A stretch of DNA of 64,000 nt, taken from contig NZ_FNWK01000001.1 of the NCBI RefSeq assembly GCF_900108295.1, positions 434,001-498,000 on the forward strand, given 5' to 3'. Below, one piece after another: positions 1 through 64,000 of the stretch. The DNA is from Sphingopyxis sp. YR583. Its GTDB lineage: Bacteria > Pseudomonadota > Alphaproteobacteria > Sphingomonadales > Sphingomonadaceae. The notes under the pieces are model-generated. The model was not told where the DNA came from, made no database searches, and saw nothing but the letters and a program-made list of their open reading frames with translations. Made by a program: the position numbers and the translations under genes. Position 1 is the first letter of the stretch, and each line of letters starts with the position of its first letter.

Positions 1-20
1 AGCGAGAGGCGGCGCATCAT
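1..20 (-). CDS. Start of the next gene of the cdsA cluster (partial, possibly dxr)
   Basis: Two adjacent ATG codons (rev. comp. of 18-20 and 15-17) lie just after the cdsA stop and open a frame reading M-M-R-R-L-S, which leaves the window. In this conserved alphaproteobacterial cluster the gene after cdsA is usually dxr (1-deoxy-D-xylulose-5-phosphate reductoisomerase), whose N-terminus often reads RR-x-x-I/L-L-G-A-T-G. Only six codons are visible, so the identity rests on synteny alone. Confidence 0.35.
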
Positions 21-21
21 G

Positions 22-699
22 TCAGCCCGCCGCCCGCACGGCGATCTGGCCCATGAACGCCAGCGCGCCGAGCAACAGCGCCACCGGCAACACGCCGTCG
101 ACGCGGTCGAACAGGCCGCCGTGGCCGGGAATGAGCTTGCCCGAATCCTTGACCCCGGCGCGGCGCTTCATCCAGCTTTGCGCGAGGTCGCCCAGTTGTG
201 CGAGCAGCCCCATGAACAGACCGATCCACAGCGGCACGCCAATGATGCCCGCGCGGTCGCCGATCGTCGCACTCGCGATCAGCGCCGCGACCATCCCGCC
301 GACGAGCCCCGACCAGGTCTTCGACGGGCTGATTTTGGGTGCGAGGCGCGCGCCGCCAAAGGCACGGCCGGCGAAATAGGCCCCGATATCGGTCGCCCAG
401 ACCATGCCGAAGACCCATAGCGCCGCGGTCATGCCGAGCGCGTCGCGGACGAACCAGAGCCCCGCCATCGCGCCGACAACGAGGATCGGACCAAGAATGT
501 TGAGACCCGTCCTCGCTCCGCCGCCAAGGGTCATCGCCTTGACGAGTTGAAACCATTCGACGAGGACGAGCGCCCCGCCGACAAGCAGCAGCAAGCCGAA
601 CGCCAGCCCGCCGAACCAGAGCGCGGTGCCGGCGATCGCAAACAGCACGATTGCCGACCCGATCCGCACCCAAAGGTCCGATTTAACCGCTGCCGCCAT
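22..699 (-). CDS. cdsA: Phosphatidate cytidylyltransferase CdsA
   Basis: Makes CDP-diacylglycerol from phosphatidic acid and CTP at the inner membrane, the branch point for all phospholipids including the PssA/Psd products encoded at 5290-6811. The 225-residue protein is mostly hydrophobic with several membrane helices. Its C-terminus (residues about 175-202) carries the CdsA family signature: S-W-M-K-R-R, then K-D-S-G-K and P-G-H-G-G-L-F-D-R-V-D. The gene starts 3 bases after the uppS stop, so the two are co-transcribed. It is somewhat shorter than the E. coli enzyme, as is common in sphingomonads. Confidence 0.95.
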   Translation of the reverse strand: MAAAVKSDLWVRIGSAIVLFAIAGTALWFGGLAFGLLLLVGGALVLVEWFQLVKAMTLGGGARTGLNILGPILVVGAMAGLWFVRDALGMTAALWVFGMVWATDIGAYFAGRAFGGARLAPKISPSKTWSGLVGGMVAALIASATIGDRAGIIGVPLWIGLFMGLLAQLGDLAQSWMKRRAGVKDSGKLIPGHGGLFDRVDGVLPVALLLGALAFMGQIAVRAAG

Positions 700-702
700 G
701 AA

Positions 703-1395
703 CTAAAGTCCCCCGTAACGGCGGTCGCGCCGCGCAAAATGGTCGAGCGCTGCTTTGAGATCGGCCGGCTTGAAATCGGGCCACAGCTTGTCGGTGAAAT
801 AAAGTTCGGCATAGGCCGATTGCCAGAGCAGGAAGTTCGACAACCGCACCTCGCCCGAGGTGCGGATAAGCAGGTCGAGCGGCGGCATGTCCGCGGTGTC
901 GAGATTGGCTTCGATCGTCTCGGCCGTAATTTCGCCCGCCGCCGCCGCAGCGGTCGCCGCGCGTACAAGCTCGTCCTGCGCCCCATAGTTGAGCGCGACC
1001 GCGAGCGTCGTGCGCTTGTTGCCTGCCGTGCGTTCGAGCGCATTGTCGATCAGCGCGACGACATCGGGCGCAAGCGCGCGCCAGTTGCCGATCACCTTCA
1101 GCTTGACGTCGTTCGCCGCAAATTCGTCGAGGTCCGACAGGATGAAGCGCTTCATCAGCCCCATCAGGTCGCTCACCTCTTCCTCGGGCCGCTTCCAGTT
1201 CTCCGACGAAAAAGCGTAGAGCGTCATCGCCTCGATGCCGAGGTCGCCCGCCGCGCGCACGATCGTCCGCACCGCCTCGACGCCCGCCTTGTGGCCGGCG
1301 ACGCGGGGCAGCAGGCGCTTCTTCGCCCAACGGCCATTGCCGTCCATGATGATGGCGACATGGCGTGCGCCGTGGCTGGCGGCAGTTGTCGTCAT
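703..1395 (-). CDS. uppS: Isoprenyl transferase (undecaprenyl diphosphate synthase)
   Basis: Cis-prenyltransferase that condenses farnesyl diphosphate with isopentenyl diphosphate to make undecaprenyl diphosphate, the lipid carrier for peptidoglycan and polysaccharide precursors. At 230 residues it has normal length. The N-terminus shows I-I-M-D-G-N-G-R-W-A-K-K-R with the catalytic Asp at 18. The C-terminal third shows the conserved I-R-T-S-G-E-V-R-L-S-N-F-L-L-W-Q-S-A-Y-A-E-L block for the homoallylic substrate. It lies between frr and cdsA in the standard order. Confidence 0.96.
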   Translation of the reverse strand: MTTTAASHGARHVAIIMDGNGRWAKKRLLPRVAGHKAGVEAVRTIVRAAGDLGIEAMTLYAFSSENWKRPEEEVSDLMGLMKRFILSDLDEFAANDVKLKVIGNWRALAPDVVALIDNALERTAGNKRTTLAVALNYGAQDELVRAATAAAAAGEITAETIEANLDTADMPPLDLLIRTSGEVRLSNFLLWQSAYAELYFTDKLWPDFKPADLKAALDHFARRDRRYGGL

Positions 1396-1429
1396 AGTTC
1401 GTTCAGCGTCCCGGGAACCGACCGATGCA

Positions 1430-1984
1430 CTAGCCCAGGATTTCCTTTTCCTTCGCGGTCGCAGCAGCGTCGATTTCGGCGATCGTCGCGTCGGTCAGCT
1501 TCTGGACCTCGGTTTCCGAACGCTTGCGGTCGTCCTCGCTGATTTCCTTCTTATTCTCATCGGTCTTGAGGTTATCCATGCCGTCGCGGCGGACGTTGCG
1601 GACCGCGACGCGCGCCTTTTCGGCATATTGGCCGGCAAGCTTCGACAGCTCCTTGCGGCGCTCCTGCGTCATCTCGGGGATCGGCAGGCGCAGCACCTGA
1701 CCATCGACGATCGGATTGAGACCGAGTCCCGCCGAGCGGATCGCCTTGTCGACCGGACCGACGTTCGACTTGTCCCACACCTGTACCGACAGCATGCGCG
1801 GTTCGGGCGCGCTGACCGAGGCAACCTGGTTGAGCGGCATGTGGCTACCATAAACCTCGACCGTCACCGGGTCGAGCAGCGCGGTGTGCGCACGACCGGT
1901 GCGGAGGCCCGCGAGGTCGCTTTTCAGCGATTCAACGGCACCGTGCATGCGGCGTTCGAGGTCGGCCTTGTCATATTTCGCCAT
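1430..1984 (-). CDS. frr: Ribosome recycling factor
   Basis: Acts with EF-G in the cytoplasm to split the post-termination ribosome. The 184-residue length is typical. The start ([20 protein letters not shown]), the L-R-T-G-R-A-H block with the conserved arginine near residue 30, and the family segment R-N-V-R-R-D-G are all present. A good ribosome binding site (AGAGAGGAAAG) precedes the ATG, and pyrH ends 23 bases upstream. Confidence 0.97.
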
Positions 1985-2007
1985 CTGTCTTTCCTCTCTT
2001 GATTTGG

Positions 2008-2730
2008 TCAGGCGGCGTCAGCGACGACGGTCGAAACGCCCTCGCCCGCCAGCACGCGTGCCAGATTGCCCGGCTCGCGAATGTTGAACACGACGATCGG
2101 GATATGATTGTCGCGGCAGAGCGCCACCGCACTCGCGTCCATCACCTTCAGGTTATCGGCGAGCACACGGTCATAGCTCAGCGTGTCGTATCGGACCGCG
2201 CTCGCATCCTTCTTGGGGTCGGCGTTATAGACGCCGTCGACGCTGGTACCCTTCAGCAGCGCATCGCATTTCATTTCGGCGGCGCGGAGCGCGGCGCCGC
2301 TGTCGGTCGTGAAATAAGGCGCACCGACGCCGGCGGCGAAGATCACGACGCGGCCTTTTTCCATATGGCGTTCGGCGCGGCGGCGGATCACCGGCTCGCA
2401 CACCTTGTCCATCTCGATCGCCGACTGGACGCGCGTTTCGACGCCAAGCTGTTCGAGCGCATTCTGCATCGCGAGCGCGTTCATCACCGTGGCGAGCATG
2501 CCCATATAGTCGGCCTGCGCACGGTCCATGCCCTTCGCGGCGCCCGCCATGCCGCGGAAGATATTGCCGCCGCCGATGACGAGGCAGATTTCGAGGCCGC
2601 GCCCTTTGGCTTCCTTGACCTCGGCCGCCATGCTTGCGACGGTTTCGGGATCGATGCCGAACGGGCTGGAGCCCATCAGCGCCTCGCCCGACAGTTTCAG
2701 CAGGATGCGTTTCATGCCGGGCAATGCCAT
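2008..2730 (-). CDS. pyrH: UMP kinase
   Basis: Phosphorylates UMP to UDP with ATP in pyrimidine nucleotide synthesis; a cytoplasmic hexamer of the amino-acid-kinase fold. The open frame runs upstream to 2787, but family alignment ([14 protein letters not shown] close to the N-terminus) and the purine-rich AAGAGG upstream favour ATG at 2730. This gives 240 residues. Other family blocks are [10 protein letters not shown] and the nucleotide-binding [11 protein letters not shown] near the C-terminus. It sits in the usual rpsB-tsf-pyrH-frr order. Confidence 0.96.
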
Positions 2731-2761
2731 GGGGGAACCTCTTGCAAACTCAATATATGCG

Positions 2762-2795
2762 AATGGCGCGCACCCTAGAGCGGGCACGCGCCATT
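2762..2795 (-). terminator. Hairpin in the tsf-pyrH spacer
   Basis: A perfect 9-base stem (AATGGCGCG / CGCGCCATT) with a 16-base loop lies between the tsf stop and the pyrH start. No clear T-run follows on the minus strand, so it is more likely a partial terminator or RNA-processing/stability hairpin that separates ribosomal from pyrH-frr expression. The fold is visible; the role is inferred. Confidence 0.4.
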
Positions 2796-2842
2796 GCCAA
2801 GCGGACTACCGCGACGAACGCAGCAATCCGGATCTTCTTTTA

Positions 2843-3769
2843 TCAGACGCCGGCGACGGCCGCGACTTCCGCCGCGAAATCGCTTTCTTCCTTCTCGATG
2901 CCTTCACCGAGCTGGAAGCGGACGAAGCCCTTGAGCGTGATCGTCGCGCCGACATCCTTGCCGGCAGCGGCGACGACTTCGGCGACCGGGGTCTTGCCGT
3001 CCATCACAAACAGCTGCGACAGCAGCGCGTTTTCCTTGCGGTACTTGGCGATCGCGCCGTCGACCATCTTCGAAACGATGTCGGCGGGCTTGCCCGACTG
3101 GGCGGCCTTCTCCTCGGCGATCGCGCGTTCGCGAGCAACGAGGTCGGCGTCGAGATCGTCACCGTTCAGCGCCAGCGGGTTCGCGGCGGCGACATGCATC
3201 GCAAGCTGCTTGCCCAGCGGTTCCAGAACGTCGGCACCGGCGGTCGATTCGAGCGCGACGAGCACGCCGATCTTGCCCATGCCGGGTGCGGCAGCGTTGT
3301 GGACATAGCCCGTGACAACGCCCGAATTCACCGAGACGATGGTCGAGCGGCGCAGCGACTGGTTTTCACCGATCGTCGCGATGTTGCTGGTCAGCTTCTC
3401 GGCGACGGTGCCGCCGCTCGGATAGGCTGCAGCGGCGAGCGCTTCGATGTCCGAGATATTGCCGGCGAGCGCGACCTGCGTCACGTCGCGGACGAATTCC
3501 TGGAACTGCTCGTTCTTGCCGACGAAGTCGGTTTCGCTGTTCACTTCGACCATTGCACCGCGGGTGCCGTCGGTTGCGACGCCAACGAGGCCTTCGGCAG
3601 CAACGCGGCCAGCCTTCTTGGCGGCGGCGGCGAGGCCCTTGGTGCGCAGCCAGTCGATCGACGCTTCGATGTCACCGTTGTTTTCGGCGAGCGCCTTTTT
3701 GCAGTCCATCATGCCTGCGCCCGTGCGGTCGCGCAGTTCCTTGACGAGAGCGGCCGTAATTTCAGCCAT
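2843..3769 (-). CDS. tsf: Translation elongation factor Ts
   Basis: Guanine nucleotide exchange factor for EF-Tu. The 308-residue protein begins [20 protein letters not shown] followed by M-D-C-K-K-A-L, the invariant N-terminal EF-Ts motif. Residues about 80-90 carry the T-D-F-V-(A/G)-K-N core that inserts into EF-Tu. Length and start agree with the family. It follows rpsB after a 130-base spacer holding a stable hairpin. Confidence 0.98.
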
Positions 3770-3848
3770 GGAATATTCCTTTCAAAAGGGGCGAGCCCAT
3801 CTGGCCCGCGGGACGCCCGCGCGCATGGCGGGGCGATAAGTCAAAGGG

Positions 3849-3888
3849 ATGACAGGGACGGCGTGGATCATGCCGCGCCGTCCCGTCA
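3849..3888 (-). terminator. Hairpin in the rpsB-tsf spacer (attenuator-like)
   Basis: A long imperfect inverted repeat with arms ATGAC-a-GGGACGGCG and CGCCGTCCC-GTCAT lies between the rpsB stop and the tsf start. On the minus strand it is followed by CCCTTTGACTTA, a weak T tail. In E. coli a terminator-like element between rpsB and tsf tunes the S2:EF-Ts ratio, and a similar function is inferred here. Confidence 0.5.
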
Positions 3889-3899
3889 TGCCCGAGCGA

Positions 3900-4733
<834 letters not shown>

Positions 4734-4956
4734 AGTCTTTCTCCTTCCGGTTGGTCCTCTGGAAAGCAAGAACCGAAGGCCCGCAAGCGGACGATCCGGC
4801 ACCGGTTTATGTGCGCCTTCCATGTGGAATGGGCGGGCCGTTAGCCGCCCTGGCCGTTAAAAGCAAGAGGTGTGCGGGCGCTTTCGCGTTCAATGGAGGC
4901 GGGGCTGCAGACTCAATTCGGCGACAAAGCGACTCCGTTCGTCGCAAATCTGTTGA

Positions 4957-4971
4957 GAACAAAGCAGGAAC
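4957..4971. promoter_or_regulatory. Candidate alphaproteobacterial SOS (LexA) box
   Basis: GAAC-AAAGCAG-GAAC is a direct repeat with a 7-base gap. It reads GTTC-N7-GTTC on the other strand, which is the published alphaproteobacterial LexA consensus. It lies 75 bases before the ATG of the small membrane protein at 5046 and about 225 bases before rpsB on the other strand, so it more likely serves the small gene. The 4734-5045 spacer otherwise holds only the promoters of these two divergent units. A GAAC-N7-GAAC match can occur by chance. Confidence 0.45.
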
Positions 4972-5045
4972 ATGGAACGAAAAGCCCAACGAAACCGTCG
5001 CAGGTTAACAAAAGGTTTCGCACACGAAAGCCGAAAGGACAAGTC

Positions 5046-5306
5046 ATGGTTCAGGTCGCAGCCGCCCTCCTCTTCACCCTCGCCGCCGGCCTCGGCGTCA
5101 CGGTGATCCTGGCCATGCTCAAGAATAACGAGAATGCGATTCTCTCGGCGCTGCTCGGCGAAGGCGCTTTCCCGATCGACGCCGCGCCGCAGTCGGGCCC
5201 GCTTCCGCAGAAGATCACGCTGCGCCGCTCGCCCGCACGCCGCGACGCCCCCCGCCCGGTCCGCGCCGTGACGCGGATGCAGCCGGCGCTCAGCCGCGCC
5301 GCCTGA
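5046..5306 (+). CDS. Small single-pass membrane protein, hypothetical (86 aa)
   Basis: The frame is open from 4872, but ATG at 5046 has AAAGGA 8 bases upstream and gives a protein that begins directly with a membrane helix (MVQVAAALLFTLAAGLGVTV, then I-L-A-M-L at about 4-25). A short polar segment K-N-N-E-N follows, then a basic, proline-rich cytoplasmic tail rich in R (R-R-S-P-A-R-R-D-A-P-R-P-V-R). I cannot name a family. Its 3' end overlaps the convergent pssA by 17 bases. A SOS-box-like repeat upstream suggests DNA-damage control. In Caulobacter the SOS-induced division inhibitor SidA is also a small membrane protein, but no sequence similarity is claimed. Confidence 0.7.
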   Translation: MVQVAAALLFTLAAGLGVTVILAMLKNNENAILSALLGEGAFPIDAAPQSGPLPQKITLRRSPARRDAPRPVRAVTRMQPALSRAA

Positions 5307-6087
5307 CCCTTGCATAGCTGGCGATGCCGAACGGAAGCGTCGCAGCATAGATTGCGCATACCGCAAGCAGGGTCAGCCAAGGCGCAGTGACGAGGGCGGC
5401 ACCGAGCAGGCCAACCCCCGCCAGTGCGAAAAGACGCCACGACCGGCGCAAGCGGATCGATGACCAGCTATAGGTCGGAATGGCCGAGATCATCAGCATC
5501 GCGACCCCGAGCGCCCAAGGCATCACGACATACCATTCGCGGAACAGCTCATTGCCCGTCGTCAGCCACAGATAGACGGGCACGAACGACACCCCTGCCC
5601 CCGCAGGCGCCGGGATGCCGGTATTGAAGCCAGCCGACTTGTGCGGCTGGAAATCCGCATCCATGCGCGAATTGAAGCGCGCCAAGCGCAGCGCGCAACA
5701 AACCGCCAGCGCCAGTGCAGCGGTCCAGCCGAATTTCGGCGCATCGGCGAGCGACCAGAAGAACAGGATCATCGCCGGCGCGACGCCAAAAGCGATCACG
5801 TCCGACAGCGAATCGAGTTCGGCGCCGAACTTGCTCTGCGCGCGAAGCAGCCGCGCGATCCGCCCGTCCATCCCGTCGAGCACGCCCGCGACGATGATCA
5901 TCGTAATCGCCGCCTCCCACGCACCGTCGATCGCAAAGCGGACGCCGGTGAGCCCCGAACAGAGCGCGAGCAGGGTGATCGCATTGGGCGCAAAGGCGCG
6001 CAGCGGGATACCGCCGATGCGGCGGCGTTCCGCTTCACCCGGGGCGTCGGCCGAAAGCGGGGCGTCGTCCGCCAAATTACTGACCAA
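5290..6087 (-). CDS. pssA: CDP-diacylglycerol--serine O-phosphatidyltransferase
   Basis: Transfers phosphatidyl from CDP-diacylglycerol to L-serine, making phosphatidylserine in the inner membrane. The 265-residue polytopic protein carries the CDP-alcohol phosphatidyltransferase signature near residues 90-116: D-G-M-D-G-R-I-A-R, then G-A-E-L-D-S-L-S-D, with all four metal/substrate aspartates. Its ATG lies inside the last codons of psd (11-base overlap), so translation is coupled and the two consecutive enzymes are made together. Confidence 0.95.
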
Positions 6088-6811
6088 TCCCGTCGATCGT
6101 CTCGGCCTTGCCGATCCGGGCGATCACCGTCTCGCCGGCAAGCGTGCGCTGGCCGAGCAACACCTGCGGCGTCGTTCCCACGGGCAGATAGACGTCGACG
6201 CGGCTGCCGAAACGGATGAGGCCGACGCGCTGGCCGGTGGTGAGTTCGTTGCCCATGGTGACAAAAGGCATGATGCGGCGCGCGACAAGGCCGGCGATCT
6301 GGGTGAAGCCGACGCGAACGCCATCGGCGCGCTCGACGACGAAATGCTGGCGTTCATTCTCTTCGCTCGCCTTGTCGAGGTCGGCATTCACGAATTTACC
6401 CGGGATATACACAAGCTTGCGCAGCGTTCCTGCGACCGGGGTGCGGTTGATATGGACGTCGAACACGCTCATGAAAATCGACACGCGCAGCATCGGCGCC
6501 GCGCCCAGCCCGTCGGGGCCCGCGATCTCGGGCGGCGGCGGGACTTCGGCGATCTGGGTGATGAGCCCGTCGGCGGGCGCGATGATGACATCGGCCTCCG
6601 CCGGCGTAACGCGCACCGGATCGCGAAAGAAGGCGCCAACCCAGACGGTCACGCCCAGCATCAGCCAGCCGATTATTTCCCAGCCGAGCAGCCAGAAACA
6701 GAGCGTCACGATACCGGCAATCAAAAGGAATTTGCGCCCTTCCGGATGGATCGAGGGCCATTGCCATTTGATGCCGCCGCCGGGGCGGTTCGAGGATATG
6801 ATATTGGACAT
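6077..6811 (-). CDS. psd: Phosphatidylserine decarboxylase proenzyme
   Basis: Decarboxylates phosphatidylserine to phosphatidylethanolamine with a pyruvoyl cofactor formed by self-cleavage. At 244 residues it belongs to the short class of Psd. It has two membrane segments near residues 27-55, then the catalytic domain with [13 protein letters not shown]. The self-cleavage site is expected at Gly-Ser in [11 protein letters not shown] near residues 200-210. It precedes and overlaps pssA. The start region is divergent from icd. Confidence 0.95.
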
Positions 6812-6947
6812 GGGCGTTCTTCTAGGGGGCAGCTTCTATACTGACAATGGATAAGCTGACCGGCCCGTTCCACCGGCAGTTGAACATTCTCTCGGCTTTG
6901 CCTAAGGCGCTCGCAACTCCGACTCCCCAAGGAAAAAGGCTGAACGC

Positions 6948-8162
6948 ATGGGCAAGATCAAGGTAGCCAACCCGGTCGTCGAACTCGACGGCGACGAAAT
7001 GACCCGGATCATCTGGCAGTGGATCCGCGAGCGACTGATCCTCCCCTATCTCGATATCGACCTGCACTATTACGACCTCGGCATCGAGAAGCGCGACGAG
7101 ACCGACGACAAGATCACCGTCGAAGCCGCGAATGCGATCAAGAAATATGGCGTCGGCGTGAAGTGCGCGACGATCACCCCCGACGAAGCGCGCGTCGAGG
7201 AATTCGGCCTCAAGAAGATGTGGAAGTCGCCGAACGGCACGATCCGCAACATCCTTGGCGGTGTCGTGTTCCGCGAACCGATCGTGATGCGCAACGTCCC
7301 CCGCCTCGTCCCCGGCTGGACCGACCCGATCGTCGTCGGCCGCCACGCATTCGGCGACCAGTATAAGGCGACCGACTTCCGCGTCCCCGGCCCCGGCAAG
7401 CTGCGCCTCGTGTTCGAAGGCGAGGACGGCACACTGATCGACGAGGAAGTGTTCCAGTTCCCTTCGTCTGGTGTCGCGATGGGCATGTACAACCTCGACG
7501 ATTCGATCCGCGACTTCGCACGCGCCAGCCTGAACTATGGCCTCGCCCGCCAGTGGCCGGTGTATCTGTCGACCAAGAACACGATCTTGAAAGCCTATGA
7601 CGGCCGCTTCAAGGATCTGTTCGAAGAAGTGTTCCAGGCCGAATTCAAGGCGAAGTTCGACGAGATCGGCATCGTATACGAACATCGCCTGATCGACGAC
7701 ATGGTCGCCTCGGCACTCAAGTGGAGCGGCAAGTTCGTCTGGGCCTGCAAGAATTACGACGGCGACGTCCAGTCGGACACCGTCGCGCAGGGCTTCGGCT
7801 CGCTCGGCCTGATGACCAGCGTGCTGATGACCCCCGACGGCAAGACCGTTGAATCGGAAGCCGCGCACGGCACCGTGACCCGCCACTACCGCATGCACCA
7901 GCAGGGCAAGGCGACGTCGACCAACCCGATCGCGTCGATCTTCGCCTGGACCGGCGGCCTCAAGCATCGCGGCAAGCTCGACGACAACGCCGCGCTGATC
8001 AAATTCGCCGACGACCTCGAAAAGGTCTGCGTCGCGACGGTCGAAAGCGGCAAGATGACCAAGGATCTGGCGCTGCTGATCGGTCCCGATCAGAACTGGC
8101 TGACGACCGAAGGTTTCTTCGAGGCGATCGTCGAAAATCTCGAAGCCAAAATGGGAAGCTGA
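6948..8162 (+). CDS. icd: NADP-dependent isocitrate dehydrogenase
   Basis: Converts isocitrate to 2-oxoglutarate with NADP+ in the TCA cycle. The 404-residue length and sequence ([20 protein letters not shown], then I-I-W-Q-W-I) match the eukaryotic-type homodimeric enzyme common in alphaproteobacteria, not the E. coli type. Substrate and metal blocks visible are [14 protein letters not shown] and the [10 protein letters not shown] region. AAGGAAAAAGG upstream supports the start. A single-gene unit ended by a GC-rich hairpin. Confidence 0.97.
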
Positions 8163-8201
8163 AAACAACCAAAAAGGTTGGGATAGCTATCTAGCCAATC
8201 G

Positions 8202-8226
8202 GGGCCGGCCTGCATAAGGTCGGCCC
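8202..8226 (+). terminator. GC-rich hairpin after icd, ending at the next start codon
   Basis: GGGCCGGCCT-gcat-AAGGTCGGCCC forms a strong stem with one mismatch in the icd-antiporter spacer. It can terminate icd. Its 3' arm ends two bases before the antiporter ATG at 8229, where a ribosome binding site would be expected. Confidence 0.5.
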
Positions 8227-8228
8227 TT

Positions 8229-10013
8229 ATGGTATCGGAAACAGAAACCTCGCTTATCGGCGATGCGCTGGTGGTGCTGGGCGCCGCGGGCATCGTCATC
8301 CCGGCATTCGCCCGTTTCCGCCTGCCGCCCGTGATCGGTTTCATCCTCGTCGGGCTGCTCGTCGGCCCCTCGGGCCTCGGATCGCTGACCGGCGATTATC
8401 CCTGGCTGCGTCACGTCACGATCGGATCGGCCGAGGAGATCGCCCTCTTCGCCGAACTCGGCATCGTCCTGCTGCTCTTCTCGATCGGTCTCGAACTGTC
8501 GTTCCGCCGCCTGTGGCAGCTGCGCAAACTTGTCTTCGGCATCGGCGCCGCCGAACTGACCCTGTGCGGGCTGATCCTCGGCACCGCGCTTTTGTTGCTC
8601 GGCGATCTGTCGCCCCCCGCCGCTTATGGCCTTGGCATCGCCCTCGCCCTCTCGTCGACCGCGCTTGTGCTGCCGATCGCCGGTACCAAGTCGGCGGTCG
8701 GAAAATCGGCCTTTTCGATGCTGCTGTTCGAGGATCTGGCGCTCGTCCCGATCATCTTCATCCTCGCCGCGCTATCGCCCGCAACCTCTGGCGACAGCGC
8801 CGAACTGCTGCTGACGACGCTTTGGCAAGGCGCGCTCGTCGTCGCGGCGCTCGCGATCGGCGGCTGGTTCCTGCTGCCGAAGATCTTCGCGCAGGCCGCG
8901 CGCGCCAAGGATCCCGAACTGTTCCTGGCCGCCAGCCTCCTTGTGGTCATCGTCGCCGCGCTCGCGACCGCAGCGGTCGGCCTTTCCCCCATCGTCGGCG
9001 CGCTGCTCGCTGGGCTGATGATCGCCGAGACCGAATATCACAACGAGGTCGAAGCGATCACCGCGCCGTTCAAGGGTCTCGCGCTCGGGGTGTTCCTGAT
9101 CAGCGTCGGAATGGGGCTGAACCTCAAGAGCATCGCGGCGCTGTGGCCGCAGTTGATCGCGGCGGTCGTCGGCGTCGTGCTGGTCAAGGCGGTCGTTACC
9201 GCCGCGCTGCTGCGCTTTTCGGGGGTTGCCCGCCGCGGCACCGCCGCCGAGGTCGGCCTGCTGATGTCGAGCCCTTCGGAAACGACCCTGATCGTGCTCG
9301 CGACGGCGCTGCAAGCGCAGCTCATCAGCCGCAGCACCGCCGAATTCTGGCAACTCGTCACCGCGATCGGACTGACCATCACGCCGCTTCTCGCCCGTAT
9401 CGGTCACGATATCGCACGGCGGATCGAGATGCGCACCGGCGAAGGCCAGCTCGACGAAACGCCCGAAGGCCGTACTGTCATCGTCGGTTTCGGCCGCGTC
9501 GGGCACACCGTCGCGGAACTGCTGCGCGAGCATGAACGCCCCTATATCGCGGTCGACGCCGACATCGACACCGTCGCCGCCGCGCGGCGCGACGGTTTCA
9601 GCGTGCGCTTCGCCGACGTGGCTCGGCCGGGAAGCCTCGACAAGCTGGGTATCGAACATGCGAAAGCGATCGTGCTGACGATGGACGACCCGGTGCAGCA
9701 ACTGCGCATGACGCGCCAACTGCGCCAGAAATATCCCGACCTGCCGATCATCAGCCGTGCGCGCGACGCCGACCATGCGGGGGCACTTTATCAGGCCGGC
9801 GCAAGCGATGCCGTGCCCGAGACGCTCGAAAGCTCGTTGCAGCTTGCCGAGGCGGTGCTCATCGACCTCGGCGTCGCAATGGGGCCAGTGATCGCGTCGA
9901 TTCACGATGTCCGCGCCAAGATGCGGCACGACATCATGACGAAGGGCAAACTGGAACATGAACCGCGGATCAGGCGGACGCGGCGGACGCCCGGAGGCAG
10001 CGAAACCGCCTAG
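8229..10013 (+). CDS. CPA2 family monovalent cation:proton antiporter with RCK domain
   Basis: Inner-membrane exchanger of the KefB/KefC/YbaL type, expected to let K+ (or Na+) leave in exchange for H+. The N-terminal 390 residues or so are a 12-13 helix sodium/hydrogen exchanger domain with the family blocks G-L-E-L-S-F-R and L-A-L-S-S-T-A-L-V. An RCK/TrkA-N domain follows from about residue 417 (R-T-V-I-V-G-F-G-R-V-G-H, the NAD-binding glycine motif, with acidic D-A-D-I-D at the next strand). Total length 594. No ribosome binding site is visible because a hairpin fills that position. The 3' end overlaps the convergent M16 gene by 4 bases. Confidence 0.92.
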   Translation: MVSETETSLIGDALVVLGAAGIVIPAFARFRLPPVIGFILVGLLVGPSGLGSLTGDYPWLRHVTIGSAEEIALFAELGIVLLLFSIGLELSFRRLWQLRKLVFGIGAAELTLCGLILGTALLLLGDLSPPAAYGLGIALALSSTALVLPIAGTKSAVGKSAFSMLLFEDLALVPIIFILAALSPATSGDSAELLLTTLWQGALVVAALAIGGWFLLPKIFAQAARAKDPELFLAASLLVVIVAALATAAVGLSPIVGALLAGLMIAETEYHNEVEAITAPFKGLALGVFLISVGMGLNLKSIAALWPQLIAAVVGVVLVKAVVTAALLRFSGVARRGTAAEVGLLMSSPSETTLIVLATALQAQLISRSTAEFWQLVTAIGLTITPLLARIGHDIARRIEMRTGEGQLDETPEGRTVIVGFGRVGHTVAELLREHERPYIAVDADIDTVAAARRDGFSVRFADVARPGSLDKLGIEHAKAIVLTMDDPVQQLRMTRQLRQKYPDLPIISRARDADHAGALYQAGASDAVPETLESSLQLAEAVLIDLGVAMGPVIASIHDVRAKMRHDIMTKGKLEHEPRIRRTRRTPGGSETA

Positions 10014-12952
10014 CGCCCCCCGGCCGTCGGCGCAGGCGCCGCGGCCGCAGCACCCAAAGCCGACGCATCGGCCAGCGACATGCCCTTGGGCAGGATCGCC
10101 AGCGACCATTGCCGCTCGGGCGTCAGATATTGCCGCGCCAGTCGCTGAATATCGGCGGCAGTGACCGCCGAAATATCGTCCTGGATCGACAGCGCCGCCG
10201 CCGTGACGCGCGGGTCGCGGGTCGCGCCTTCGAGCAGGAACATCCAATAGACATTGCCGGTCGAAGCACGCGCGACTTGTTCGCGGATCGGCCCGGCATT
10301 GCGCGAAAGCTCGTCGGAGGTAACAGGTTTCGCGACGAGATCGGCGGCAATATCCTTTGCGATGCCATAGAAACGATCGAGATCCTTCGGCGCGAGCAGG
10401 CTGCCGACGAGCAGATAGCCGCCCGTATCGAAGCCCGTCGGCCAGTGGCTGTCGACGACCGGGCCATAGCTTGCCCCCTGCTCCGCGCGAAGGCGATCGA
10501 ACAACCGGTCGTTGAAGATTGCCGCGAGAACTTCGAGCCCGCGCGCGTCGCGCGGGCTGGCGAGCCCGCCGCCGGTCGGCCAGGCGGTCATCGCCGCCGC
10601 CTGCCCCTGCTGGCCGCGATGGTAGGCGATTTCAGGCACGGTGACATGCTTGGCGAAGTCGACGCGCTGACCGGCCGGCGGCGCCAGCGTTTGGCGCGGC
10701 GCAAGAGCACCGAGCGTTTCGGCGAGGATCTTCTTGTAATCGACCGTTTCGAGATCGCCGAAGATCTGCACCTCGATCGGGCCGCTGGCGAGCCGCGGTT
10801 CCCAGAAGGCGCGGAAGGCGGCGGGGGTCAGCGCCTCGATCTGCGCCTTGTCAGGTGCGGCCCAGCGCGCGTCATTGTTCGTCAGCCAGCCGCGCAAATT
10901 GCGGTCGAGCACGGCGTTGGGCGTCGCATCGTTGAGATCATATCCGGTGAGGAAACCGATGCGCAGCCGCTCGACCGGCTGCGGATCCCAGCGCGGCTGG
11001 GCGAGCTTGCCCGCGATCAGCCGCATCTGGTCGGCGAGATCGGCCGGATTGCTTTCGGCCGACAGTTCGAACGCATCGTCGTCGATCGCGAAGTTCATCT
11101 GGATTTGCCGGCCGTTGGTCAGCTGGTCGATCTCGTTCTGACCCCACGGTCCGATGCCGCTTGCGACCAGCGCATAATCGCCTGTCCACAGAAGGTTCGG
11201 CGCGTCGGCGGCGACGCTGCGGTTGCCGGTGCCGAAACGGACATTGACGCGCACCTTGCCCGGTTCGACCTTGTTGTTCGACACCAGCGCAGTCACGCCG
11301 TTCGCAAACTCCAGCCGCTCGGCGCGCAGGCCAAGAAGGCTGCTGGTCGAACTGATCGCCCCCCCCGGACCGAATGAGGGAAGCTGTTTGAAATCGGCCT
11401 TCACCGCTGCCAGCCGGTCGTCGCGCGCAGTGACGGGCGCTTTCAGCGCCGCGAGGACGGCGGCATTGCCGCCCGCCGCGGTCGGGGTGGTCAGAACGAC
11501 GCGCGTGACCGGCGCCGCGAAAATCGCCTTGCTGATGTCGAGCATCACCTTCGGCGTCGCCGAGGCGCGGATCGCTTTGAACATGTCGACCTGTCCCTGC
11601 GGACTGGTCACCGTTTCGTTGATGTCGACCGCGCGAACCATGTCGTCGGCGAGCCGCGCGCCGGGCTCGTTGCGCGCATTTTCCAGCTCCTTGACCAGAA
11701 ACGCCTGAATCTCGTTAGCTTCGCGGTCGATATCGGCCTGCGAGGGCGGATTGCTTACCGCATCGGCGACGACGCCGCGCACGTCGGCCAACGCCGCCTT
11801 CCAGTCGCTCAGGGGAACGATCGATGCCATCGTCACGTCTGCGCTACGGCTGACATATTGTTGTTCGACGGTCGCGACCAGATAGCTGCCGCCGCTGCGC
11901 GCCCGATTTTCCAGCCGCCGGTTGACCAGCGCCTGCGCGATGAATTCGAGGTAGAGCCGCCGCGTATTTTCGACCGTGTCGATACGTTTTTTCCATGGCC
12001 GCACCATCGCCAGCGTCAGTGCGAGCGGCTGGTTTGCCTCGACGATCTCAAGCGCTTCGGGCTCCTTCGGATCGGGCTTGCCGAAATCGGGATTGGCCGG
12101 GTTCGGGCCGTCGGCTTTCCAGTCGCCATAATATTTCGCGACCAGCCCGGCGAGAACCGCCGGGTCGGCATCACCGACGATGACGACGACCGCGCGGTCG
12201 GGGCGATACCAGCGATTGTGGAAAGCGGCGACCGACGTTGCGTTCGCTTTCCCGAGCGAGGCTGTCGTACCGATCGGCGAGCGATCGCCGAGAAGCTGGC
12301 CCGCGAACAGATGGGCGTTGGTCGCATCGCCGATCCGCTTTTGCGGGCCGTCCGATTCGCGCAGTTCGGACATCACGACGCCACGCTCCGCAGCGACCGC
12401 AAGCTCGGATATCCGGGGTTCGCGAACCATGCCCGACAGCAATTTCATGCTTTCGTCGAGATTGGCCGGCGTCACGCTTGGCAGGTCGAGTTGATAGACG
12501 GTTTGCGTCGGCGTCGTCTGCGCGTTCGAATCGCTACCGAAAGTAACCCCGAACCGCTGCCAGATGCGCTTGGCTTCGCCGTCGGGAATATGTTCCGATC
12601 CACGGAAGGTCAGATGCTCGAGCAAATGGGCATAGCCCCGCTCTTCCTCGGTTTCGAACATCGAACCGACGTCCATGCGCACGCGGATCGAAACCTGTCC
12701 CGGCGGCACGCCATTGTTACGCACCGCATAGCGCACCCCGTTGGGAAGCACGCCAAATTGCCACGCGGTATCGCGCGGGATGTCGCTGCCGGCATAAAGC
12801 CAGTCGCTGTTCTTCGCCTGGTTTTGGGCAGTCGTTTTCGCCGCGACACCCTGCGCACTGGCGGCAAGCGGCGTGAGGAGCAGCGCGGCGGCGCCGGCGA
12901 GTAGGAAGGAACGGGCAAAACGAAGCGGCTGGCGCGCGGGAGAATAGGACAT
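10010..12952 (-). CDS. M16 family zinc metallopeptidase, exported
   Basis: Large pitrilysin/processing-peptidase-type protease, probably periplasmic. The first 33 or so residues are a signal peptide (R-S-F-L-L-A-G-A-A-A-L-L-L-T-P, cleavage near A-S-A-Q). The first M16 domain carries the inverted zinc motif H-L-L-E-H, with the usual downstream glutamate in the A-A-E-R-G-V-V-M-S-E-L block. The second half repeats the fold without an H-x-x-E-H motif, which is the normal arrangement of an active N-half and inactive C-half. At 980 residues it matches sphingomonad M16 proteins. Transcribed alone; substrate unknown. Confidence 0.92.
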   Translation of the reverse strand: MSYSPARQPLRFARSFLLAGAAALLLTPLAASAQGVAAKTTAQNQAKNSDWLYAGSDIPRDTAWQFGVLPNGVRYAVRNNGVPPGQVSIRVRMDVGSMFETEEERGYAHLLEHLTFRGSEHIPDGEAKRIWQRFGVTFGSDSNAQTTPTQTVYQLDLPSVTPANLDESMKLLSGMVREPRISELAVAAERGVVMSELRESDGPQKRIGDATNAHLFAGQLLGDRSPIGTTASLGKANATSVAAFHNRWYRPDRAVVVIVGDADPAVLAGLVAKYYGDWKADGPNPANPDFGKPDPKEPEALEIVEANQPLALTLAMVRPWKKRIDTVENTRRLYLEFIAQALVNRRLENRARSGGSYLVATVEQQYVSRSADVTMASIVPLSDWKAALADVRGVVADAVSNPPSQADIDREANEIQAFLVKELENARNEPGARLADDMVRAVDINETVTSPQGQVDMFKAIRASATPKVMLDISKAIFAAPVTRVVLTTPTAAGGNAAVLAALKAPVTARDDRLAAVKADFKQLPSFGPGGAISSTSSLLGLRAERLEFANGVTALVSNNKVEPGKVRVNVRFGTGNRSVAADAPNLLWTGDYALVASGIGPWGQNEIDQLTNGRQIQMNFAIDDDAFELSAESNPADLADQMRLIAGKLAQPRWDPQPVERLRIGFLTGYDLNDATPNAVLDRNLRGWLTNNDARWAAPDKAQIEALTPAAFRAFWEPRLASGPIEVQIFGDLETVDYKKILAETLGALAPRQTLAPPAGQRVDFAKHVTVPEIAYHRGQQGQAAAMTAWPTGGGLASPRDARGLEVLAAIFNDRLFDRLRAEQGASYGPVVDSHWPTGFDTGGYLLVGSLLAPKDLDRFYGIAKDIAADLVAKPVTSDELSRNAGPIREQVARASTGNVYWMFLLEGATRDPRVTAAALSIQDDISAVTAADIQRLARQYLTPERQWSLAILPKGMSLADASALGAAAAAPAPTAGGR

Positions 12953-13040
12953 TGACCCATCTTATCGCCTTCGAACCTTGCTGGCCACTGAACTGTCACC
13001 GAACCTTGTCCTTCCGCTGCGACGGGCCTAGCCAGTTGCG

Positions 13041-13892
13041 ATGACCGAAAAAACCGTCCCGCTCGCCGCGCTGATCCAGATGACAAGCGGCCTCGACCCC
13101 GATGACAATCTCGCGGTCATCGATCGTGCGATGGGTGAGGCCGCGGCGCAGGGGGCAACGATGGCCTTCCTGCCCGAAATGTCGCTGCTACTCGACCGCG
13201 ACCGCGCACGATCGGGCGCACATATCGCGCGCGAAGCCGACAGTCCCTGGCCCGCCGCCTTACAGACGATGGCGCAACGGCACGCGATATGGCTGCATAC
13301 GGGATCGATACCGCTGCTCGCCGACACCGGTGAGCGGCGCGTCAACCGCAGCCATGTCATCGCCGCCGACGGCAGCATCCGCGCGCGCTATGACAAAATC
13401 CACATGTTCGACGTTACCCTGCCCACGGGCGAAAACTGGCAGGAATCGGCGGCCTATGAAGGCGGCGATACCGCGGTGGTCGTCGAGACTCCATTGGGAC
13501 AGATGGGACTCAGCGTCTGTTACGACCTGCGGTTTCCCGAGCTCTACCGCGCGCTCGTCGACCGCGGTGCCACCGTCATCGCGATCCCCGCCGCCTTCAC
13601 CGTACCGACCGGCGAAGCGCACTGGCATGTGCTGATGCGCGCAAGGGCGATCGAAACCGGCTGCCATGTACTGGCCGCGGCGCAAAACGGCACGCATGCC
13701 GACGGACGGGATACCTATGGCCACAGTATCGCGGTTGATCCGTGGGGCGCCGTCCTCGCGGACGCAGGGAACGGGGTGAGCGACAAGGGCTATATGTTGG
13801 CGGTGGCACCGATCGCCTCGGAAACAGGCGTCAAGGCCCGACAGGCGATTCCGCTCGCGCGGTCACGGGCGAACCGGAATCTCAGCCTCTGA
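13041..13892 (+). CDS. Carbon-nitrogen hydrolase of the nitrilase superfamily (Nit-like amidase)
   Basis: Hydrolyses a C-N amide bond. The catalytic triad is visible: Glu in F-L-P-E-M-S (near residue 45), Lys in Y-D-K-I-H-M-F-D (near 115) and Cys in V-C-Y-D-L-R-F-P-E-L (near 160). The Y-D-K-I-H-M-F-D and C-Y-D-L-R-F-P-E-L blocks are typical of Nit1/Nit2 proteins, which repair deaminated glutathione or act as omega-amidases. The 283-residue length fits. It is a single gene divergent from the M16 peptidase. Confidence 0.92.
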   Translation: MTEKTVPLAALIQMTSGLDPDDNLAVIDRAMGEAAAQGATMAFLPEMSLLLDRDRARSGAHIAREADSPWPAALQTMAQRHAIWLHTGSIPLLADTGERRVNRSHVIAADGSIRARYDKIHMFDVTLPTGENWQESAAYEGGDTAVVVETPLGQMGLSVCYDLRFPELYRALVDRGATVIAIPAAFTVPTGEAHWHVLMRARAIETGCHVLAAAQNGTHADGRDTYGHSIAVDPWGAVLADAGNGVSDKGYMLAVAPIASETGVKARQAIPLARSRANRNLSL

Positions 13893-13974
13893 CGGGACAG
13901 CTTGATTGCCATAGCGCCGCGCCTTGGCGGCTTCGATAAAAAGTCCAGTCTGAACAAAACCAGCTTGAACAAAC

Positions 13975-14005
13975 AAAGGGCCCCGAGCGAAGCTCGGAGC
14001 CCTTT
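13975..14005 (-). terminator. Rho-independent terminator of the small membrane protein gene
   Basis: The inverted repeat AAAGGGccCCGAGC-gaa-GCTCGGagCCCTTT lies 22 bases after the stop at 14027 on the minus strand and is followed there by TTTGTTTG. This is a textbook intrinsic terminator. The nearly symmetrical A-rich flank may also stop transcripts from the nitrilase gene on the plus strand. Confidence 0.85.
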
Positions 14006-14026
14006 GCGAAACTCTGGTTAGCCAGA

Positions 14027-14257
14027 TCAGTTCGGGCTGGTCGGCGAATCGTCGTCGTTGTCCGACGCGATGATGATGCCACCGACAACAGCAACGAGAG
14101 CGAGGATTGCGATGATCCAGCTCGTGCTGCCTTCGAGTTCGCTCTGACCGTCAACGGCCGAAGCTGCGCGTGCTGCGGGAGCAGCCGACGCGGCAACCGG
14201 TGCCGCAATCATCGAGGTAGCTGCGAGAGAGATCGCGGCCTTCTTAAGCAGGTTCAT
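14027..14257 (-). CDS. Small exported or membrane protein, hypothetical (76 aa)
   Basis: ATG at 14257 (or 14260) follows GGAGA at usable spacing. The much longer open frame upstream has poor codon use and is rejected. The protein begins with a signal peptide (MNLLKKAAISLAATSMIAAP, cleavage near A-S-A-A). A short polar spacer follows, then one membrane helix (W-I-I-A-I-L-A-L-V-A-V-V-G-G-I-I-I-A, about 47-64), and an acidic Asp-rich C-terminus (D-N-D-D-D). A strong terminator follows, so it is an independent transcript. Function unknown; similar short Ala-rich exported proteins are common in sphingomonads. Confidence 0.75.
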   Translation of the reverse strand: MNLLKKAAISLAATSMIAAPVAASAAPAARAASAVDGQSELEGSTSWIIAILALVAVVGGIIIASDNDDDSPTSPN

Positions 14258-14432
14258 CATATTCTCCGTCCACTGGATTACTCTTGTCGAATCACACCGG
14301 AGATAGCTCCCCGATCTGCTTCTGCAGGGCCCTCTTAGGCACCGCGGTCCGCAATTGCAACGACGTTTTGCCCTACCCCGCCAAATCTTAGTAAATAATA
14401 AATAGGGAAAAAGTTGTTGCCAACTATGCAAT

Positions 14433-15227
14433 TTACCCGCGCCGAACGCGTTCGAAGGATTCGCTTGTGACGGGGTATCCAAGGTGCTCGGGAATGCAGA
14501 GGAAGGACGCTCCTTCGCGTTCCTCGATCCATGGCGTGATCAATTCCACCGGAAACAGCCCGGAGTGCTCAGAAAAGCTGGAAAAATTAGCGGCAAGTGC
14601 CAGCCGTTCGAGATTGCGACGGGTCGGAAAAATCACCGATACTTCGCCGCGGTCGGCCATCGCCAGCGTGTCCGTCGCGCTTGCCCAGAAAATATGACTA
14701 TGTTCGGCCTCTTCGACCGTCAGCTCGTGATTGTGTTGCGGCGCTGCAACAGCGAAGAAGCGTGTGTCGAAGGTCCGCGCTTCTTTGAAGTTGGGGCACC
14801 ACCGCGCAAACGGAACGAAGGATTCCAATGCGATTCGGTCGCCCCGCGCCGCCAATATGTCCGAAAGCAGGGTGCCGGCCAGCAGCGCCTGCCGTACCTC
14901 GGCGACGTCGCCCTCGGCCAGCGCCGGCCAGCCGACCGCAAGCCCGGTTTCCTCCAGCGTCTCGCGTAGCGCAGCAACCCGCGCCGCGCCGTCGGCTTCG
15001 TCGATTCCGAGCCCATAGAGACGCGCGACCCGGTAATCGTCAGGATCGACGCGGCCGCCGGGAAACACGACCGCCCCGGCCGCAAAGGCCATGGTGGTCG
15101 ACCGCTTGACCATCAATATCTCGTCGGGACCGCCGCTGTCCGACGGACGCATGATGACCAATGTCGCCGCGGGAATGGCGCCGTCGGGCAAGGTTTCGGG
15201 CGGCAAGGTCGGGGGCGTATCGCTCAT
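14433..15227 (-). CDS. NUDIX hydrolase
   Basis: Hydrolyses a nucleoside diphosphate linked to another moiety; substrate not predictable. The frame opens at 15326, but the protein aligned with the family starts at ATG 15227 (M-S-D-T-P-P-T-L), giving 264 residues. The Nudix helix is present as A-A-L-R-E-T-L-E-E-T-G-L (R-E-x-x-E-E-x-G core) after V-V-F-P-G-G-R-V-D. The length and the late W-A-S-A-T box resemble the NUDT19-like coenzyme A diphosphatase group seen in alphaproteobacteria. Transcribed towards the small membrane gene. Confidence 0.88.
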   Translation of the reverse strand: MSDTPPTLPPETLPDGAIPAATLVIMRPSDSGGPDEILMVKRSTTMAFAAGAVVFPGGRVDPDDYRVARLYGLGIDEADGAARVAALRETLEETGLAVGWPALAEGDVAEVRQALLAGTLLSDILAARGDRIALESFVPFARWCPNFKEARTFDTRFFAVAAPQHNHELTVEEAEHSHIFWASATDTLAMADRGEVSVIFPTRRNLERLALAANFSSFSEHSGLFPVELITPWIEEREGASFLCIPEHLGYPVTSESFERVRRG

Positions 15228-15352
15228 GGAACAAGCGATAACCGCGCCGCACCCCCTTGTCATCCCGGCATTGCGAGCGCGCGCGGACGGGTGCAAGATG
15301 ACGCACGGCCAAGCGATCCGGGCCAAGCGATCCGGGACGGGGGAGCAGGATA

Positions 15353-15979
15353 TTGGGCATCGTCGAAATTTTGGGCGTCGCGGGCAGCCTGAGCCTTCTG
15401 GCCGGCTGGCGGCTCTACCTCACCATATTGGCCACCGGCACCGCGATGCATTTCGGCTGGTTGCCGCTACCCGAACATCTCGCCGCGCTGCAAGTGCTCG
15501 CCAATCCGTGGGTACTCGGCGTCGCCGCGATCGGGACCGTCGCCGAATTTCTCGCCGACAAGATCGCCTGGGTCGATTCTGTATGGGATATGGCCCACAG
15601 CATCATCCGCCCTCTCGGCGGGGCGTTGCTGGCGCTGGCACTCGTCGATTCGTCCGATCCCGCGTGGCAGGTGATCGCGTTCCTGCTCGGCGGCGGCGGT
15701 GCCTTGCTGAGCCACGGGGCAAAAGCGACGACGCGCGCGGTGGTCAATGTCAGTCCCGAACCCTTCAGCAACGCGGCCGTTTCGACCGGCGAAGATGTCG
15801 CAACTGGCGGCCTGCTCGCGCTCGCCATCGCCTATCCGCCGCTGGCGATTGTCATCGCGGTCCTGCTCGCCGTGGCAGCGGTTATCGTCATCATCGCGCT
15901 GCGCCGATTGCTGCGTAATATCAAGGCAACGTTGAAACGGGCAATGGGCGACGAGCCGTCTATTACTTCGGACGCTTAG
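15353..15979 (+). CDS. DUF4126 family membrane protein
   Basis: A 208-residue protein with four or five hydrophobic helices and the DUF4126 pattern: E-I-L-G-V-A-G-S-L-S-L-L-A-G-W-R at the start, W-V-D-S-V-W-D in the middle and K-A-T-T-R-A-V-V-N-V-S-P-E-P late. The start is TTG at 15353 behind GGGGAG. No other in-frame start gives the full first helix. Two copies of the 14-mer CCAAGCGATCCGGG lie just upstream (15309-15336). Function of the family is unknown. Confidence 0.82.
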   Translation: MGIVEILGVAGSLSLLAGWRLYLTILATGTAMHFGWLPLPEHLAALQVLANPWVLGVAAIGTVAEFLADKIAWVDSVWDMAHSIIRPLGGALLALALVDSSDPAWQVIAFLLGGGGALLSHGAKATTRAVVNVSPEPFSNAAVSTGEDVATGGLLALAIAYPPLAIVIAVLLAVAAVIVIIALRRLLRNIKATLKRAMGDEPSITSDA

Positions 15980-16050
15980 TAATTTGGCAATATTCACTTT
16001 ATAAGCTTGGCTAACAGGGGGGCTCTCGACCCGAAAGGGAGTGATGTCCC

Positions 16051-18840
16051 GTGCGCCTCAAATCCACTCCAAAGCCCGTTCTGCTGGCGTCCGTCGCAGC
16101 CCTCGCGCTGGGACAAGCCTCCCCTGCGCTGGCCCAGTGCGTCTTCATCCCCACCGCCGATAACGACAGTCATGTCTGCGGCAGCGGGACATCGCCCGGC
16201 GGCCTGAACGATCCCGGCGGCAACAACCAGCTGACGTTTCCAACCGGCGGAACCGGCGTCATCGCGGGCAACGTCACTTTCGGCGGTGGGTCCGATACGA
16301 TCGCGATCGATTCGGGCCGCATCGACGGCGGGGTCGATCAGGGCAATGGCGACGACCGTTTCCGGATCAGCGCCGGGACGGTCGCCGGGCAGGTCCAGCA
16401 AGGCGAAGGCATCGACGATTTCGTGATGACCGGCGGCGAAATCAATGTGCTCAATCAGGGCGGGTCGATGGACACATTCCTGATGACCGGCGGGCGCATC
16501 GTCGATGCCTTCGACGATGGCGACACCGCACGGATGACGGGTGGACGCATCGGCCGCGTCAACATGAAGCTCGCCGACAATCTGTTCGACATGTCGGGCG
16601 GCACCATCGACCGCAATCTTGTCGCGGGGTTCGGTAACGACACGATCATCCTGTCGGGCGGCACGATCGGCGGCAATATCAGCGTGTCGGGCGGCACCGA
16701 CAGTGTGACGATCACCGGCGGATCGGTCGGCGGCGACGTGCTGCTGAGCGCTGGCACCGACAGTTTTGTCTGGGACGGCGGCGGCGTGGTCCATGGGACC
16801 ATCGACCTCGGCGGTGACAATGACAGCGCGCGGCTCACAGACCTGACCGCCGCGCACCTCGGCCGCTCGCCGCGAATCACCGGAGGCGATGGGAGCGACA
16901 CGCTCACCTTCGACAATGTCACCACCGGCGGCATCGCTCGCTTCGACGCGTGGGAGATCATCCGCGCGACCGACGACAGCGAACTGACCTTCGACGGGTT
17001 CCTGACACTCGGCGATGCGGGCACGGGTACCGGCCGCCTCGAAATCGATGCGTCGAGCACGATTTTCGGGGGCGGCCTTCAGGGCGGCATCGCGGCCTTT
17101 ACTGCCGGCCAGCGCGCAACGCTGGTCAACGCCGGGCGCATGGACCTGACCAGCGGCGGCCGCACGCCGGGTGACAGCTTTACCGTCCGCGGCGATTATA
17201 TCGGGGAGGGCGGCCTGCTACTGATCGACACGGTTCTGGGAAACGATGCCTCCCTGTCCGACAAGCTGGTGATCGACGGTGGCAGTGCCTCGGGGAAGAC
17301 GGGCATCACCGTGCTCAACGCGGGCGGCAGGGGTGCCGTCACGGCGCAGAACGGCATTCTTGTCGTCGAGGCGATCAATGGCGGCACGACCGCAAGCGGC
17401 GCCTTTGCGCTCAACAGCCGGGTCGCGGTTGGGGCCTATGAATATTTTCTGTTTCGGGGCGGCACGAGCGCCGGCACGGGACAGAATTGGTATCTCCGCT
17501 CGACCCTGCCGCCTCCGCCAGCCCCCGCCGCTCCGCCGCCACCCGAACCCGCGCCCGTGCCGCCGGTCCTGACGCCACCGCCCGCCCCGGCCCCCGAGCC
17601 GGCCCCGCCCGAACCGCCGACACCACCACCTCCGGCGGTGCCCGACCCGCCACCGCCGCCACCCGAGGCGACTCCGGGCAATCCCGATCCCGTCGACCCC
17701 GCGCCGCCCGTGACCGTCACCGATCCGCCGCCGGCACCGACGCCCGAACCACCTCCGGCGCCCGAGCCCGCAGCACCGCCTCCGCCGCCCGAACCACCTA
17801 CCGAACCGGCACCGCTTCCTCCGCCCACCCCCGACCCGGCGGCCGAGCCGCCAACGCCGGGCGCAACGCCAGCGGTTGCCGAAGCCGGCGAACTCGTGCC
17901 GCTGTTCCGGCCCGAGGTCGCGGCCTTTGTCGCGGCGTTGCCCGTCGCGCATCATCTGGCGTCGGCGACTCTCGGCACCTTCCACGAACGCCGCGGCGAG
18001 CAGGCGCTGCTGCGCGGCGGCGGCGTGCTGCCCGCGACATGGGGCCGCGTCTTTGCCGAGAATAGCGACATCAAATGGGACGGCGATGTCGCCTCGTCAC
18101 TCGACGGCGACCTCTCTGGCTTCCAGATCGGGCAGGATTTTGCGGGTTGGGGTGAGGACGGGGGAACCAATATCCGCCTCGGCGCCTTCGTCGGGCGCTC
18201 GGCGACCGACGGCACGGTGCGCGGCGGCGCGCTCGGCTGGAACGACCTCGTCGTCGGGCAAATCGACGTCAAGGCGACCAGCCTTGCCGGCTACGCTACG
18301 CTCGTCGGGACAAGCGGCTGGTATGTCGACCTGGTGGTGATGCGCAGCTGGTTCGACGGCACCGCCGCCGCCAGTTCGGGCATGGCGATCGATATCGACG
18401 GCACTGGCTGGACGGCGTCACTCGAGGCCGGCTATCCGATCGCGTTGTCCGGCAACTGGACACTCGAACCGCAGGCGCAGATCCTGTGGCAGCAGGTGAA
18501 GCTCGACGACCGTGCCGACGCCTTTTCGGCGATCGACTTCGCCAAGGGCGACGCCATAACCGGACGCGCCGGGCTACGACTGCAGGGCGAATATGGCGGC
18601 CTTCGGCCTTATCTCCACGCGAGCTTGTGGCATGGTTTTTCGGGCGATCAGTCGACGCGTTTCGGGACCGACCCGATCCGTACCGACCTCGGGCGGACCG
18701 AAGCCGAAGTCGGCGCCGGGCTGATCGCGCGCTTCGGCGAAAGCGTCGCGGTGCACTTGAAGGGCGATTATGCGTTCGACGCCGACGGACCGCGCAGCCG
18801 GCGGTACGGCGGCACGGTCGGCGTGACGGTCCGCTGGTAG
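16051..18840 (+). CDS. Autotransporter with Gly-rich repeat passenger and Pro-rich linker
   Basis: Classical (type Va) autotransporter of 929 residues, exposed on or released from the outer membrane. Starts at GTG 16051 with AAGGGAG upstream. Residues 1-28 are a signal peptide ending A-L-A. The passenger (about 30-480) is built from short repeats such as S-G-G-T-I-G-G-N and T-G-G-x-I/V, expected to form a beta-helix. Residues about 485-611 are a striking proline-rich linker dominated by P-P-P-E-P and P-A-P. The last 280 or so residues are the beta-barrel autotransporter domain, ending in aromatic W as the family requires. Ligand unknown. Confidence 0.9.
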   Translation: MRLKSTPKPVLLASVAALALGQASPALAQCVFIPTADNDSHVCGSGTSPGGLNDPGGNNQLTFPTGGTGVIAGNVTFGGGSDTIAIDSGRIDGGVDQGNGDDRFRISAGTVAGQVQQGEGIDDFVMTGGEINVLNQGGSMDTFLMTGGRIVDAFDDGDTARMTGGRIGRVNMKLADNLFDMSGGTIDRNLVAGFGNDTIILSGGTIGGNISVSGGTDSVTITGGSVGGDVLLSAGTDSFVWDGGGVVHGTIDLGGDNDSARLTDLTAAHLGRSPRITGGDGSDTLTFDNVTTGGIARFDAWEIIRATDDSELTFDGFLTLGDAGTGTGRLEIDASSTIFGGGLQGGIAAFTAGQRATLVNAGRMDLTSGGRTPGDSFTVRGDYIGEGGLLLIDTVLGNDASLSDKLVIDGGSASGKTGITVLNAGGRGAVTAQNGILVVEAINGGTTASGAFALNSRVAVGAYEYFLFRGGTSAGTGQNWYLRSTLPPPPAPAAPPPPEPAPVPPVLTPPPAPAPEPAPPEPPTPPPPAVPDPPPPPPEATPGNPDPVDPAPPVTVTDPPPAPTPEPPPAPEPAAPPPPPEPPTEPAPLPPPTPDPAAEPPTPGATPAVAEAGELVPLFRPEVAAFVAALPVAHHLASATLGTFHERRGEQALLRGGGVLPATWGRVFAENSDIKWDGDVASSLDGDLSGFQIGQDFAGWGEDGGTNIRLGAFVGRSATDGTVRGGALGWNDLVVGQIDVKATSLAGYATLVGTSGWYVDLVVMRSWFDGTAAASSGMAIDIDGTGWTASLEAGYPIALSGNWTLEPQAQILWQQVKLDDRADAFSAIDFAKGDAITGRAGLRLQGEYGGLRPYLHASLWHGFSGDQSTRFGTDPIRTDLGRTEAEVGAGLIARFGESVAVHLKGDYAFDADGPRSRRYGGTVGVTVRW

Positions 18841-18843
18841 GCG

Positions 18844-20067
18844 TCAGGCGGGCAGCAGCGCCTTCAGCGGCGTTTCGGTGTCGGCGAGTTGTTCCGCCGT
18901 CGCGCGCAGCCCGGCGGTGACGATCATCCGGCCCTGAACATAATCCTTGGTCGCATTGACGCAGTCGATCGCGATCACCTTGCCCGCCTTGAGGTAGACG
19001 ACCGAGAAGCTGCGTGTCGCGGGATCGCCGCGCAGCACCGCCTGATCATGCCCAGTCGAAAGCCCCGCGGTCTGGAGCTTCAGGTCATATTGGTTCGACC
19101 AGAACCAGGGGATAGCGTGATAGGGCGCCTCGTCGCCGACGATGCCCTTCGCGACGACATTCGCCTGATCATTGGCGTTCTGAACCGATTCCAGCCGAAT
19201 TTCAGCGCCCTCGGCGAATTCGTTCACATGCGAGGCGCAGTCGCCGATCGCATAGACGTCGGGCAGGCTCGTCTTGCACAGGCGATCGACGCGGACGCCG
19301 TTGGCGCAATCGGCGCCCGCAGCGATCAGCGGCTCGACCGCGGGCACGATGCCGATGCCGACGATGACGAGGTCGGCGGGGATCACTTCGCCGTCGGACA
19401 GCCGCACGCCGGTGACACGGTCGTTGCCCTCGATCGCGTCGACGCAGACGCCAAGATGCAGCTCGACGCCATGATCGCGGTGCTCCTTCTCATAGAAGCG
19501 CGACAGTTCCTCGCCCGCGACGCGCGCGAGCACGCGGTTCTGCGCTTCGAGCAGCACGACTTTCTTGCCGGCCTTGTTGAGCACGGCCGCGGCCTCGAGC
19601 CCGATATAGCCGCCACCGATCACGACGATCTGCTTTGCGGTTTCGGACGCGGCCTTCATCGCGTCGGCGTCGGCGCGCGTGCGCACGCCCTGCACACCGG
19701 GAAGGTCGCCGCCCGGGATCGGCAACATGCGCGGATGGCCGCCGGTCGCCCAGACGAGCTTGCCATAGCCGATCGTCTCGCCGCCATCGGTGGTGACGCT
19801 ATGCGCGGCCGGATCGACGCTCGCGACGCGCTTGCCAAGCAGCATCGTCACTTCGCGCTCGTCCCAATATTTCGCAGGACGCAGCTGGATGCGTTCGAAT
19901 TCCTTTTCGCCCGCGAAATATTCCTTCGATAGCGGCGGGCGTTCGTAGGGGAGTTCGGGTTCCTCGCCGATGATCGCGATGCTTCCTTCGAACTTTTGCG
20001 TGCGCAGCATCACAGCCACCTGTGCGCCGCCATGACCTGCACCCACAATCACTACGTCGAACTGCAT
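18844..20067 (-). CDS. FAD/NAD(P)-dependent oxidoreductase, ferredoxin-reductase type
   Basis: Probably passes electrons from NAD(P)H to a ferredoxin or rubredoxin. The 407-residue protein starts at ATG 20067; upstream frame to 20184 lacks coding character. It has the FAD motif [10 protein letters not shown] near residues 4-13 and the NAD(P) motif [12 protein letters not shown] near 145. The second FAD block D-V-Y-A-I-G-D-C-A and a C-terminal reductase domain follow. This domain order matches putidaredoxin/rhodocoxin reductases. No ferredoxin or oxygenase gene is adjacent, so the partner is elsewhere. It ends 3 bases from the convergent autotransporter stop. Confidence 0.9.
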
Positions 20068-20167
20068 CGCCTTCGTCTCCTGTCGCCGCCCGTGGCGCGG
20101 CCCTTGCACGCGGGTACGCGGCAGGCAAGTGGATGCTTGGTTGCCGTAACGAAAGAAATGCTGCGGG

Positions 20168-20878
20168 TCAGGACAGGCCGGCAAGCCATTCGCTTATCAT
20201 CGTGCGGCCTGCATCGACCGCGTGCGGGCCGAACCGGCGATGCAATTCGCGCATTCCTTCGACGCTCCCGCCCGTTTCGGCCAACGCATCGGGCCATTGC
20301 CGAAGCCACTCGTCGAACCGCGGGTCGAGCCCCATTTCGCCGTGAAACTGGAGCGCAAGGATATTGTTGCCGCGGCGGAACGCCTGATGCGGATAGGCGG
20401 CCGTCGACGCGAGCAACTCGACGTCGGCCGGCAAGTCAAAGGTGTCGCCGTGCCAGTGGAGGACGGGCACATCGGCCAAGTGGCGCAAGGGTGACGACGG
20501 GTCGACGAAGCTGAGCGCATGAAAGCCGACCTCCTTCGCCGGCCCGGGATAGACATTTGCCCCCATCGCCGCCGCCATCATCTGCGCGCCGAAACAGACG
20601 CCGAGCGTCGGCCGTCCCGCCTCGATCCGCCGGGCAAGGCGGCGTAACTGACACGCGATCCACGGGTGTGCGTTCCGCTCATACACCCCCATCGGCCCGC
20701 CCATCATGATCAGCAGGTCGGGTTCGGTCAGGTCGAGCGCGCCAAAGCCGGCATCGCTTACATCGATCCGGTCGAGCGCATATCCCGCAGCCTCGATCGG
20801 CGCGCGATATCCCGCAATCCCCTCATGCGGAACATGACGGATGATGAGTCCTGTTTTGCGCGTCGGCTGGCTGGTCAT
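20168..20878 (-). CDS. Class I glutamine amidotransferase family protein (GMP-synthase-like)
   Basis: Stand-alone GATase1 domain of 236 residues. The nucleophile elbow is L-G-V-C-F-G-A-Q-M near residue 95, and the catalytic histidine lies in L-Q-F-H-G-E-M near 178. The oxyanion-side M-M-G-G-P-M-G block is near 58. Such proteins (YfeJ/GuaA-like) hydrolyse glutamine or related gamma-glutamyl compounds; no synthetase partner is adjacent. About 100 bases separate it from the oxidoreductase downstream, and they may share a transcript. Confidence 0.88.
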
Positions 20879-20981
20879 TTTCGGGCGATGAATCGAGTGG
20901 TTGCTGCGCTGTTTCGAACCACCGCAGTCTAGCCAAGCTATCGCCCCGATGTCACTCTACCAAAGCAGTAGAGATACTGTT

Positions 20982-21022
20982 GCGGCCCGTAGCTGAGCTT
21001 GGCTCCGTTCGCTACGGGCCGC
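20982..21022 (-). terminator. Perfect 12-bp inverted repeat after the ACT-like gene
   Basis: GCGGCCCGTAGC and GCTACGGGCCGC flank a 17-base loop. The repeat starts two bases after the stop codon of the small gene at 21025. No T-run follows on the minus strand (AACAGTATCTC), so it may act as a transcript-stabilising or Rho-assisted end rather than a classical terminator. Confidence 0.55.
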
Positions 21023-21024
21023 CA

Positions 21025-21279
21025 TCACGCGGCCACGAACAATTCGGCAGAGAGGTCCTCCAGTTCGGACCGCGTCACGGCAACCACCTCGCCCAGCTTC
21101 GCGGCGATGATCGCAGCCTGCAAGGACGCGAGCCCCGCGACGGTGACCTCGATCCGCATATGCGTGGGCAAGACCTGCATCGTCATCGCGGCGGGCACGA
21201 TCGAGCGCTGCGCAAAATAATTGGTAACGCGCGGCAGCGATTGCGGATCGAGAATTGCGTCGACGCAGAAGCGGTGCAT
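21025..21279 (-). CDS. Small ACT-domain-like protein coupled to the amino-acid dehydrogenase
   Basis: An 84-residue protein whose ATG shares its A with the TGA of the dehydrogenase (TGATG), a strong sign of translational coupling. Residues about 13-70 read L-P-R-V-T-N-Y-F-A-Q-R-S-I-V-P, then M-R-I-E-V-T-V-A-G-L, A-A-I-I-A-A-K-L and V-V-A-V-T-R. This is the pattern of an ACT domain such as the acetolactate synthase small subunit (L-x-R-V-x-x-x-F-x-x-R-x-x-x). ACT domains bind amino acids and regulate partners, so it may be an effector-binding subunit of the adjacent dehydrogenase. The family assignment is by eye. Confidence 0.7.
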   Translation of the reverse strand: MHRFCVDAILDPQSLPRVTNYFAQRSIVPAAMTMQVLPTHMRIEVTVAGLASLQAAIIAAKLGEVVAVTRSELEDLSAELFVAA

Positions 21280-22331
21280 CAGGCGGCCTTGCGCTGCGCG
21301 CCCGCGATCACCTCTTCGGCCATTTCGTCCGCGACGAGCGCGGGCGAGCGGCCCTCGCGCGCCGCACGTTCGAGCAGCGTAGCGACACGGGGAGCAATCT
21401 CTGCGACGCGCAGTTCCACATCGCGTTCATCCTCGCCAAGATATTCGGCCGACACATTGATGATCCCGCCGGCGTTGACGACATAGTCGGGCGCGTAGAC
21501 GATGCCGCGGTCTAGCAGCAGCGCCGCGACGTCGGGCGTGGCAAGCTGATTGTTCGCCGCGCCGCAAACCAGCCTGGCCTTCAGCTTCGCCACCGTTTCG
21601 CGGTCGAGCGCGCCGCCGAGCGCGCACGGCGCAAAGATGTCGGCTTCGACTGCGGCGATGTCCGCCACATCGACGACTTCGGCGCCATGCACCGCCTGCA
21701 ACCGGTCGCGGCGGGCCGGATTGACGTCGGCGATCACGAGGCGCGCGCCCGCGTCGGCGAGGCGGCGACACAGGTCGGCGCCGACATTGCCGGTTCCCTG
21801 CACCGCTACGGTCAGCCCGGCGAGATCGCGTCCCAGCGCAAACTCCGCGGCAACCTGCATCGATTCGAATACGCCCTTCGCGGTCCACGGCGACGGGTCG
21901 CCGCCCGCCCGCCCGGCGACCGCGGGCAGTCCGGCCACGTGGCGCGAGACCGACGCGACCTCCTGCATATCCTCGACCGAGGTACCGACATCCTCGGCGG
22001 TGACATATGTGCCGCCCATATTTTCGACCGCGCGGCCGAAAGCGCGGAACAAGGCGACGCGATCGAACTCGCCCTCGGGACGCCGCAGCACCGCCTTTGC
22101 ACCGCCGAGAGGCAGCCCGGCGAGCGCATTCTTGTAGCTCATACCCTCGGCCAGCCGCACGGCATCGCCCAGCGCCTGCTTCATGTCGGGATAGGACCAC
22201 AGGCGGCAGCCCCCTGCCCCCGGACCCAGCGCGGTCGAGTGAATCGCAATGAATCCGTCGAGCCCCGCTTCGAGATCGTAAAGGCGCACGCATTCGAGCG
22301 GCGGCGCCAGACGGGCAAGACGGACAACCAT
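21279..22331 (-). CDS. Leu/Phe/Val/Glu-type amino-acid dehydrogenase
   Basis: NAD-dependent oxidative deamination of a hydrophobic L-amino acid to its 2-oxo acid (or the reverse amination). The 350-residue length matches leucine and phenylalanine dehydrogenases. The catalytic lysine block is G-M-S-Y-K-N-A-L-A-G-L-P-L-G-G-A-K-A-V, and the NAD-binding motif is V-A-V-Q-G-T-G-N-V-G-A-D near residue 170. Substrate preference cannot be read from sequence. It is divergent from an Lrp-family regulator, a typical arrangement for amino-acid-induced catabolism. The downstream ACT-like protein is translationally coupled. Confidence 0.9.
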   Translation of the reverse strand: MVVRLARLAPPLECVRLYDLEAGLDGFIAIHSTALGPGAGGCRLWSYPDMKQALGDAVRLAEGMSYKNALAGLPLGGAKAVLRRPEGEFDRVALFRAFGRAVENMGGTYVTAEDVGTSVEDMQEVASVSRHVAGLPAVAGRAGGDPSPWTAKGVFESMQVAAEFALGRDLAGLTVAVQGTGNVGADLCRRLADAGARLVIADVNPARRDRLQAVHGAEVVDVADIAAVEADIFAPCALGGALDRETVAKLKARLVCGAANNQLATPDVAALLLDRGIVYAPDYVVNAGGIINVSAEYLGEDERDVELRVAEIAPRVATLLERAAREGRSPALVADEMAEEVIAGAQRKAA

Positions 22332-22456
22332 GAAAAACCCTCCTTTGATTGAGGCCGGGTTTTCGCATTTCCGCCTTGGACAATCTTGCTCGATTATTGG
22401 CTGTACATGCTCATTTTTGCATATCTTGTTCCAAAAAATCGATATAATAGGTCATA

Positions 22457-22927
22457 ATGACCGATCCTGATCCATTTGAGATAAAGATTCTCCGCGAACT
22501 TCAGCGCGATGCGAATCAAACGACGGCGGAAATCGCCGAGCGCGTCGGCCTGTCGGTGTCGCCTTGCTGGCGACGCATCGACAGGCTCGAACGCGAAGGA
22601 TTCATCAGAAAGCGCGTCGCGATCATCGACCGGCGCAAGGTCGGTCTCAACGCGCATGTCTTCGCGCAAGTGAAGCTCAACGCCCACGGCCGCGCCAATC
22701 TCGATGAATTCAGCGCCGCGATCCAGGGGTTCCCCGAAGTGCTCGACGCCTATGTGCTGATGGGAACGACCGATTTCATGCTGCGCATCGTCGCAAGGGA
22801 CATCGACGCCTATGAGCGCTTTTTCTTTGACCAATTGAGCAAACTGCCGGGGGTGCAGGAAATCAATTCAACGGTGGCCCTATCCGAAATCAAGGCGACA
22901 ACCGAATTGCCGCTGGGTCAGGAATAG
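22457..22927 (+). CDS. Lrp/AsnC family transcriptional regulator
   Basis: Amino-acid-responsive regulator of 156 residues: N-terminal winged helix-turn-helix (I-L-R-E-L-Q-R-D-A-N-Q-T-T-A-E-I-A-E-R-V, then S-V-S-P-C-W-R-R-I near 10-42) and C-terminal RAM effector domain (V-L-D-A-Y-V-L-M-G-T-T-D-F-M-L). It is transcribed away from the dehydrogenase gene. The 125-base shared spacer (22332-22456) is much more AT-rich than its surroundings and very likely holds both promoters and the Lrp sites. Control of the dehydrogenase is inferred from this arrangement. Confidence 0.93.
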   Translation: MTDPDPFEIKILRELQRDANQTTAEIAERVGLSVSPCWRRIDRLEREGFIRKRVAIIDRRKVGLNAHVFAQVKLNAHGRANLDEFSAAIQGFPEVLDAYVLMGTTDFMLRIVARDIDAYERFFFDQLSKLPGVQEINSTVALSEIKATTELPLGQE

Positions 22928-22992
22928 GGCGCGAACCGGCCGCGACAACGAGGGATCAATGCCGCGCCCGCCCCTTTCGAATAGACAAGCGT

Positions 22993-23024
22993 CCAGCCCG
23001 GGCCGTCTTGACCGCCCGGGCCGG
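22993..23024 (-). terminator. Hairpin after the porin gene
   Basis: CCaGCCCGGGCcGT-cttg-ACcGCCCGGGCcGG forms a long, very GC-rich stem with two mismatches, 8 bases after the porin stop. A T-run is weak (CGCTTGTCT on the minus strand). Confidence 0.55.
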
Positions 23025-23031
23025 TTCGCGG

Positions 23032-23850
23032 TCAGAAGGATGCGGTTACGCTCGCCACGACGGCGGCATCGGCAATAGACCCGCGTCCATCGCCGCCCGT
23101 GCTGAAATTGGGCTGAAGGTACGCAGCTTCGGCCTTGCTTATATCGGTGTCGACATATGAGACATTGAGCGTCAGGTTGCGCCAGGTCGCATCCATACCC
23201 AGCGACCAATCCCAATAGCGTCCGGTCGGCGCAACGCTCGTGCCATTGGGGCCCAGCCCGGGATTGCCGTCCGAATAGCCGATATGCGCCTTTGCCGTCA
23301 GCGGCGTTCCGCCGATCGCCAGCGCGCCATCGCCCCAGAGATAGAGATTATCCTCGCTCTGTCCGCGGCTGTTCGGCGCCGCCGATACGTTCGCGAGCGC
23401 ATATTGCTTTGGCGCATAGGCAACCCCGGCGGTCAGCGTTGCAGGTCCGGTCGTGCCGGTCAGCTTGACATAGGGCTCGGCGAAATCCGATTCATCGGCG
23501 CCGCCCGGATACATGTACCAGACAAGGCCGACGTCGAGCGTCGCATTGTCCGCGACGGGAAGCTTGTAGCCGCCGATCAGGTCGAGCTCCATATTGGCGC
23601 CGCCGAACGTCCCCCAGCCCGCCAGATTGGACCCCCATACCCCGGCATAGAGGCCGCTTTCATGGCTTAGCGTCAACCCGCCCTGCGCCGCCATCCCCTT
23701 GTCGGACTGCGACACGCCGCGAAAACGATAGTCGGACGCGATCGTTGCGGAGCCCGAAATGGTGATGGCCGGTTTCTCTTCCTCTTGCGCAAGGGCGGTG
23801 CCGGGCATCGAGACGGCCGCGATAAAAGCCGCGAATATAAAGCGTTTCAT
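23032..23850 (-). CDS. TorF-type outer-membrane porin
   Basis: Putative 16-stranded-type outer-membrane channel of the family usually named TorF family putative porin. ATG at 23850 has TGAGGAAAAT upstream and gives 272 residues with a clear signal peptide (MKRFIFAAFIAAVSMPGTAL-A-Q). The mature part shows alternating beta strands, with the family block S-D-Y-R-F-R-G-V-S-Q-S and a terminal phenylalanine (V-V-A-S-V-T-A-S-F). It lies downstream of the kdp cluster and is preceded by copy A of a DNA module that also precedes kdp, so potassium-linked expression is inferred. Solute specificity unknown. Confidence 0.9.
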   Translation of the reverse strand: MKRFIFAAFIAAVSMPGTALAQEEEKPAITISGSATIASDYRFRGVSQSDKGMAAQGGLTLSHESGLYAGVWGSNLAGWGTFGGANMELDLIGGYKLPVADNATLDVGLVWYMYPGGADESDFAEPYVKLTGTTGPATLTAGVAYAPKQYALANVSAAPNSRGQSEDNLYLWGDGALAIGGTPLTAKAHIGYSDGNPGLGPNGTSVAPTGRYWDWSLGMDATWRNLTLNVSYVDTDISKAEAAYLQPNFSTGGDGRGSIADAAVVASVTASF

Positions 23851-23924
23851 ATTTTCCTCATGGGTTCGCCCGGCCGGAGTGGCGAAGGGCTCGTGAGGCG
23901 TGCCGACTAGAGCAGCGTCGCGTT

Positions 23925-23972
23925 GAAAATCGAGAGGAGCGAAGCGCCGATCGCATAGTGTTTTCACTATGC
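23925..23972 (-). promoter_or_regulatory. Shared kdp-region upstream module, copy A (porin)
   Basis: On the plus strand: GAAAATCGAGAG at 23925-23936, exactly 16 bases, then the palindrome GCATAGTGTTTTCACTATGC at 23953-23972. Read on the minus strand, the inverted repeat comes first and CTCTCGATTTTC 16 bases later, 75 bases before the porin ATG. The layout fits a response-regulator site overlapping the -35 region, with the -10 in the CTCTCGAAT element. The stop codon of the upstream 106-aa gene (23967-23969) lies inside the palindrome. Confidence 0.65.
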
Positions 23973-24287
23973 GGCGTGGATTTCGCCATGGCCGTTTCCG
24001 GGATGCGCGGGCACCTCGACGGCGCCCGCGGGCACGCGCCGCCAACGCTCCGATACCTCGACGATTTCCCAGAGGCCGGGACCGACGAAGAGCAGCGCGC
24101 TCCCGGCGCTGGCGCAGAGGAAAACAATCGCCGCGAGCAGCATCATAAAGGACGAACTGTCGCGCCCCGATGTGGCAAGCGCGAGCTGATGGAGCCGCAC
24201 TGCGACCGACGAGCCAAGAACGATCAAAGCGCTCCCGCCCGTACGCAAGCCGATATTGGCAGCAAGGCTTTCATGCCATCGTTTCAT
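23967..24287 (-). CDS. Two-helix small membrane protein, hypothetical (106 aa)
   Basis: ATG at 24287 sits 5 bases after GGAGG; the frame extends four codons further to a TTG, which is rejected. The protein has a basic start (MKRWHESLAANIGLRTGG) and two membrane helices at about 16-36 (S-A-L-I-V-L-G-S-S-V-A-V) and 48-72 (M-M-L-L-A-A-I-V-F-L-C-A-S-A). A cytoplasmic or periplasmic tail follows, ending H-P-G-N-G-H-G-E-I-H-A-A. I do not recognise a family. It is preceded by copy B of the module found before kdp, implying co-regulation with potassium uptake. Confidence 0.75.
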   Translation of the reverse strand: MKRWHESLAANIGLRTGGSALIVLGSSVAVRLHQLALATSGRDSSSFMMLLAAIVFLCASAGSALLFVGPGLWEIVEVSERWRRVPAGAVEVPAHPGNGHGEIHAA

Positions 24288-24331
24288 AGAGACCTCCAAA
24301 GGAGGTTATTCACCTACGCATGGGCACGTAG

Positions 24332-24376
24332 GAATTCGAGAGCGGGAAACGGCGCCACGCATTGAGATTGCATATG
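24332..24376 (-). promoter_or_regulatory. Shared kdp-region upstream module, copy B (106-aa protein)
   Basis: GAATTCGAGAG at 24332-24342, exactly 16 bases, then GCATTGAGATTGCATATG at 24359-24376. The GAATTC end is 44 bases before the ATG at 24287 on the minus strand. It matches copies C and D fully in the GAATTCGAGAG element and in the spacer length. Confidence 0.65.
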
Positions 24377-24421
24377 ACCGGGTGAAAAATCGCCCCGTTC
24401 GCTCCCGGATCTTATGTCAGA

Positions 24422-24583
24422 TCAGACCTTGCTCGCCATGTCTGCTAGAAAGGCAATCAGCGCGACGATGGCACACATATAGATCGTCAGGAGCAGGGGG
24501 CCTTGCGCGCCGAGCCAATCGACGATGCGATCTTGCGCGCGCGAAGTTCGGGTGGCGCGGGGTTCGATTTCATGTCCGGTCAT
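24422..24583 (-). CDS. Small single-pass membrane protein, hypothetical (53 aa)
   Basis: ATG at 24583, TGA ending at 24422. The first 27 residues are polar (MTGHEIEPRATRTSRAQDRI); one membrane helix follows at about 29-47 (P-L-L-L-T-I-Y-M-C-A-I-V-A-L-I-A-F-L-A), then a short tail D-M-A-S-K-V. The ribosome binding site is weak (GGGGTGC). The best support is its position: copy C of the kdp-region module lies 28 bases upstream, between the kdpE stop and this ATG, and has no other minus-strand gene to serve. Possibly an accessory or regulatory micropeptide of the potassium response. Confidence 0.55.
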   Translation of the reverse strand: MTGHEIEPRATRTSRAQDRIVDWLGAQGPLLLTIYMCAIVALIAFLADMASKV

Positions 24584-24611
24584 GCACCCCATCTAATGGA
24601 CTGCGCCGTTT

Positions 24612-24656
24612 GAATTCGAGAGCAACCGGCGACATTTCGCATAGCATTTGCATAGG
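24612..24656 (-). promoter_or_regulatory. Shared kdp-region upstream module, copy C (53-aa protein)
   Basis: GAATTCGAGAG at 24612-24622, exactly 16 bases, then GCATAGCATTTGCATAGG at 24639-24656. It lies in the gap between the kdpE stop (24676) and the 53-aa gene, giving that gene its own start site rather than read-through from kdp alone. Confidence 0.65.
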
Positions 24657-24675
24657 ATCGAACCGTCGCGACCGT

Positions 24676-25389
24676 TCAGTTCACCCGGTCACTGTCGTCC
24701 GTGCCGACGCGCAACCGATAACCGATGCCGAGTTCGTTGCAGATGATCTGCGGCTGCTGCGGATCGGCTTCGAGTTTCTGGCGCAGCGTCCGAATGAGAA
24801 CGCGCAGATATTCGACGTGATGCTCATGCTCGTGCGGCCACACCTCGTTCATGATCTGCTTGTGCGTGATGACGCGGCCGGGAAAGCGGGCAAGCTGCGC
24901 CAGCACGGTATATTCCTTGGGCGTCAGATGCACTTCCTTGCCCCCCTTCGTCACCGTGCGCGCGATCATGTCCATCGTCACATCGCCGACAGTCAGCGCA
25001 AGATTGCCGCCGTCGCGCGTCAGCCGGTTGCGGAGCGCGACACGAACGCGCGCGAGCAGTTCGTCGGTGTCGAAGGGCTTGGTCAGATAATCGTCGGCGC
25101 CAAGGTCGAGCGCCGCGACCTTTTCCTCGGTTGCATCGCGCGCCGACACGACGATCAATGTCGTCCCCGACTGCTGCTTGAACAAGGGCACCAGTTCCAG
25201 CCCGTCGCGGTCGGGGAGCCCGAGGTCGAGCAAGGTGATGTCGGGCCGCTCCTCGCGCAGACGCTCGGCCGCCTCGCGCGCATTCGCTGCCTCGACGATC
25301 ATATAGTCGGCGCGTTCCAGCGCCGCGCGGATCAGGCGCCGGATGTGGAGCTCATCATCGACGACGAGAATTTTGTGGCGGACTTTCAT
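24676..25389 (-). CDS. kdpE: Response regulator KdpE
   Basis: OmpR-family transcription factor that activates kdp when K+ is limiting. The receiver domain has the acidic pair D-D at 11-12, phospho-acceptor D55 (L-L-D-L-G-L-P-D) and the conserved K in T-K-P-F. The winged-helix DNA-binding domain (about 140-230) ends R-T-L-R-Q-K-L-E-A-D, I-C-N-E-L-G-I-G-Y-R-L. 237 residues. It overlaps kdpD by ATGA, so kinase and regulator are coupled. It is the likely protein to bind the module found upstream of kdp and three neighbouring genes (inference). Confidence 0.96.
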   Translation of the reverse strand: MKVRHKILVVDDELHIRRLIRAALERADYMIVEAANAREAAERLREERPDITLLDLGLPDRDGLELVPLFKQQSGTTLIVVSARDATEEKVAALDLGADDYLTKPFDTDELLARVRVALRNRLTRDGGNLALTVGDVTMDMIARTVTKGGKEVHLTPKEYTVLAQLARFPGRVITHKQIMNEVWPHEHEHHVEYLRVLIRTLRQKLEADPQQPQIICNELGIGYRLRVGTDDSDRVN

Positions 25390-28055
25390 GGGATGTCCTT
25401 GTCGGTCAGATGGGTGATGATCAGCGCTTCGGGGATACGGATGGTGAAACAGGCGCCGCGTGGATCCTCGTTGTTGCTCGCCTCGACCGACAGCCCCATC
25501 GCCTCTGCGAATCCCTTGACGATGGCAAGCCCGAGCCCGGTGCCATGCTTCACGCGGTCGCTACCCTCGAGGCGGGTGAAGGTTTCGAACACGCGCTTTT
25601 CGTTTCCGGGTGCAATCCCGGGCCCTTCGTCGATGATCGACATGAAGATGGCATCCGCCGCGCGGCGCGCGCGAATGGTTATGGGTGTATCCGCGTCGGC
25701 GTAGCGCCCCGCATTGTCGAGGAGGTTGATCAGGCAATGGTGGAGCAACACCGGATCGACCCGAACTAGCGGAATATTGGGCGAAATGTCGACCTTGACC
25801 TCGTGCCCCGACAGCGATGCCCGCGTGTCGTGCGCCGCGCTGGCGGCGGCGTCGAAAAGGTCGGTGGCCTCGACCTTCATCGGCAACGCGCCCGCTTCGA
25901 CGCGCACCATGTCGAGCAGGTTCGATACGAAACGGTTGAGGCGGAGCGCCTCGGTCTCGATCGTCTCGGCCATTTCGGGCGAGGGATGGCGGCGCATTTC
26001 CTGTGCTGCGGAGAGGATCGTGGTGAGCGGCGTGCGGAGATCATGGCTGACCGATGAGAGCAAGGCCGAGCGCAGCCGGTCACGTTCGCCGACCTGTCGC
26101 GCGTGGAGCGAGACTTCTTCCAATTCCATGCGATCCAGCGCGATCGACGCCTGATCGAGCAGGCTCATCAGCAGCGGCACCTGATCGGAGCGAACGGGCT
26201 CGCGCGCATCGTCGCGGGTCAGTCCGAGTACGCCAAGAACGCCGCGTGTCGTGCGGAGGGGGTGAAATAGCCAATCCGAAGCCGTCAGTGTCGCCGAACC
26301 ACGGCCCGCGGGCAGCGCATGGTCCATCGCCCATTGCGCGGCGGCGCGTTCGATCTGTTCGAGGCGATCCTCGGGCGGCACCGCTGCACGCAGCGTCGGC
26401 CCGTCGGCAGACGGAAGCAGCAGCACGGTCCGGACATCGAGCAGCCGCCCGACCTCGGCGCAAATCGCCTGCATAAGGGTGTCCTGATCGGGCGCGGCGG
26501 TGAGTTGGCGCGAGAAGCTGGCGAGAGCCGCATTCTGCCGCGCACTCGATTGCGCAAGATCGGCCTGCGCCCGCACGCGCGCCGCAAACTGGCTGGTGAC
26601 CACGGCGACGCCGAGCAGTACGAGGATGCTGACGACATTTTCCGGATTGTTGACGGTCAGTGTGCCGGTCGGCGGCAGGAAGAAGAAATTATAGGCGAGG
26701 CTCGACGCGAGGCCCGCGAACAGGCCTGCCCGCACCCCAAAGGTTGCCGCAGCGAACATGACGGGGACCAGATAGAGCAGCGAGATATTGCCGAGGTCGA
26801 TGGCTTCGAGCAGCATACGGCCGAGCGCCGTCATCAGGGCCACCATCGCAAGCGCCAGCAGATAGTCCGACGCCTTGCCCCAACGGCCCGGAACGGCAGT
26901 CGCGCTGCGCGGGACCGCCTTCGCGTCGGGCTCGCCGGGCAGCACATGGACCGCGACGTCGTCGATCGTCCGCACAAGCTGGTCGACGACCGAGCCGTGG
27001 CGCATTTCGAACCACCAGGGGCGCGCCGATTTGCCGATGACGATCTGCGTCGCCCGCGCGTCGGCGGCAAAGGCGCGGAGCCCTTCGACGACGCTGGCGG
27101 CGGGGACGGTCGCGGTCGAAGCGCCGAGCCGCGAGGCGAGCGCGAGCGTGTCGGCGAGCTGACGGCGGTCGTCGTCGGTCATGCCCTGACTGCGCCGCGT
27201 CTCGATATAGACCGCGCTCCACGGCGCTTTCAGCGCATCGGCGAGGCGCTTCCCCGCACGGACAAGCTCGGCGGCGACGGGCAGTTCGCTGACCGCGACG
27301 ACGATCCGCTCGCCCACCGCGAAACTGCCAGCCAATGCATGAGATCGCACATGGTCGAGCATCTGCGCATCGACCGCCTGCGCCGCACGGCGGAGGGCAA
27401 GTTCGCGCAGCGCGGTGAGGTTCGATTTGGAAAAGAAATGGGTGAGCGCGCGCGTCGCTTCCTGCGGGATATAGACCTTGCCGTCGCGCAGCCGCTCGAT
27501 CAGCTCGTCGGGCGGAATGTCGACGACCTCGATCTCGGCATTTTCGAGGATCGAGTCGGGCACCGTCTCGCGGACGCGGACGCGGGTGAAGGACGCCACG
27601 ACGTCGTTGAGGCTCTCGACATGCTGGATATTGATCGTCGAATAGACGTCGATCCCTGCACCCAGCAGTTCCTCCACATCCTGATAGCGTTTGGGGTGGC
27701 GACTGCCCGGCGCATTCGTGTGCGCGAGTTCATCGACAAGCACCAGCTGCGGGCGGCGTTCGAGGATCGCGTCGATGTCCATTTCACCAAGGCTGTGTCC
27801 CTGATGCTCGACCTGACGTCGCGCGATGATCTCGTGACCCTCGACCAGCGCCTCGGTCTCGCGCCGCCCGTGCGTCTCGACCACGCCGATCACGACATCG
27901 ACCCCGGCCTCGCGGCGATGCCGGCCGTCGGTAAGCATCTCCCACGTCTTGCCGACGCCGGGCGCGGCGCCGAGAAAGACCTTGAGACGGCCACGGCCTT
28001 CCTGCGCCGCCTGACGCAGGAAGGCCTCTGGAGATGGTCGATCATTTCCTGTCAC
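25386..28055 (-). CDS. kdpD: Sensor histidine kinase KdpD
   Basis: Membrane sensor of K+ limitation and turgor. In order: KdpD N-terminal domain (about 20-230) with Walker [10 protein letters not shown] at 29-37 and L-V-D-E-L-A-H-T-N; a universal-stress-like domain (about 250-375); four closely spaced DUF4118 membrane helices (about 395-495); a GAF-like region; HisKA with phospho-acceptor H671 in [10 protein letters not shown]; and an HATPase domain with D-E-G-P-G-I-A and G-T-G-L-G-L-A-I-V. 889 residues, full length. ATGA overlaps link it to kdpC upstream and kdpE downstream. Confidence 0.97.
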
Positions 28056-28648
28056 GCGGCGGGTTTAGCCCCAAAAGCATCGAGCCGTCGATTGAGCTTG
28101 AACACATTGACGCGCGGCTCGCCGAGGAAGCCGAGCAGCGGCTTGTCGACGCTCCGTTCGACCAGCCCGCGCACGGCATCCGGTGCCAGTCCCCGCGCCC
28201 GCGCGACGCGATCGACCTGATAGAAGGCAGCCTCGGGGGTGATGTCGGGATCGAGCCCCGACCCCGAAGCGGTAACGAGATCGGCCGGGACCGCCTTGCC
28301 GGGCTCCAACTCCTTCATCTTCGCGACATCGCCCTTCACCCGGTCCGCCAGCACCTGCGACGTCGGCCCAAGGTTCGAGCCTGACGAGGCCAGCCCATCA
28401 TAGCCTTTGCCCGCCGCCGACGGACGCGTGTTGAAATAGCGTTCCGACGTGAAGGCCTGCCCGACGACGGTCGAACCGACGACCTTGCCATTCTCTTCGA
28501 CAAGGCTGCCGTTCGCCTGGTTCGGGAACAGCGCCTGCCCGATGCCGGTGAGCGCCAGCGGGTAGGCGAGCCCGAGGAGCAGCGCGAAGAGCAGCGTCAT
28601 AACCAGCGCCGGACGCAGCGAGGTGGTGAAATCCTTGTTCATTGTCAT
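28052..28648 (-). CDS. kdpC: Potassium-transporting ATPase subunit KdpC
   Basis: Single-helix periplasmic subunit that stabilises the KdpFABC pump and raises its affinity. 198 residues: membrane helix at about 12-34 ([17 protein letters not shown]), then the family blocks [23 protein letters not shown] and [14 protein letters not shown]. It starts 4 bases after kdpB and overlaps kdpD by 4 bases. Confidence 0.97.
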
Positions 28649-28652
28649 TTCC

Positions 28653-30695
28653 TCAGACGAGACCCAGGCCGCCGACGGCGAGGTCGATCAGCTTGATGCC
28701 GACAAAAGGTGCCACGAGGCCGCCAAGGCCATAGACGGCGAGGTTGCGGGCAAGCAGCGGCCCGGCGCCCATCGGGCGATAGGCGACGCCCTTCAGCGCG
28801 AGCGGCACGAGCAGCGGGATGATCAACGCGTTGAAGATGATCGCCGACAGGATCGCGCTCTCGGGACTGGTCAGCCCCATGACGTTGAGCACGCCCAATC
28901 CGGGATACAGCACGATGAACATCGCCGGGATGATCGCGAAATATTTGGCGACATCATTGGCGACCGAAAAGGTCGTGAGCGCGCCGCGCGTCATCAACAG
29001 CTGCTTGCCGAGCCCGACAACCTCGATCAGCTTGGTCGGATCGCTGTCGAGATCGACCATATTGCCCGCCTCGCGCGCCGCCTGCGTGCCGGTGTTCATC
29101 GCGACGCCGACGTCAGCCTGTGCGAGCGCCGGCGCGTCGTTCGTACCGTCGCCGCACATCGCGACGAGCCGTCCCCCCGCCTGCTCCTTGCGGATCAGCT
29201 CGAGCTTGTCCTCGGGCGTCGCCTGCGCGAGGAAATCGTCGACCCCGGCCTCAGCGGCAATGGCGGAGGCGGTGAGCGGATTGTCGCCTGTGATCATCAC
29301 GGTGCGGATGCCCATCGCGCGTAGTTCGCCGAAGCGTTCGCGGATGCCCGCCTTGACGATGTCCTTGAGGAAAATCGCACCAAGCAATTGGCCATCCTTG
29401 GCGACCGCAAGCGGAGTGCCGCCGGCGCGCGCAATCTCGTCGGTGATACGGCGGAGCTCGGTCGCGGCGGCGGTTGCCCCCGCACCCGGATTGGCCTTGA
29501 GGACCGAATCCACTGCCCCCTTCTGGATCACGCTGTCACCCAGCTTGATGCCCGAGATGCGGGTTTGCGCGGTGAACGGGACGATCTCGGCGCCGTTCGG
29601 CAATTCGGTCCGCGTCTGGCCGAATTTCTCACACGCCAGCGCGACGATCGAGCGGCCCTCGGGGGTTTCGTCGGCGAGGCTGGCGAGCAGCGCGGCCTCC
29701 GAAAGCACCGCCATCGATTGGCCGCCGACCGGGCGGAACTCGGTCGCCTGACGGTCGCCGACGGTGATCGTGCCGGTCTTGTCGAGCAGCAGGACATCGA
29801 TGTCGCCCGCGGCCTCGACCGCGCGGCCCGACTTTGCGAGCACGTTGAAGCGCACGAGGCGGTCCATCCCCGCGATGCCGATCGCGGATAGCAAGGCCGC
29901 GATCGTCGTCGGGATCAGCGTGATCAGCAGCGCCGCGAGGATCGCGACGGGAATGCTTCCGCCCGCATAATTTGCAAAGCTGGGGATCGTGCCGACTGCG
30001 ATCAGGAAGATGATCGTGAGGCCGACGAGCAACAGTGTCAGCGCGATTTCGTTCGGCGTCTTCTGCCGCTCGGCACCTTCGACGAGCGCGATCATCCGGT
30101 CGAGGAAACCCTGTCCCGGATTGACCGTGACCTGCACGCGGATTTCATCGGAGATGACGCGCGTGCCGGCGGTCACCGCCGAGCGGTCGCCGCCCGCCTC
30201 GCGGATCACGGGCGCGCTTTCGCCGGTGATCGCCGCTTCGTTGACCGAGGCGACACCCGCAACGACTTCGCCGTCCGACGGGATCAGGTCGCCTGTCTGG
30301 ACGAGCACGACATCGCCCACCCGGAGCGCGCTGGCGGGAACGCTCTCGTAGGCATTGCCATCGCCCTTGAGTTTTTTGGCGATCAAATCGGCCTTGGTCG
30401 CGCGCAGCGATGCGGCCTGCGCCTTGCCGCGCCCTTCGGCGAGCGCTTCGGCGAAGGTGCCGAAGAGCACCGTCAGCCAGAGCCAGATCACGAGTTGCAG
30501 CTTGAAGCCGGTCGCAAGGCCGTCGTGGCCGACGACGAGCAACACCGTCAGCAGCGCCGCGACGACCGCGGTGGTGAACATCACCGGGTTGCGGATCAGT
30601 TCCTTCGGGTTGAGTTTGCGGAAGGCGTCGCCGATCGCCGGAACGACCAGCTCTGCCGTGAACAGGGACTTGGTTTGAGGCCGAGCCATTTGCAA
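28653..30695 (-). CDS. kdpB: Potassium-transporting ATPase subunit KdpB (P-type ATPase)
   Basis: ATP-hydrolysing subunit of the high-affinity K+ uptake pump. 680 residues. The phosphorylated aspartate is D305 in [10 protein letters not shown]. The actuator-domain T-G-E-S block reads A-I-T-G-E-S-A-P-V, and the hinge [12 protein letters not shown] is intact. The ion-path block in the fourth membrane segment ([16 protein letters not shown]) is also present. It lies 6 bases after kdpA in the standard kdpFABC order. Confidence 0.98.
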
Positions 30696-30701
30696 TTATC
30701 C

Positions 30702-32405
30702 TTAGAAAAGCTGGCCATTGATCATCGCGAGATGATCGGCGACGGGACCGAGCGCGAGGCTGGGCAGGAAGGTCAGCCCGCCGACGATCAGCACGATGCC
30801 GACCAGCAGGCCCGTCCACAGCAGCCCGGTGGTCGGGAAGCTGCCCGCGGTTTCCGGCGTATATTTCTTCGCCGCCAGACCGCCTGCGATCGCCAGCATC
30901 GGGATGATGATGAAGAAGCGGCCTACCCACATCGCAAGGCCGAGCAGGCCGTTGTAGAAGGGTGTGTTGGCGGTAAGCCCGGCAAAGGCCGACCCGTTGT
31001 TCCCCACCGCGCTGGTGAAGGCGTAGAGGATCTCCGAAAAGCCATGCGGTCCCTTGTTGAGCGGACCCGCCAGCCCCGCCTCGGTGACCGATGCGATCGC
31101 GGTGAAGCCGAGGATGATGAGCGGAAGGACGGCGATCGCAAGTACCGCAAGTTTGACCTCACGCGCCTCGATCTTCTTGCCGACATATTCGGGGGTGCGC
31201 CCGACCATCAGCCCGGCGACGAACACCGCGAGGATGGCAAACAGCAGGAAGCCATAGATGCCCGCTCCGACGCCGCCGATGACGACTTCGCCTAGCTGGA
31301 TGTTGAGCAGCGGGATCATGCCGCCGAGCGCGGTGAAGCTGTCGTGCATCGCGTTCACCGCGCCGCACGATGCCGCGGTGGTAACGACAGAGAAGAGCGC
31401 CGATGCGGCGATGCCGAAGCGAACTTCCTTGCCCTCCATATTGCCGCCGGCGGCACCGAGCTGGTGGAGGATCGGGTTGCCGGCAGCTTCCTGCCAATAG
31501 GTGATGGTGACCCCGGCGAGGAAGATCGTAACCATCGCGGCGAGGATCGCCCAGCCCTGGCGCGGGTTGCCGACGGCTTTGCCGAAGGTCCAGGTCAGCC
31601 CGGTGCCGATCAGGAAGATCGACAGCATCTGGACGAGGTTGGTGAGGGCGGTCGGGTTCTCGAACGGATGCGCGCTGTTGACGTTGAAGAAACCGCCGCC
31701 ATTCGTGCCGAGCAGCTTGATCGCTTCCTGCGACGCGACCGGGCCCAGCGCCAGTGTCTGCTTCACGCCTTCGAGCGTCGTCACATCGACCGAACCCGCC
31801 AGCGTCTGCGGCACGCCGCTCGCGATATAGAAGATCGCGATGACGATGCAGAGCGGCAGCAGCAGGTAGAGCGTCACCCGCGTCATATCGGCCCAGAAAT
31901 TCCCGATCGTCTTCATCTCGCGCCGGGCAAAGCCGCGAAACAAGGCAAAGGCGAGCGCGATGCCCGTCGCGGCCGACAGGAAATTGTGGATCGTGAGGCC
32001 AAGCATCTGGCTGAGGTTCGACATCGTCGATTCACCGCCATAGCTCTGCCAGTTGGTGTTGGTGGTAAAGCTGATCGCGGTGTTGAAAGCCAGATCCGCG
32101 CTCGTGCCGTCATAACCAAGCGGATTGAGCGGCAGTCCGCCCTGCAGGCGCAGGACCGCATAGGTGAAGAGCGCCAGCACCGCGTTGAAGATCAGCATAT
32201 GGACCGCGTAACGGCGCCATCCCTGCTCTTCATTCGGGTCGATCCCCGACAGACGGTAAAAACCCGTTTCGACCGGCCCGAATATGCGGTGCAGCGGCGT
32301 CCGGCGCCCTTCGTAGAGCGCGAAAAGCCATTGCCCCATGGGCTTGCAGAGCAAGAGCAGGATCGCGATGAACGCGATGATGAGACACCATCCCTGAAAG
32401 GTCAT
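30702..32405 (-). CDS. kdpA: Potassium-transporting ATPase subunit KdpA
   Basis: K+-binding and translocating subunit, related to Trk/Ktr channels. 567 residues with about ten membrane helices. Selectivity-filter-like loops are visible, including [33 protein letters not shown] and [13 protein letters not shown]. The start [20 protein letters not shown] is normal. Preceded by kdpF and a 27-aa peptide. Confidence 0.98.
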
Positions 32406-32417
32406 GGCTGCCCCCCC

Positions 32418-32507
32418 TTAAAAGCGTTCGGGCCGTGCAAGCACGGCGACGAGATAGAAAAGAAGGCCAAGCGCGGTGAGACCCGCCAGCCAGAGGTCGA
32501 GTGTCAT
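32418..32507 (-). CDS. kdpF: Potassium-transporting ATPase subunit KdpF (29 aa)
   Basis: The smallest Kdp subunit, a single helix that stabilises the complex like a lipid. ATG at 32507 behind AAGGA gives 29 residues: M-T-L-D-L-W-L-A-G-L-T-A-L-G-L-L-F-Y-L-V, then A-V-L-A-R-P-E-R-F. The helix followed by R-P-E-x-F is the KdpF hallmark. It lies 12 bases before kdpA. Confidence 0.92.
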   Translation of the reverse strand: MTLDLWLAGLTALGLLFYLVAVLARPERF

Positions 32508-32518
32508 GGCGTCATTCC

Positions 32519-32602
32519 TTATGCGTCGTCGCACAGCCGCGCGTAGCCAAGGCTGGCGGCGAGCAAGGCGAGGATGGTGCCGACCCAGATGAGATCCTGC
32601 AT
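32519..32602 (-). CDS. 27-aa membrane micropeptide at the head of the kdp operon
   Basis: ATG at 32602, 6 bases after GGAG; TAA at 32519-32521, 11 bases before kdpF. Sequence M-Q-D-L-I-W-V-G-T-I-L-A-L-L-A-A-S-L-G-Y, then A-R-L-C-D-D-A: one short membrane helix and an acidic end. It is the first reading frame after promoter module D. It resembles KdpF in size but lacks the R-P-E-x-F end. Either an extra KdpF-like helper subunit or a translated leader; the good ribosome binding site argues that it is made. Confidence 0.7.
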   Translation of the reverse strand: MQDLIWVGTILALLAASLGYARLCDDA

Positions 32603-32681
32603 GGTTTGCTCCAGCAAGACGCTGGCCACGGGGTGTGGCACGAGTCGTCTGCGGAGCTTGAAATAGGAGAGCGCCGCATTT

Positions 32682-32726
32682 GAATTCGAGAGAGCGAAAA
32701 CGTCCCCCGCATAGTATTTTCATATG
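32682..32726 (-). promoter_or_regulatory. Shared kdp-region upstream module, copy D (kdp operon)
   Basis: GAATTCGAGAG at 32682-32692, exactly 16 bases, then GCATAGTATTTTCATATG at 32709-32726. Read on the minus strand, the near-palindrome comes first and CTCTCGAATTC follows, 79 bases before the first ATG (32602). As the only module in front of kdpFABCDE it is the natural candidate for the KdpE-dependent promoter. The stretch 32727-32957 beyond it shows no supported gene. Confidence 0.7.
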
Positions 32727-32957
32727 ATTTGCCGATGCCGACGACGCGGTGTGCAGCCAGTCGGTGCGTCGCGCTCAGCCCAGAAAGGCCGCACGGTCCG
32801 TCGCGGGCGACCAAATGGGGGCCGCGCATATGGGACTCAGATCGCTCGCGCCACAGTCTGCCGCGGTGTCACCGCAAAACGCTCCGTTCGATTCAGGGTG
32901 TTAGGCGTTTCATCCCGGCACCTAATGGATCGCACCGGCCAAAAGGTCGGTCTTTCG

Positions 32958-33188
32958 TCATAATCGGCAATTCGGGCCGGTGGCGACCGGGCTGTTTTTA
33001 ACGCGAGCAATGGAGCAAGCCGCCGTCGATGTCTGGGGTGGCTGCGAACATGTCTCGACCATAGTCGACGCCCGCCGCCCATGCGAAACGATGTCCTTCT
33101 GTTCATGCGCGGGACCGACATTCGGCCGGGGTTGACCCCGGTTCAATATTTCGAGCGCCGCGGCGACCGTCCGCCTCAACTCTTCCAT
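32958..33188 (-). CDS. Small soluble protein, hypothetical (76 aa)
   Basis: ATG at 33188 behind GGGAGGGGG. The N-terminal 25 residues (MEELRRTVAAALEILNRGQP, then R-P) form a likely amphipathic helix with normal codon use. The rest is low in structure and carries three cysteines. It lies 20 bases after the 43-aa gene and probably shares its transcript. The second half has weaker codon bias, so the protein could end earlier in relatives. No family recognised. Confidence 0.45.
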   Translation of the reverse strand: MEELRRTVAAALEILNRGQPRPNVGPAHEQKDIVSHGRRASTMVETCSQPPQTSTAACSIARVKNSPVATGPNCRL

Positions 33189-33208
33189 TTCCGATCCCCC
33201 TCCCGCCG

Positions 33209-33340
33209 TTAACCGCCTGCGCCGGGCGATATCGTCAGTACCGCGAGCAGCAGACACCAATTGAGCGCCAAGGCCGAAACGGCCCAACGGTTGCGACGGC
33301 GGCGCCACGCGGCTGCGTCGAGTGAGTGTAGATTATCCAT
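33209..33340 (-). CDS. Small single-pass membrane protein, hypothetical (43 aa)
   Basis: ATG at 33340 preceded by GAAGGGA; TAA at 33209-33211. The start is polar and basic (M-D-N-L-H-S-L-D-A-A-A-W-R-R-R-R-N-R-W), followed by one helix (A-V-S-A-L-A-L-N-W-C-L-L-L-A-V-L-T-I), ending S-P-G-A-G-G. The Arg cluster before the helix predicts an inside N-terminus. It is divergent from the sensor kinase gene across a spacer holding GTTACA repeats, so it may belong to the same regulon. Confidence 0.55.
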   Translation of the reverse strand: MDNLHSLDAAAWRRRRNRWAVSALALNWCLLLAVLTISPGAGG

Positions 33341-33493
33341 TTTGCAGTCCCTTCATCGAACGACCGGCATCATGCCGACCGACCAATTGTGAGAGACCGC
33401 GATCACCGCAGCATGTCGCATGACGGGCTATTTTGTCTCAAATGTAACTCCGCCCCACGCCGATCGACGAAGGATGCGGCCCGATTTGCGCGC

Positions 33494-33542
33494 TGTTACA
33501 ACTGTTACAAAAGCGCTGGTGGCGCGGCATGCTCTTGTTACA
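33494..33542. promoter_or_regulatory. TGTTACA repeats before the sensor kinase gene
   Basis: TGTTACA occurs at 33494-33500, 33503-33509 (9 bases apart, start to start) and 33536-33542. It lies in the 288-base spacer (33341-33628) between the 43-aa gene and the hybrid kinase. Close direct repeats of this size are typical of OmpR-family response-regulator sites. The same GTTACA word recurs at 36867-36896 before the adhesin gene. The rest of the spacer shows no gene. Confidence 0.55.
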
Positions 33543-33628
33543 GAGTGCGGCTAGCGCATCGATGGAGCCATAGCCGGACCATATGCTGATCCTTCACTTG
33601 CCTTTCCCTGTTTCCGCCGGCCGCCTTC

Positions 33629-36157
33629 ATGGCTGACGCGGCGACGTCATCGGTCGGCTTTACCCGCGAAGCCCGGCGCAGGCTGAATGCCATCCGGGCC
33701 GTGACCTATACCCTCGCCTTCCTTTTCATGTTGGCGATGGGGGTACAGGGCGTGTGGGTGACCCGCAGCCATATGGAGGCCGAGGCCGAACGCAGCGTGC
33801 TCGCTGCCGAAACCGCGATATCGGCGATGGTGGAGGCGAGCGGCCGCGCCGACACGGCGCGGATCGAGACGCTGCTGTCGGCGGCATCGGCCGAAGGCGT
33901 GTCGTTCGGGATTTCCGACCGTGACGGACATCCGGTGGCCGGACACCGCAGCCTTCCCCCTGGCAAACGCACCATCTATCGTCGTTCCGATGTCGGCGAC
34001 GGGCTCCGGCTCAGCGCCGTGATCGACCGCAATGCGATCTGGCGCGCCGCGCTGCGCGCCAATATCGCGTCGATCCTCTTCATCCTCGCGCTCGGCGTTC
34101 CGACGCTACTCAGCTTTTTCTATCTGCGGCGCATGGTCAACCGGCCGGCCTTTGCGCTGCTCGATTATGCACAGGCCGATCAGGCAACCCGGCCGCCCCC
34201 CGACCTGCCCGAAATCTGGACGCGGGTGATCGACCGGCTAACCCAGCTCAAAAATACACAGGCACAGTTGCAGGCGTTTCTCGACCACGCGCCGATCGGC
34301 ATGAGCTACATCGACCCGACCGGACGCCTGACGATGATGAACCGCTATGGCGCGACCTGTTATGGCCAAAGCGCCGACGCGATAATCGGACGCGAACTGA
34401 CCGACTTCGCGCAATATTATCCCACGACGCCCGACCTGAACGCGCCCTTGATGCAGGAGCCGCTCAAGCACGCGCGGGCGACAACGCTTGAGACCGAATT
34501 CCATGCGCCGACTGGCGACACGCGGATTTTTCGCATCACCTCCTTTCCCGTCCTCGGCGCCCACGGACAGGTCGATATGGTCGGGACATTCTTTTTCGAC
34601 GTGACCGAGCAGCGCCGTGCCGAATCCGATCTCGAACAATCGCGGGCACTATTCGAGGCCTTTGTTCAAAACGCGCCCAATCCGATGGCGCTGATCGACA
34701 CTAAGGGCCACCGCATGCGCTACATCATGGTCAATGATGCCATTGCGGGCTATTACGACATGACGCCCGAGGCGTTACTTGCGGCCGGGCCGAAGCATAT
34801 CCATGCGCATTTCCCCGAAGCGCGCGAAGTGATCGCGCCGTTGCTCGGCCGGGTCATGCGCACGCTGGAAAGCGAGCAGGTCGACACGCCTTTCGAAATG
34901 CCGTCGGGCGAAATTCGCGACATGGCCTTTTCCTACTTTCCGATCCTGGATGCCGATGGCGCCTTGGCCTTCATCGGCAATATCGCGCATGACGTGACCG
35001 ATGAACGCCGCGTGCAAACCGACCTCGCCGCGTCGCGCGAAAGCCTGCATCAGGCCGAGAAGCTCGCCGCATTGGGATCGATGCTCGCGGGGGTCAGCCA
35101 TGAACTCAACAATCCGCTGGCAGCGGTGATCGGACAGGCGGCCCTGCTGGGCGAGGATCTGGAAGGAACGCCGCACGCCGACCGCATCGCCAAGATCCGC
35201 CGCGCCGCCGACCGCTGCGCGCGCATCGTCCAGAGCTTCCTCGCCATGGCACGGCAGAAAGCGCCGGAATATCGCTCGGTCAACCTGAACGATCAGGTGC
35301 GCGGCGCCATCGAACTCACCGAATATCATATGCGCGCGGGCAATGTCGCGATCGACCTCGACCTCCAGCCGGACATCCCGATGCTGGAAGCCGACCCCGA
35401 CCAGCTGCATCAGGTCATCGTCAACCTGTTGACCAACGCGCGGCAAGCCCTTGAAACGGTGGACGGCGACCGCCGCATCGCCATCGCATCGCGCTATCGT
35501 CAAGGCGCGATCACGCTGTCGGTAGCCGACAACGGGCCGGGTATCGATCCGGTCGCGAGGCAGCGCATATTCGATCCCTTCTTCACGACCAAGGCCGTGG
35601 GCGCCGGAACCGGAATTGGCCTGTCCTATTCGCTGGGCATTGTCGAAGCGCATGGCGGAACGATTATCATCGAGGACAATGGGATCGGGACGCGCTTCGT
35701 CGTTACGTTGCCGGTACGCAGTTCCGACGGTCCGGTTGCGCAACCCGAACAGGGCGGCGAAGCTAGCGGGCGCGGGCGCGTGCTGGTGATCGACGACGAG
35801 ACCGACGTCGCCGAAACGCTCGCTGACATGCTCGAGCGAATGGGGCTCGATGTCAGCGTCGCGATCGGCGGCGTGGCCGGACAGGCGTCACTGGCGGGAG
35901 AAGCCCGTTTCGATCTGGTCCTTTCCGACATCCGGATGCCCGACATCGACGGCCCCGCACTCTATGCCTGGGCCATCGAACATCGCCCCGATCTCGCCGC
36001 CGTTTTCGCCTTCATCACCGGCGATACGATGAGCAGCCATGTCACCGATTTCCTGACGCATACGCGCTGCCCGGTGCTCGAAAAACCCTTTACGCCGGCA
36101 AGTCTCGGCGCGCTGGTCGCGGCGATGATGGGGACAAAAGAGGGAGAGATTGCATGA
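33629..36157 (+). CDS. Hybrid sensor histidine kinase with two PAS domains and a C-terminal receiver
   Basis: Inner-membrane sensor of 842 residues. Membrane helices at about 24-46 and 141-163 frame a small periplasmic domain of about 95 residues. Two PAS domains follow (about 222-340 and 345-470). HisKA has phospho-acceptor H491 in G-V-S-H-E-L-N-N-P-L. The ATPase domain has N-L-L-T-N-A-R, D-N-G-P-G-I-D and G-T-G-I-G-L-S-Y. A C-terminal receiver has V-I-D-D-E and phospho-acceptor D767 in L-S-D-I-R-M-P. It overlaps the response-regulator gene by ATGA. No Hpt domain is visible in the pair. Signal unknown. Confidence 0.92.
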   Translation: MADAATSSVGFTREARRRLNAIRAVTYTLAFLFMLAMGVQGVWVTRSHMEAEAERSVLAAETAISAMVEASGRADTARIETLLSAASAEGVSFGISDRDGHPVAGHRSLPPGKRTIYRRSDVGDGLRLSAVIDRNAIWRAALRANIASILFILALGVPTLLSFFYLRRMVNRPAFALLDYAQADQATRPPPDLPEIWTRVIDRLTQLKNTQAQLQAFLDHAPIGMSYIDPTGRLTMMNRYGATCYGQSADAIIGRELTDFAQYYPTTPDLNAPLMQEPLKHARATTLETEFHAPTGDTRIFRITSFPVLGAHGQVDMVGTFFFDVTEQRRAESDLEQSRALFEAFVQNAPNPMALIDTKGHRMRYIMVNDAIAGYYDMTPEALLAAGPKHIHAHFPEAREVIAPLLGRVMRTLESEQVDTPFEMPSGEIRDMAFSYFPILDADGALAFIGNIAHDVTDERRVQTDLAASRESLHQAEKLAALGSMLAGVSHELNNPLAAVIGQAALLGEDLEGTPHADRIAKIRRAADRCARIVQSFLAMARQKAPEYRSVNLNDQVRGAIELTEYHMRAGNVAIDLDLQPDIPMLEADPDQLHQVIVNLLTNARQALETVDGDRRIAIASRYRQGAITLSVADNGPGIDPVARQRIFDPFFTTKAVGAGTGIGLSYSLGIVEAHGGTIIIEDNGIGTRFVVTLPVRSSDGPVAQPEQGGEASGRGRVLVIDDETDVAETLADMLERMGLDVSVAIGGVAGQASLAGEARFDLVLSDIRMPDIDGPALYAWAIEHRPDLAAVFAFITGDTMSSHVTDFLTHTRCPVLEKPFTPASLGALVAAMMGTKEGEIA

Positions 36158-36864
36158 ACAGCCGCGCCCGCATCATCGTGTGTGATGACGATCCCGACCT
36201 GCGCGACCTGCTCGTCGATTTGCTCCGCCGCGACGGATATGAAGTAGAGGAGGCCGAGGACGGCATCGCGCTACGCCGCATCGTCCCGCGCTTTCGCCCC
36301 GACATCGTCGTGTGCGACCTGATGATGCCCGGCGAGGACGGACTCAGCCTGACCCGCTGGCTGCGCGGCGAAGGGCATGCCGCGGTGCTGATGCTGACTG
36401 CAATGGGCTCCACCACCGACCGTATTGTCGGGTTGGAAATGGGTGCCGACGATTACCTCGCCAAACCGTTCGAACCCGGCGAGTTGCGCGCGCGGATCAA
36501 GGCGATCCTGCGACGGACGATGTCGGCGAACCTCTCCGCCGGTCGTCCCGCAGCGCGGGTCAAGGTCGGCCGCTGCGTCGTCGATACCGAAATGAAGGCG
36601 ATGTTCAACGAGGCGGGCGAGCGGGTCGAGCTGACCGCGATGGAATATGACCTGCTCTATACGTTCGTCACCCACGCCCGCCGTCCCTTGAACCGCGACC
36701 AGTTGCTTGAGCTTGCGCATCACAAGAAATGGGATCCCTACGATCGGTCGATCGACATGCGGATCGCGCGGCTGCGCAAGAAGATCGAGTTCGATCCCGC
36801 CAAGCCGTCGGTCCTGAAAACGGTGCGCGGCGAGGGCTACATGCTCATCCCCGACGGCGAATAG
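36154..36864 (+). CDS. OmpR-family response regulator
   Basis: Transcription factor partner of the kinase, 236 residues. The receiver has D11-D12-D13, phospho-acceptor D55 in V-V-C-D-L-M-M-P and conserved A-K-P-F. The winged-helix domain (about 130-230) ends M-R-I-A-R-L-R-K-K-I and V-R-G-E-G-Y-M-L. Its start is coupled to the kinase stop (4-base overlap). It likely binds the GTTACA repeats before the kinase gene and before the adhesin gene just downstream (inference from position and repeat geometry). Confidence 0.94.
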   Translation: MNSRARIIVCDDDPDLRDLLVDLLRRDGYEVEEAEDGIALRRIVPRFRPDIVVCDLMMPGEDGLSLTRWLRGEGHAAVLMLTAMGSTTDRIVGLEMGADDYLAKPFEPGELRARIKAILRRTMSANLSAGRPAARVKVGRCVVDTEMKAMFNEAGERVELTAMEYDLLYTFVTHARRPLNRDQLLELAHHKKWDPYDRSIDMRIARLRKKIEFDPAKPSVLKTVRGEGYMLIPDGE

Positions 36865-36866
36865 CT

Positions 36867-36896
36867 TTGTAACAGCCGGTTACAAAGGCCGTTACA
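36867..36896. promoter_or_regulatory. TTTGTAAC/GTTACAAA inverted repeat plus GTTACA before the adhesin gene
   Basis: TTTGTAAC-agccg-GTTACAAA is a perfect 8-base inverted repeat starting 3 bases after the response-regulator stop. A further GTTACA lies at 36891-36896, 12 bases after the one at 36879. The word matches the repeats before the kinase gene. It is about 100 bases upstream of the adhesin ATG, a suitable place for an activator. Confidence 0.6.
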
Positions 36897-36998
36897 ACAA
36901 AGACAATTTGCCCCGCGCCGCGTGATCGCCGCGTTACGCTGCTCCTCCAGAGAGCTCTCCATCGGCAGCCCTGCCGACCTTTCAAATGGAGAGCAACC

Positions 36999-38924
36999 AT
37001 GACCACCAAGACCTTGCTGACCGCCGCGTCGGCCCTCACCCTGGCGCTGGCCGCCACCACATTCTCTGCCACCCCGGCTCATGCCGCAGACTGCCTGATA
37101 GACAGCAATAACGACGGCAATGCCGACGATAGTGTCGATACCGACGGCAACGCCAATTCCAACGGCAGTGCCACCAGCCTCGCCTGCGGCTTCAGCGCGG
37201 TAGCAACCGGTGCGGAGTCGACCGCTATCGGTTCGAACACCAACGCCGCGGGCGCCGACTCAACAGCCGTGGGTTTTGCCGCCGCCGCCACGACAAGCAA
37301 TACGACCGCCCTTGGCGCAGGTTCGCGGGCGAACGGGCTCAACTCGACCGCCGTCGGACGCAGCGCCGCGGCGTTCAGTCTCGACTCGACAGCACTCGGG
37401 CAAACCTCGTCCGCCTTTGGAACGGGGTCGTCGGCCTTCGGGACGGGCAGCCAAGCCGACGGCGAATATGCAACCGCGATCGGTCGGGGTGCTGTGGCGA
37501 CAAACTTCGGATCGACGGCGGTGGGAACCTTTGCCACGGCGGGAACGGCATCGACCTCGTCCGCGGCCGCCTTTGGCTATGCCGCTTCGGCCACGGGTCG
37601 CTTCAGCACCGCCCTTGGCAACGCCGCAACAGCGAACGCCCAAGTCGCCACAGCGGTGGGCCAGAATGCCCATGCCGACTTCATCGCTGCCACGGCTGTC
37701 GGCAATGACGCGCTGGCATCGGCGGACTCGGCGACCGCCTTCGGCCAGGTCGCCCAGGCGACGGGGATAGAAGCGACCGCTCTGGGGCGGTACGCCACCG
37801 CCACCAAACGATACAGCACCGCCGTCGGGGCCGGAGCGGAAGCCAGCGGCTTCAGCTCGATCGCGCTCGGCGGTGACACAGGGCAAGATTATTATAGCGG
37901 TTATGGCGCCCGCGCGATGGGCAATGATTCGATCGCGATCGGCGCAGACGCGGCGACCTATGAATCAAAATCCATCGTTCTCGGCGCGTCGAGCACGGCC
38001 GACATCGGACATCAGCTTTCGATCGTCATCGGCGCAGACCTGACGACCACGCGCACGCACCAGATAGTTCTGGGCGGCAGCAGCCAGTCCCTGACGGTGG
38101 CGGGTATCGCCAACGGCAATGGGTTTCAGTCGGGCGGGCTGCGCATGGTCACCACCGACGCGAACGGCAATTTTGGCGTCGCCGACATTCCGGTGGCGGG
38201 CGGCACGTTCGACCCGACCGGCATCAACAATGCGCTAGGCGCGCTCGACCTGCGCGTTACCGCGCTGGAAGGCATGCCCGGCGGCGGATCGCCGTTCGAC
38301 CCCAGCGGGATCAACAATGCCATTGCCGGCCTTCAATCCGGGCAGGTGGCGCAGGACAATGCCATCGCGGAGCTGCAAGGCACCGACATGACGTTCGACG
38401 CCCGCATCACCGCGCTCGAGGGCATGGGCGGCGGTGGCGGTGGCGGTGGCGTGCCGTTCGACCCGACCCCGATCAACAACCGCGTCGATGCGGTCGAGAC
38501 CGTCAACACCACGCAGGATGCGCAGATCGGCGCGTTGCAGACGGTGCAGGCCGCGACCGGGGCAACGGTCGCGCAGCACACGACCGCCATCGGCAATCTG
38601 CAAAGCGGCATGAGCGCGCTGCAGAGCCAGATGGGTGCGCTTCAGTCGGCACAGACCCAGTTGTTCGACCTCGTCAACCACGATCGGCGCGAGGCGCGGC
38701 GCGGCATTGCGGCGGCGGTCGCCATGTCCGACGCTCCCGTTCCTTCGATGCCGGGAAAGACCAGCTATGTTTTCAACCTCGCCGCCTTCCGCGGCGAAGC
38801 GGCGGTCGGTCTGTCGCTCGCTCACCGATTGAACGTCGACACGCCGGTTGCGGTCACATTCGGCTTTTCGCAGGCCGGCGGCAAGAACACCGCGGTTCGC
38901 GTCGGTGTCGCCGGAGAATTCTGA
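36999..38924 (+). CDS. YadA-like trimeric autotransporter adhesin
   Basis: Surface adhesin of 641 residues, type Vc secretion. Signal peptide 1-29 (ends A-H-A). The head (about 55-350) is made of some twenty 14-residue YadA repeats of the form S-T-A-I/V-G-x-x-A-x-A. A stalk follows with coiled-coil segments (N-N-A-L-G-A-L-D-L-R-V-T-A-L-E) and a poly-Gly run near 473. The last 75 residues form the four-strand YadA anchor, ending G-V-A-G-E-F with terminal Phe. AGAGAGCAACC lies before the ATG. A strong terminator follows, so it is a single-gene unit just behind the two-component genes. Confidence 0.92.
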   Translation: MTTKTLLTAASALTLALAATTFSATPAHAADCLIDSNNDGNADDSVDTDGNANSNGSATSLACGFSAVATGAESTAIGSNTNAAGADSTAVGFAAAATTSNTTALGAGSRANGLNSTAVGRSAAAFSLDSTALGQTSSAFGTGSSAFGTGSQADGEYATAIGRGAVATNFGSTAVGTFATAGTASTSSAAAFGYAASATGRFSTALGNAATANAQVATAVGQNAHADFIAATAVGNDALASADSATAFGQVAQATGIEATALGRYATATKRYSTAVGAGAEASGFSSIALGGDTGQDYYSGYGARAMGNDSIAIGADAATYESKSIVLGASSTADIGHQLSIVIGADLTTTRTHQIVLGGSSQSLTVAGIANGNGFQSGGLRMVTTDANGNFGVADIPVAGGTFDPTGINNALGALDLRVTALEGMPGGGSPFDPSGINNAIAGLQSGQVAQDNAIAELQGTDMTFDARITALEGMGGGGGGGGVPFDPTPINNRVDAVETVNTTQDAQIGALQTVQAATGATVAQHTTAIGNLQSGMSALQSQMGALQSAQTQLFDLVNHDRREARRGIAAAVAMSDAPVPSMPGKTSYVFNLAAFRGEAAVGLSLAHRLNVDTPVAVTFGFSQAGGKNTAVRVGVAGEF

Positions 38925-38985
38925 AGGCGGCTCGGCTTCAAGCCTCCTGGCTTGTGGTTGCTCTCCGGCCAGGAGCGCGCGAAGG

Positions 38986-39018
38986 AAGGGTCGGGATGGA
39001 AACATCCCGGCCCTTTTT
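38986..39018 (+). terminator. Rho-independent terminator of the adhesin gene
   Basis: AAGGGtCGGGATG-gaaa-CATCCCGgCCCTT followed by TTT, about 60 bases after the adhesin stop. A GNRA-type tetraloop and T tail make it convincing. Confidence 0.85.
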
Positions 39019-39045
39019 CCGACCGTTCCCGGCTTTCGCGGGCTG

Positions 39046-39495
39046 TCAGTTTCGGACCGCCAGGAGGTTCGCGACGATCGCGGCATTATAGGCGCGGTAG
39101 GCCGTTTGAACGAGCGCCGTCCATTGTGGCAGGTCGACGACGATGTCGCCCTCCTGCCGTGACGTCCATTCGAGATTCGCTCCGGACGTCGTCATTGCCG
39201 ACGCGCCATCGGAACTGGTGAAGGGCGCGTCAACGACCACGTCCTTCGAAAGTGTCATCATCGTCGGACCGGCGATGCCCACGGGCTGGCCGACCTGGAT
39301 GTTGGTCGGCGAAGGCGCGCGGACAGAAAATTGCGCGTCGATATCGACGCTGGCGCGGCGGCTCCCCGCCAGCGAGCGACCCGTTCGCGCGTCGGCATCC
39401 GCGAAATCGATCGTGAGCGACGGCGATATGAACGCGGCGCCCAGCTTCAAAGCCGGTTTGCTGAGCGCATTGCCCTTGCCGAACTTTGCCAGCAT
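39046..39495 (-). CDS. Orphan coding frame, hypothetical (149 aa)
   Basis: The minus-strand frame from ATG 39495 to TGA 39046 has the strong G/C third-base bias of real genes here, whereas other frames do not. Protein: a basic start (MLAKFGKGNALSKPALKLGA), S-P-S-L-T-I-D-F-A-D-A-D-A, a soluble middle, and an Ala-rich C-terminal helix (T-A-L-V-Q-T-A-Y-R-A-Y-N-A-A-I-V). No signal peptide, ribosome binding site or known family seen. Its first codons overlap, out of frame, the end of a LuxR-type fragment, so it may be the tail of a larger gene truncated by deletion. Confidence 0.45.
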   Translation of the reverse strand: MLAKFGKGNALSKPALKLGAAFISPSLTIDFADADARTGRSLAGSRRASVDIDAQFSVRAPSPTNIQVGQPVGIAGPTMMTLSKDVVVDAPFTSSDGASAMTTSGANLEWTSRQEGDIVVDLPQWTALVQTAYRAYNAAIVANLLAVRN

Positions 39496-39565
39496 CCAGA
39501 ACGCCCGGCCAATATTCCGGCACAACCGAACATTCATAAATGCGGTCAATGAGTTCTTCGGTCAT
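39491..39565 (-). pseudogene. N-terminal fragment of a LuxR-type regulator
   Basis: From ATG 39565 the frame reads M-T-E-E-L-I-D-R-I-Y-E-C-S-V-V-P-E-Y-W-P, then G-V-L-D-A. This matches the start of the sphingomonad helix-turn-helix (LuxR) regulators that open with E-L-I-D-R-I-Y-E-x-x-x-x-P-E-x-W-P-x-V-L-D. After about 25 residues the similarity stops and the good coding frame continues in another phase (39046-39495). It looks like the stump of a regulator joined to other DNA by deletion. Confidence 0.45.
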
Positions 39566-39680
39566 TCCCCACCCCCATTTCCGCCTAACGCTTGGAGAAA
39601 TGAGAGGCAAGCATCGCGCCGCCGCGCGGCGACCATGGCCCCTTCCCAATTCACCGCTTGACAGATCCCGATGCAAATTA

Positions 39681-39696
39681 TTATCCAATTGGATAA
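39681..39696. promoter_or_regulatory. TetR operator candidate before the TonB receptor gene
   Basis: TTATCCA-AT-TGGATAA is a perfect 16-base palindrome 23 bases before the receptor ATG (39720), where bound protein would block transcription start or elongation. The same half-sites recur at 44079-44094 before the sugar symporter gene, and a TetR gene lies between the two. Confidence 0.75.
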
Positions 39697-39719
39697 ATAT
39701 ATATAACGGGAGGATGTCG

Positions 39720-41969
39720 ATGAAGAGCATGATCGTGGCGTTGATGGGATCGACGCTGCTCGCAACCGGGGCCTATGCGCAAGAGGGCGCCCCCCTGTCC
39801 GATGCCGCGGAGACGGCCGGCGACGAGATCGTCGTGACCGCGCAAAAACGCGAGCAGTCGCTGCAGGACGTGCCGCTGTCGGTTGCGGTGCTGAGCGGCG
39901 AGCAATTGAGCGATCGAAACATCACGGAAATCTCGCAGCTTCAGACGACCACCCCGAACTTCTCGTTCCAGGGCAGCAACAACCCGCGCGGCGCGGGGCT
40001 TGCCATTCGCGGTATCGGCACGAACAATTTCTCCTCGGCGATCGAGGGATCGGTGGGCATCGTCATCGATGGCGTGCCGATCGGGCGACAGGGGGCGGGC
40101 ATGACCGACCTGTTCGACATCCAGCGGGTCGAAGTCCTGCGCGGCCCGCAGGGCACATTGTTCGGTAAAAACGCATCGGCGGGCGTACTCAACATCGTCA
40201 CCACCGATCCCAGCTACACCTGGGGCGGACGGGTACAGGCGACCTATGGCGAGTTCGACGAGTTCGTGCTGCGCGGGACGGTGACCGGCGGCATCACGCA
40301 GAATCTGGCGTTTCGCGCCTCGGCCTATCTGACCAAACGCGACGGCTATATCCGCAATGTCTTTGACGACAGCAGGCTGAACGACCGCGACGAATGGGGC
40401 GGCCGCGCCAAGCTGCTATGGGAGCCCGCCGACAATATCCGCGTGCTCGTCGCGGGCGATTATTCGTCGCGCGACGCGGCGTGCTGCATGTGGACGATCC
40501 GCAGCTTCGGCAACAACGCCAATGTCCGCAATCAGGCGACCGCGGCCGGCGTCGTTCCGGGCCCCAACAATCGCGACGTTGCGCTCGACGGCGACACCTT
40601 CATCCGGCAGGAAACCTATGGCGGATCGGTGCAGGTCGACGTCGAAAGCGCGAGCGGGATCACGCTGACATCGATCACCGGGATGCGCTGGTGGGACGCC
40701 GTCGACAACAACGATGCCGACCAGCGTCCGACGCCCGTACTCAACATCAACAACGGCAACAGCCACCAGCGCCAGTTCACGCAGGAACTGCGCCTGACCT
40801 CTCCCTCGGGCCGGCCGTTCGAATGGGTCGGCGGCCTCTTCCTGTTCAATCAGGATTATGAGCTCGGCAATTCGCAGCAGGGAACGTTCGACCAGCCGCT
40901 GCCTCCGGGCATTCAGCTATCGCGCGCGATTTTCGTCGAGAATGACACACAGAATTTTGCCGCCTTCGCCGACGCGACCTATCACTTCAACGACCGGTTC
41001 AACGTCTTCGGCGGCCTGCGCTATACGGTCGAGCGGCTGAATACGCATTTTCGCCGCTTCCCCAATCCGGGCACGGTTCTGCTCGGCCCCCGCGTCGATC
41101 AGAAATCGAAGCGCGTCGACGGCGCATGGACCTGGCGCCTTGGCGCGCAGTTCCGCCCGACCGAAGAAGTCACGTTGTACGGCAGCGTCGCACGCGGCTT
41201 CAAGGGCGGCGGCTTCAACGCGCTGCAGGATTCGACCGTTCTCCGCACGGTCGAGCCCGAAATCCCGACCTCCTATGAATTTGGCGCGAAGACCGAATTG
41301 TTCGATCGCCGCGTCCGCTTCAACATCGCCTTCTTCAGCACCGATTTCGACGATTTCCAGGCACAGGCGATCGGCGTTTCGGACACGGGAACGCTGGTGT
41401 TCGACGTCATCAACGCAGGTTCGCTGCGTACCCGCGGGGTCGAAGCCGACATCAACATCAGGGCGGGCGGCGGCTTTACGCTGATGGGCGGCGCGGCCTA
41501 TACCAAGGCCGAGTATACCGACTTCGCGGGTGCGCCCTGTTATTTCGGGCAGACCGTCACACAGGGTTGCACCGTCTCGGGCGGCCAGTCGCGGCAGGAT
41601 CTGACCGGCAGGGAACTCGCGATGGCGCCGAAGGTGACCGCCAACGCCACCGCCCGCTATGAAACCGAGGTCTCGGCGGCGGGCGCCACTGTCTTCGGCC
41701 AGCTCTCCTACGCTTATCGCGGCAAGACCTTCACCGCGCTCGACCTCGATCCGAAATCGGTGCAAAAGGCCTATGGCCTGCTCGATGCGCAGTTGGGCTT
41801 CGCATTGCCCGGCGACCGGATGCGGGCGTGGATCTGGGGCAAGAACCTGACCGACCAGAGCTTCGTCGAGCTGATCTATGACACGCCGCTCGACACCGGC
41901 GGGCAGTCGCAATTCTTCCCCTCGACCGCCGCGCGTCAGTTCGGTGCCACCGTGGAGTATCGGTTCTGA
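39720..41969 (+). CDS. TonB-dependent outer-membrane receptor (glycoside/sulfated ligand locus)
   Basis: Energised importer across the outer membrane, 749 residues. ATG at 39720 is spaced 6 bases from GGAGG; the in-frame ATG at 39714 touches the ribosome binding site and is less likely. Signal peptide 1-20 (MKSMIVALMGSTLLATGAYA), TonB box D-E-I-V-V-T-A near 34, plug domain with R-G-I-G-T-N-N-F and V-E-V-L-R-G-P-Q-G-T-L-F-G-K-N-A, then a 22-strand barrel ending V-E-Y-R-F. Its TGA shares a base with the sulfatase ATG. Ligand inferred from neighbours to be a sulfated or glycosylated compound. Confidence 0.92.
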   Translation: MKSMIVALMGSTLLATGAYAQEGAPLSDAAETAGDEIVVTAQKREQSLQDVPLSVAVLSGEQLSDRNITEISQLQTTTPNFSFQGSNNPRGAGLAIRGIGTNNFSSAIEGSVGIVIDGVPIGRQGAGMTDLFDIQRVEVLRGPQGTLFGKNASAGVLNIVTTDPSYTWGGRVQATYGEFDEFVLRGTVTGGITQNLAFRASAYLTKRDGYIRNVFDDSRLNDRDEWGGRAKLLWEPADNIRVLVAGDYSSRDAACCMWTIRSFGNNANVRNQATAAGVVPGPNNRDVALDGDTFIRQETYGGSVQVDVESASGITLTSITGMRWWDAVDNNDADQRPTPVLNINNGNSHQRQFTQELRLTSPSGRPFEWVGGLFLFNQDYELGNSQQGTFDQPLPPGIQLSRAIFVENDTQNFAAFADATYHFNDRFNVFGGLRYTVERLNTHFRRFPNPGTVLLGPRVDQKSKRVDGAWTWRLGAQFRPTEEVTLYGSVARGFKGGGFNALQDSTVLRTVEPEIPTSYEFGAKTELFDRRVRFNIAFFSTDFDDFQAQAIGVSDTGTLVFDVINAGSLRTRGVEADINIRAGGGFTLMGGAAYTKAEYTDFAGAPCYFGQTVTQGCTVSGGQSRQDLTGRELAMAPKVTANATARYETEVSAAGATVFGQLSYAYRGKTFTALDLDPKSVQKAYGLLDAQLGFALPGDRMRAWIWGKNLTDQSFVELIYDTPLDTGGQSQFFPSTAARQFGATVEYRF

Positions 41970-43345
41970 TGACGACATTCGACCGCCGGAGCCTGATGGC
42001 CGCCCTCGCGCTAGCAGGTGCCGGCGGCGTCTCGACCCTCGCGCTTGCGAAATCGAAAGTACCGGCGGCGCGCAAGCGCCCGCCGAACTTCATCGTCGTC
42101 CTCGCTGACGACCTTGGCTATGGCGATATCGGCGCCAACGGCGCGCGTACGATCCGCACGCCCAATATCGACCGGCTCGCCGCAGACGGATTGCTGATGA
42201 CCGATGCCTATGCGTCGGCGAATATCTGCACGCCGTCGCGCGCCGGGCTGCTCACCGGTCGCTATCCGATCCGCACCGGTCTCGCCTGGCAGGTGATCCA
42301 GGCGAACGACACCAACGGCCTGCCGCCCGAAGAGGTCACGATCCCCGAAGTGCTCGGCCGCGACTATGTCTCGGCGCTGATCGGCAAATGGCACCTTGGC
42401 CATACGCCTCCTTTCTGGCCGCCGACGGTGCAGGGCTTCGACCTGTTTTTCGGCCTGCCCTACAGCCACGACATGAAGCCGCTGTCGCTTTACACCGCGG
42501 GCAAGGGCGTCGAATTCACGCAGGAAGACGTCGATATGGTGGCGCTGACGCGGCGCTTCTTCGCGCGCGCCGGCGATTTCGTCGAAACCAACCAGAGCCG
42601 CCCCTTCTTCCTGATGCTGGCGCTGACCGCGCCGCACATTCCGCTCCATCCGAGCAAGGAACATGCCGGCCATTCGCCCGCGGGCGATTATGGCGACGTC
42701 GTCGAAGAGGTCGATACCGAACTCGGCCGGCTGCGCGAACAGCTTGAGCGGCTGAACCTGCAGAACGACACCTATGTCATCCTCACCTCGGACAATGGCC
42801 CCTGGTTCGAAGGATCGGCGGGTCAACTGCGCGATCGCAAGGGCGGCGCGGGATGGGACGGCGGCTACCGCGTGCCCTTCGTCGCATGGGCGCCCGGCCG
42901 CATCCCGGCGGGTAGCCGCAGCAACGCGATCACGATGAATTTCGACCTGCTACCGACCTTCGCCGCGCTTGCGGGCAAGCCGCTTCCGAAGGGACTCGTG
43001 ATCGATGGCAAGGATATCAGCGCGGTCTGGCAGAAAGGGGCTCCCAGCCCGCACGACGCGCTGATCCTGTTCGACAATGAAAAGGTCGCGGCGATCCGCA
43101 CCGACCGCTGGAAATTCGTCGCGCGCAGCTATTACCGCGAATATGACCTGCCGCTTGCGCGGATCGGCGCCAACTTGCTGTTCGATGTCCGCAGCGACCC
43201 CAGCGAGGATTATAATCTGGCGACGCGTCACCCCGATGTCGTGAAGGACATGCGCGCGCGCTTCGAGCAATATCGCAAAACCTACGAGCCGCTCGGCCGC
43301 AAGCAGGAACCCGACCGGCTTCCGGGCGGAAAGCCCCTGCCCTGA
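41969..43345 (+). CDS. Sulfatase (S1 family, formylglycine type)
   Basis: Hydrolyses a sulfate ester. 458 residues. The formylglycine precursor motif is C87-T-P-S-R, and metal ligands D-D sit in V-L-A-D-D-L-G-Y-G-D. The activity-site lysine/histidine blocks G-K-W-H-L-G, and later T-S-D-N-G-P-W, are intact. The N-terminus F-D-R-R-S-L-M-A-A-L-A-L-A-G looks like a twin-arginine signal, predicting a periplasmic enzyme. Activation needs a formylglycine-generating enzyme not present in the window. Start overlaps the receptor stop (ATGA), so import and desulfation are coupled. Confidence 0.92.
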   Translation: MTTFDRRSLMAALALAGAGGVSTLALAKSKVPAARKRPPNFIVVLADDLGYGDIGANGARTIRTPNIDRLAADGLLMTDAYASANICTPSRAGLLTGRYPIRTGLAWQVIQANDTNGLPPEEVTIPEVLGRDYVSALIGKWHLGHTPPFWPPTVQGFDLFFGLPYSHDMKPLSLYTAGKGVEFTQEDVDMVALTRRFFARAGDFVETNQSRPFFLMLALTAPHIPLHPSKEHAGHSPAGDYGDVVEEVDTELGRLREQLERLNLQNDTYVILTSDNGPWFEGSAGQLRDRKGGAGWDGGYRVPFVAWAPGRIPAGSRSNAITMNFDLLPTFAALAGKPLPKGLVIDGKDISAVWQKGAPSPHDALILFDNEKVAAIRTDRWKFVARSYYREYDLPLARIGANLLFDVRSDPSEDYNLATRHPDVVKDMRARFEQYRKTYEPLGRKQEPDRLPGGKPLP

Positions 43346-43418
43346 CCCTTCCGTCATTGCCTGTGCCCGCCGGTCGCTGGTATTGGCATCCAGTTGATTC
43401 CAGCCCGGGGCAAACAGA

Positions 43419-44078
43419 TTGCAGTCGAAAACGGTATCGAAAAGAAAAACGCAGGACCGCGGTGCCGCAACGCGGCAGCGAATTGTCGAAGAGGCCCTGC
43501 AGCAATTCTCCCGCCATGGCTTCGACGGTGTCGGGATACGCGAAATCGCCGAAAGCGTCGGCGTCCAGCACGGCCTGATCAAATATCATTTCGGGACCAA
43601 GGACGAATTGTGGCGCGAGGCGGTCCGGCTGATGTTCACCCGGGCGAACGAGATATTACGCTCCGAGCCCGGAGAGGCCGACCTGCCGCCCCACAAGGCG
43701 TTTGAAATCTCGTTGCGGCGCTATGTCCGCTATTGCGCCGAACATCCCGAACATGCCCGGCTGATGGTCCAGGAATCCTTTCGCGACAACGAACGGCTGG
43801 CCTGGGCGTCCGAAAGCTTCATCCGCCCCAGCCACGACCGGATCTTCGCGCGATGGAATGCGCTCATGGACGACGGGACGATGCCGCGGGTCGATCCGAC
43901 ATTGATGGTCTATGCGATGACAGGCGCCGCACAGTCGATCTTCAACCTCGCAGCAGAGGCAAAGCTCACGCACGGCATCGACGCGCTGTCGAACGAGACG
44001 ATCGAGGCCTATTCCGATGCGATCGTTTCCCTGTTCATGCCCGGGTTGAAAGCCGCCGAAACGCCGGATCAAAAATAA
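43419..44078 (+). CDS. TetR/AcrR family regulator of the glycoside locus
   Basis: Repressor of 219 residues with an N-terminal helix-turn-helix (R-I-V-E-E-A-L-Q-Q-F-S-R-H-G-F-D-G-V-G-I, then R-E-I-A-E-S-V-G-V and L-I-K-Y-H-F-G-T-K) and an all-helical ligand domain. No ATG is available; TTG at 43419 is the best start, with only a weak purine stretch upstream. The palindrome TTATCCA-N2-TGGATAA occurs right after this gene and again before the TonB receptor, suggesting it controls both transport units. Ligand unknown. Confidence 0.9.
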   Translation: MQSKTVSKRKTQDRGAATRQRIVEEALQQFSRHGFDGVGIREIAESVGVQHGLIKYHFGTKDELWREAVRLMFTRANEILRSEPGEADLPPHKAFEISLRRYVRYCAEHPEHARLMVQESFRDNERLAWASESFIRPSHDRIFARWNALMDDGTMPRVDPTLMVYAMTGAAQSIFNLAAEAKLTHGIDALSNETIEAYSDAIVSLFMPGLKAAETPDQK

Positions 44079-44094
44079 TTATCCATCTGGATAA
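44079..44094. promoter_or_regulatory. TetR operator candidate before the sugar symporter gene
   Basis: TTATCCA-TC-TGGATAA lies directly after the TetR stop and 56 bases before the symporter ATG. Both 7-base half-sites are identical to those at 39681-39696; only the central two bases differ. One isolated half-site TGGATAA also occurs at the end of the symporter gene, just before the GH3 start. Confidence 0.75.
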
Positions 44095-44150
44095 AAATTA
44101 GAGACAGGCGAATTTCGTTGCGATAAGCTCCCCGCATAAAAGGGAGAGCG

Positions 44151-45569
44151 ATGATGGCCGATGTCAGCGGCGGGACGGCAAGGCGCCCCGCGTCCATGGA
44201 ACAACCGCGCCTGTCGACCGGTGAGGTCGTGGCTTATGGGTCGGGCGATCTCGCCTTCAACCTCTACTTCACCTTCTGCTCGCTGTTCCTGCTCTATTTC
44301 TACACCGACGTGCTCGGTCTCTCGGCCTCGGTTGCGGGGCTCATCATCATGGCGGCACTCGTCTGGGAGGGGATTACCGACCCCGCGATGGGCGTGATCG
44401 CCAGCCGAACGCGCAGCCGGTTCGGCAGCTATCGCCCCTATCTGTTGTTCGGTTCGCCCGTGCTCGCACTGGTCTTCGTCGCCATGTTCCTGCCGCTCGA
44501 TCTGTCGGACAACGCCCTCGCCGCCTTTTGCCTCGCAACGCATATTCTGTTTCGCACCGTTTACACGGTCGTGAACATCCCCTTCGTCGCGCTCTCGGCG
44601 CGGATGAGCGCGGACTCGCTCGCCCGGTCGCGCCTTGCCGGCGCGCGCATGCTGTTCGCAATCCTGACGGGCCTGTTCCTCGCGGCAGCGACGCTGCCGC
44701 TGGTCGCCCGCTTCGGCGGCGGCCGCGACGGTTTTCTTTGGGTCGCTACGCTCTATGCGGCGATTGCGACGCTCGTTCTTCTCAACTGCTTCAGGAAAAC
44801 CAGCGAGGCGATCGGCGAGGCGCCCGACGCGCATCCGACCTTTGGCGCGATGCTCCGCGCCGTGCGGTCGAACCGCGTGTTCCTGCTATTGCTCGGCGCA
44901 ACGCTTGTCGGCTCGGTCGGATACGCGATGGGCGGCAAGGCGCTGCTCTATTACATGAAATATTATGCGGGGTCGGAGGAGACGATCACCATCGGCCTGA
45001 CAGTTTCGCTCGCCGCCGCCGCGCTGTCGATGCTGCTGTGGGTCAGGATGACGCAGCGCATCGGCAAACGCGCCGTGTGGCTCAGCGGCATCGCGATCAG
45101 CGCAACCGCGAATATCCTGGTCTTCGCGCTGGCGCCCAAGGCGGGGCCGCTGCTCTACAGCCTGCTCGCGCTCAGCGGGGTCGGCAATGCCGCTTTCGTC
45201 CTGACCTTCTGGTCGATGCTGCCCGATACGGTCGAGGTCGGCGAATGGCAGACCGGACTTCGCGCCGAGGGCGCGCTCGTCGGCTTCCTCGCCTTTACGC
45301 AAAAGGTCGCGCTTGGCGTCGGCACCGGCCTGATCGGCATCTTGCTGGACCTCATCGGCTATGTTCCCAATGTGCAGCAAACGCCCGAGGCGCTGACGAA
45401 CATACGTGGGCTCGCGACGCTCGCACCCGCCCTGATGGCGATCGGCGCCGGGCTGTTCATCTATTTCTACCCCCTCGACACCCGAACCCACGGGCGCCTC
45501 GTGCGCGCCATCGCATGGCGTAGCGCGCGTCGGCGCGCCGCCCCTTCAACGACAGACATGGATAATTGA
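44151..45569 (+). CDS. GPH-family sugar:cation symporter (MelB-like MFS)
   Basis: Inner-membrane uptake of a glycoside, pentoside or hexuronide with Na+ or H+. 472 residues with 12 predicted helices. The first 60 residues carry G-D-L-A-F-N-L-Y-F-T-F, and the loop between helices 2 and 3 holds W-E-G-I-T-D-P-A-M-G, the classic GPH N-P/D-P cation-site region. The later Y-A-M-G-G-K and F-W-S-M-L-P-D-T-V-E blocks also fit. AAAGGGAGAGCG precedes tandem ATG codons. It is followed after one base by the GH3 gene, so uptake and hydrolysis are co-expressed. Confidence 0.9.
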   Translation: MMADVSGGTARRPASMEQPRLSTGEVVAYGSGDLAFNLYFTFCSLFLLYFYTDVLGLSASVAGLIIMAALVWEGITDPAMGVIASRTRSRFGSYRPYLLFGSPVLALVFVAMFLPLDLSDNALAAFCLATHILFRTVYTVVNIPFVALSARMSADSLARSRLAGARMLFAILTGLFLAAATLPLVARFGGGRDGFLWVATLYAAIATLVLLNCFRKTSEAIGEAPDAHPTFGAMLRAVRSNRVFLLLLGATLVGSVGYAMGGKALLYYMKYYAGSEETITIGLTVSLAAAALSMLLWVRMTQRIGKRAVWLSGIAISATANILVFALAPKAGPLLYSLLALSGVGNAAFVLTFWSMLPDTVEVGEWQTGLRAEGALVGFLAFTQKVALGVGTGLIGILLDLIGYVPNVQQTPEALTNIRGLATLAPALMAIGAGLFIYFYPLDTRTHGRLVRAIAWRSARRRAAPSTTDMDN

Positions 45570-45570
45570 C

Positions 45571-47652
45571 ATGAGCGACCAGCAGTTTGATTTCGCACCC
45601 CGGCGCGGCGCGTCCGCCGAGTGGATCGCCGAAACCATCGACGCGATCATGGAGCAGGCGACGCTCGCCGAGAAGGTCGGCATGTTATCGGGGCGCGGCT
45701 TCTTTCAGGAGTTCATGGCCGACGACCGGCTGTGGGGTGCGCGCCCCTATCGCGCCGGCAGCGGGATCGAACGGCTCGGCGTGCCGCCCCTCTGGTTCAC
45801 CGACGGCCCGCGCGGCGTCGCCCGCGGACAAAGCACCTGTTTCCCCTGCACGATGGCGCGCGGGGCGACCTTCGACACTGACCTCGAAATGCGGATCGGC
45901 GAAGCGATGGGCAAGGAAATCCGTGCGCAGGACTGCGACCTCTCGGGCGCCGTCTGCATCAATATCCTGCGCCATCCCGCATGGGGACGTGCGCAGGAAA
46001 CCTATGGCGAAGACCCGCATCATCTCGGCGCGATGGGGACCGCGCTGGGGCTCGGCATCCAGACCCAGAATGTGATCGCGACGGTCAAGCATTTCGCGCT
46101 CAACTCGATGGAGAATGCCCGCTTCAAGGTCGATGTGCAGGTGGGCGAGCGCGCGCTCCACGAAATCTATCTGCCACATTTCAAGACCGCGCTCGATGCC
46201 GGCGTCGCGACCGTGATGAGCGCGTACAACAAATATAATGGCGAATATTGCGGCCAGCATCACGGCCTGCTCACCGACATATTGCGCGGCGAGTGGGGCT
46301 TTTCGGGCTTCGTTCATTCGGACTGGGTGATGGGCCTCTACAAACCCTATGCCGTTGCCGCCGGGCTCGACATCGAGAATCCCGAGCCGCAGATCCTCGG
46401 CGACAAGCTGATCGCCGCGGTCGAGGCGGGCCATGTCGCGCCCTTCGTGATCGACCGCGCGTGCCGCAACATCCTGCGCACGCAATATCGCTTCGCCTGC
46501 GCCTCCGATCCGCTGACCGAATATCCCGTCGAACTGGTCGCCGCACCCGAGCATGTCGCGCTCGCACGCGAAGCCGCGCAAAAGTCGGTCGTCCTGCTCG
46601 AAAACAATGGCGTTCTGCCGCTGGACCGCGACAAGGTTCGGCGCATCGCCGTGCTCGGCCGGCTGGCCGCGCTTCCGAACACAGGCGATATGGGATCGAG
46701 CCGCGTCCGCCCGCCTTATGTTGTCACGCCGATCGCGGCGCTCCGCACCACGCTCGGCCCCGACGCCATATTGAGCGGTGACGAGGACGATATCGACGCC
46801 GCAGTCGTTGCGGCGCGCGAAGCCGACGTCGCGCTGGTCGTCGCGGGCTATACGGCGCGCGAGGAAGGCGAATTCATCCCGGGCGACATCACTCTGGGCC
46901 AGGAAAGCGACCGTAACGGCGGGCGCCCCGCGATCGGCGGCGACCGCCTCTCGCTCGATCTCGCCGCCGAGCAGGTCGCGCTGATCGAAGCCGTCGCGGC
47001 GACCGGAACCCCGGTCATCGTCGCGATCGTCGCGGGGTCCGCCGTGCTGGTCGAGCGCTGGCGCGAACAGGCGTCGGCGATCCTCCAGACATTCTATGCG
47101 GGCATGGAAGGCGGCAATGCGCTGGCCGACATATTGTTCGGCGACGTCAGCCCGTCGGGCCGCCTCCCCTTCACCGTCGCGCGCGACGCCAGCGATTATC
47201 CCCATTTCGATCGCAATGCCGACGCGATCACATATGATTATTGGCACGGCTATGCGAAGCTGGCCCGCGACGGCGTAGAACCGCGCTATCCTTTCGGCCA
47301 CGGCCTTAGCTACACGCGCTTTGCCCGCCGCGCATTGCGCGTTTCGGTTTCTCCCGACAGTCTGGACATTTCGGTCACCGTCGCCAACCTCGGCGAGCGC
47401 GCGGGCGACGAAAGCATCCTCTGCTATGTCCGATGCCCCGGCGGCGTCGAGCGCTGGCCCGTCGCATTAAAGGCCTTTTCGCGCGTGTCTCTGGAACCCG
47501 GCGAAGCACGGACGATCGCGATGACGATCAAGATCGACGACCTGCGCTACCGCGACGAACATCGTCACGAATGGAAACTCGAGTCCGGGGAATATCAAAT
47601 CCACATATCCGGCGGTGTCGAAACCGATCTCAAGGCCTCGGTGCGCCTATAG
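45571..47652 (+). CDS. Glycoside hydrolase family 3 beta-glucosidase
   Basis: Retaining exo-glycosidase, 693 residues, no signal peptide, so it acts in the cytoplasm on what the symporter brings in. The catalytic nucleophile Asp lies in G-F-V-H-S-D-W-V-M-G near residue 252. The substrate-binding K-H-F-A and the R-H-P-A-W-G-R-A-Q-E-T-Y-G-E-D-P block are present. Domains: (beta/alpha)8 barrel (1-310), alpha/beta sandwich (about 340-570), fibronectin-III-like end (about 600-690). Substrate beyond a beta-glycoside is not readable. Confidence 0.93.
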   Translation: MSDQQFDFAPRRGASAEWIAETIDAIMEQATLAEKVGMLSGRGFFQEFMADDRLWGARPYRAGSGIERLGVPPLWFTDGPRGVARGQSTCFPCTMARGATFDTDLEMRIGEAMGKEIRAQDCDLSGAVCINILRHPAWGRAQETYGEDPHHLGAMGTALGLGIQTQNVIATVKHFALNSMENARFKVDVQVGERALHEIYLPHFKTALDAGVATVMSAYNKYNGEYCGQHHGLLTDILRGEWGFSGFVHSDWVMGLYKPYAVAAGLDIENPEPQILGDKLIAAVEAGHVAPFVIDRACRNILRTQYRFACASDPLTEYPVELVAAPEHVALAREAAQKSVVLLENNGVLPLDRDKVRRIAVLGRLAALPNTGDMGSSRVRPPYVVTPIAALRTTLGPDAILSGDEDDIDAAVVAAREADVALVVAGYTAREEGEFIPGDITLGQESDRNGGRPAIGGDRLSLDLAAEQVALIEAVAATGTPVIVAIVAGSAVLVERWREQASAILQTFYAGMEGGNALADILFGDVSPSGRLPFTVARDASDYPHFDRNADAITYDYWHGYAKLARDGVEPRYPFGHGLSYTRFARRALRVSVSPDSLDISVTVANLGERAGDESILCYVRCPGGVERWPVALKAFSRVSLEPGEARTIAMTIKIDDLRYRDEHRHEWKLESGEYQIHISGGVETDLKASVRL

Positions 47653-47695
47653 CCGGCCAAGCGCGACGCCGAGCCCCGACCGGACTCGATTGCGA

Positions 47696-48058
47696 TCATC
47701 CGGTCGCGAGGCTTTCCCGCTCTTCGCGCAGCATCGCACGCAACGAGCATAAAGCCGAATCCAGCGGTGTCGCAATTCCGTCAGCCCGGGCGAGGAGGTC
47801 GAGCAGCAGCATCTCGTCTTCCGACATCGCGGTAACGCCAGCTACGAGCGGGCGACCCAGTCGGGTCTGGAACAGCTGCAGCAGGCTATCGAGCGCGGGC
47901 GCGAGCATCGACGGCCCGCTGGTCGCGAGCAACCGGTGCAGCCGCGGCACGGCTGCAACGCCGGTGCCGCGCGCGCGCGCCCAGCAGCGCAGCGCCGCGG
48001 TGGTCAGCGCCTCGGCCGACGGACGTACCGACGACAGGTCGATCGCAGGGTGGATCAC
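47696..48058 (-). CDS. Hypothetical helical protein coupled to the methyltransferase gene (120 aa)
   Basis: GTG at 48058 overlaps the TGA of the upstream methyltransferase gene (GTGA), which fixes the start; the longer frame to 48166 runs inside that gene and is rejected. The protein is soluble and mostly helical, Leu/Ala/Arg rich (S-V-R-P-S-A-E-A-L-T-T-A-A-L-R-C-W-A-R-A), with an acidic S-E-D-E-M-L-L-L-D-L-L-A-R-A-D-G segment late. No family recognised. Being coupled, it probably serves with the methyltransferase-like protein. Confidence 0.65.
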   Translation of the reverse strand: MIHPAIDLSSVRPSAEALTTAALRCWARARGTGVAAVPRLHRLLATSGPSMLAPALDSLLQLFQTRLGRPLVAGVTAMSEDEMLLLDLLARADGIATPLDSALCSLRAMLREERESLATG

Positions 48059-48741
48059 CCCGGCCTCTTCGGCCACAGCCGGCCGGCGCGCAGGCAATAG
48101 GCGTCCCATTCGGCTCCGAAGCGCCGCCGCATCAACGCCTCTTCGTTCGGCACGCGAAGGAACCACATGGCAGCGAACGCCGGCACGACGAGCGCGCCGC
48201 CGATCCAGTTATGGATGAGGAGCGGTTGCGCGAGCGCCGAAAGCCAGATCGCGGCATACATGGGATTGCGCATCGACGCATAGATACCGCCGGTCACGAG
48301 GCGATGATCTTCGCGGACCTCGAGCCCCGGGCTCCAGTTTCGCCCGAGGTCGGCATGGCTCCGCCAGAAGAGCCAGAGGAAGGGGCCCTGCAACACAGCG
48401 CCGATCGCCGTTGCCCAGTCCGGAAGCGAATAGTCGGCGAAACGAAAAAGCGGCGTCCCAAGATGGCAGAGGGGAAGCAGCATCATCGCGAGGAACATGG
48501 CGGTGAGCAGCAGTTTCTCGACGATGTCCTTGTCGGCATCGACCACGACATTCGCGCGGTTTCGAAGCGAATGCGGCGTCCGGATTACGGTCATGGCGAC
48601 AAAGGCGACAAGCCAGATAGAGGCGCCCCAGTCATTGTCGTGCCATCGCCAGACGGCCGCCAGAAACAAGGACAGCGCCGCCAGCGCCGTAACGAGCGCG
48701 AGCAAGCCGGTCATCATCGATCGTCCGTTTTTCCCATCCAT
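48055..48741 (-). CDS. Isoprenylcysteine carboxyl methyltransferase (ICMT)-like membrane protein
   Basis: Membrane methyltransferase fold of 228 residues with five or so helices. The C-terminal ICMT/PEMT block is intact: L-G-R-N-W-S-P, E-D-H-R-L-V-T-G-G-I-Y-A-S-M-R-N-P-M-Y (the SAM-binding R-x-P-x-Y) and P-N-E-E-A-L-M-R-R-R-F-G-x-E-W-D-A-Y. ATG at 48741 follows GGGAGTCTGGAC. A near-perfect Fur box sits 43 bases upstream, so iron control is predicted. Bacterial members have varied and mostly unknown substrates. Confidence 0.85.
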   Translation of the reverse strand: MDGKNGRSMMTGLLALVTALAALSLFLAAVWRWHDNDWGASIWLVAFVAMTVIRTPHSLRNRANVVVDADKDIVEKLLLTAMFLAMMLLPLCHLGTPLFRFADYSLPDWATAIGAVLQGPFLWLFWRSHADLGRNWSPGLEVREDHRLVTGGIYASMRNPMYAAIWLSALAQPLLIHNWIGGALVVPAFAAMWFLRVPNEEALMRRRFGAEWDAYCLRAGRLWPKRPG

Positions 48742-48783
48742 GTCCAGACTCCCTATGGTGACTGAACACGCGCTACATTATTT

Positions 48784-48802
48784 GCTAATGATTATCAATA
48801 TC
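48784..48802. promoter_or_regulatory. Fur-box-like palindrome before the ICMT-like gene
   Basis: On the minus strand the 19 bases read GATATTGATAATCATTAGC, matching the E. coli Fur consensus GATAATGATAATCATTATC at 17 of 19 positions. It lies 43 bases before the ATG of the ICMT-like gene. The pilus operon starts about 390 bases away on the other side, so it is a less likely target. Confidence 0.65.
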
Positions 48803-49189
48803 GCTCTATCGACCACTCATCGTTCGACGCCGAAAAGCGCGCGTGCCTTCTCCCCATGAGCGCCGATCGGCAGCGCGCCCGTCACATCGGGCATATGGAA
48901 AACATCCGTTCCGGAATAAGATGACAGCCGCCTCCCGAAAAGCATCCCTTTTTCGTACCTCCCCACGCCAAAACAGGCCGATGCGCATTCCAAATCGGAC
49001 CTTTCTCCTCGTGACAAAATAAATGAATTTAATCATCATATATATTTGGACTAAGATTATATTATAAATTGAATTGACAATTATTATTAAATATATCCAT
49101 CGTAACTTGTTAACTTCCCATGTTTATACAAATAATCTTCTTACGATAAATATATAATAAGAAGGGGGACTATTTTGGGAGTTATCAAC
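48803..49189. other. Gene-free spacer with a strongly AT-rich segment before the pilus operon
   Basis: No supported gene. Bases 49010-49165 are far more AT-rich than anything else in the window (runs such as TATATATTTGG, AATTATTATTAAATATAT and AATATATAATAAG). Such a stretch ahead of a surface-fibre operon is typical of a curved or silenced promoter and probably holds the pilus promoter. Short minus-strand frames at 48806-49039 show no coding bias. Confidence 0.6.
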
Positions 49190-49744
49190 GTGCGAAAAAT
49201 GACGCGATATTTTCTCTGCTCGACTTCGGCCTCGTCGGCCCTGCTTTTTGCCGCAGCTCCGGCGCACGCCGATATTACCGGCACGATCGACGCGACGATA
49301 ACGCTCGAGGCGGGCTGCATCATCAACGGCCAGAATTACGACGACGGCTCGACCGGCGCCGATTTCGGCACGCTCGATTTCGGTACCGAGAACACGCTGT
49401 TCACGCAGACCGATGCACAGGTGCTGAGCGGCGCGACCGGCTTTACGATCCAGTGCAGCAACGGGATCACGCCGACACTCTCATTTAACGCGGGGCAAAA
49501 TGACGGGGCAGGTGCGGGCGTCGGACTGCACGCGATGGCACATCAGACCGCGGCCGGGCAGTTCGTGACCTATAACCTCTATTCGGACCCCGGGCGTACC
49601 ACGGTCATTCCGGTCGGCGGCGACGTCGTGCTCGCCAGTGATGGGTCGGTGCAAACCGTCAACGTCTATGGCCGCGCATTCGGCGAGGCCGGGCTGACGC
49701 CCGGCGTCTATGCCGACATCGTTACGGTGGTGGTCGAGCTTTAG
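49190..49744 (+). CDS. Spore coat U (SCPU) domain pilin-like protein 1
   Basis: Secreted subunit of a chaperone-usher fibre. GTG at 49190 lies 8 bases after GGGAG and gives a good signal peptide (M-R-K-M-T-R-Y-F-L-C-S-T-S-A-S-S-A, cleavage after A-H-A). TTG 49175 behind AAGGGGG and ATG 49199 are alternatives. The mature part (about 155 residues) shows the SCPU pattern: I-T-L-E-A-G-C-I-I-N-G, D-F-G-T-L-D-F-G, I-Q-C-S-N-G with the paired cysteine, and the final P-G-V-Y-A-D-I-V-T-V-V-V-E-L donor-strand-like end. First gene of the pilus operon. Confidence 0.85.
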   Translation: MRKMTRYFLCSTSASSALLFAAAPAHADITGTIDATITLEAGCIINGQNYDDGSTGADFGTLDFGTENTLFTQTDAQVLSGATGFTIQCSNGITPTLSFNAGQNDGAGAGVGLHAMAHQTAAGQFVTYNLYSDPGRTTVIPVGGDVVLASDGSVQTVNVYGRAFGEAGLTPGVYADIVTVVVEL

Positions 49745-49766
49745 GGCCGACCGTCCGCACGCGGCC

Positions 49767-50309
49767 ATGACTTCGTCCCACCCGGCATCGGCCCTGGCGA
49801 CCGTCGTCGCACTGGTAGCATGCTATCCCGTTGCGGCGCAGGCCGAAACGACCGCGCAATTCGATGTGTCGGCGACGATCGTTGCGGGCTGCCTGGTCGA
49901 CGGGTTTGGCGGCAGCGGCAATGCAGGGCGGATCGACACGCTCGACTTCGGGGTTGATTCGACCTTCTCGACCGCGCTCCACACCGCGACGACGACCGGT
50001 GGACAGGCGATCCGCCTCCGGTGCACGCCCGGCGCCAATTTGACGATGAGCATCGATGGGGGCGGTCACGCCGCAGCGGGCATCCGCAATCTCCAGCTTG
50101 GTGCCAACAGCGGTGCGCGCATCGCCTATTCGCTGTGCCGCGACGCCGGGTGTACGCAGCTGATCGCGATCGGCACGCCATATGCGGTTTCGGTCTCCGG
50201 CACGAACAGCGAGGATGTACGGCTGCCGATTTATGGCCGCTTGACGCTGCCCGGAACGCGGCCCCCGGGTACCTACACCGATGCGCTGACGGTCACGCTC
50301 ACATGGTGA
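49767..50309 (+). CDS. SCPU domain pilin-like protein 2
   Basis: Second fibre subunit, 180 residues from ATG 49767; the frame upstream overlaps the first gene and lacks a signal. Signal peptide 1-26 (ends A-Q-A). The mature part parallels protein 1: I-V-A-G-C-L-V-D-G, L-D-F-G-V-D-S-T, I-R-L-R-C-T-P-G and P-G-T-Y-T-D-A-L-T-V-T-L-T-W at the end. It follows gene 1 by 22 bases and precedes the chaperone by 22 bases. Confidence 0.88.
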   Translation: MTSSHPASALATVVALVACYPVAAQAETTAQFDVSATIVAGCLVDGFGGSGNAGRIDTLDFGVDSTFSTALHTATTTGGQAIRLRCTPGANLTMSIDGGGHAAAGIRNLQLGANSGARIAYSLCRDAGCTQLIAIGTPYAVSVSGTNSEDVRLPIYGRLTLPGTRPPGTYTDALTVTLTW

Positions 50310-50331
50310 TCGCCCCTTCAAGGATCGATCG

Positions 50332-51102
50332 ATGAAACGCGCTTTGCTTTCTTTCGCCCTGCCAGCCTGCACCCTCGCGCTGATCTTCGCTGCGCCGGAA
50401 CCTGCATTTGCACAGCAGCCGGGATCGATCCTGATCTGGCCGGTCAATCCGGTGATCCAGGGCGACGACCGCGCCGCCGCGCTGTGGCTCGAGAACCCCG
50501 GCAAGACGCCCGTGACGCTTCAGGTGCGCGTCTACGCATGGGCGCAGCCAGACGGCCGCGACGCCTATGCCCAGCAGGATGAGGTTTTGGGTACGCCGCC
50601 AATTGTCACCATCCAGCCCGGCGAGCGGCAGCTTGTCCGCCTGACGCGAACGACCCCGCCACCCGCCGTCGCCGAAAAGCCCTATCGCGTCATCGTCGAC
50701 GAAATCCCGACGAGCGATGCACCGACCTCTCCCGGCGCCGCCGTCAGCTTCCGGATGCGTTATTCGCTGCCGCTCTTCTCCTATGCGCAGAGTGCGGCGC
50801 GCGAAGGCAAAGCCAAGGCAAAGGCCGCGCTGCCGGCCCCTGCGCTCCACTGGCGTTCGAGCTCCGACGCGGACGGGACATTCCTCGAAATCCGCAACAC
50901 CGGCGCCGGGCACGCGCGGCTGACCGACGTCGCCTTCGTGACCGGCAGCCGCCGCAACACGGTGGCCGAAGGGCTGCTCGGCTATGTCCTTCCGGGGGCA
51001 ACGATGCGCTGGCCGCTACCGCGGGGCACGGCCGCATCGGGCGACCTGTCGGCAGCGATCAACGGGCATAAGGCCGCACGCATCGAGCGTGTGCCGGAAT
51101 GA
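50332..51102 (+). CDS. Periplasmic fimbrial chaperone (PapD family)
   Basis: Captures secreted subunits and passes them to the usher. 256 residues with a signal peptide (MKRALLSFALPACTLALIFA, cleavage after A-F-A). The N-terminal immunoglobulin domain has L-I-W-P-V-N-P-V-I, A-A-L-W-L-E-N-P-G and the G1 strand region K-P-Y-R-V-I-V-D-E-I-P. The second domain is short. It lies between the pilins and the usher in the usual SCPU pilus order. Confidence 0.9.
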   Translation: MKRALLSFALPACTLALIFAAPEPAFAQQPGSILIWPVNPVIQGDDRAAALWLENPGKTPVTLQVRVYAWAQPDGRDAYAQQDEVLGTPPIVTIQPGERQLVRLTRTTPPPAVAEKPYRVIVDEIPTSDAPTSPGAAVSFRMRYSLPLFSYAQSAAREGKAKAKAALPAPALHWRSSSDADGTFLEIRNTGAGHARLTDVAFVTGSRRNTVAEGLLGYVLPGATMRWPLPRGTAASGDLSAAINGHKAARIERVPE

Positions 51103-51108
51103 CCGGAC

Positions 51109-53490
51109 ATGGCGCGCGCGATCTTGCCAAAAGAGCGCCTCGGCTGGACGGCGGCGTTCGCGGTCGCGATCTTTGGCTCCGCCGCGGTGCACGCTGCGGA
51201 AACCGACGCGCGCCTGGATGATTATGCCGACCTGCCGCCGCCACCGCGGCGCGGCGACATCGCCAATCTCTCGGCCGAACAACGGCTTGAACTCGAACTT
51301 TTCGTCAATGGATTGCGGACCAATGTCGTCGCTCCGGTCATCAAACAGGGCCCCCGATTCAGGATGCGCGCCGCAGACCTGCGGCGCGCGGGATTATCGT
51401 TCGAAGCCTCCGGCGACATGCTGTTCCTCGACAGCCTGGGCGGCGTCCGCGCCGATTATGACGCGCCCGCCCAGCAATTGCATTTGACCGTGTCCCCCGA
51501 ATATCTGCCGACGCAGCATATTGGAGAGAATGGGCGCGAATTCCGGCCGGCCAAATATGACATGGGGGCGCTGCTCAATTACGACGTCTATGTGACCGGC
51601 GGCGACAAGGCTCCGGTGCAGGCGTCGGTGTGGCACGAAGCGCGGGTGTTTGGCCCGGCGGGCGTTTTCTCCACCACCGGGGCGCTGCGGACGGGCAGCG
51701 CGAAAAACTATGTCCGCTTCGACAGCTATTGGCGCTGGTCGGATGAGCGGAGCATGACGACCGTCGAGGCGGGCGACATCATCACGCGCACCCTGCCCTA
51801 CGCGCCCGCGGTCCGGCTCGGCGGCATTCAGCTGTCGCGCGACTTTTCTGTCCGGCCTGACATCATCACCTATCCGCTGCCGGAATTTGCGGGCAGCGCC
51901 GCCCTGCCCTCGACGGTCGACCTGCTTGTCGACGGCCAACGCATCGCGGGCAGCAGGGTCAATCCCGGCCCCTTCACTCTCGGCACCCTGCCGCCCGTCA
52001 ACGGCTATGGCGAGGCCAATCTGATCGTCACCGACATCCACGGGCGCAGCGTCGCGACCGCGCTGCCATTTTATGTCAGCAGCGCGTTGCTCCGCCCCGG
52101 CCTCACCGATTATTCGGTCGCGGCAGGCGCCTTCCGCCGCAACTACGGCGTCCGAAATTTCGACTATGGCGGCCTCGCGGTCAGCGCGTCGGCGCGTCAC
52201 GGCGTGACCCCCGGCGTGACATTGGAAGTCCGTGCCGAAGTCGCCGACGATATGCACCTCGCGGGCGGCGGCGCGGTGGCGAAGCTCGGCAATTTCGGGA
52301 CGGTGAGCGCAGCGTACAGCCGCAGTTTCGGCGAACGTGCCGACGGCGGCCAGTTCGATCTCGGTTATGAATATCAGGCGCGCGGTTTCTCGATCGGGCT
52401 GCGGCATATGCGGCGGGACAGCGGCCATCTCGACCTCGGCCTGCTCGACCGGCGCACACCGGGCGGATGGGAACGGCTGAGCGCCGCAACGGCGAGTTTG
52501 TCGCTGGGCGCTGCGGGAACGCTCGGCCTCGGCTATTTCGAACTGCGCCAGCAACGCGGGCGCGACGCGCGACTGGCGAACTTGGCCTGGGCCGTCCCTC
52601 TATGGGGCGAAAGCCGCCTTTACGCATCGCTTTCACGCGATTTCGTCGATCGCAGCTGGTCGGGCGCGCTGACATTCAGCATTCCTCTGGGCGACGGAAC
52701 GCTGAATGCCGGCGTCGCGCAGGATCAGGATGGGCGCACCGGCGTGCGCGCCGATTATTCGCGACCCGTCCCGACCGAGGGCGGCTGGGGTTTGAACGCG
52801 AGCGCGGCCAGCGAGGACGGGCGGAGCCCCTATCTGCGCGGCGACGTCATCTGGCGGACGCAGCCAATCCAGCTCCGCGCGGGCGCCTATGGCCGCGACG
52901 ATATTACCGGCTGGTTCGGGGCGAGCGGATCGTTCGTGTTCATGGATGGATCGCTGTTCGCGGCCAATCGCGTCGCCGATGCCTTCGCCGTCGTCAGCAC
53001 CAATGGCGAGCCCGGCGTTCCGGTGCGTTACGAAAATCAGCTTATCGGCACGACCAACGAAAAGGGGCAATTGCTCGTCCCGTCGGCCAGCGCCTACTAC
53101 GCCGCACGCTACGATATCGACACGCTCGACCTGCCGGCAAATATGCAGGTGCCGGTCGTCAGCCAGCGCGTCGCGATCGCCGCGGGCAGCGGCCACGTCA
53201 TCCGCTTTCCCGTTACCCACAGCGCGGCCGCGCGCGCAACGCTCCGCGACGCGGCCGGCTCGGTCATCCCGGCGGGCGCGGCGGCCACGATCAACGGACA
53301 TCTCTCGACCTACGTCGGCTGGGACGGCCTGCTCTTCATCGAACAGGTCGCAGCGCACAATCGCATCGCCGTCAGCCTGCCCGACGGCGGAACATGCCAC
53401 GCGGACTTCGCCGCCGATGTGAAGGCCGACGACATCATCGAATTGGGGAGCCTAACATGCCGGTGCGGATACCAACGCCGGCATCTATGA
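51109..53490 (+). CDS. Fimbrial outer-membrane usher
   Basis: Assembles and exports the fibre. 793 residues: signal peptide 1-31 (ends V-H-A-A), N-terminal chaperone-binding domain, a 24-strand barrel with V-D-L-L-V-D-G-Q-R-I-A and T-L-P-P-V-N-G-Y-G-E-A-N plug region, and C-terminal domains (G-T-T-N-E-K-G-Q-L-L-V-P; N-G-H-L-S-T-Y-V-G-W-D-G-L). The natural end is probably L-G-S-L-T-C-R; the last nine residues (C-G-Y-Q-R-R-H-L) are read out of frame from the pilin remnant that follows, showing a deletion at this junction. Confidence 0.9.
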   Translation: MARAILPKERLGWTAAFAVAIFGSAAVHAAETDARLDDYADLPPPPRRGDIANLSAEQRLELELFVNGLRTNVVAPVIKQGPRFRMRAADLRRAGLSFEASGDMLFLDSLGGVRADYDAPAQQLHLTVSPEYLPTQHIGENGREFRPAKYDMGALLNYDVYVTGGDKAPVQASVWHEARVFGPAGVFSTTGALRTGSAKNYVRFDSYWRWSDERSMTTVEAGDIITRTLPYAPAVRLGGIQLSRDFSVRPDIITYPLPEFAGSAALPSTVDLLVDGQRIAGSRVNPGPFTLGTLPPVNGYGEANLIVTDIHGRSVATALPFYVSSALLRPGLTDYSVAAGAFRRNYGVRNFDYGGLAVSASARHGVTPGVTLEVRAEVADDMHLAGGGAVAKLGNFGTVSAAYSRSFGERADGGQFDLGYEYQARGFSIGLRHMRRDSGHLDLGLLDRRTPGGWERLSAATASLSLGAAGTLGLGYFELRQQRGRDARLANLAWAVPLWGESRLYASLSRDFVDRSWSGALTFSIPLGDGTLNAGVAQDQDGRTGVRADYSRPVPTEGGWGLNASAASEDGRSPYLRGDVIWRTQPIQLRAGAYGRDDITGWFGASGSFVFMDGSLFAANRVADAFAVVSTNGEPGVPVRYENQLIGTTNEKGQLLVPSASAYYAARYDIDTLDLPANMQVPVVSQRVAIAAGSGHVIRFPVTHSAAARATLRDAAGSVIPAGAAATINGHLSTYVGWDGLLFIEQVAAHNRIAVSLPDGGTCHADFAADVKADDIIELGSLTCRCGYQRRHL

Positions 53491-53599
53491 TTCAACGACC
53501 ACCCAAGGCTATACTTATCGCGCCGCGATCCTTCCGGGGCAGATTACCCCGCCCGCTGGCAGCTATAACGACACGATCCGGATCGACGTCATATTCTGA
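53459..53599 (+). pseudogene. Remnant of a third SCPU pilin gene
   Basis: The frame from 53459 to TGA 53599 reads G-A-D-T-N-A-G-I-Y-D-S-T-T-T-Q-G-Y-T-Y-R, then A-A-I-L-P-G-Q-I-T-P-P-A-G-S-Y-N-D-T-I-R-I-D-V-I-F. This is the C-terminal third of an SCPU domain (Y-x-x-x-I-x-x-G-Q-x-x-P-x-G-x-Y-x-D-T-I end). A stop (TAA 53453-53455) lies just before it in frame, there is no start or signal, and the 5' part overlaps the usher tail. The rest of the gene was lost by a deletion fused to the end of the usher gene. Confidence 0.8.
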
Positions 53600-53662
53600 C
53601 GATGGAACCGGAGCGCACCCCCACGCGTTGCTCGATGGGGACCGTAGCGAAAGGGGTGGCCA

Positions 53663-54211
53663 ATGGGTCATCATGCGCAGAGCGGTGTCCGCAGGGAAAC
53701 GGGCCTATCACGCCTAGACCAGATCGAAGGTCGGCTGGATGAGGTTGTTGCCTTGCTGGAAAACATGATCGCAAAGACCTCCGATCCTGCTCGTCCCCCA
53801 TCTCACATGGCGGCCACTTTCACGCCCTCTTCGGCCACGTCGAAACCCGACGCCGAGATTATTCGCCCAACCGGCTTTCCCAAAGCGCGCGCGCGCATTG
53901 CCCGCGAAGCCATTCGCCGCCGGCGCAAGCGCGAAGAATATTTTCCGTCCGGCCTTTTCGCCGATCCCGGTTGGGACATCATGCTAGACCTTTACGCCGC
54001 GCATTATGAAGGCGAGTCGGTCTCGGTCTCCAGCCTCTGCATCGCTGCGGCGGTGCCGCAGACGACGGCTCTGCGGTGGATCACCATGATGACCAACGAG
54101 GGATGGCTGGTCCGCTGGAACGATCCGACCGACGGCCGGCGCGCCTATCTCAAGCTCAGTGACAAGGCACGCGGCCGGCTGGATTCCTATTTCGACGACC
54201 TGCCTTATTGA
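53663..54211 (+). CDS. Winged-helix (MarR-like) DNA-binding protein, hypothetical
   Basis: 182 residues from ATG 53663 with AAGGGGTGG before it. Order: a short coiled coil (R-L-D-Q-I-E-G-R-L-D-E-V-V-A-L-L-E-N), a Pro/Ser-rich linker, a basic helix (A-R-I-A-R-E-A-I-R-R-R-R-K-R-E-E), and a winged helix-turn-helix (S-V-S-S-L-C-I-A-A-A-V-P-Q-T-T-A-L-R-W-I, then R-W-N-D-P-T-D-G-R-R-A-Y-L-K-L-S) as in MarR proteins. It lies behind the pilus operon and may regulate it; this is only a positional guess. Confidence 0.8.
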   Translation: MGHHAQSGVRRETGLSRLDQIEGRLDEVVALLENMIAKTSDPARPPSHMAATFTPSSATSKPDAEIIRPTGFPKARARIAREAIRRRRKREEYFPSGLFADPGWDIMLDLYAAHYEGESVSVSSLCIAAAVPQTTALRWITMMTNEGWLVRWNDPTDGRRAYLKLSDKARGRLDSYFDDLPY

Positions 54212-54221
54212 CGGAGGGACA

Positions 54222-54276
54222 CGGCCCGAAGCGGATCGGGGCTTGTAAGCCTCGACCGATAACCTGCTTCGGGCCG
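54222..54276. terminator. Large inverted repeat between convergent genes
   Basis: CGGCCCGAAGC (54222-54232) and GCTTCGGGCCG (54266-54276) pair perfectly. The 33-base loop contains a second imperfect stem TCGGGGCTT-gt-AAGCCTCGA. It sits between the winged-helix gene and the convergent TonB receptor gene and is probably a bidirectional terminator; no T-run is seen. Confidence 0.5.
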
Positions 54277-54292
54277 CCGTTGAGACCTCCGA

Positions 54293-57061
54293 TCAGAAAT
54301 TGACCCGCGCACCGACCGTGAAATACCGGCCAACAACGTCATACAGCGTGCTGTTGACGGTGATGAGCGGCGGATCGCGGTCGAACACATTGTTCACATT
54401 GCCGAACAGCATGAAGCGGTCATCGATCTTGAACCGCGCACCCAGGTCGACATAGGTCCGCGAGCCGATCTTGTTGTTGATCAGCGTCGTGCGCGTCCGG
54501 TCGTAATTGCCGCCATCGATGTAGCGCGCGCGGATGTCGAACCCGACATTGCTGTCCTCATAGGTCGCGCTGAGCGTTCCGCGCCATTTGGGCGTCGCGC
54601 GCAGCACCGAGTCGCCGACATCGCCCGCCGTCTCGACGCGGGTGAGGCCGGTATCGAACACCAGCTTGTCGACATAGGTCGCAAGTGCACGAAGGCGGAT
54701 GCTGCCACCAGCGGCCAGCCTCGTGACGTAGGACGCTTCCATGTCGAGGCCGCTCGTTTGGAAACTCGCAATATTCTGCTGGTTGGCGGCGACCTGGGTC
54801 ACCGTCCCCGTCGAATCGCGCGTGATACGGTCGCACGCCGCCGTGCTGCCACGGAAACAGGCGAGCGTCAGGCTGGTCCCGTTCAGCGCCGTGATCGCAC
54901 CGCTGATCTTGATCTTGTAATAATCGACCGAGGCGCTGAAACCGCGCAGGTACGACGGCGAATAGGTCGCGCCGATCGAGGTCGTATAGCTGACCTCGGG
55001 TACCAGATCGGGGTTGCCGCCGGTAAAGGTCGTGACCGTCGACGGCGTCGGGTTGTAGGCGGGGTTGGCCGCCTTGCGCGCGACCGGATTATCCTGGTCG
55101 TTGAGCGGCCCGATATTGATCGAGCGGACCGCGAACAACTCACCAATGCCCGGCGAACGAATGTCGCGCGACCGGGTGGCCCGGATCAGCAGGTCATTGA
55201 ACAGCCGCGCGGTGCCGCCGGCTTTCCATGTCCAGATGCCGCCGCTGGTGCTGTAATCGGAATAGCGCGCCGCGCCGCTCAGATCGAGTTCCACCGCATT
55301 TTCGAGCTTGAGCAACGGGAACAGGACTTCGCCAAAGGCTTCCTTGACGTTGAACCCGCCCGACGCAGGGGTCGAGAAGACGAGGATGCCGAAGTTGCTG
55401 GCGTTCGCGACCGTAAAATCGTCGCGCGACGACACCTGTTCTTCCCAGCGCGCCTCGGCGCCAAGCGCGAACGTCACCGGGCCCGCCCACAGCGAGAAAA
55501 GATCGCCCTGGATCTCGGCACCCGCCGAATCGAGCTTCGTCGTGCTGAATGCGCGCTGCGTCCCGGTGACATAGGCGCGCGCTTCGGGCGATGCGTTCAA
55601 CGCGCCGAAGGGGTTGATCGGCCGGCACGCCGGATCGTCGTTCGCCGGATTGGCGTCGGCGTTGATGCCGCAGACGATTTGCCCGCCGCTCGACACCGCG
55701 TTGATCGCATTGTTAAACTGCCGGACCAGCCGCGAATTGCCCATCGCCTGGTCGCTCTCGACTTCGCCATGGCTGTACCAGGCTTTGTAGCGGAAGCCCT
55801 TGCCGAACGTGCCGTCGACGCCGATCGCGCCTTCCTTGCTGGTTCGCTCGCCGCGGAACTGCAGCTGCAATATGTCGTTGAAATAGCGGCCGAAGGTGAA
55901 GCTCGTTTCACCGGCGGCGGCGAGCCGATCGCGGATCGCCGTCGACAGATAGGGGTTGTTTGCCTGGATCGTGAGATACGGAAGACCCAACGCACCGCCA
56001 ACCGTATAGTCGCCGAAGAAGGGCGCGTTCGACAGCGAGCGGGCATAGCTGCCATCGACCCAGAAGGTCGCATCACCGACCTCGTAGCTCAGCCGGGCAT
56101 AGGTGCTCAGCCGCTCGAAGGGCGATGAAACGGGGATCGTATCGTAAAGGTTGATACCGTCCGCGCCGCCGACCATCCGCAGCGGAAAGGCGCCCGCACC
56201 GACGGGCGTACCGCGGCGGAAATCGCGCAGCGTGCCGTCGGGATTGAACGTCTGCCCCGCGAGCACGCCGCTCGTGATCAGACCGCCGAGCGTCACATTG
56301 CCGAAATTCACGTCGCGAACGAGTTCGGATCCCGTTCCCGAGGGAATGAAATCGGGGCTGTTGAGCTGCGGACGCGTGCTCCGCTGGATCACGCCCTCGT
56401 CTTTGACATATTCGCCGCCGATAATGAAATGGCCGCGGCCATCGGCGAAGCTTGTACCGAATTTCGCATCGAAACCATAGCGATGCCCATCGCCGCGCGA
56501 CGAAACACCGAAGTTTCCGCCGATCGACAGGCCATCATAATCCTTGTCGAGCAGGATGTTGACGACACCCGCAACCGCGCCAGAACCCCAGGCGGCCGAA
56601 GCGCCGCCCGTCACCACCTCGACACGCTCGACGAGGTTTGTCGGGATGAAATTCAGATTGCCCTCGCCGACGAAACGGCGGCCGTCGAGCAGCACGAGCG
56701 TGCGGTTCGAACCGAGGCCGCGCATGTCGACCGGCGCGGTTCCGGTCGACGTGTTACCGTTCGACACCGTCGGCGTTGTCGTGGGGCGGATTTGCGGAAG
56801 GTCGTTCAGCACCTGCTGAATGTTCGGGCGTGCGCCAAGGCGCAAATCATCCTCGCCGATCACCGTCGTCGGCGTCGGCTGATCGAAACCGGCGCGCGCG
56901 ATACGCGATCCGGTAACGAGAATCTCTTCGTCGGCCGTCGCCTCCGTGTCGGCGACAGTTTGTGCCGCCGCTGGCACCGCGAGCAATAGCCCGGCTGCCA
57001 AAGCAGCAATGCTGCTGCCACGCGCGATCCGGTAACCGAGTTTGTCGTTATGCTTGTGCAT
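54293..57061 (-). CDS. TonB-dependent receptor (oligopeptide/D-amino-acid locus)
   Basis: Outer-membrane receptor of 922 residues from ATG 57061; upstream frame to 57181 lacks a signal and is rejected. Signal peptide about 1-33 (S-S-I-A-A-L-A-A-G-L-L-L-A-V-P-A-A-A-Q), TonB box E-E-I-L-V-T-G-S-R-I, plug with P-V-D-M-R-G-L-G-S-N-R-T-L-V-L-L-D-G-R-R-F-V-G, and a barrel ending V-G-A-R-V-N-F. The R-G-L-G-x-x-R-T-L-V-L-L-D-G-R-R form is typical of sphingomonad and xanthomonad receptors for peptides or sugars. It is divergent from a dipeptidase-type operon, suggesting a peptide ligand. Confidence 0.92.
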   Translation of the reverse strand: MHKHNDKLGYRIARGSSIAALAAGLLLAVPAAAQTVADTEATADEEILVTGSRIARAGFDQPTPTTVIGEDDLRLGARPNIQQVLNDLPQIRPTTTPTVSNGNTSTGTAPVDMRGLGSNRTLVLLDGRRFVGEGNLNFIPTNLVERVEVVTGGASAAWGSGAVAGVVNILLDKDYDGLSIGGNFGVSSRGDGHRYGFDAKFGTSFADGRGHFIIGGEYVKDEGVIQRSTRPQLNSPDFIPSGTGSELVRDVNFGNVTLGGLITSGVLAGQTFNPDGTLRDFRRGTPVGAGAFPLRMVGGADGINLYDTIPVSSPFERLSTYARLSYEVGDATFWVDGSYARSLSNAPFFGDYTVGGALGLPYLTIQANNPYLSTAIRDRLAAAGETSFTFGRYFNDILQLQFRGERTSKEGAIGVDGTFGKGFRYKAWYSHGEVESDQAMGNSRLVRQFNNAINAVSSGGQIVCGINADANPANDDPACRPINPFGALNASPEARAYVTGTQRAFSTTKLDSAGAEIQGDLFSLWAGPVTFALGAEARWEEQVSSRDDFTVANASNFGILVFSTPASGGFNVKEAFGEVLFPLLKLENAVELDLSGAARYSDYSTSGGIWTWKAGGTARLFNDLLIRATRSRDIRSPGIGELFAVRSINIGPLNDQDNPVARKAANPAYNPTPSTVTTFTGGNPDLVPEVSYTTSIGATYSPSYLRGFSASVDYYKIKISGAITALNGTSLTLACFRGSTAACDRITRDSTGTVTQVAANQQNIASFQTSGLDMEASYVTRLAAGGSIRLRALATYVDKLVFDTGLTRVETAGDVGDSVLRATPKWRGTLSATYEDSNVGFDIRARYIDGGNYDRTRTTLINNKIGSRTYVDLGARFKIDDRFMLFGNVNNVFDRDPPLITVNSTLYDVVGRYFTVGARVNF

Positions 57062-57367
57062 CTCATCCGCCCCTTTGTGTTGTACCGCTCGATGGCGGTT
57101 TATTTTGGTTCCCCACACAGAAGCTGCCATAATGTCCTGTTCAGGACAATATATTTCTTTTGTGAGAAATTCGGCCCACAATTGAGAAGTTGGCAGAATT
57201 CATACGCCTCGGCGTCGAATCGCCGGGAAAGCCGGGAGCCGGAAATTGTTTAGAAGATGCTGCGTTATGCACGACCAAGGGCTTTTCCGGATTCGAAAGC
57301 GATGGATTGACGAAGCCCTATCAGGATAATATCGTCCTAATTGGAAAACGAAATGACGAGGGGGACG
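57062..57367. promoter_or_regulatory. Divergent regulatory region with a TGTCCTG-TT-CAGGACA palindrome
   Basis: No gene is supported in these 306 bases. A perfect 16-base palindrome TGTCCTG-TT-CAGGACA lies at 57133-57148, about 70 bases before the receptor ATG. TCAGGACAATAT (57141-57152) recurs with one change as TCAGGATAATAT (57321-57332), 36 bases before the dipeptidase-like gene. The pair may be a shared operator for the two divergent units. Confidence 0.45.
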
Positions 57368-58513
57368 ATGATGCTATTTTCTCGACGACAGGCGATTTGC
57401 GCCGCGGGCGCAGCGCTGGCAGCCCCCCTTGCCGCGCCCTATATCGCGCGGGCGCAAATCCAGATCAGCCCGTTCACGAATCGCGCCTATTCGAAACGCG
57501 CGATCGAGCTGGTCCAGCGTGCGGTCGTCGTCGACATGCTCGCTCCGATCAAGATCGACTTCGACCCCAGCTATTACACCAAGGCGCTGAGCGAAAAGGA
57601 AACCGCGGACTTTCGCGCCAGCGGCATCAACGCCATCCATCACGCGGTCGGCCTCGGCGGCCCGAACGCCAAGGAGCAAGCACTCAGCTTCTTTGCGATC
57701 TGGGGCAATTTCGTCGCGCGCAACAGCCATGTTTTCACCGGCGTCGACAAATTCGCCGACATCCTGCGCGCCAAGAAGGACGGCAAGGTCGCGGTCATCA
57801 TGGGGCTGCAGAACGCCGATCACTTCAACCGCCCCGCCGACGTGAAGACCTTCTACGAGATCGGCCAGCGCTGCGCGCAGCTCACCTATAATTCGCAGAA
57901 CCGCATCGGATCGGGATCGACCGACCGCGTCGACGGCGGCGTCAGCGACTTCGGCGTCGAGATCATCAAGGCGATGAACGAAGTCGGCATGCTGGTCGAC
58001 GTTTCGCACTGCGGCGACCGCACGACGCTCGATGCAATCGAGATTTCGCCGAAACCGATCGCGATCACCCACAGCAATTGCCGCGCGCTGATCGACCACC
58101 CGCGCGTCAAGACCGACGAGGCGATCAAAGCCTGCGCCGCCAAGGGCGGGGTGATGGGCATCACCGGGGTGCGCAATTTCGTCAGCAAGACCGACCCGAC
58201 GACGATCGTGAACTATGTCGACCATATCGACCATGTCGTGAAGCTGGTGGGCATCGACCATGTCGGCGTCGGCACCGATTCGGACCTCTACGGCTATGAC
58301 GACACCTCGCCCGAAATGAACAAGATGCTGCGCGGCGCCTATAAGGACAGCTACGCCTTTCGCGAGAAGATCGACGTCGACGGCTTCGATCACCCGCTCA
58401 AGATGTTCGACCTGACCGAGGAACTGCTGCGCCGCAAATATTCCGATGCGAACATCCTCGCGGTGCTCGGCGGCAATTTCCAGCGGCTGCTGACCGCAAC
58501 GTGGGGCGGCTGA
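57368..58513 (+). CDS. Membrane-dipeptidase-like (M19) protein with altered metal site
   Basis: Tandem ATG at 57368/57371 behind GAGGGGGACG gives about 381 residues with a twin-arginine-type signal (F-S-R-R-Q-A-I-C-A-A-G-A-A-L-A-A-P). The fold matches M19 dipeptidases: L-V-D-V-S-H-C-G-D and A-I-T-H-S-N-C-R-A-L keep two zinc histidines, D-H-P-R keeps the substrate arginine and G-V-G-T-D-S-D keeps the aspartate. But the first H-x-D motif is replaced (V-V-D-M-L-A-P-I) and the bridging Glu block reads G-L-Q-N-A-D, with Gln. Activity may therefore differ. The stop overlaps the dgcN-like start. Confidence 0.82.
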   Translation: MMLFSRRQAICAAGAALAAPLAAPYIARAQIQISPFTNRAYSKRAIELVQRAVVVDMLAPIKIDFDPSYYTKALSEKETADFRASGINAIHHAVGLGGPNAKEQALSFFAIWGNFVARNSHVFTGVDKFADILRAKKDGKVAVIMGLQNADHFNRPADVKTFYEIGQRCAQLTYNSQNRIGSGSTDRVDGGVSDFGVEIIKAMNEVGMLVDVSHCGDRTTLDAIEISPKPIAITHSNCRALIDHPRVKTDEAIKACAAKGGVMGITGVRNFVSKTDPTTIVNYVDHIDHVVKLVGIDHVGVGTDSDLYGYDDTSPEMNKMLRGAYKDSYAFREKIDVDGFDHPLKMFDLTEELLRRKYSDANILAVLGGNFQRLLTATWGG

Positions 58514-59553
58514 TGAACGCGCTGACCGACCGCATCGCCGGCGCACTCGTGTTGCCGCAGCCCTATGTGCTGTTCCTTGGCGACACGACGATCCCCGGTT
58601 TCGCAAAGACCGCCTTCGGGCTGAGGGACTGGGCGCCCGACAAATGCGTCGGCGAACTGCGGCTGCCGGGCGCCACGGTCACGACCGGACTGGAAGCGCT
58701 GACCGCCGCCGAGGCGCATGCACGCGGTGCACGGGCATTGGTGATCGGCGTCGCCAATCTGGGCGGCGTGATCCCCGCCAACTGGCGCACATCGCTGATC
58801 GAGGCGTTGGAAGCAGGCCTCGACCTGATCGCGGGCATGCACACGCGCCTCACCGACATCCCCGAACTCGCCGAGGCCGCGCACCGGCTCGGCCGCCAGT
58901 TGATCGACGTGCGCGTACCGCCCCCGCAGATCCCGGTCGGCACCGGGCGCAAGCGCAGCGGCAAGCGGTTGCTGACCGTTGGAACCGACTGCGCGCTCGG
59001 CAAGAAATATACCGCGCTGGCACTGTTCCGCGCATTCGAGCAGCGCGGCATTGATAGTGATTTCCGCGCGAGCGGCCAGACGGGGATCATGATCGCCGGC
59101 GGCGGCATCGCGATGGATGCCGTCGTCTCCGATTTCGAGGCGGGTGCGGCCGAACTGCTGTCGCCCGACGCGGCGCCGGGCCATTGGGATATCATCGAGG
59201 GTCAGGGCGCGCTGACCCACCCGGCCTATGCCGCGGTGTCGCTCGGGCTGCTCCACGGCAGCCAGCCCGACATATTCGTCGTCTGCCATGAGCCCGGCCG
59301 TACCGAGATGCTCGGCACCCCAGGCTATAAGCTGACGAGTGTCGAGGAGATTGTCGAGCTCACCACTTTGCTCGGCCGGCGGACCAATCCCGCGATCCGC
59401 TGCGGCGGCTTCGCGTTCAACACTTCGGCGCTCGACGAAACGGCTGCGACCGAACTGATGGCTCGCGAGAGCCTGCGGCTCGGCTTGCCTGTCGCCGATC
59501 CGATCCGCGGTGGGGCCGCATTCGACGCGCTCGTCGACAGCTGCCTCGCCTGA
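58513..59553 (+). CDS. DgcN family protein (DUF1611; D-amino-acid catabolism)
   Basis: 346 residues from ATG 58513 (TGATG overlap with the gene before). DUF1611 proteins have a Rossmann-like N-terminus (G-A-R-A-L-V-I-G-V-A-N-L-G-G) and a P-loop-like C-terminal domain, here G-T-D-C-A-L-G-K-K-Y-T-A near residue 158. DgcN has been described as an N-acetyltransferase acting with the dipeptide epimerase DgcA to turn D-glutamate into the L form. DgcA would be expected downstream but is not inside the window. Neighbouring peptidase-type genes fit a D-amino-acid source. Confidence 0.85.
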   Translation: MNALTDRIAGALVLPQPYVLFLGDTTIPGFAKTAFGLRDWAPDKCVGELRLPGATVTTGLEALTAAEAHARGARALVIGVANLGGVIPANWRTSLIEALEAGLDLIAGMHTRLTDIPELAEAAHRLGRQLIDVRVPPPQIPVGTGRKRSGKRLLTVGTDCALGKKYTALALFRAFEQRGIDSDFRASGQTGIMIAGGGIAMDAVVSDFEAGAAELLSPDAAPGHWDIIEGQGALTHPAYAAVSLGLLHGSQPDIFVVCHEPGRTEMLGTPGYKLTSVEEIVELTTLLGRRTNPAIRCGGFAFNTSALDETAATELMARESLRLGLPVADPIRGGAAFDALVDSCLA

Positions 59554-59573
59554 ATATTATTCGGAGACTTGCC

Positions 59574-61058
59574 ATGACCCAACTCCCCACCCTGCGCCGT
59601 ACCGCCCTTGCCACCGCGCTGCTCGCCTCGATCGCCCTGCCCTCCACCGCCATGGCGCAGGCTTCCGCCGAAACCAGCTATAGCATCCCGCAAGACAAGG
59701 TCGCAGGACTCGCCGATTTCGTCGACGGGGTGATGGCGCAGCAGATCGCAACACGCGAAGTCGCGGGCGCAATCGTCACCGTCGTCTACCGCGACAAGGT
59801 CCTTTTTTCGCGCGGTTATGGCTTTGCGGACATCGACAAAGGCGTCGTGGTTGACGGACAGCAGACCTTGTTCCGGCCGGGGTCGGTGTCGAAGATGTTC
59901 ACCTGGAGCGCATTGTTGCAACAGGTCGAGGCGGGCCGCGTCGACCTCGACGCCGACGTGAACAAATATCTCGATTTCAAAATCCCGGAATATGAAGGCA
60001 AGCCGATCCGCGTGCGCGATCTCCTGTCGCACACGCCGGGGATGAGCGACGTCGGCGGGCTGACCGCGCCGACACCCGACAAGATCACGCCCTATGTCGA
60101 ATGGATGAAGACGCATATTCCGGTGCGCCATTGGGCCCCCGGGACCGAGACCTCCTATTCCAACTATGGCTCGGTGCTCGCGGGCTATATCGTCGAGCGC
60201 GTGTCGGGCGAGGCGTTCCCCGATTATGTCGAAAAACATATCTTCGCGCCGCTCGGCATGAACGCGACAACGTTTCGCGAGCCGCTGCCCGCCGCGCTCG
60301 CGCCGCGCATGGCGTCGGGCTATCAGGTCAAGGACGGACGGCTGGTCGCCGAGCCGTTCGAACTGTTCAGCCCCGTGATGCCCGCAGGCTCGGGAACCAG
60401 CAGCGGCCCCGACATGGCGCGCTTCATGATGGCGATGATGAACGGCGGCGCGCTGGGCAAGGCGCGGATCCTGAAATCCGCCTCGGTTAAGCTGCTGATG
60501 ACCGACTCTGTCGCCAACGCCCCCGGACTGCCCGGCATGGCGCACGGCTTCTTCGTCGTCCGCGAAAAGGGCCCGCGCATGGTCGGACACGGCGGCAACA
60601 CTGGCGATTTCCATTCGAACATGATCCTCGCGCCCGAAGCCGGGCTCGGCTTTTTCGTTTCGGAGACCGGCGGCCAGGGCAGCTATGGCGGACGCACCGA
60701 ACTGACCGAGGCGTTGATCGGCCGACTGTTCCCGGTCGCTCCCGCCCCGCGCGTCGCCGCACCTGCCGGCGAGACGCTGCCGCTCGGCGCCTATCGCGTG
60801 AACCGCCGCGATTATGCACGCACCCCCAATCCCGAGCGCGACCTGAAGATCGCCGCCGCTGGCCCGAATGCGATTACCATCACCAACGACGGCAAAACCA
60901 CCTATTGGGAACGCGTCGGCCCGATGCGCTTCGAACAGGCGACCGGTGCCCGTGCCGGCGGTCCTCACGAGCAATTGCTGTTCCACGGCGCCGAGGGGCG
61001 CTGGCGCCTGTCCTTCACGTCGCAACCGCATGTTCTCTATCATTTCGTCCAGCCTTGA
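59574..61058 (+). CDS. Beta-lactamase-fold serine hydrolase 1, exported
   Basis: 494 residues. Signal peptide 1-29 (ends A-M-A-Q). Class C beta-lactamase/DD-peptidase fold with S104-V-S-K107 as the S-x-x-K nucleophile motif and Y195-S-N197 as the Y-x-N motif. A late H-G-G-N block (G-H-G-G-N-T-G) replaces K-T-G. A small C-terminal lipocalin-like domain of about 110 residues follows. Such proteins act on D-amino-acid peptides or esters. In this operon a D-stereospecific peptidase role is likely; antibiotic resistance is not implied. Confidence 0.9.
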   Translation: MTQLPTLRRTALATALLASIALPSTAMAQASAETSYSIPQDKVAGLADFVDGVMAQQIATREVAGAIVTVVYRDKVLFSRGYGFADIDKGVVVDGQQTLFRPGSVSKMFTWSALLQQVEAGRVDLDADVNKYLDFKIPEYEGKPIRVRDLLSHTPGMSDVGGLTAPTPDKITPYVEWMKTHIPVRHWAPGTETSYSNYGSVLAGYIVERVSGEAFPDYVEKHIFAPLGMNATTFREPLPAALAPRMASGYQVKDGRLVAEPFELFSPVMPAGSGTSSGPDMARFMMAMMNGGALGKARILKSASVKLLMTDSVANAPGLPGMAHGFFVVREKGPRMVGHGGNTGDFHSNMILAPEAGLGFFVSETGGQGSYGGRTELTEALIGRLFPVAPAPRVAAPAGETLPLGAYRVNRRDYARTPNPERDLKIAAAGPNAITITNDGKTTYWERVGPMRFEQATGARAGGPHEQLLFHGAEGRWRLSFTSQPHVLYHFVQP

Positions 61059-61070
61059 GGAGAAGCCGTC

Positions 61071-63020
61071 ATGAAGTTGTTGATCGCACTCGCACTCTCC
61101 TGCGCACCCGTCGCCGCGCTTGCGCAGACCGTCGCCGCAGACACGCCCGGCAAGCTCGCCAGCGGCGTGCAATATGTCCAGCCCAAGGACTGGAACGCAT
61201 CGAAGCAGGGCCCCGCGCTGATCTTCACCTCGCCCGAGGGTGACCTGCGCATCGTCGTCGCCGAAATCGGCGCCGCCGCCGATGCCGCGGACGCCGCCGC
61301 AAAGGCCTGGGCCGTCGTCCGCCCGGGCAACGTGCCGACGCAACGCACCAGCACCGCCGCGCCCCCGGCCGACGGCTGGGACGAGCGGGTGAGCTTCTCC
61401 TATGAAACACTGCCCACCGAACGCGTCGCGCGATCGGCCAGCGCATTGCGCAAGGGCAGTGCGTGGACCGTGCTGATCGTCGACGGGTCGGCGGGGACCG
61501 CCGCCAAGCGCTCGGCCGCCATGTCGGTGGTATCGCAGGGCCTGCGCCCCGCCGGTTTCCAGAAGGAAAGCTTCGCCGGCAAGACCGCGCACGAACTCAC
61601 CCCGGAACGCATCAAGCTGCTCACCGACTTCGTCGAACAAAGCCGTGAGGAACTCGAAGTCCCCGGTGTCGGCTTCGCGCTGATCGACGACGGCAAAGTG
61701 CTGTGGCAGGGCGGCTTCGGCGTCCGCGCGCTCGGCTCGCCCGAAAAGGTCGACGAACACACCAAGTTCATGATCGCCTCGAACACCAAGGGGATGACCA
61801 CCCTTCTCCTCTCGACGATCGCCGACGAGGGCAAGCTGCGCTGGGACGAGAAGGTCGTCGATCTCTATCCCGAGTTCCGGCTCGGCAACGACGAGGTCAC
61901 CAAATCGGTGCTCGTCAAACATCTGATCTGCGCCTGCACCGGCCTGCCGCGCAAGGATTTCGGCTTCATCCTCGCCGACAAGGGGCAGCCGGCTGCGGAC
62001 ACCTTCACCCAGCTCGCCGCGACGATGCCGACGAGCAAGTTCGGCGAGCTGTTCCAATATAACAACCAGCTCGCCTCGGCGGCGGGCTATGTCGGCGGGC
62101 ATATCCTCTATCCGAAGATGGAATTCGGCGCCGCCTATGACCGCGCGATGGAAGAGAAAGTCTTCAAGCCGCTCGGCATGAAGGACAGCACCTTCGATTA
62201 TGCCGAGGGCATGGCGGGCAACTGGGCGGCACCGCACGGCCTCGATATCGACGGCAAGGTGACTTTGATGTCGAACGACTTCAACTGGTCACCCTATCCC
62301 TATCGCCCCGCGGGCGCGGCCTTCTCCACCACTGCCGACATGGTGCGCTATGTCCAGCTCGAGCTGGGCAAGGGCATGCTCGACGGCAAGCGCGTGGTGA
62401 GCGAAAAGAATCTGCTCGCGCGGCGTGAGAAGGGCGTGCAGGTCGGCCCCGACAGCTGGTACGGCATGGGTCTGTTCCAGCGCGACGCCTCGGGCGTACA
62501 GGTCGTCACCCACGGCGGCACACTCGTCGGCTATCACAGCACCTGGTTCGCACTGCCCGAGTCTGGTGTCGGCATGGTGATCCTGACCAACAGCGATCCG
62601 GGCGCATCGATGCTCGCGCCGACGCTCCGTCGCCTGCTTGAAATACTCTATGACGGCCAGCCCGAGGCGGCGCGCGACATCACCGCTGCTGCCACGCGGA
62701 TCAAGGCGCAGGCGCCGGCCCGGCGCGAGCGGCTCACCTATCCGGGCGACCCGGCAGTGCTCGCCAATCTCGCGGGCCATTATCGCGACCCCTCGGTCGG
62801 TCAGATCACGATCAGCGAGAAGAACGGCCAGAAGTGGGTCAAGGCCGGCTTCGTCGAGGGGCCGATCGCCACCCGCAAGAATGCCGACGGCAGCATGTCG
62901 ATCATCTCGGTCGGTCCCGGCAATATCGGCGTCGATGCACTTGTCGGCATAAAGGACGGCAAACGCACGCTCAGCATCAACGACGGCCAGCAGACGCAAT
63001 ATCTGTACGTCGAAGACTGA
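61071..63020 (+). CDS. Beta-lactamase-fold serine hydrolase 2, exported
   Basis: 649 residues. Signal peptide 1-19 (MKLLIALALSCAPVAALAQ). An extra N-terminal domain of about 160 residues, unlike hydrolase 1, precedes the beta-lactamase fold. The S-x-x-K motif is S237-N-T-K240 (I-A-S-N-T-K-G-M-T), the Y-x-N motif is in F-Q-Y-N-N-Q-L-A-S, and T-H-G-G-T is the third motif. A C-terminal domain of about 110 residues ends the protein. It lies 12 bases after hydrolase 1. Probably a second D-peptidase or esterase of the same pathway. Confidence 0.9.
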   Translation: MKLLIALALSCAPVAALAQTVAADTPGKLASGVQYVQPKDWNASKQGPALIFTSPEGDLRIVVAEIGAAADAADAAAKAWAVVRPGNVPTQRTSTAAPPADGWDERVSFSYETLPTERVARSASALRKGSAWTVLIVDGSAGTAAKRSAAMSVVSQGLRPAGFQKESFAGKTAHELTPERIKLLTDFVEQSREELEVPGVGFALIDDGKVLWQGGFGVRALGSPEKVDEHTKFMIASNTKGMTTLLLSTIADEGKLRWDEKVVDLYPEFRLGNDEVTKSVLVKHLICACTGLPRKDFGFILADKGQPAADTFTQLAATMPTSKFGELFQYNNQLASAAGYVGGHILYPKMEFGAAYDRAMEEKVFKPLGMKDSTFDYAEGMAGNWAAPHGLDIDGKVTLMSNDFNWSPYPYRPAGAAFSTTADMVRYVQLELGKGMLDGKRVVSEKNLLARREKGVQVGPDSWYGMGLFQRDASGVQVVTHGGTLVGYHSTWFALPESGVGMVILTNSDPGASMLAPTLRRLLEILYDGQPEAARDITAAATRIKAQAPARRERLTYPGDPAVLANLAGHYRDPSVGQITISEKNGQKWVKAGFVEGPIATRKNADGSMSIISVGPGNIGVDALVGIKDGKRTLSINDGQQTQYLYVED

Positions 63021-63040
63021 CAACCAAGGGAGATTTCCGC

Positions 63041-64000
63041 ATGATCCGGCCGTTCGCGCTTGCCCTTGCCTCGGTGTTGCTCGTCGGCGCGGCCGCGCCG
63101 CCGCCCGCCGCCTATGACATCGTCATTCGCGGTGGCCGCGTGCTCGACGGCGCGGGCAATCCCTGGATTACCGCCGACGTCGCGATCAAGGATGGCCGCA
63201 TAGCACGCGTTGGCGTGATCGACGCCAAGGGGAAGCAGGAGATCGATGCAAGCGGGCGCTATGTCTCGCCGGGCTTCATCGACATGCTCGACCAGTCGGG
63301 ACGGACGCTGCTGCGTGACGGGTCGGCAGTGAACAAGCTGCATATGGGGGTCACCACGCTGATCGCCGGCGAAGGCGGCACCGCGGTGCCCGCGGGCGAA
63401 CTGGCGGGCTATTTCACCACGCTCGAGACGCAGGGCATCGCGGTCAATTTCGGCACCTATTATGGCGCGATCCAGGCGCGCGTGAAAGTGATGGGCGACG
63501 GTGCCGGCAGCCCGAGCGAAGAGCAGCTCAGCGCAATGGAAGATGAGGTGCGCACCGCGATGAAGGCGGGCGCTTTCGGCATTTCGTCGGCGCTGATCTA
63601 TTCGCCCGCCAGTTTTCAGGCGACCGACGATCTGGCCCGCCTCGCGGCGATCCCCGGCAAGTGCGGCGGCTTTTATGCGACGCATATGCGCGACGAGAGC
63701 GACAAATTGCTGGCCGCGATCGACGAGGCGGTTCAGATTGGTGAACGCAGCGGCGCCAAAGTCGAAATTTTCCACATCAAGGCCGCTTATGCTCCTTTGT
63801 GGGGCAAGCTGATGCCGCAGGCGATCGCCCGGATCGAGGCGGCGCGCGACCGCGGCCTCGACATCGGCGCGAACATCTATCCCTATCGCGCCGGCGGCAC
63901 CGGGCTCGACGTCACCATACCGACGCATGTCTTCGCCAAGGGCCGCGAGACCGCGCATGCAGCGCTGCGCGATCCCGCAGTGCGCGTACAGCTCAAGAAG
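63041..64000 (+). CDS. N-acyl-D-amino-acid deacylase family amidohydrolase (partial)
   Basis: The right edge cuts the gene after 320 codons. ATG 63041 follows AAGGGAGA. Signal peptide about 1-21. The D-aminoacylase fold shows Y-D-I-V-I-R-G-G-R-V-L-D-G-A-G-N-P, the metal-region block S-P-G-F-I-D-M-L-D-Q-S-G (usually H-x-H in amidohydrolases; here D-x-x-D-Q), G-I-S-S-A-L-I-Y-S-P, Y-A-T-H-M-R-D-E-S with His, and E-I-F-H-I-K-A-A. Releases D-amino acids from N-acyl forms or dipeptides. Last visible gene of the operon. Confidence 0.88.
   Translation, partial: MIRPFALALASVLLVGAAAPPPAAYDIVIRGGRVLDGAGNPWITADVAIKDGRIARVGVIDAKGKQEIDASGRYVSPGFIDMLDQSGRTLLRDGSAVNKLHMGVTTLIAGEGGTAVPAGELAGYFTTLETQGIAVNFGTYYGAIQARVKVMGDGAGSPSEEQLSAMEDEVRTAMKAGAFGISSALIYSPASFQATDDLARLAAIPGKCGGFYATHMRDESDKLLAAIDEAVQIGERSGAKVEIFHIKAAYAPLWGKLMPQAIARIEAARDRGLDIGANIYPYRAGGTGLDVTIPTHVFAKGRETAHAALRDPAVRVQLKK

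What the first reader, a model, noticed from the sequence alone, without database searches (positions are those of the whole stretch)
23925..32726. Four-copy upstream module defines a local kdp regulon
The same two-part element occurs four times, always before a minus-strand gene: GA(A)TTCGAGAG-like, exactly 16 bases, then GCATAG-N6-CATATG-like. Positions are 23925-23972 (porin), 24332-24376 (106-aa membrane protein), 24612-24656 (53-aa membrane protein) and 32682-32726 (kdp operon). Three copies share GAATTCGAGAG exactly; the fourth reads GAAAATCGAGAG. Identical spacing plus an inverted repeat suggests KdpE binding over the -35 region and a -10 in CTCTCGAAT. A KdpE regulon that includes a porin and two small membrane proteins would be new as far as I know.
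Basis: partly seen in the sequence, partly recalled or inferred. Interest (0 to 1): 0.82.

Follow-up and report, generated by a model that had tools for sequence, protein, structure and literature searches.

The report
KdpE-type potassium-starvation promoters, five copies
The repeated element is a real, evolutionarily conserved promoter switch that very probably lets the potassium-shortage regulator KdpE turn on, besides the potassium pump, an outer-membrane porin and small membrane proteins in a group of soil and water bacteria.

Summary
Four copies with exact 16-bp spacing precede kdpF, a 53-aa and a 106-aa membrane protein and a TorF-family porin (4 exact matches, 0.03 expected). A fifth lies on another contig. 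A profile built from 62 sites of other genomes (window left out) picks exactly these five in the 4.3-Mb genome (E <= 2.5e-10; next 0.16). In the genus it hits 37 of 37 genomes with this KdpE subtype, 3 of 17 with another KdpE and 1 of 26 without; that one looks like a kdp deletion that kept the promoter. In 30 of 48 more distant sphingomonad loci the porin lies directly upstream of kdpF, most behind the same element.

The proposed mechanism needs correcting. The left part is an 11-bp-period direct repeat (TAYGC-N6-TATGC). TCTCGA sits at the -35, not the -10. A conserved CCTAAT-like -10 lies 18 bp further down (89 of 107 sites). The KdpE box then falls at about -69 to -54, as in E. coli (-72 to -50). 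KdpE binding and K+ response are inferred, not shown. This is a new variant of a known kind: a KdpE regulon wider than the pump operon.

The parts
32709..32724 (-). KdpE box of the kdp operon: half-sites TATGA (32724-32720) and TATGC (32713-32709), 11-bp period
   Evidence: site present in 22 of 22 type-A loci with kdpF and 300 bp upstream
32686..32691 (-). TCTCGA, inferred -35 region of the kdp promoter
32662..32667 (-). CCTATT, inferred -10 of the kdp promoter
   Evidence: column conservation
32510..32602 (-). 30-codon ORF (MQDLIW...) between promoter and kdpF
   Evidence: sequence; similar start in G199
32418..32507 (-). kdpF
   Evidence: Pfam PF09604
30702..32405 (-). kdpA
   Evidence: PF03814 hit in the own genome at this place
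28653..30695 (-). kdpB
   Evidence: ORF; order kept in relatives; name recalled, no family search run
28052..28648 (-). kdpC
   Evidence: ORF; order kept in relatives; name recalled, no family search run
25386..28055 (-). kdpD sensor kinase
   Evidence: PF02702, DUF4118, HisKA, HATPase_c
24676..25389 (-). kdpE response regulator, the presumed binder of all five sites
   Evidence: Response_reg + Trans_reg_C; best NCBIfam model is KdpE but below its cut-off; best PDB match is a KdpE
24639..24654 (-). KdpE box of the 53-aa gene (TATGC-N6-TATGC)
24616..24621 (-). TCTCGA, inferred -35 of the 53-aa gene; weak -10-like ATTAGA at 24597-24592
24422..24583 (-). 53-aa membrane protein (one TM by eye); predicted transcript start about 2 nt before its ATG
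   Evidence: 14 of 16 type-A loci with the gene have the site
24359..24374 (-). KdpE box of the 106-aa gene (TATGC-N6-AATGC)
24336..24341 (-). TCTCGA, inferred -35 of the 106-aa gene; -10-like GTAGGT at 24317-24312
23967..24287 (-). 106-aa membrane protein (two TM by eye), no family above cut-off
   Evidence: 21 of 21 type-A and 7 of 8 type-B loci have the site
23953..23968 (-). KdpE box of the porin gene; second half-site TATGC good, first degenerate (AGTGA); also a 9-bp inverted repeat
23930..23935 (-). TCTCGA, inferred -35 of the porin gene; -10-like TCTAGT at 23911-23906
23032..23850 (-). TorF-family (Gcw_chp) porin
   Evidence: PF09694 170.4 bits vs 24; TIGR02001 141.3 vs 47.15

Best explanation
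Each copy is a KdpE-activated sigma-70-type promoter. Phosphorylated KdpE, made when KdpD senses K+ shortage or osmotic stress, binds two 5-bp half-sites (TAYGC-N6-TATGC, one helical turn apart) at about -69 to -54. This helps RNA polymerase at a poor -35 (TCTCGA) and a CCTAAT-like -10 about 18 bp apart. The regulon in this genome has five promoters: kdpF(ABCDE), a 53-aa and a 106-aa membrane protein, a TorF porin, and on another contig a weakly methyltransferase-like gene with a small membrane protein. The likely purpose is to open the outer membrane to K+ through the porin while making the high-affinity pump; the role of the small proteins is unknown. Shown: the sites, their spacing, conservation, genome-wide specificity and co-occurrence with the KdpE subtype. 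Inferred: KdpE binding, activation, the transcript start and the porin's substrate.
For: Profile from other genomes finds exactly these five sites in the genome, with a gap from 2.5e-10 to 0.164. Genus: 37 of 37 genomes with KdpE of 77% identity or more, 3 of 17 with a more distant KdpE and 1 of 26 without a KdpE hit have a match; that 1 has an apparent kdp deletion with the promoter left behind. Site upstream of kdpF in 22 of 22 type-A loci, of p106 in 21 of 21 type A and 7 of 8 type B, of p53 in 14 of 16, of porin in 6 of 9 type A and 28 of 30 type B. 124 hits in 1.55 Mb of kdp loci against 2 in the reversed sequence. In type B the porin gene directly precedes kdpF (30 of 48 loci). -10 block in 89 of 107. 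KdpE of E. coli: 11-bp-period direct repeat at -72 to -50 (PMC3264566, passages). Its R193 and R200 are kept as R196 and R203. A third kdp subtype in the genus has TTTATGG/TTTATGC-like repeats, close to TTTATA/TTTACA of E. coli (3 loci read).
Against: No binding or expression data. T215, needed in E. coli KdpE, aligns with N218. KdpE scores below the NCBIfam equivalog cut-off (212.6 vs 325). The half-site repeat alone is not enriched in the window (120 vs 167.9 expected; three perfect copies lie elsewhere in the window), and the simple combined score has three other window hits nearly as high as the porin site (15.8-16.0 vs 16.4). Below a score of 15.5 the reversed control fills up (198 vs 45 at 14.5). 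kdpF has the site in only 5 of 18 type-B loci. No porin was found in 16 of 25 type-A and 18 of 48 type-B loci, some cut by contig ends. Fourteen of 17 genomes with a more distant KdpE lack a profile match, although the three such proteins I read keep the same arginines. Many genus genomes are probably species that supplied profile sites (identical site letters in several), so that tally is not held out.
Confidence: 0.85

Rival explanations
1. One reading: KdpE covers the -35 region and CTCTCGAAT is the -10 (class II, PhoB-like).
For: Exact spacing of repeat and CTCTCGA; TCGAAT shares four letters with TATAAT.
Against: A separate CCTAAT-like block 18 bp downstream is conserved in 89 of 107 sites and in four unrelated promoter classes; the repeat-to-TCTCGA spacer is 17 or 16 bases while TCTCGA-to-CCTAAT stays the same.
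Confidence: 0.08
2. Another regulator of the OmpR/PhoB group, or an alternative sigma factor reading TATGC (-35) and TCTCGA (-10), drives these genes together with kdp.
For: Two-box look with 16-17 bp spacing; kdpE is the only response regulator I looked at, and regulators elsewhere in the genome were not examined.
Against: Match to KdpE subtype in the genus (37 of 37); 11-bp direct repeat and inferred position as in E. coli KdpE; related repeats at the third kdp subtype; the third conserved block is unexplained by a two-box sigma promoter.
Confidence: 0.1
3. The four copies are recent local duplications without function.
For: All four lie within 9 kb.
Against: Spacers unrelated by eye; a fifth copy is on another contig; conservation over several genera.
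Confidence: 0.01

Closest known systems
E. coli KdpE box at kdpFABC (two 6-bp direct repeats TTTATA/TTTACA, -72 to -50; PMC3264566, abstract and passages seen)
   Same: Two direct half-sites with 11-bp period, similar distance to the inferred start, same arginines in the recognition helix, same operon
   Different: Half-site letters (TAYGC), TCTCGA at -35, N in place of T215; five promoters here, whereas PMC7657598 (passages seen) calls kdpFABC the sole target of E. coli KdpE, reports 31 ChIP-exo peaks and adds adeP, uxaA and uxaC as direct targets
PhoB/Pho box regulon (recalled)
   Same: Small scattered regulon of an OmpR/PhoB-family regulator that includes an outer-membrane porin (PhoE)
   Different: Box lies upstream of -35 here instead of replacing it
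Caulobacter crescentus kdpFABCDE (PMC8552747, passages seen)
   Same: Alphaproteobacterial kdp operon induced at low K+; authors suspect a second, KdpDE-regulated promoter not yet identified
   Different: Known promoter there is sigma-T dependent; the words porin and outer membrane do not occur in its main text

Membership tests
KdpE-binding promoter (as in E. coli) | Two direct half-sites with 11-bp period | tested here: met
   TAYGC-N6-TATGC with at most one mismatch in kdpF, p53 and p106 copies; first half degenerate in the porin copy
KdpE-binding promoter (as in E. coli) | Half-site sequence TTTAYA | tested here: not met
   Half-site is CTATGC-like; a related subtype has TTTATGC-like repeats
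KdpE-binding promoter (as in E. coli) | Location about -72 to -50 from the transcript start | tested here: inconclusive
   About -69 to -54 if the conserved CCTAAT is the -10; start not mapped
KdpE-binding promoter (as in E. coli) | Binding by KdpE and induction at low K+ | not testable with these tools
   needs experiment
KdpE response regulator | Receiver plus winged-helix domain, encoded next to kdpD and the kdp pump genes | tested here: met
KdpE response regulator | Recognition residues R193, R200, T215 | tested here: inconclusive
   R196 and R203 present, T215 is N218 (residue offset worked out by me from the alignment)
KdpE response regulator | NCBIfam NF007820 equivalog cut-off | tested here: not met
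   212.6 bits, cut-off 325; still the best model
TorF family porin | PF09694 / TIGR02001 above curated cut-offs | tested here: met
   170.4 vs 24 and 141.3 vs 47.15 bits

The most novel reading that the evidence does not exclude
Sphingomonads have a dedicated K+-starvation regulon in which KdpE co-induces, with the inner-membrane pump, its own outer-membrane K+ entry porin plus two or three unnamed small membrane proteins and a methyltransferase-like protein that act as accessory parts of K+ scavenging.
Probability: 0.5. Interest if true: 0.65.

Novelty: new variant of a known kind. Interest (0 to 1): 0.55.

Why it matters
In E. coli KdpE is described as a one-operon regulator (PMC7657598, passages). 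Here one KdpE-type element heads five transcription units. The link to a TorF porin is visible twice over: in shared promoters and, in relatives, as the porin gene placed directly before kdpF. It gives a testable substrate and function to a porin family that Pfam lists as of unknown function and to small membrane proteins with no family, and it makes outer-membrane K+ permeability a candidate regulated step. The site model could be used to annotate this regulon across Sphingomonadales.

Tried and rejected
Loose pattern searches (3 mismatches) were uninformative: 22 found against 19.2 expected in the window; in the whole genome 202 matches, against 93 for the pattern read backwards. CTCTCGAATTC alone is below chance. 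My first search for the repeat used a 7-base gap, which is the wrong register (25 vs 29.1); with the right 6-base gap it is also not enriched. A 57-bp matrix from kdpF sites alone gave negative scores to several real sites of other promoters and was dropped.

Adjacency of KdpA and a TorF porin outside the family: in 190 class genomes KdpA hits 34 and TorF 37; comparing the listed places, only G000 has both within 10 kb. The link was therefore not seen outside the family in this sample.

One search shows 0 of 6 methyltransferase-gene loci with a site. For L067 this is my 460-bp limit (its site is assigned). For L029, L068, L086 and L089 the site is visible but scores below 15.5. I saw none in L090.

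Papers: ten searches. Three returned nothing. In the other listings no title or shown abstract start deals with a KdpE regulon containing a porin or with kdp promoters of sphingomonads. I opened four papers only (PMC3264566, PMC5458449, PMC7657598, PMC8552747; passages). Most subscription papers are not held.
Full report
1. The four copies are at the coordinates given, all on the minus strand and upstream of minus-strand genes. Read in the direction of transcription they are ..CTATGC (CAATGC before p106) - 16 bases - CTCTCGAATTC (CTCTCGATTTTC before the porin). WAYGC-N16-CTCTCGAWTY has four exact matches in the window, all these, against 0.03 expected and 0 of 100 shuffles reaching four. The two parts taken singly, or the whole with 3 mismatches, are at or below chance, so the signal is the combination and the fixed spacing. 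A fifth exact match in the genome lies on contig C2, 745506-745537. The exact pattern is in 1 of 149 sampled family genomes, the window's own.

2. What the genes are. The locus is kdpFABCDE, then a 53-aa and a 106-aa membrane protein without a family above cut-off, then a TorF-family (Gcw_chp) porin (kdpB and kdpC named by recall). The fifth site precedes a 151-aa gene with weak likeness to methyltransferases (E = 0.18) and an 86-aa protein. A protein that resembles the 151-aa one by eye, in G057, scores E = 2.9e-5, still under the family cut-off.

3. Conservation. A KdpD search gave 77 loci. I used 75 (L021-L095) and dropped L096 and L097, whose records are named Chloroflexi and Clostridiales. 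By KdpE identity (75% or more = type A, like the window) 25 are type A, 48 type B, 2 unclassified. A consensus score with the two half-sites and TCTCGA gave 124 hits at 15.5 or more in 1,553,478 bases, against 2 in the reversed sequences; at 16 it was 116 against 0, at 14.5 it was 198 against 45. Of the 116, 106 lay within 620 bp upstream of kdpF, kdpA, p53, p106, porin or the methyltransferase-like gene on the same strand. Counted by gene with at least 300 bp upstream and a score of 15.5: kdpF 22 of 22 type A, 5 of 18 type B and 0 of 1 unclassified; p106 21 of 21 and 7 of 8; p53 14 of 16 (type A only); porin 6 of 9 type A, 28 of 30 type B and 1 of 1 unclassified. Two of the three type-A porin misses have a candidate with 14.4 (L021) and 15.4 (L028), the two type-B misses 14.8 and 15.1. 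The low type-B kdpF count fits the gene order: in 30 of 48 type-B loci the porin gene lies directly upstream of kdpF on the same strand and the site is before the porin. So the porin shares the element whether it heads the kdp operon or stands alone after kdpE. No porin was found in 16 type-A and 18 type-B loci.

4. Genome-wide specificity. From 66 non-redundant sites I aligned 62, leaving out four odd ones by choice (L078:4435, L090:16480, L043:4112, L081:972), and built a sequence-only profile. In the window's genome, not used for the profile, it finds five sites with E from 2.4e-14 to 2.5e-10; the next are 0.164 and 0.457. The genome has three TorF genes; only the one by kdp has a match. 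In 80 genus genomes, 41 have a match at 1e-4 or better, with 126 matches in all. Compared (my tally by handle): 37 of 37 genomes with a KdpE of 77% identity or more, 3 of 17 with a more distant KdpE hit, and 1 of 26 without a KdpE hit (G199). Many of these genomes are probably species that gave sites to the profile, so this is a test of co-occurrence, not a held-out test. In G199 the promoter and the start of the small ORF before kdpF remain, but no kdpA or kdpE was found. A strict pattern gave 48 matches in 31 of 80 genomes and none when read backwards. In 149 family genomes 27 match at 0.01 or better; the weakest (0.002-0.009) may be chance. I read eight further family sites, judging the genes by eye: L173 and L178 precede methyltransferase-like genes, L177 and L179 a p106-like protein, L180 kdpA; L174, L175 and L176 were not resolved.

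5. Anatomy. Aligned at TCTCGA, columns that were not used to pick sites show two more conserved parts: WAYG at +11 to +14 and a CCTAAT-like block at +24 to +29. [CG]TA[AGT] falls at offset 24 or 25 in 89 of 107 distinct sites. Sites with a 16-base and with a 17-base repeat-to-TCTCGA spacer have the same TCTCGA-to-CCTAAT distance. The simplest reading is -35 = TCTCGA and -10 = CCTAAT, with 18 bp between. With the start about 6-7 bases after the -10, the repeat spans about -69 to -54. In E. coli the KdpE element was footprinted at -72 to -50 and holds two 6-bp direct repeats 5 bp apart (PMC3264566, abstract and passages). R193 and R200 of E. coli KdpE are kept and T215 is not. In three genomes with a third kdp subtype (kdpD on the opposite strand, KdpE 58-60%) the promoter has TTTATGG-TTTATGC-like repeats with the same period and a third TTTACG further down.

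6. Mechanism and limits. Shown: sites, spacing, conservation, specificity, co-occurrence. Inferred: that KdpE binds and activates, where transcripts start, and that the porin passes K+. Against: no binding data; the T215 change; KdpE below the NCBIfam cut-off; degenerate first half-site at the porin; three other window places score nearly as high as the porin site with the simple consensus, though not with the profile; porins missing from many loci. Related genomes are not independent, so counts over loci overstate the evidence. The sharing of the element by four different promoters in one genome does not have that weakness.

7. Novelty. PMC7657598 (passages) calls kdpFABC the sole target of E. 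coli KdpE, reports 31 ChIP-exo peaks and adds adeP, uxaA and uxaC as direct targets. Ten library searches listed no paper on a KdpE regulon with a porin (listings, most papers not opened). I rate it a new variant of a known kind.

Noticed in passing
window 24292-24306 (-), and p106 leaders of relatives: The 106-aa gene has a short hairpin right before its start codon (CCTCC-loop-GGAGG, taking in the ribosome site); some type-B relatives have other stem letters. Of 23 relatives folded one by one, 12 have z of -2 or lower against shuffles; L025 lacks it and L061 folds differently.
   Followed up: partly
window 32510-32602 (-): A 30-codon ORF (MQDLIWVGTILAILALLAASLGYARLCDDA) precedes kdpF; similar starts are seen in G199 and in the third kdp subtype, perhaps a further small Kdp peptide.
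   Followed up: partly
L133 (G199:C14:90500-95500): Apparent natural kdp deletion: promoter and altered small ORF remain, followed by a gene that looks like a TonB receptor by eye.
   Followed up: partly
L186, L187, L188: A third kdp subtype in the genus with divergent kdpD and three TTTAYG half-sites, the third between the presumed -35 and -10.
   Followed up: partly
window 23921-23924, 24327-24330, 24607-24610 and 32677-32680 (-): A conserved WAYG block between -35 and -10, 33 bp (three turns) from the second half-site, may be a third weak half-site.
   Followed up: no
G000:C1:949896-951564: Two further TorF genes in tandem without the element.
   Followed up: no
L090: One Sphingomonas locus (Root710) has several candidate sites, three of them at 16.4-17.8 near no assigned gene.
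   Followed up: no
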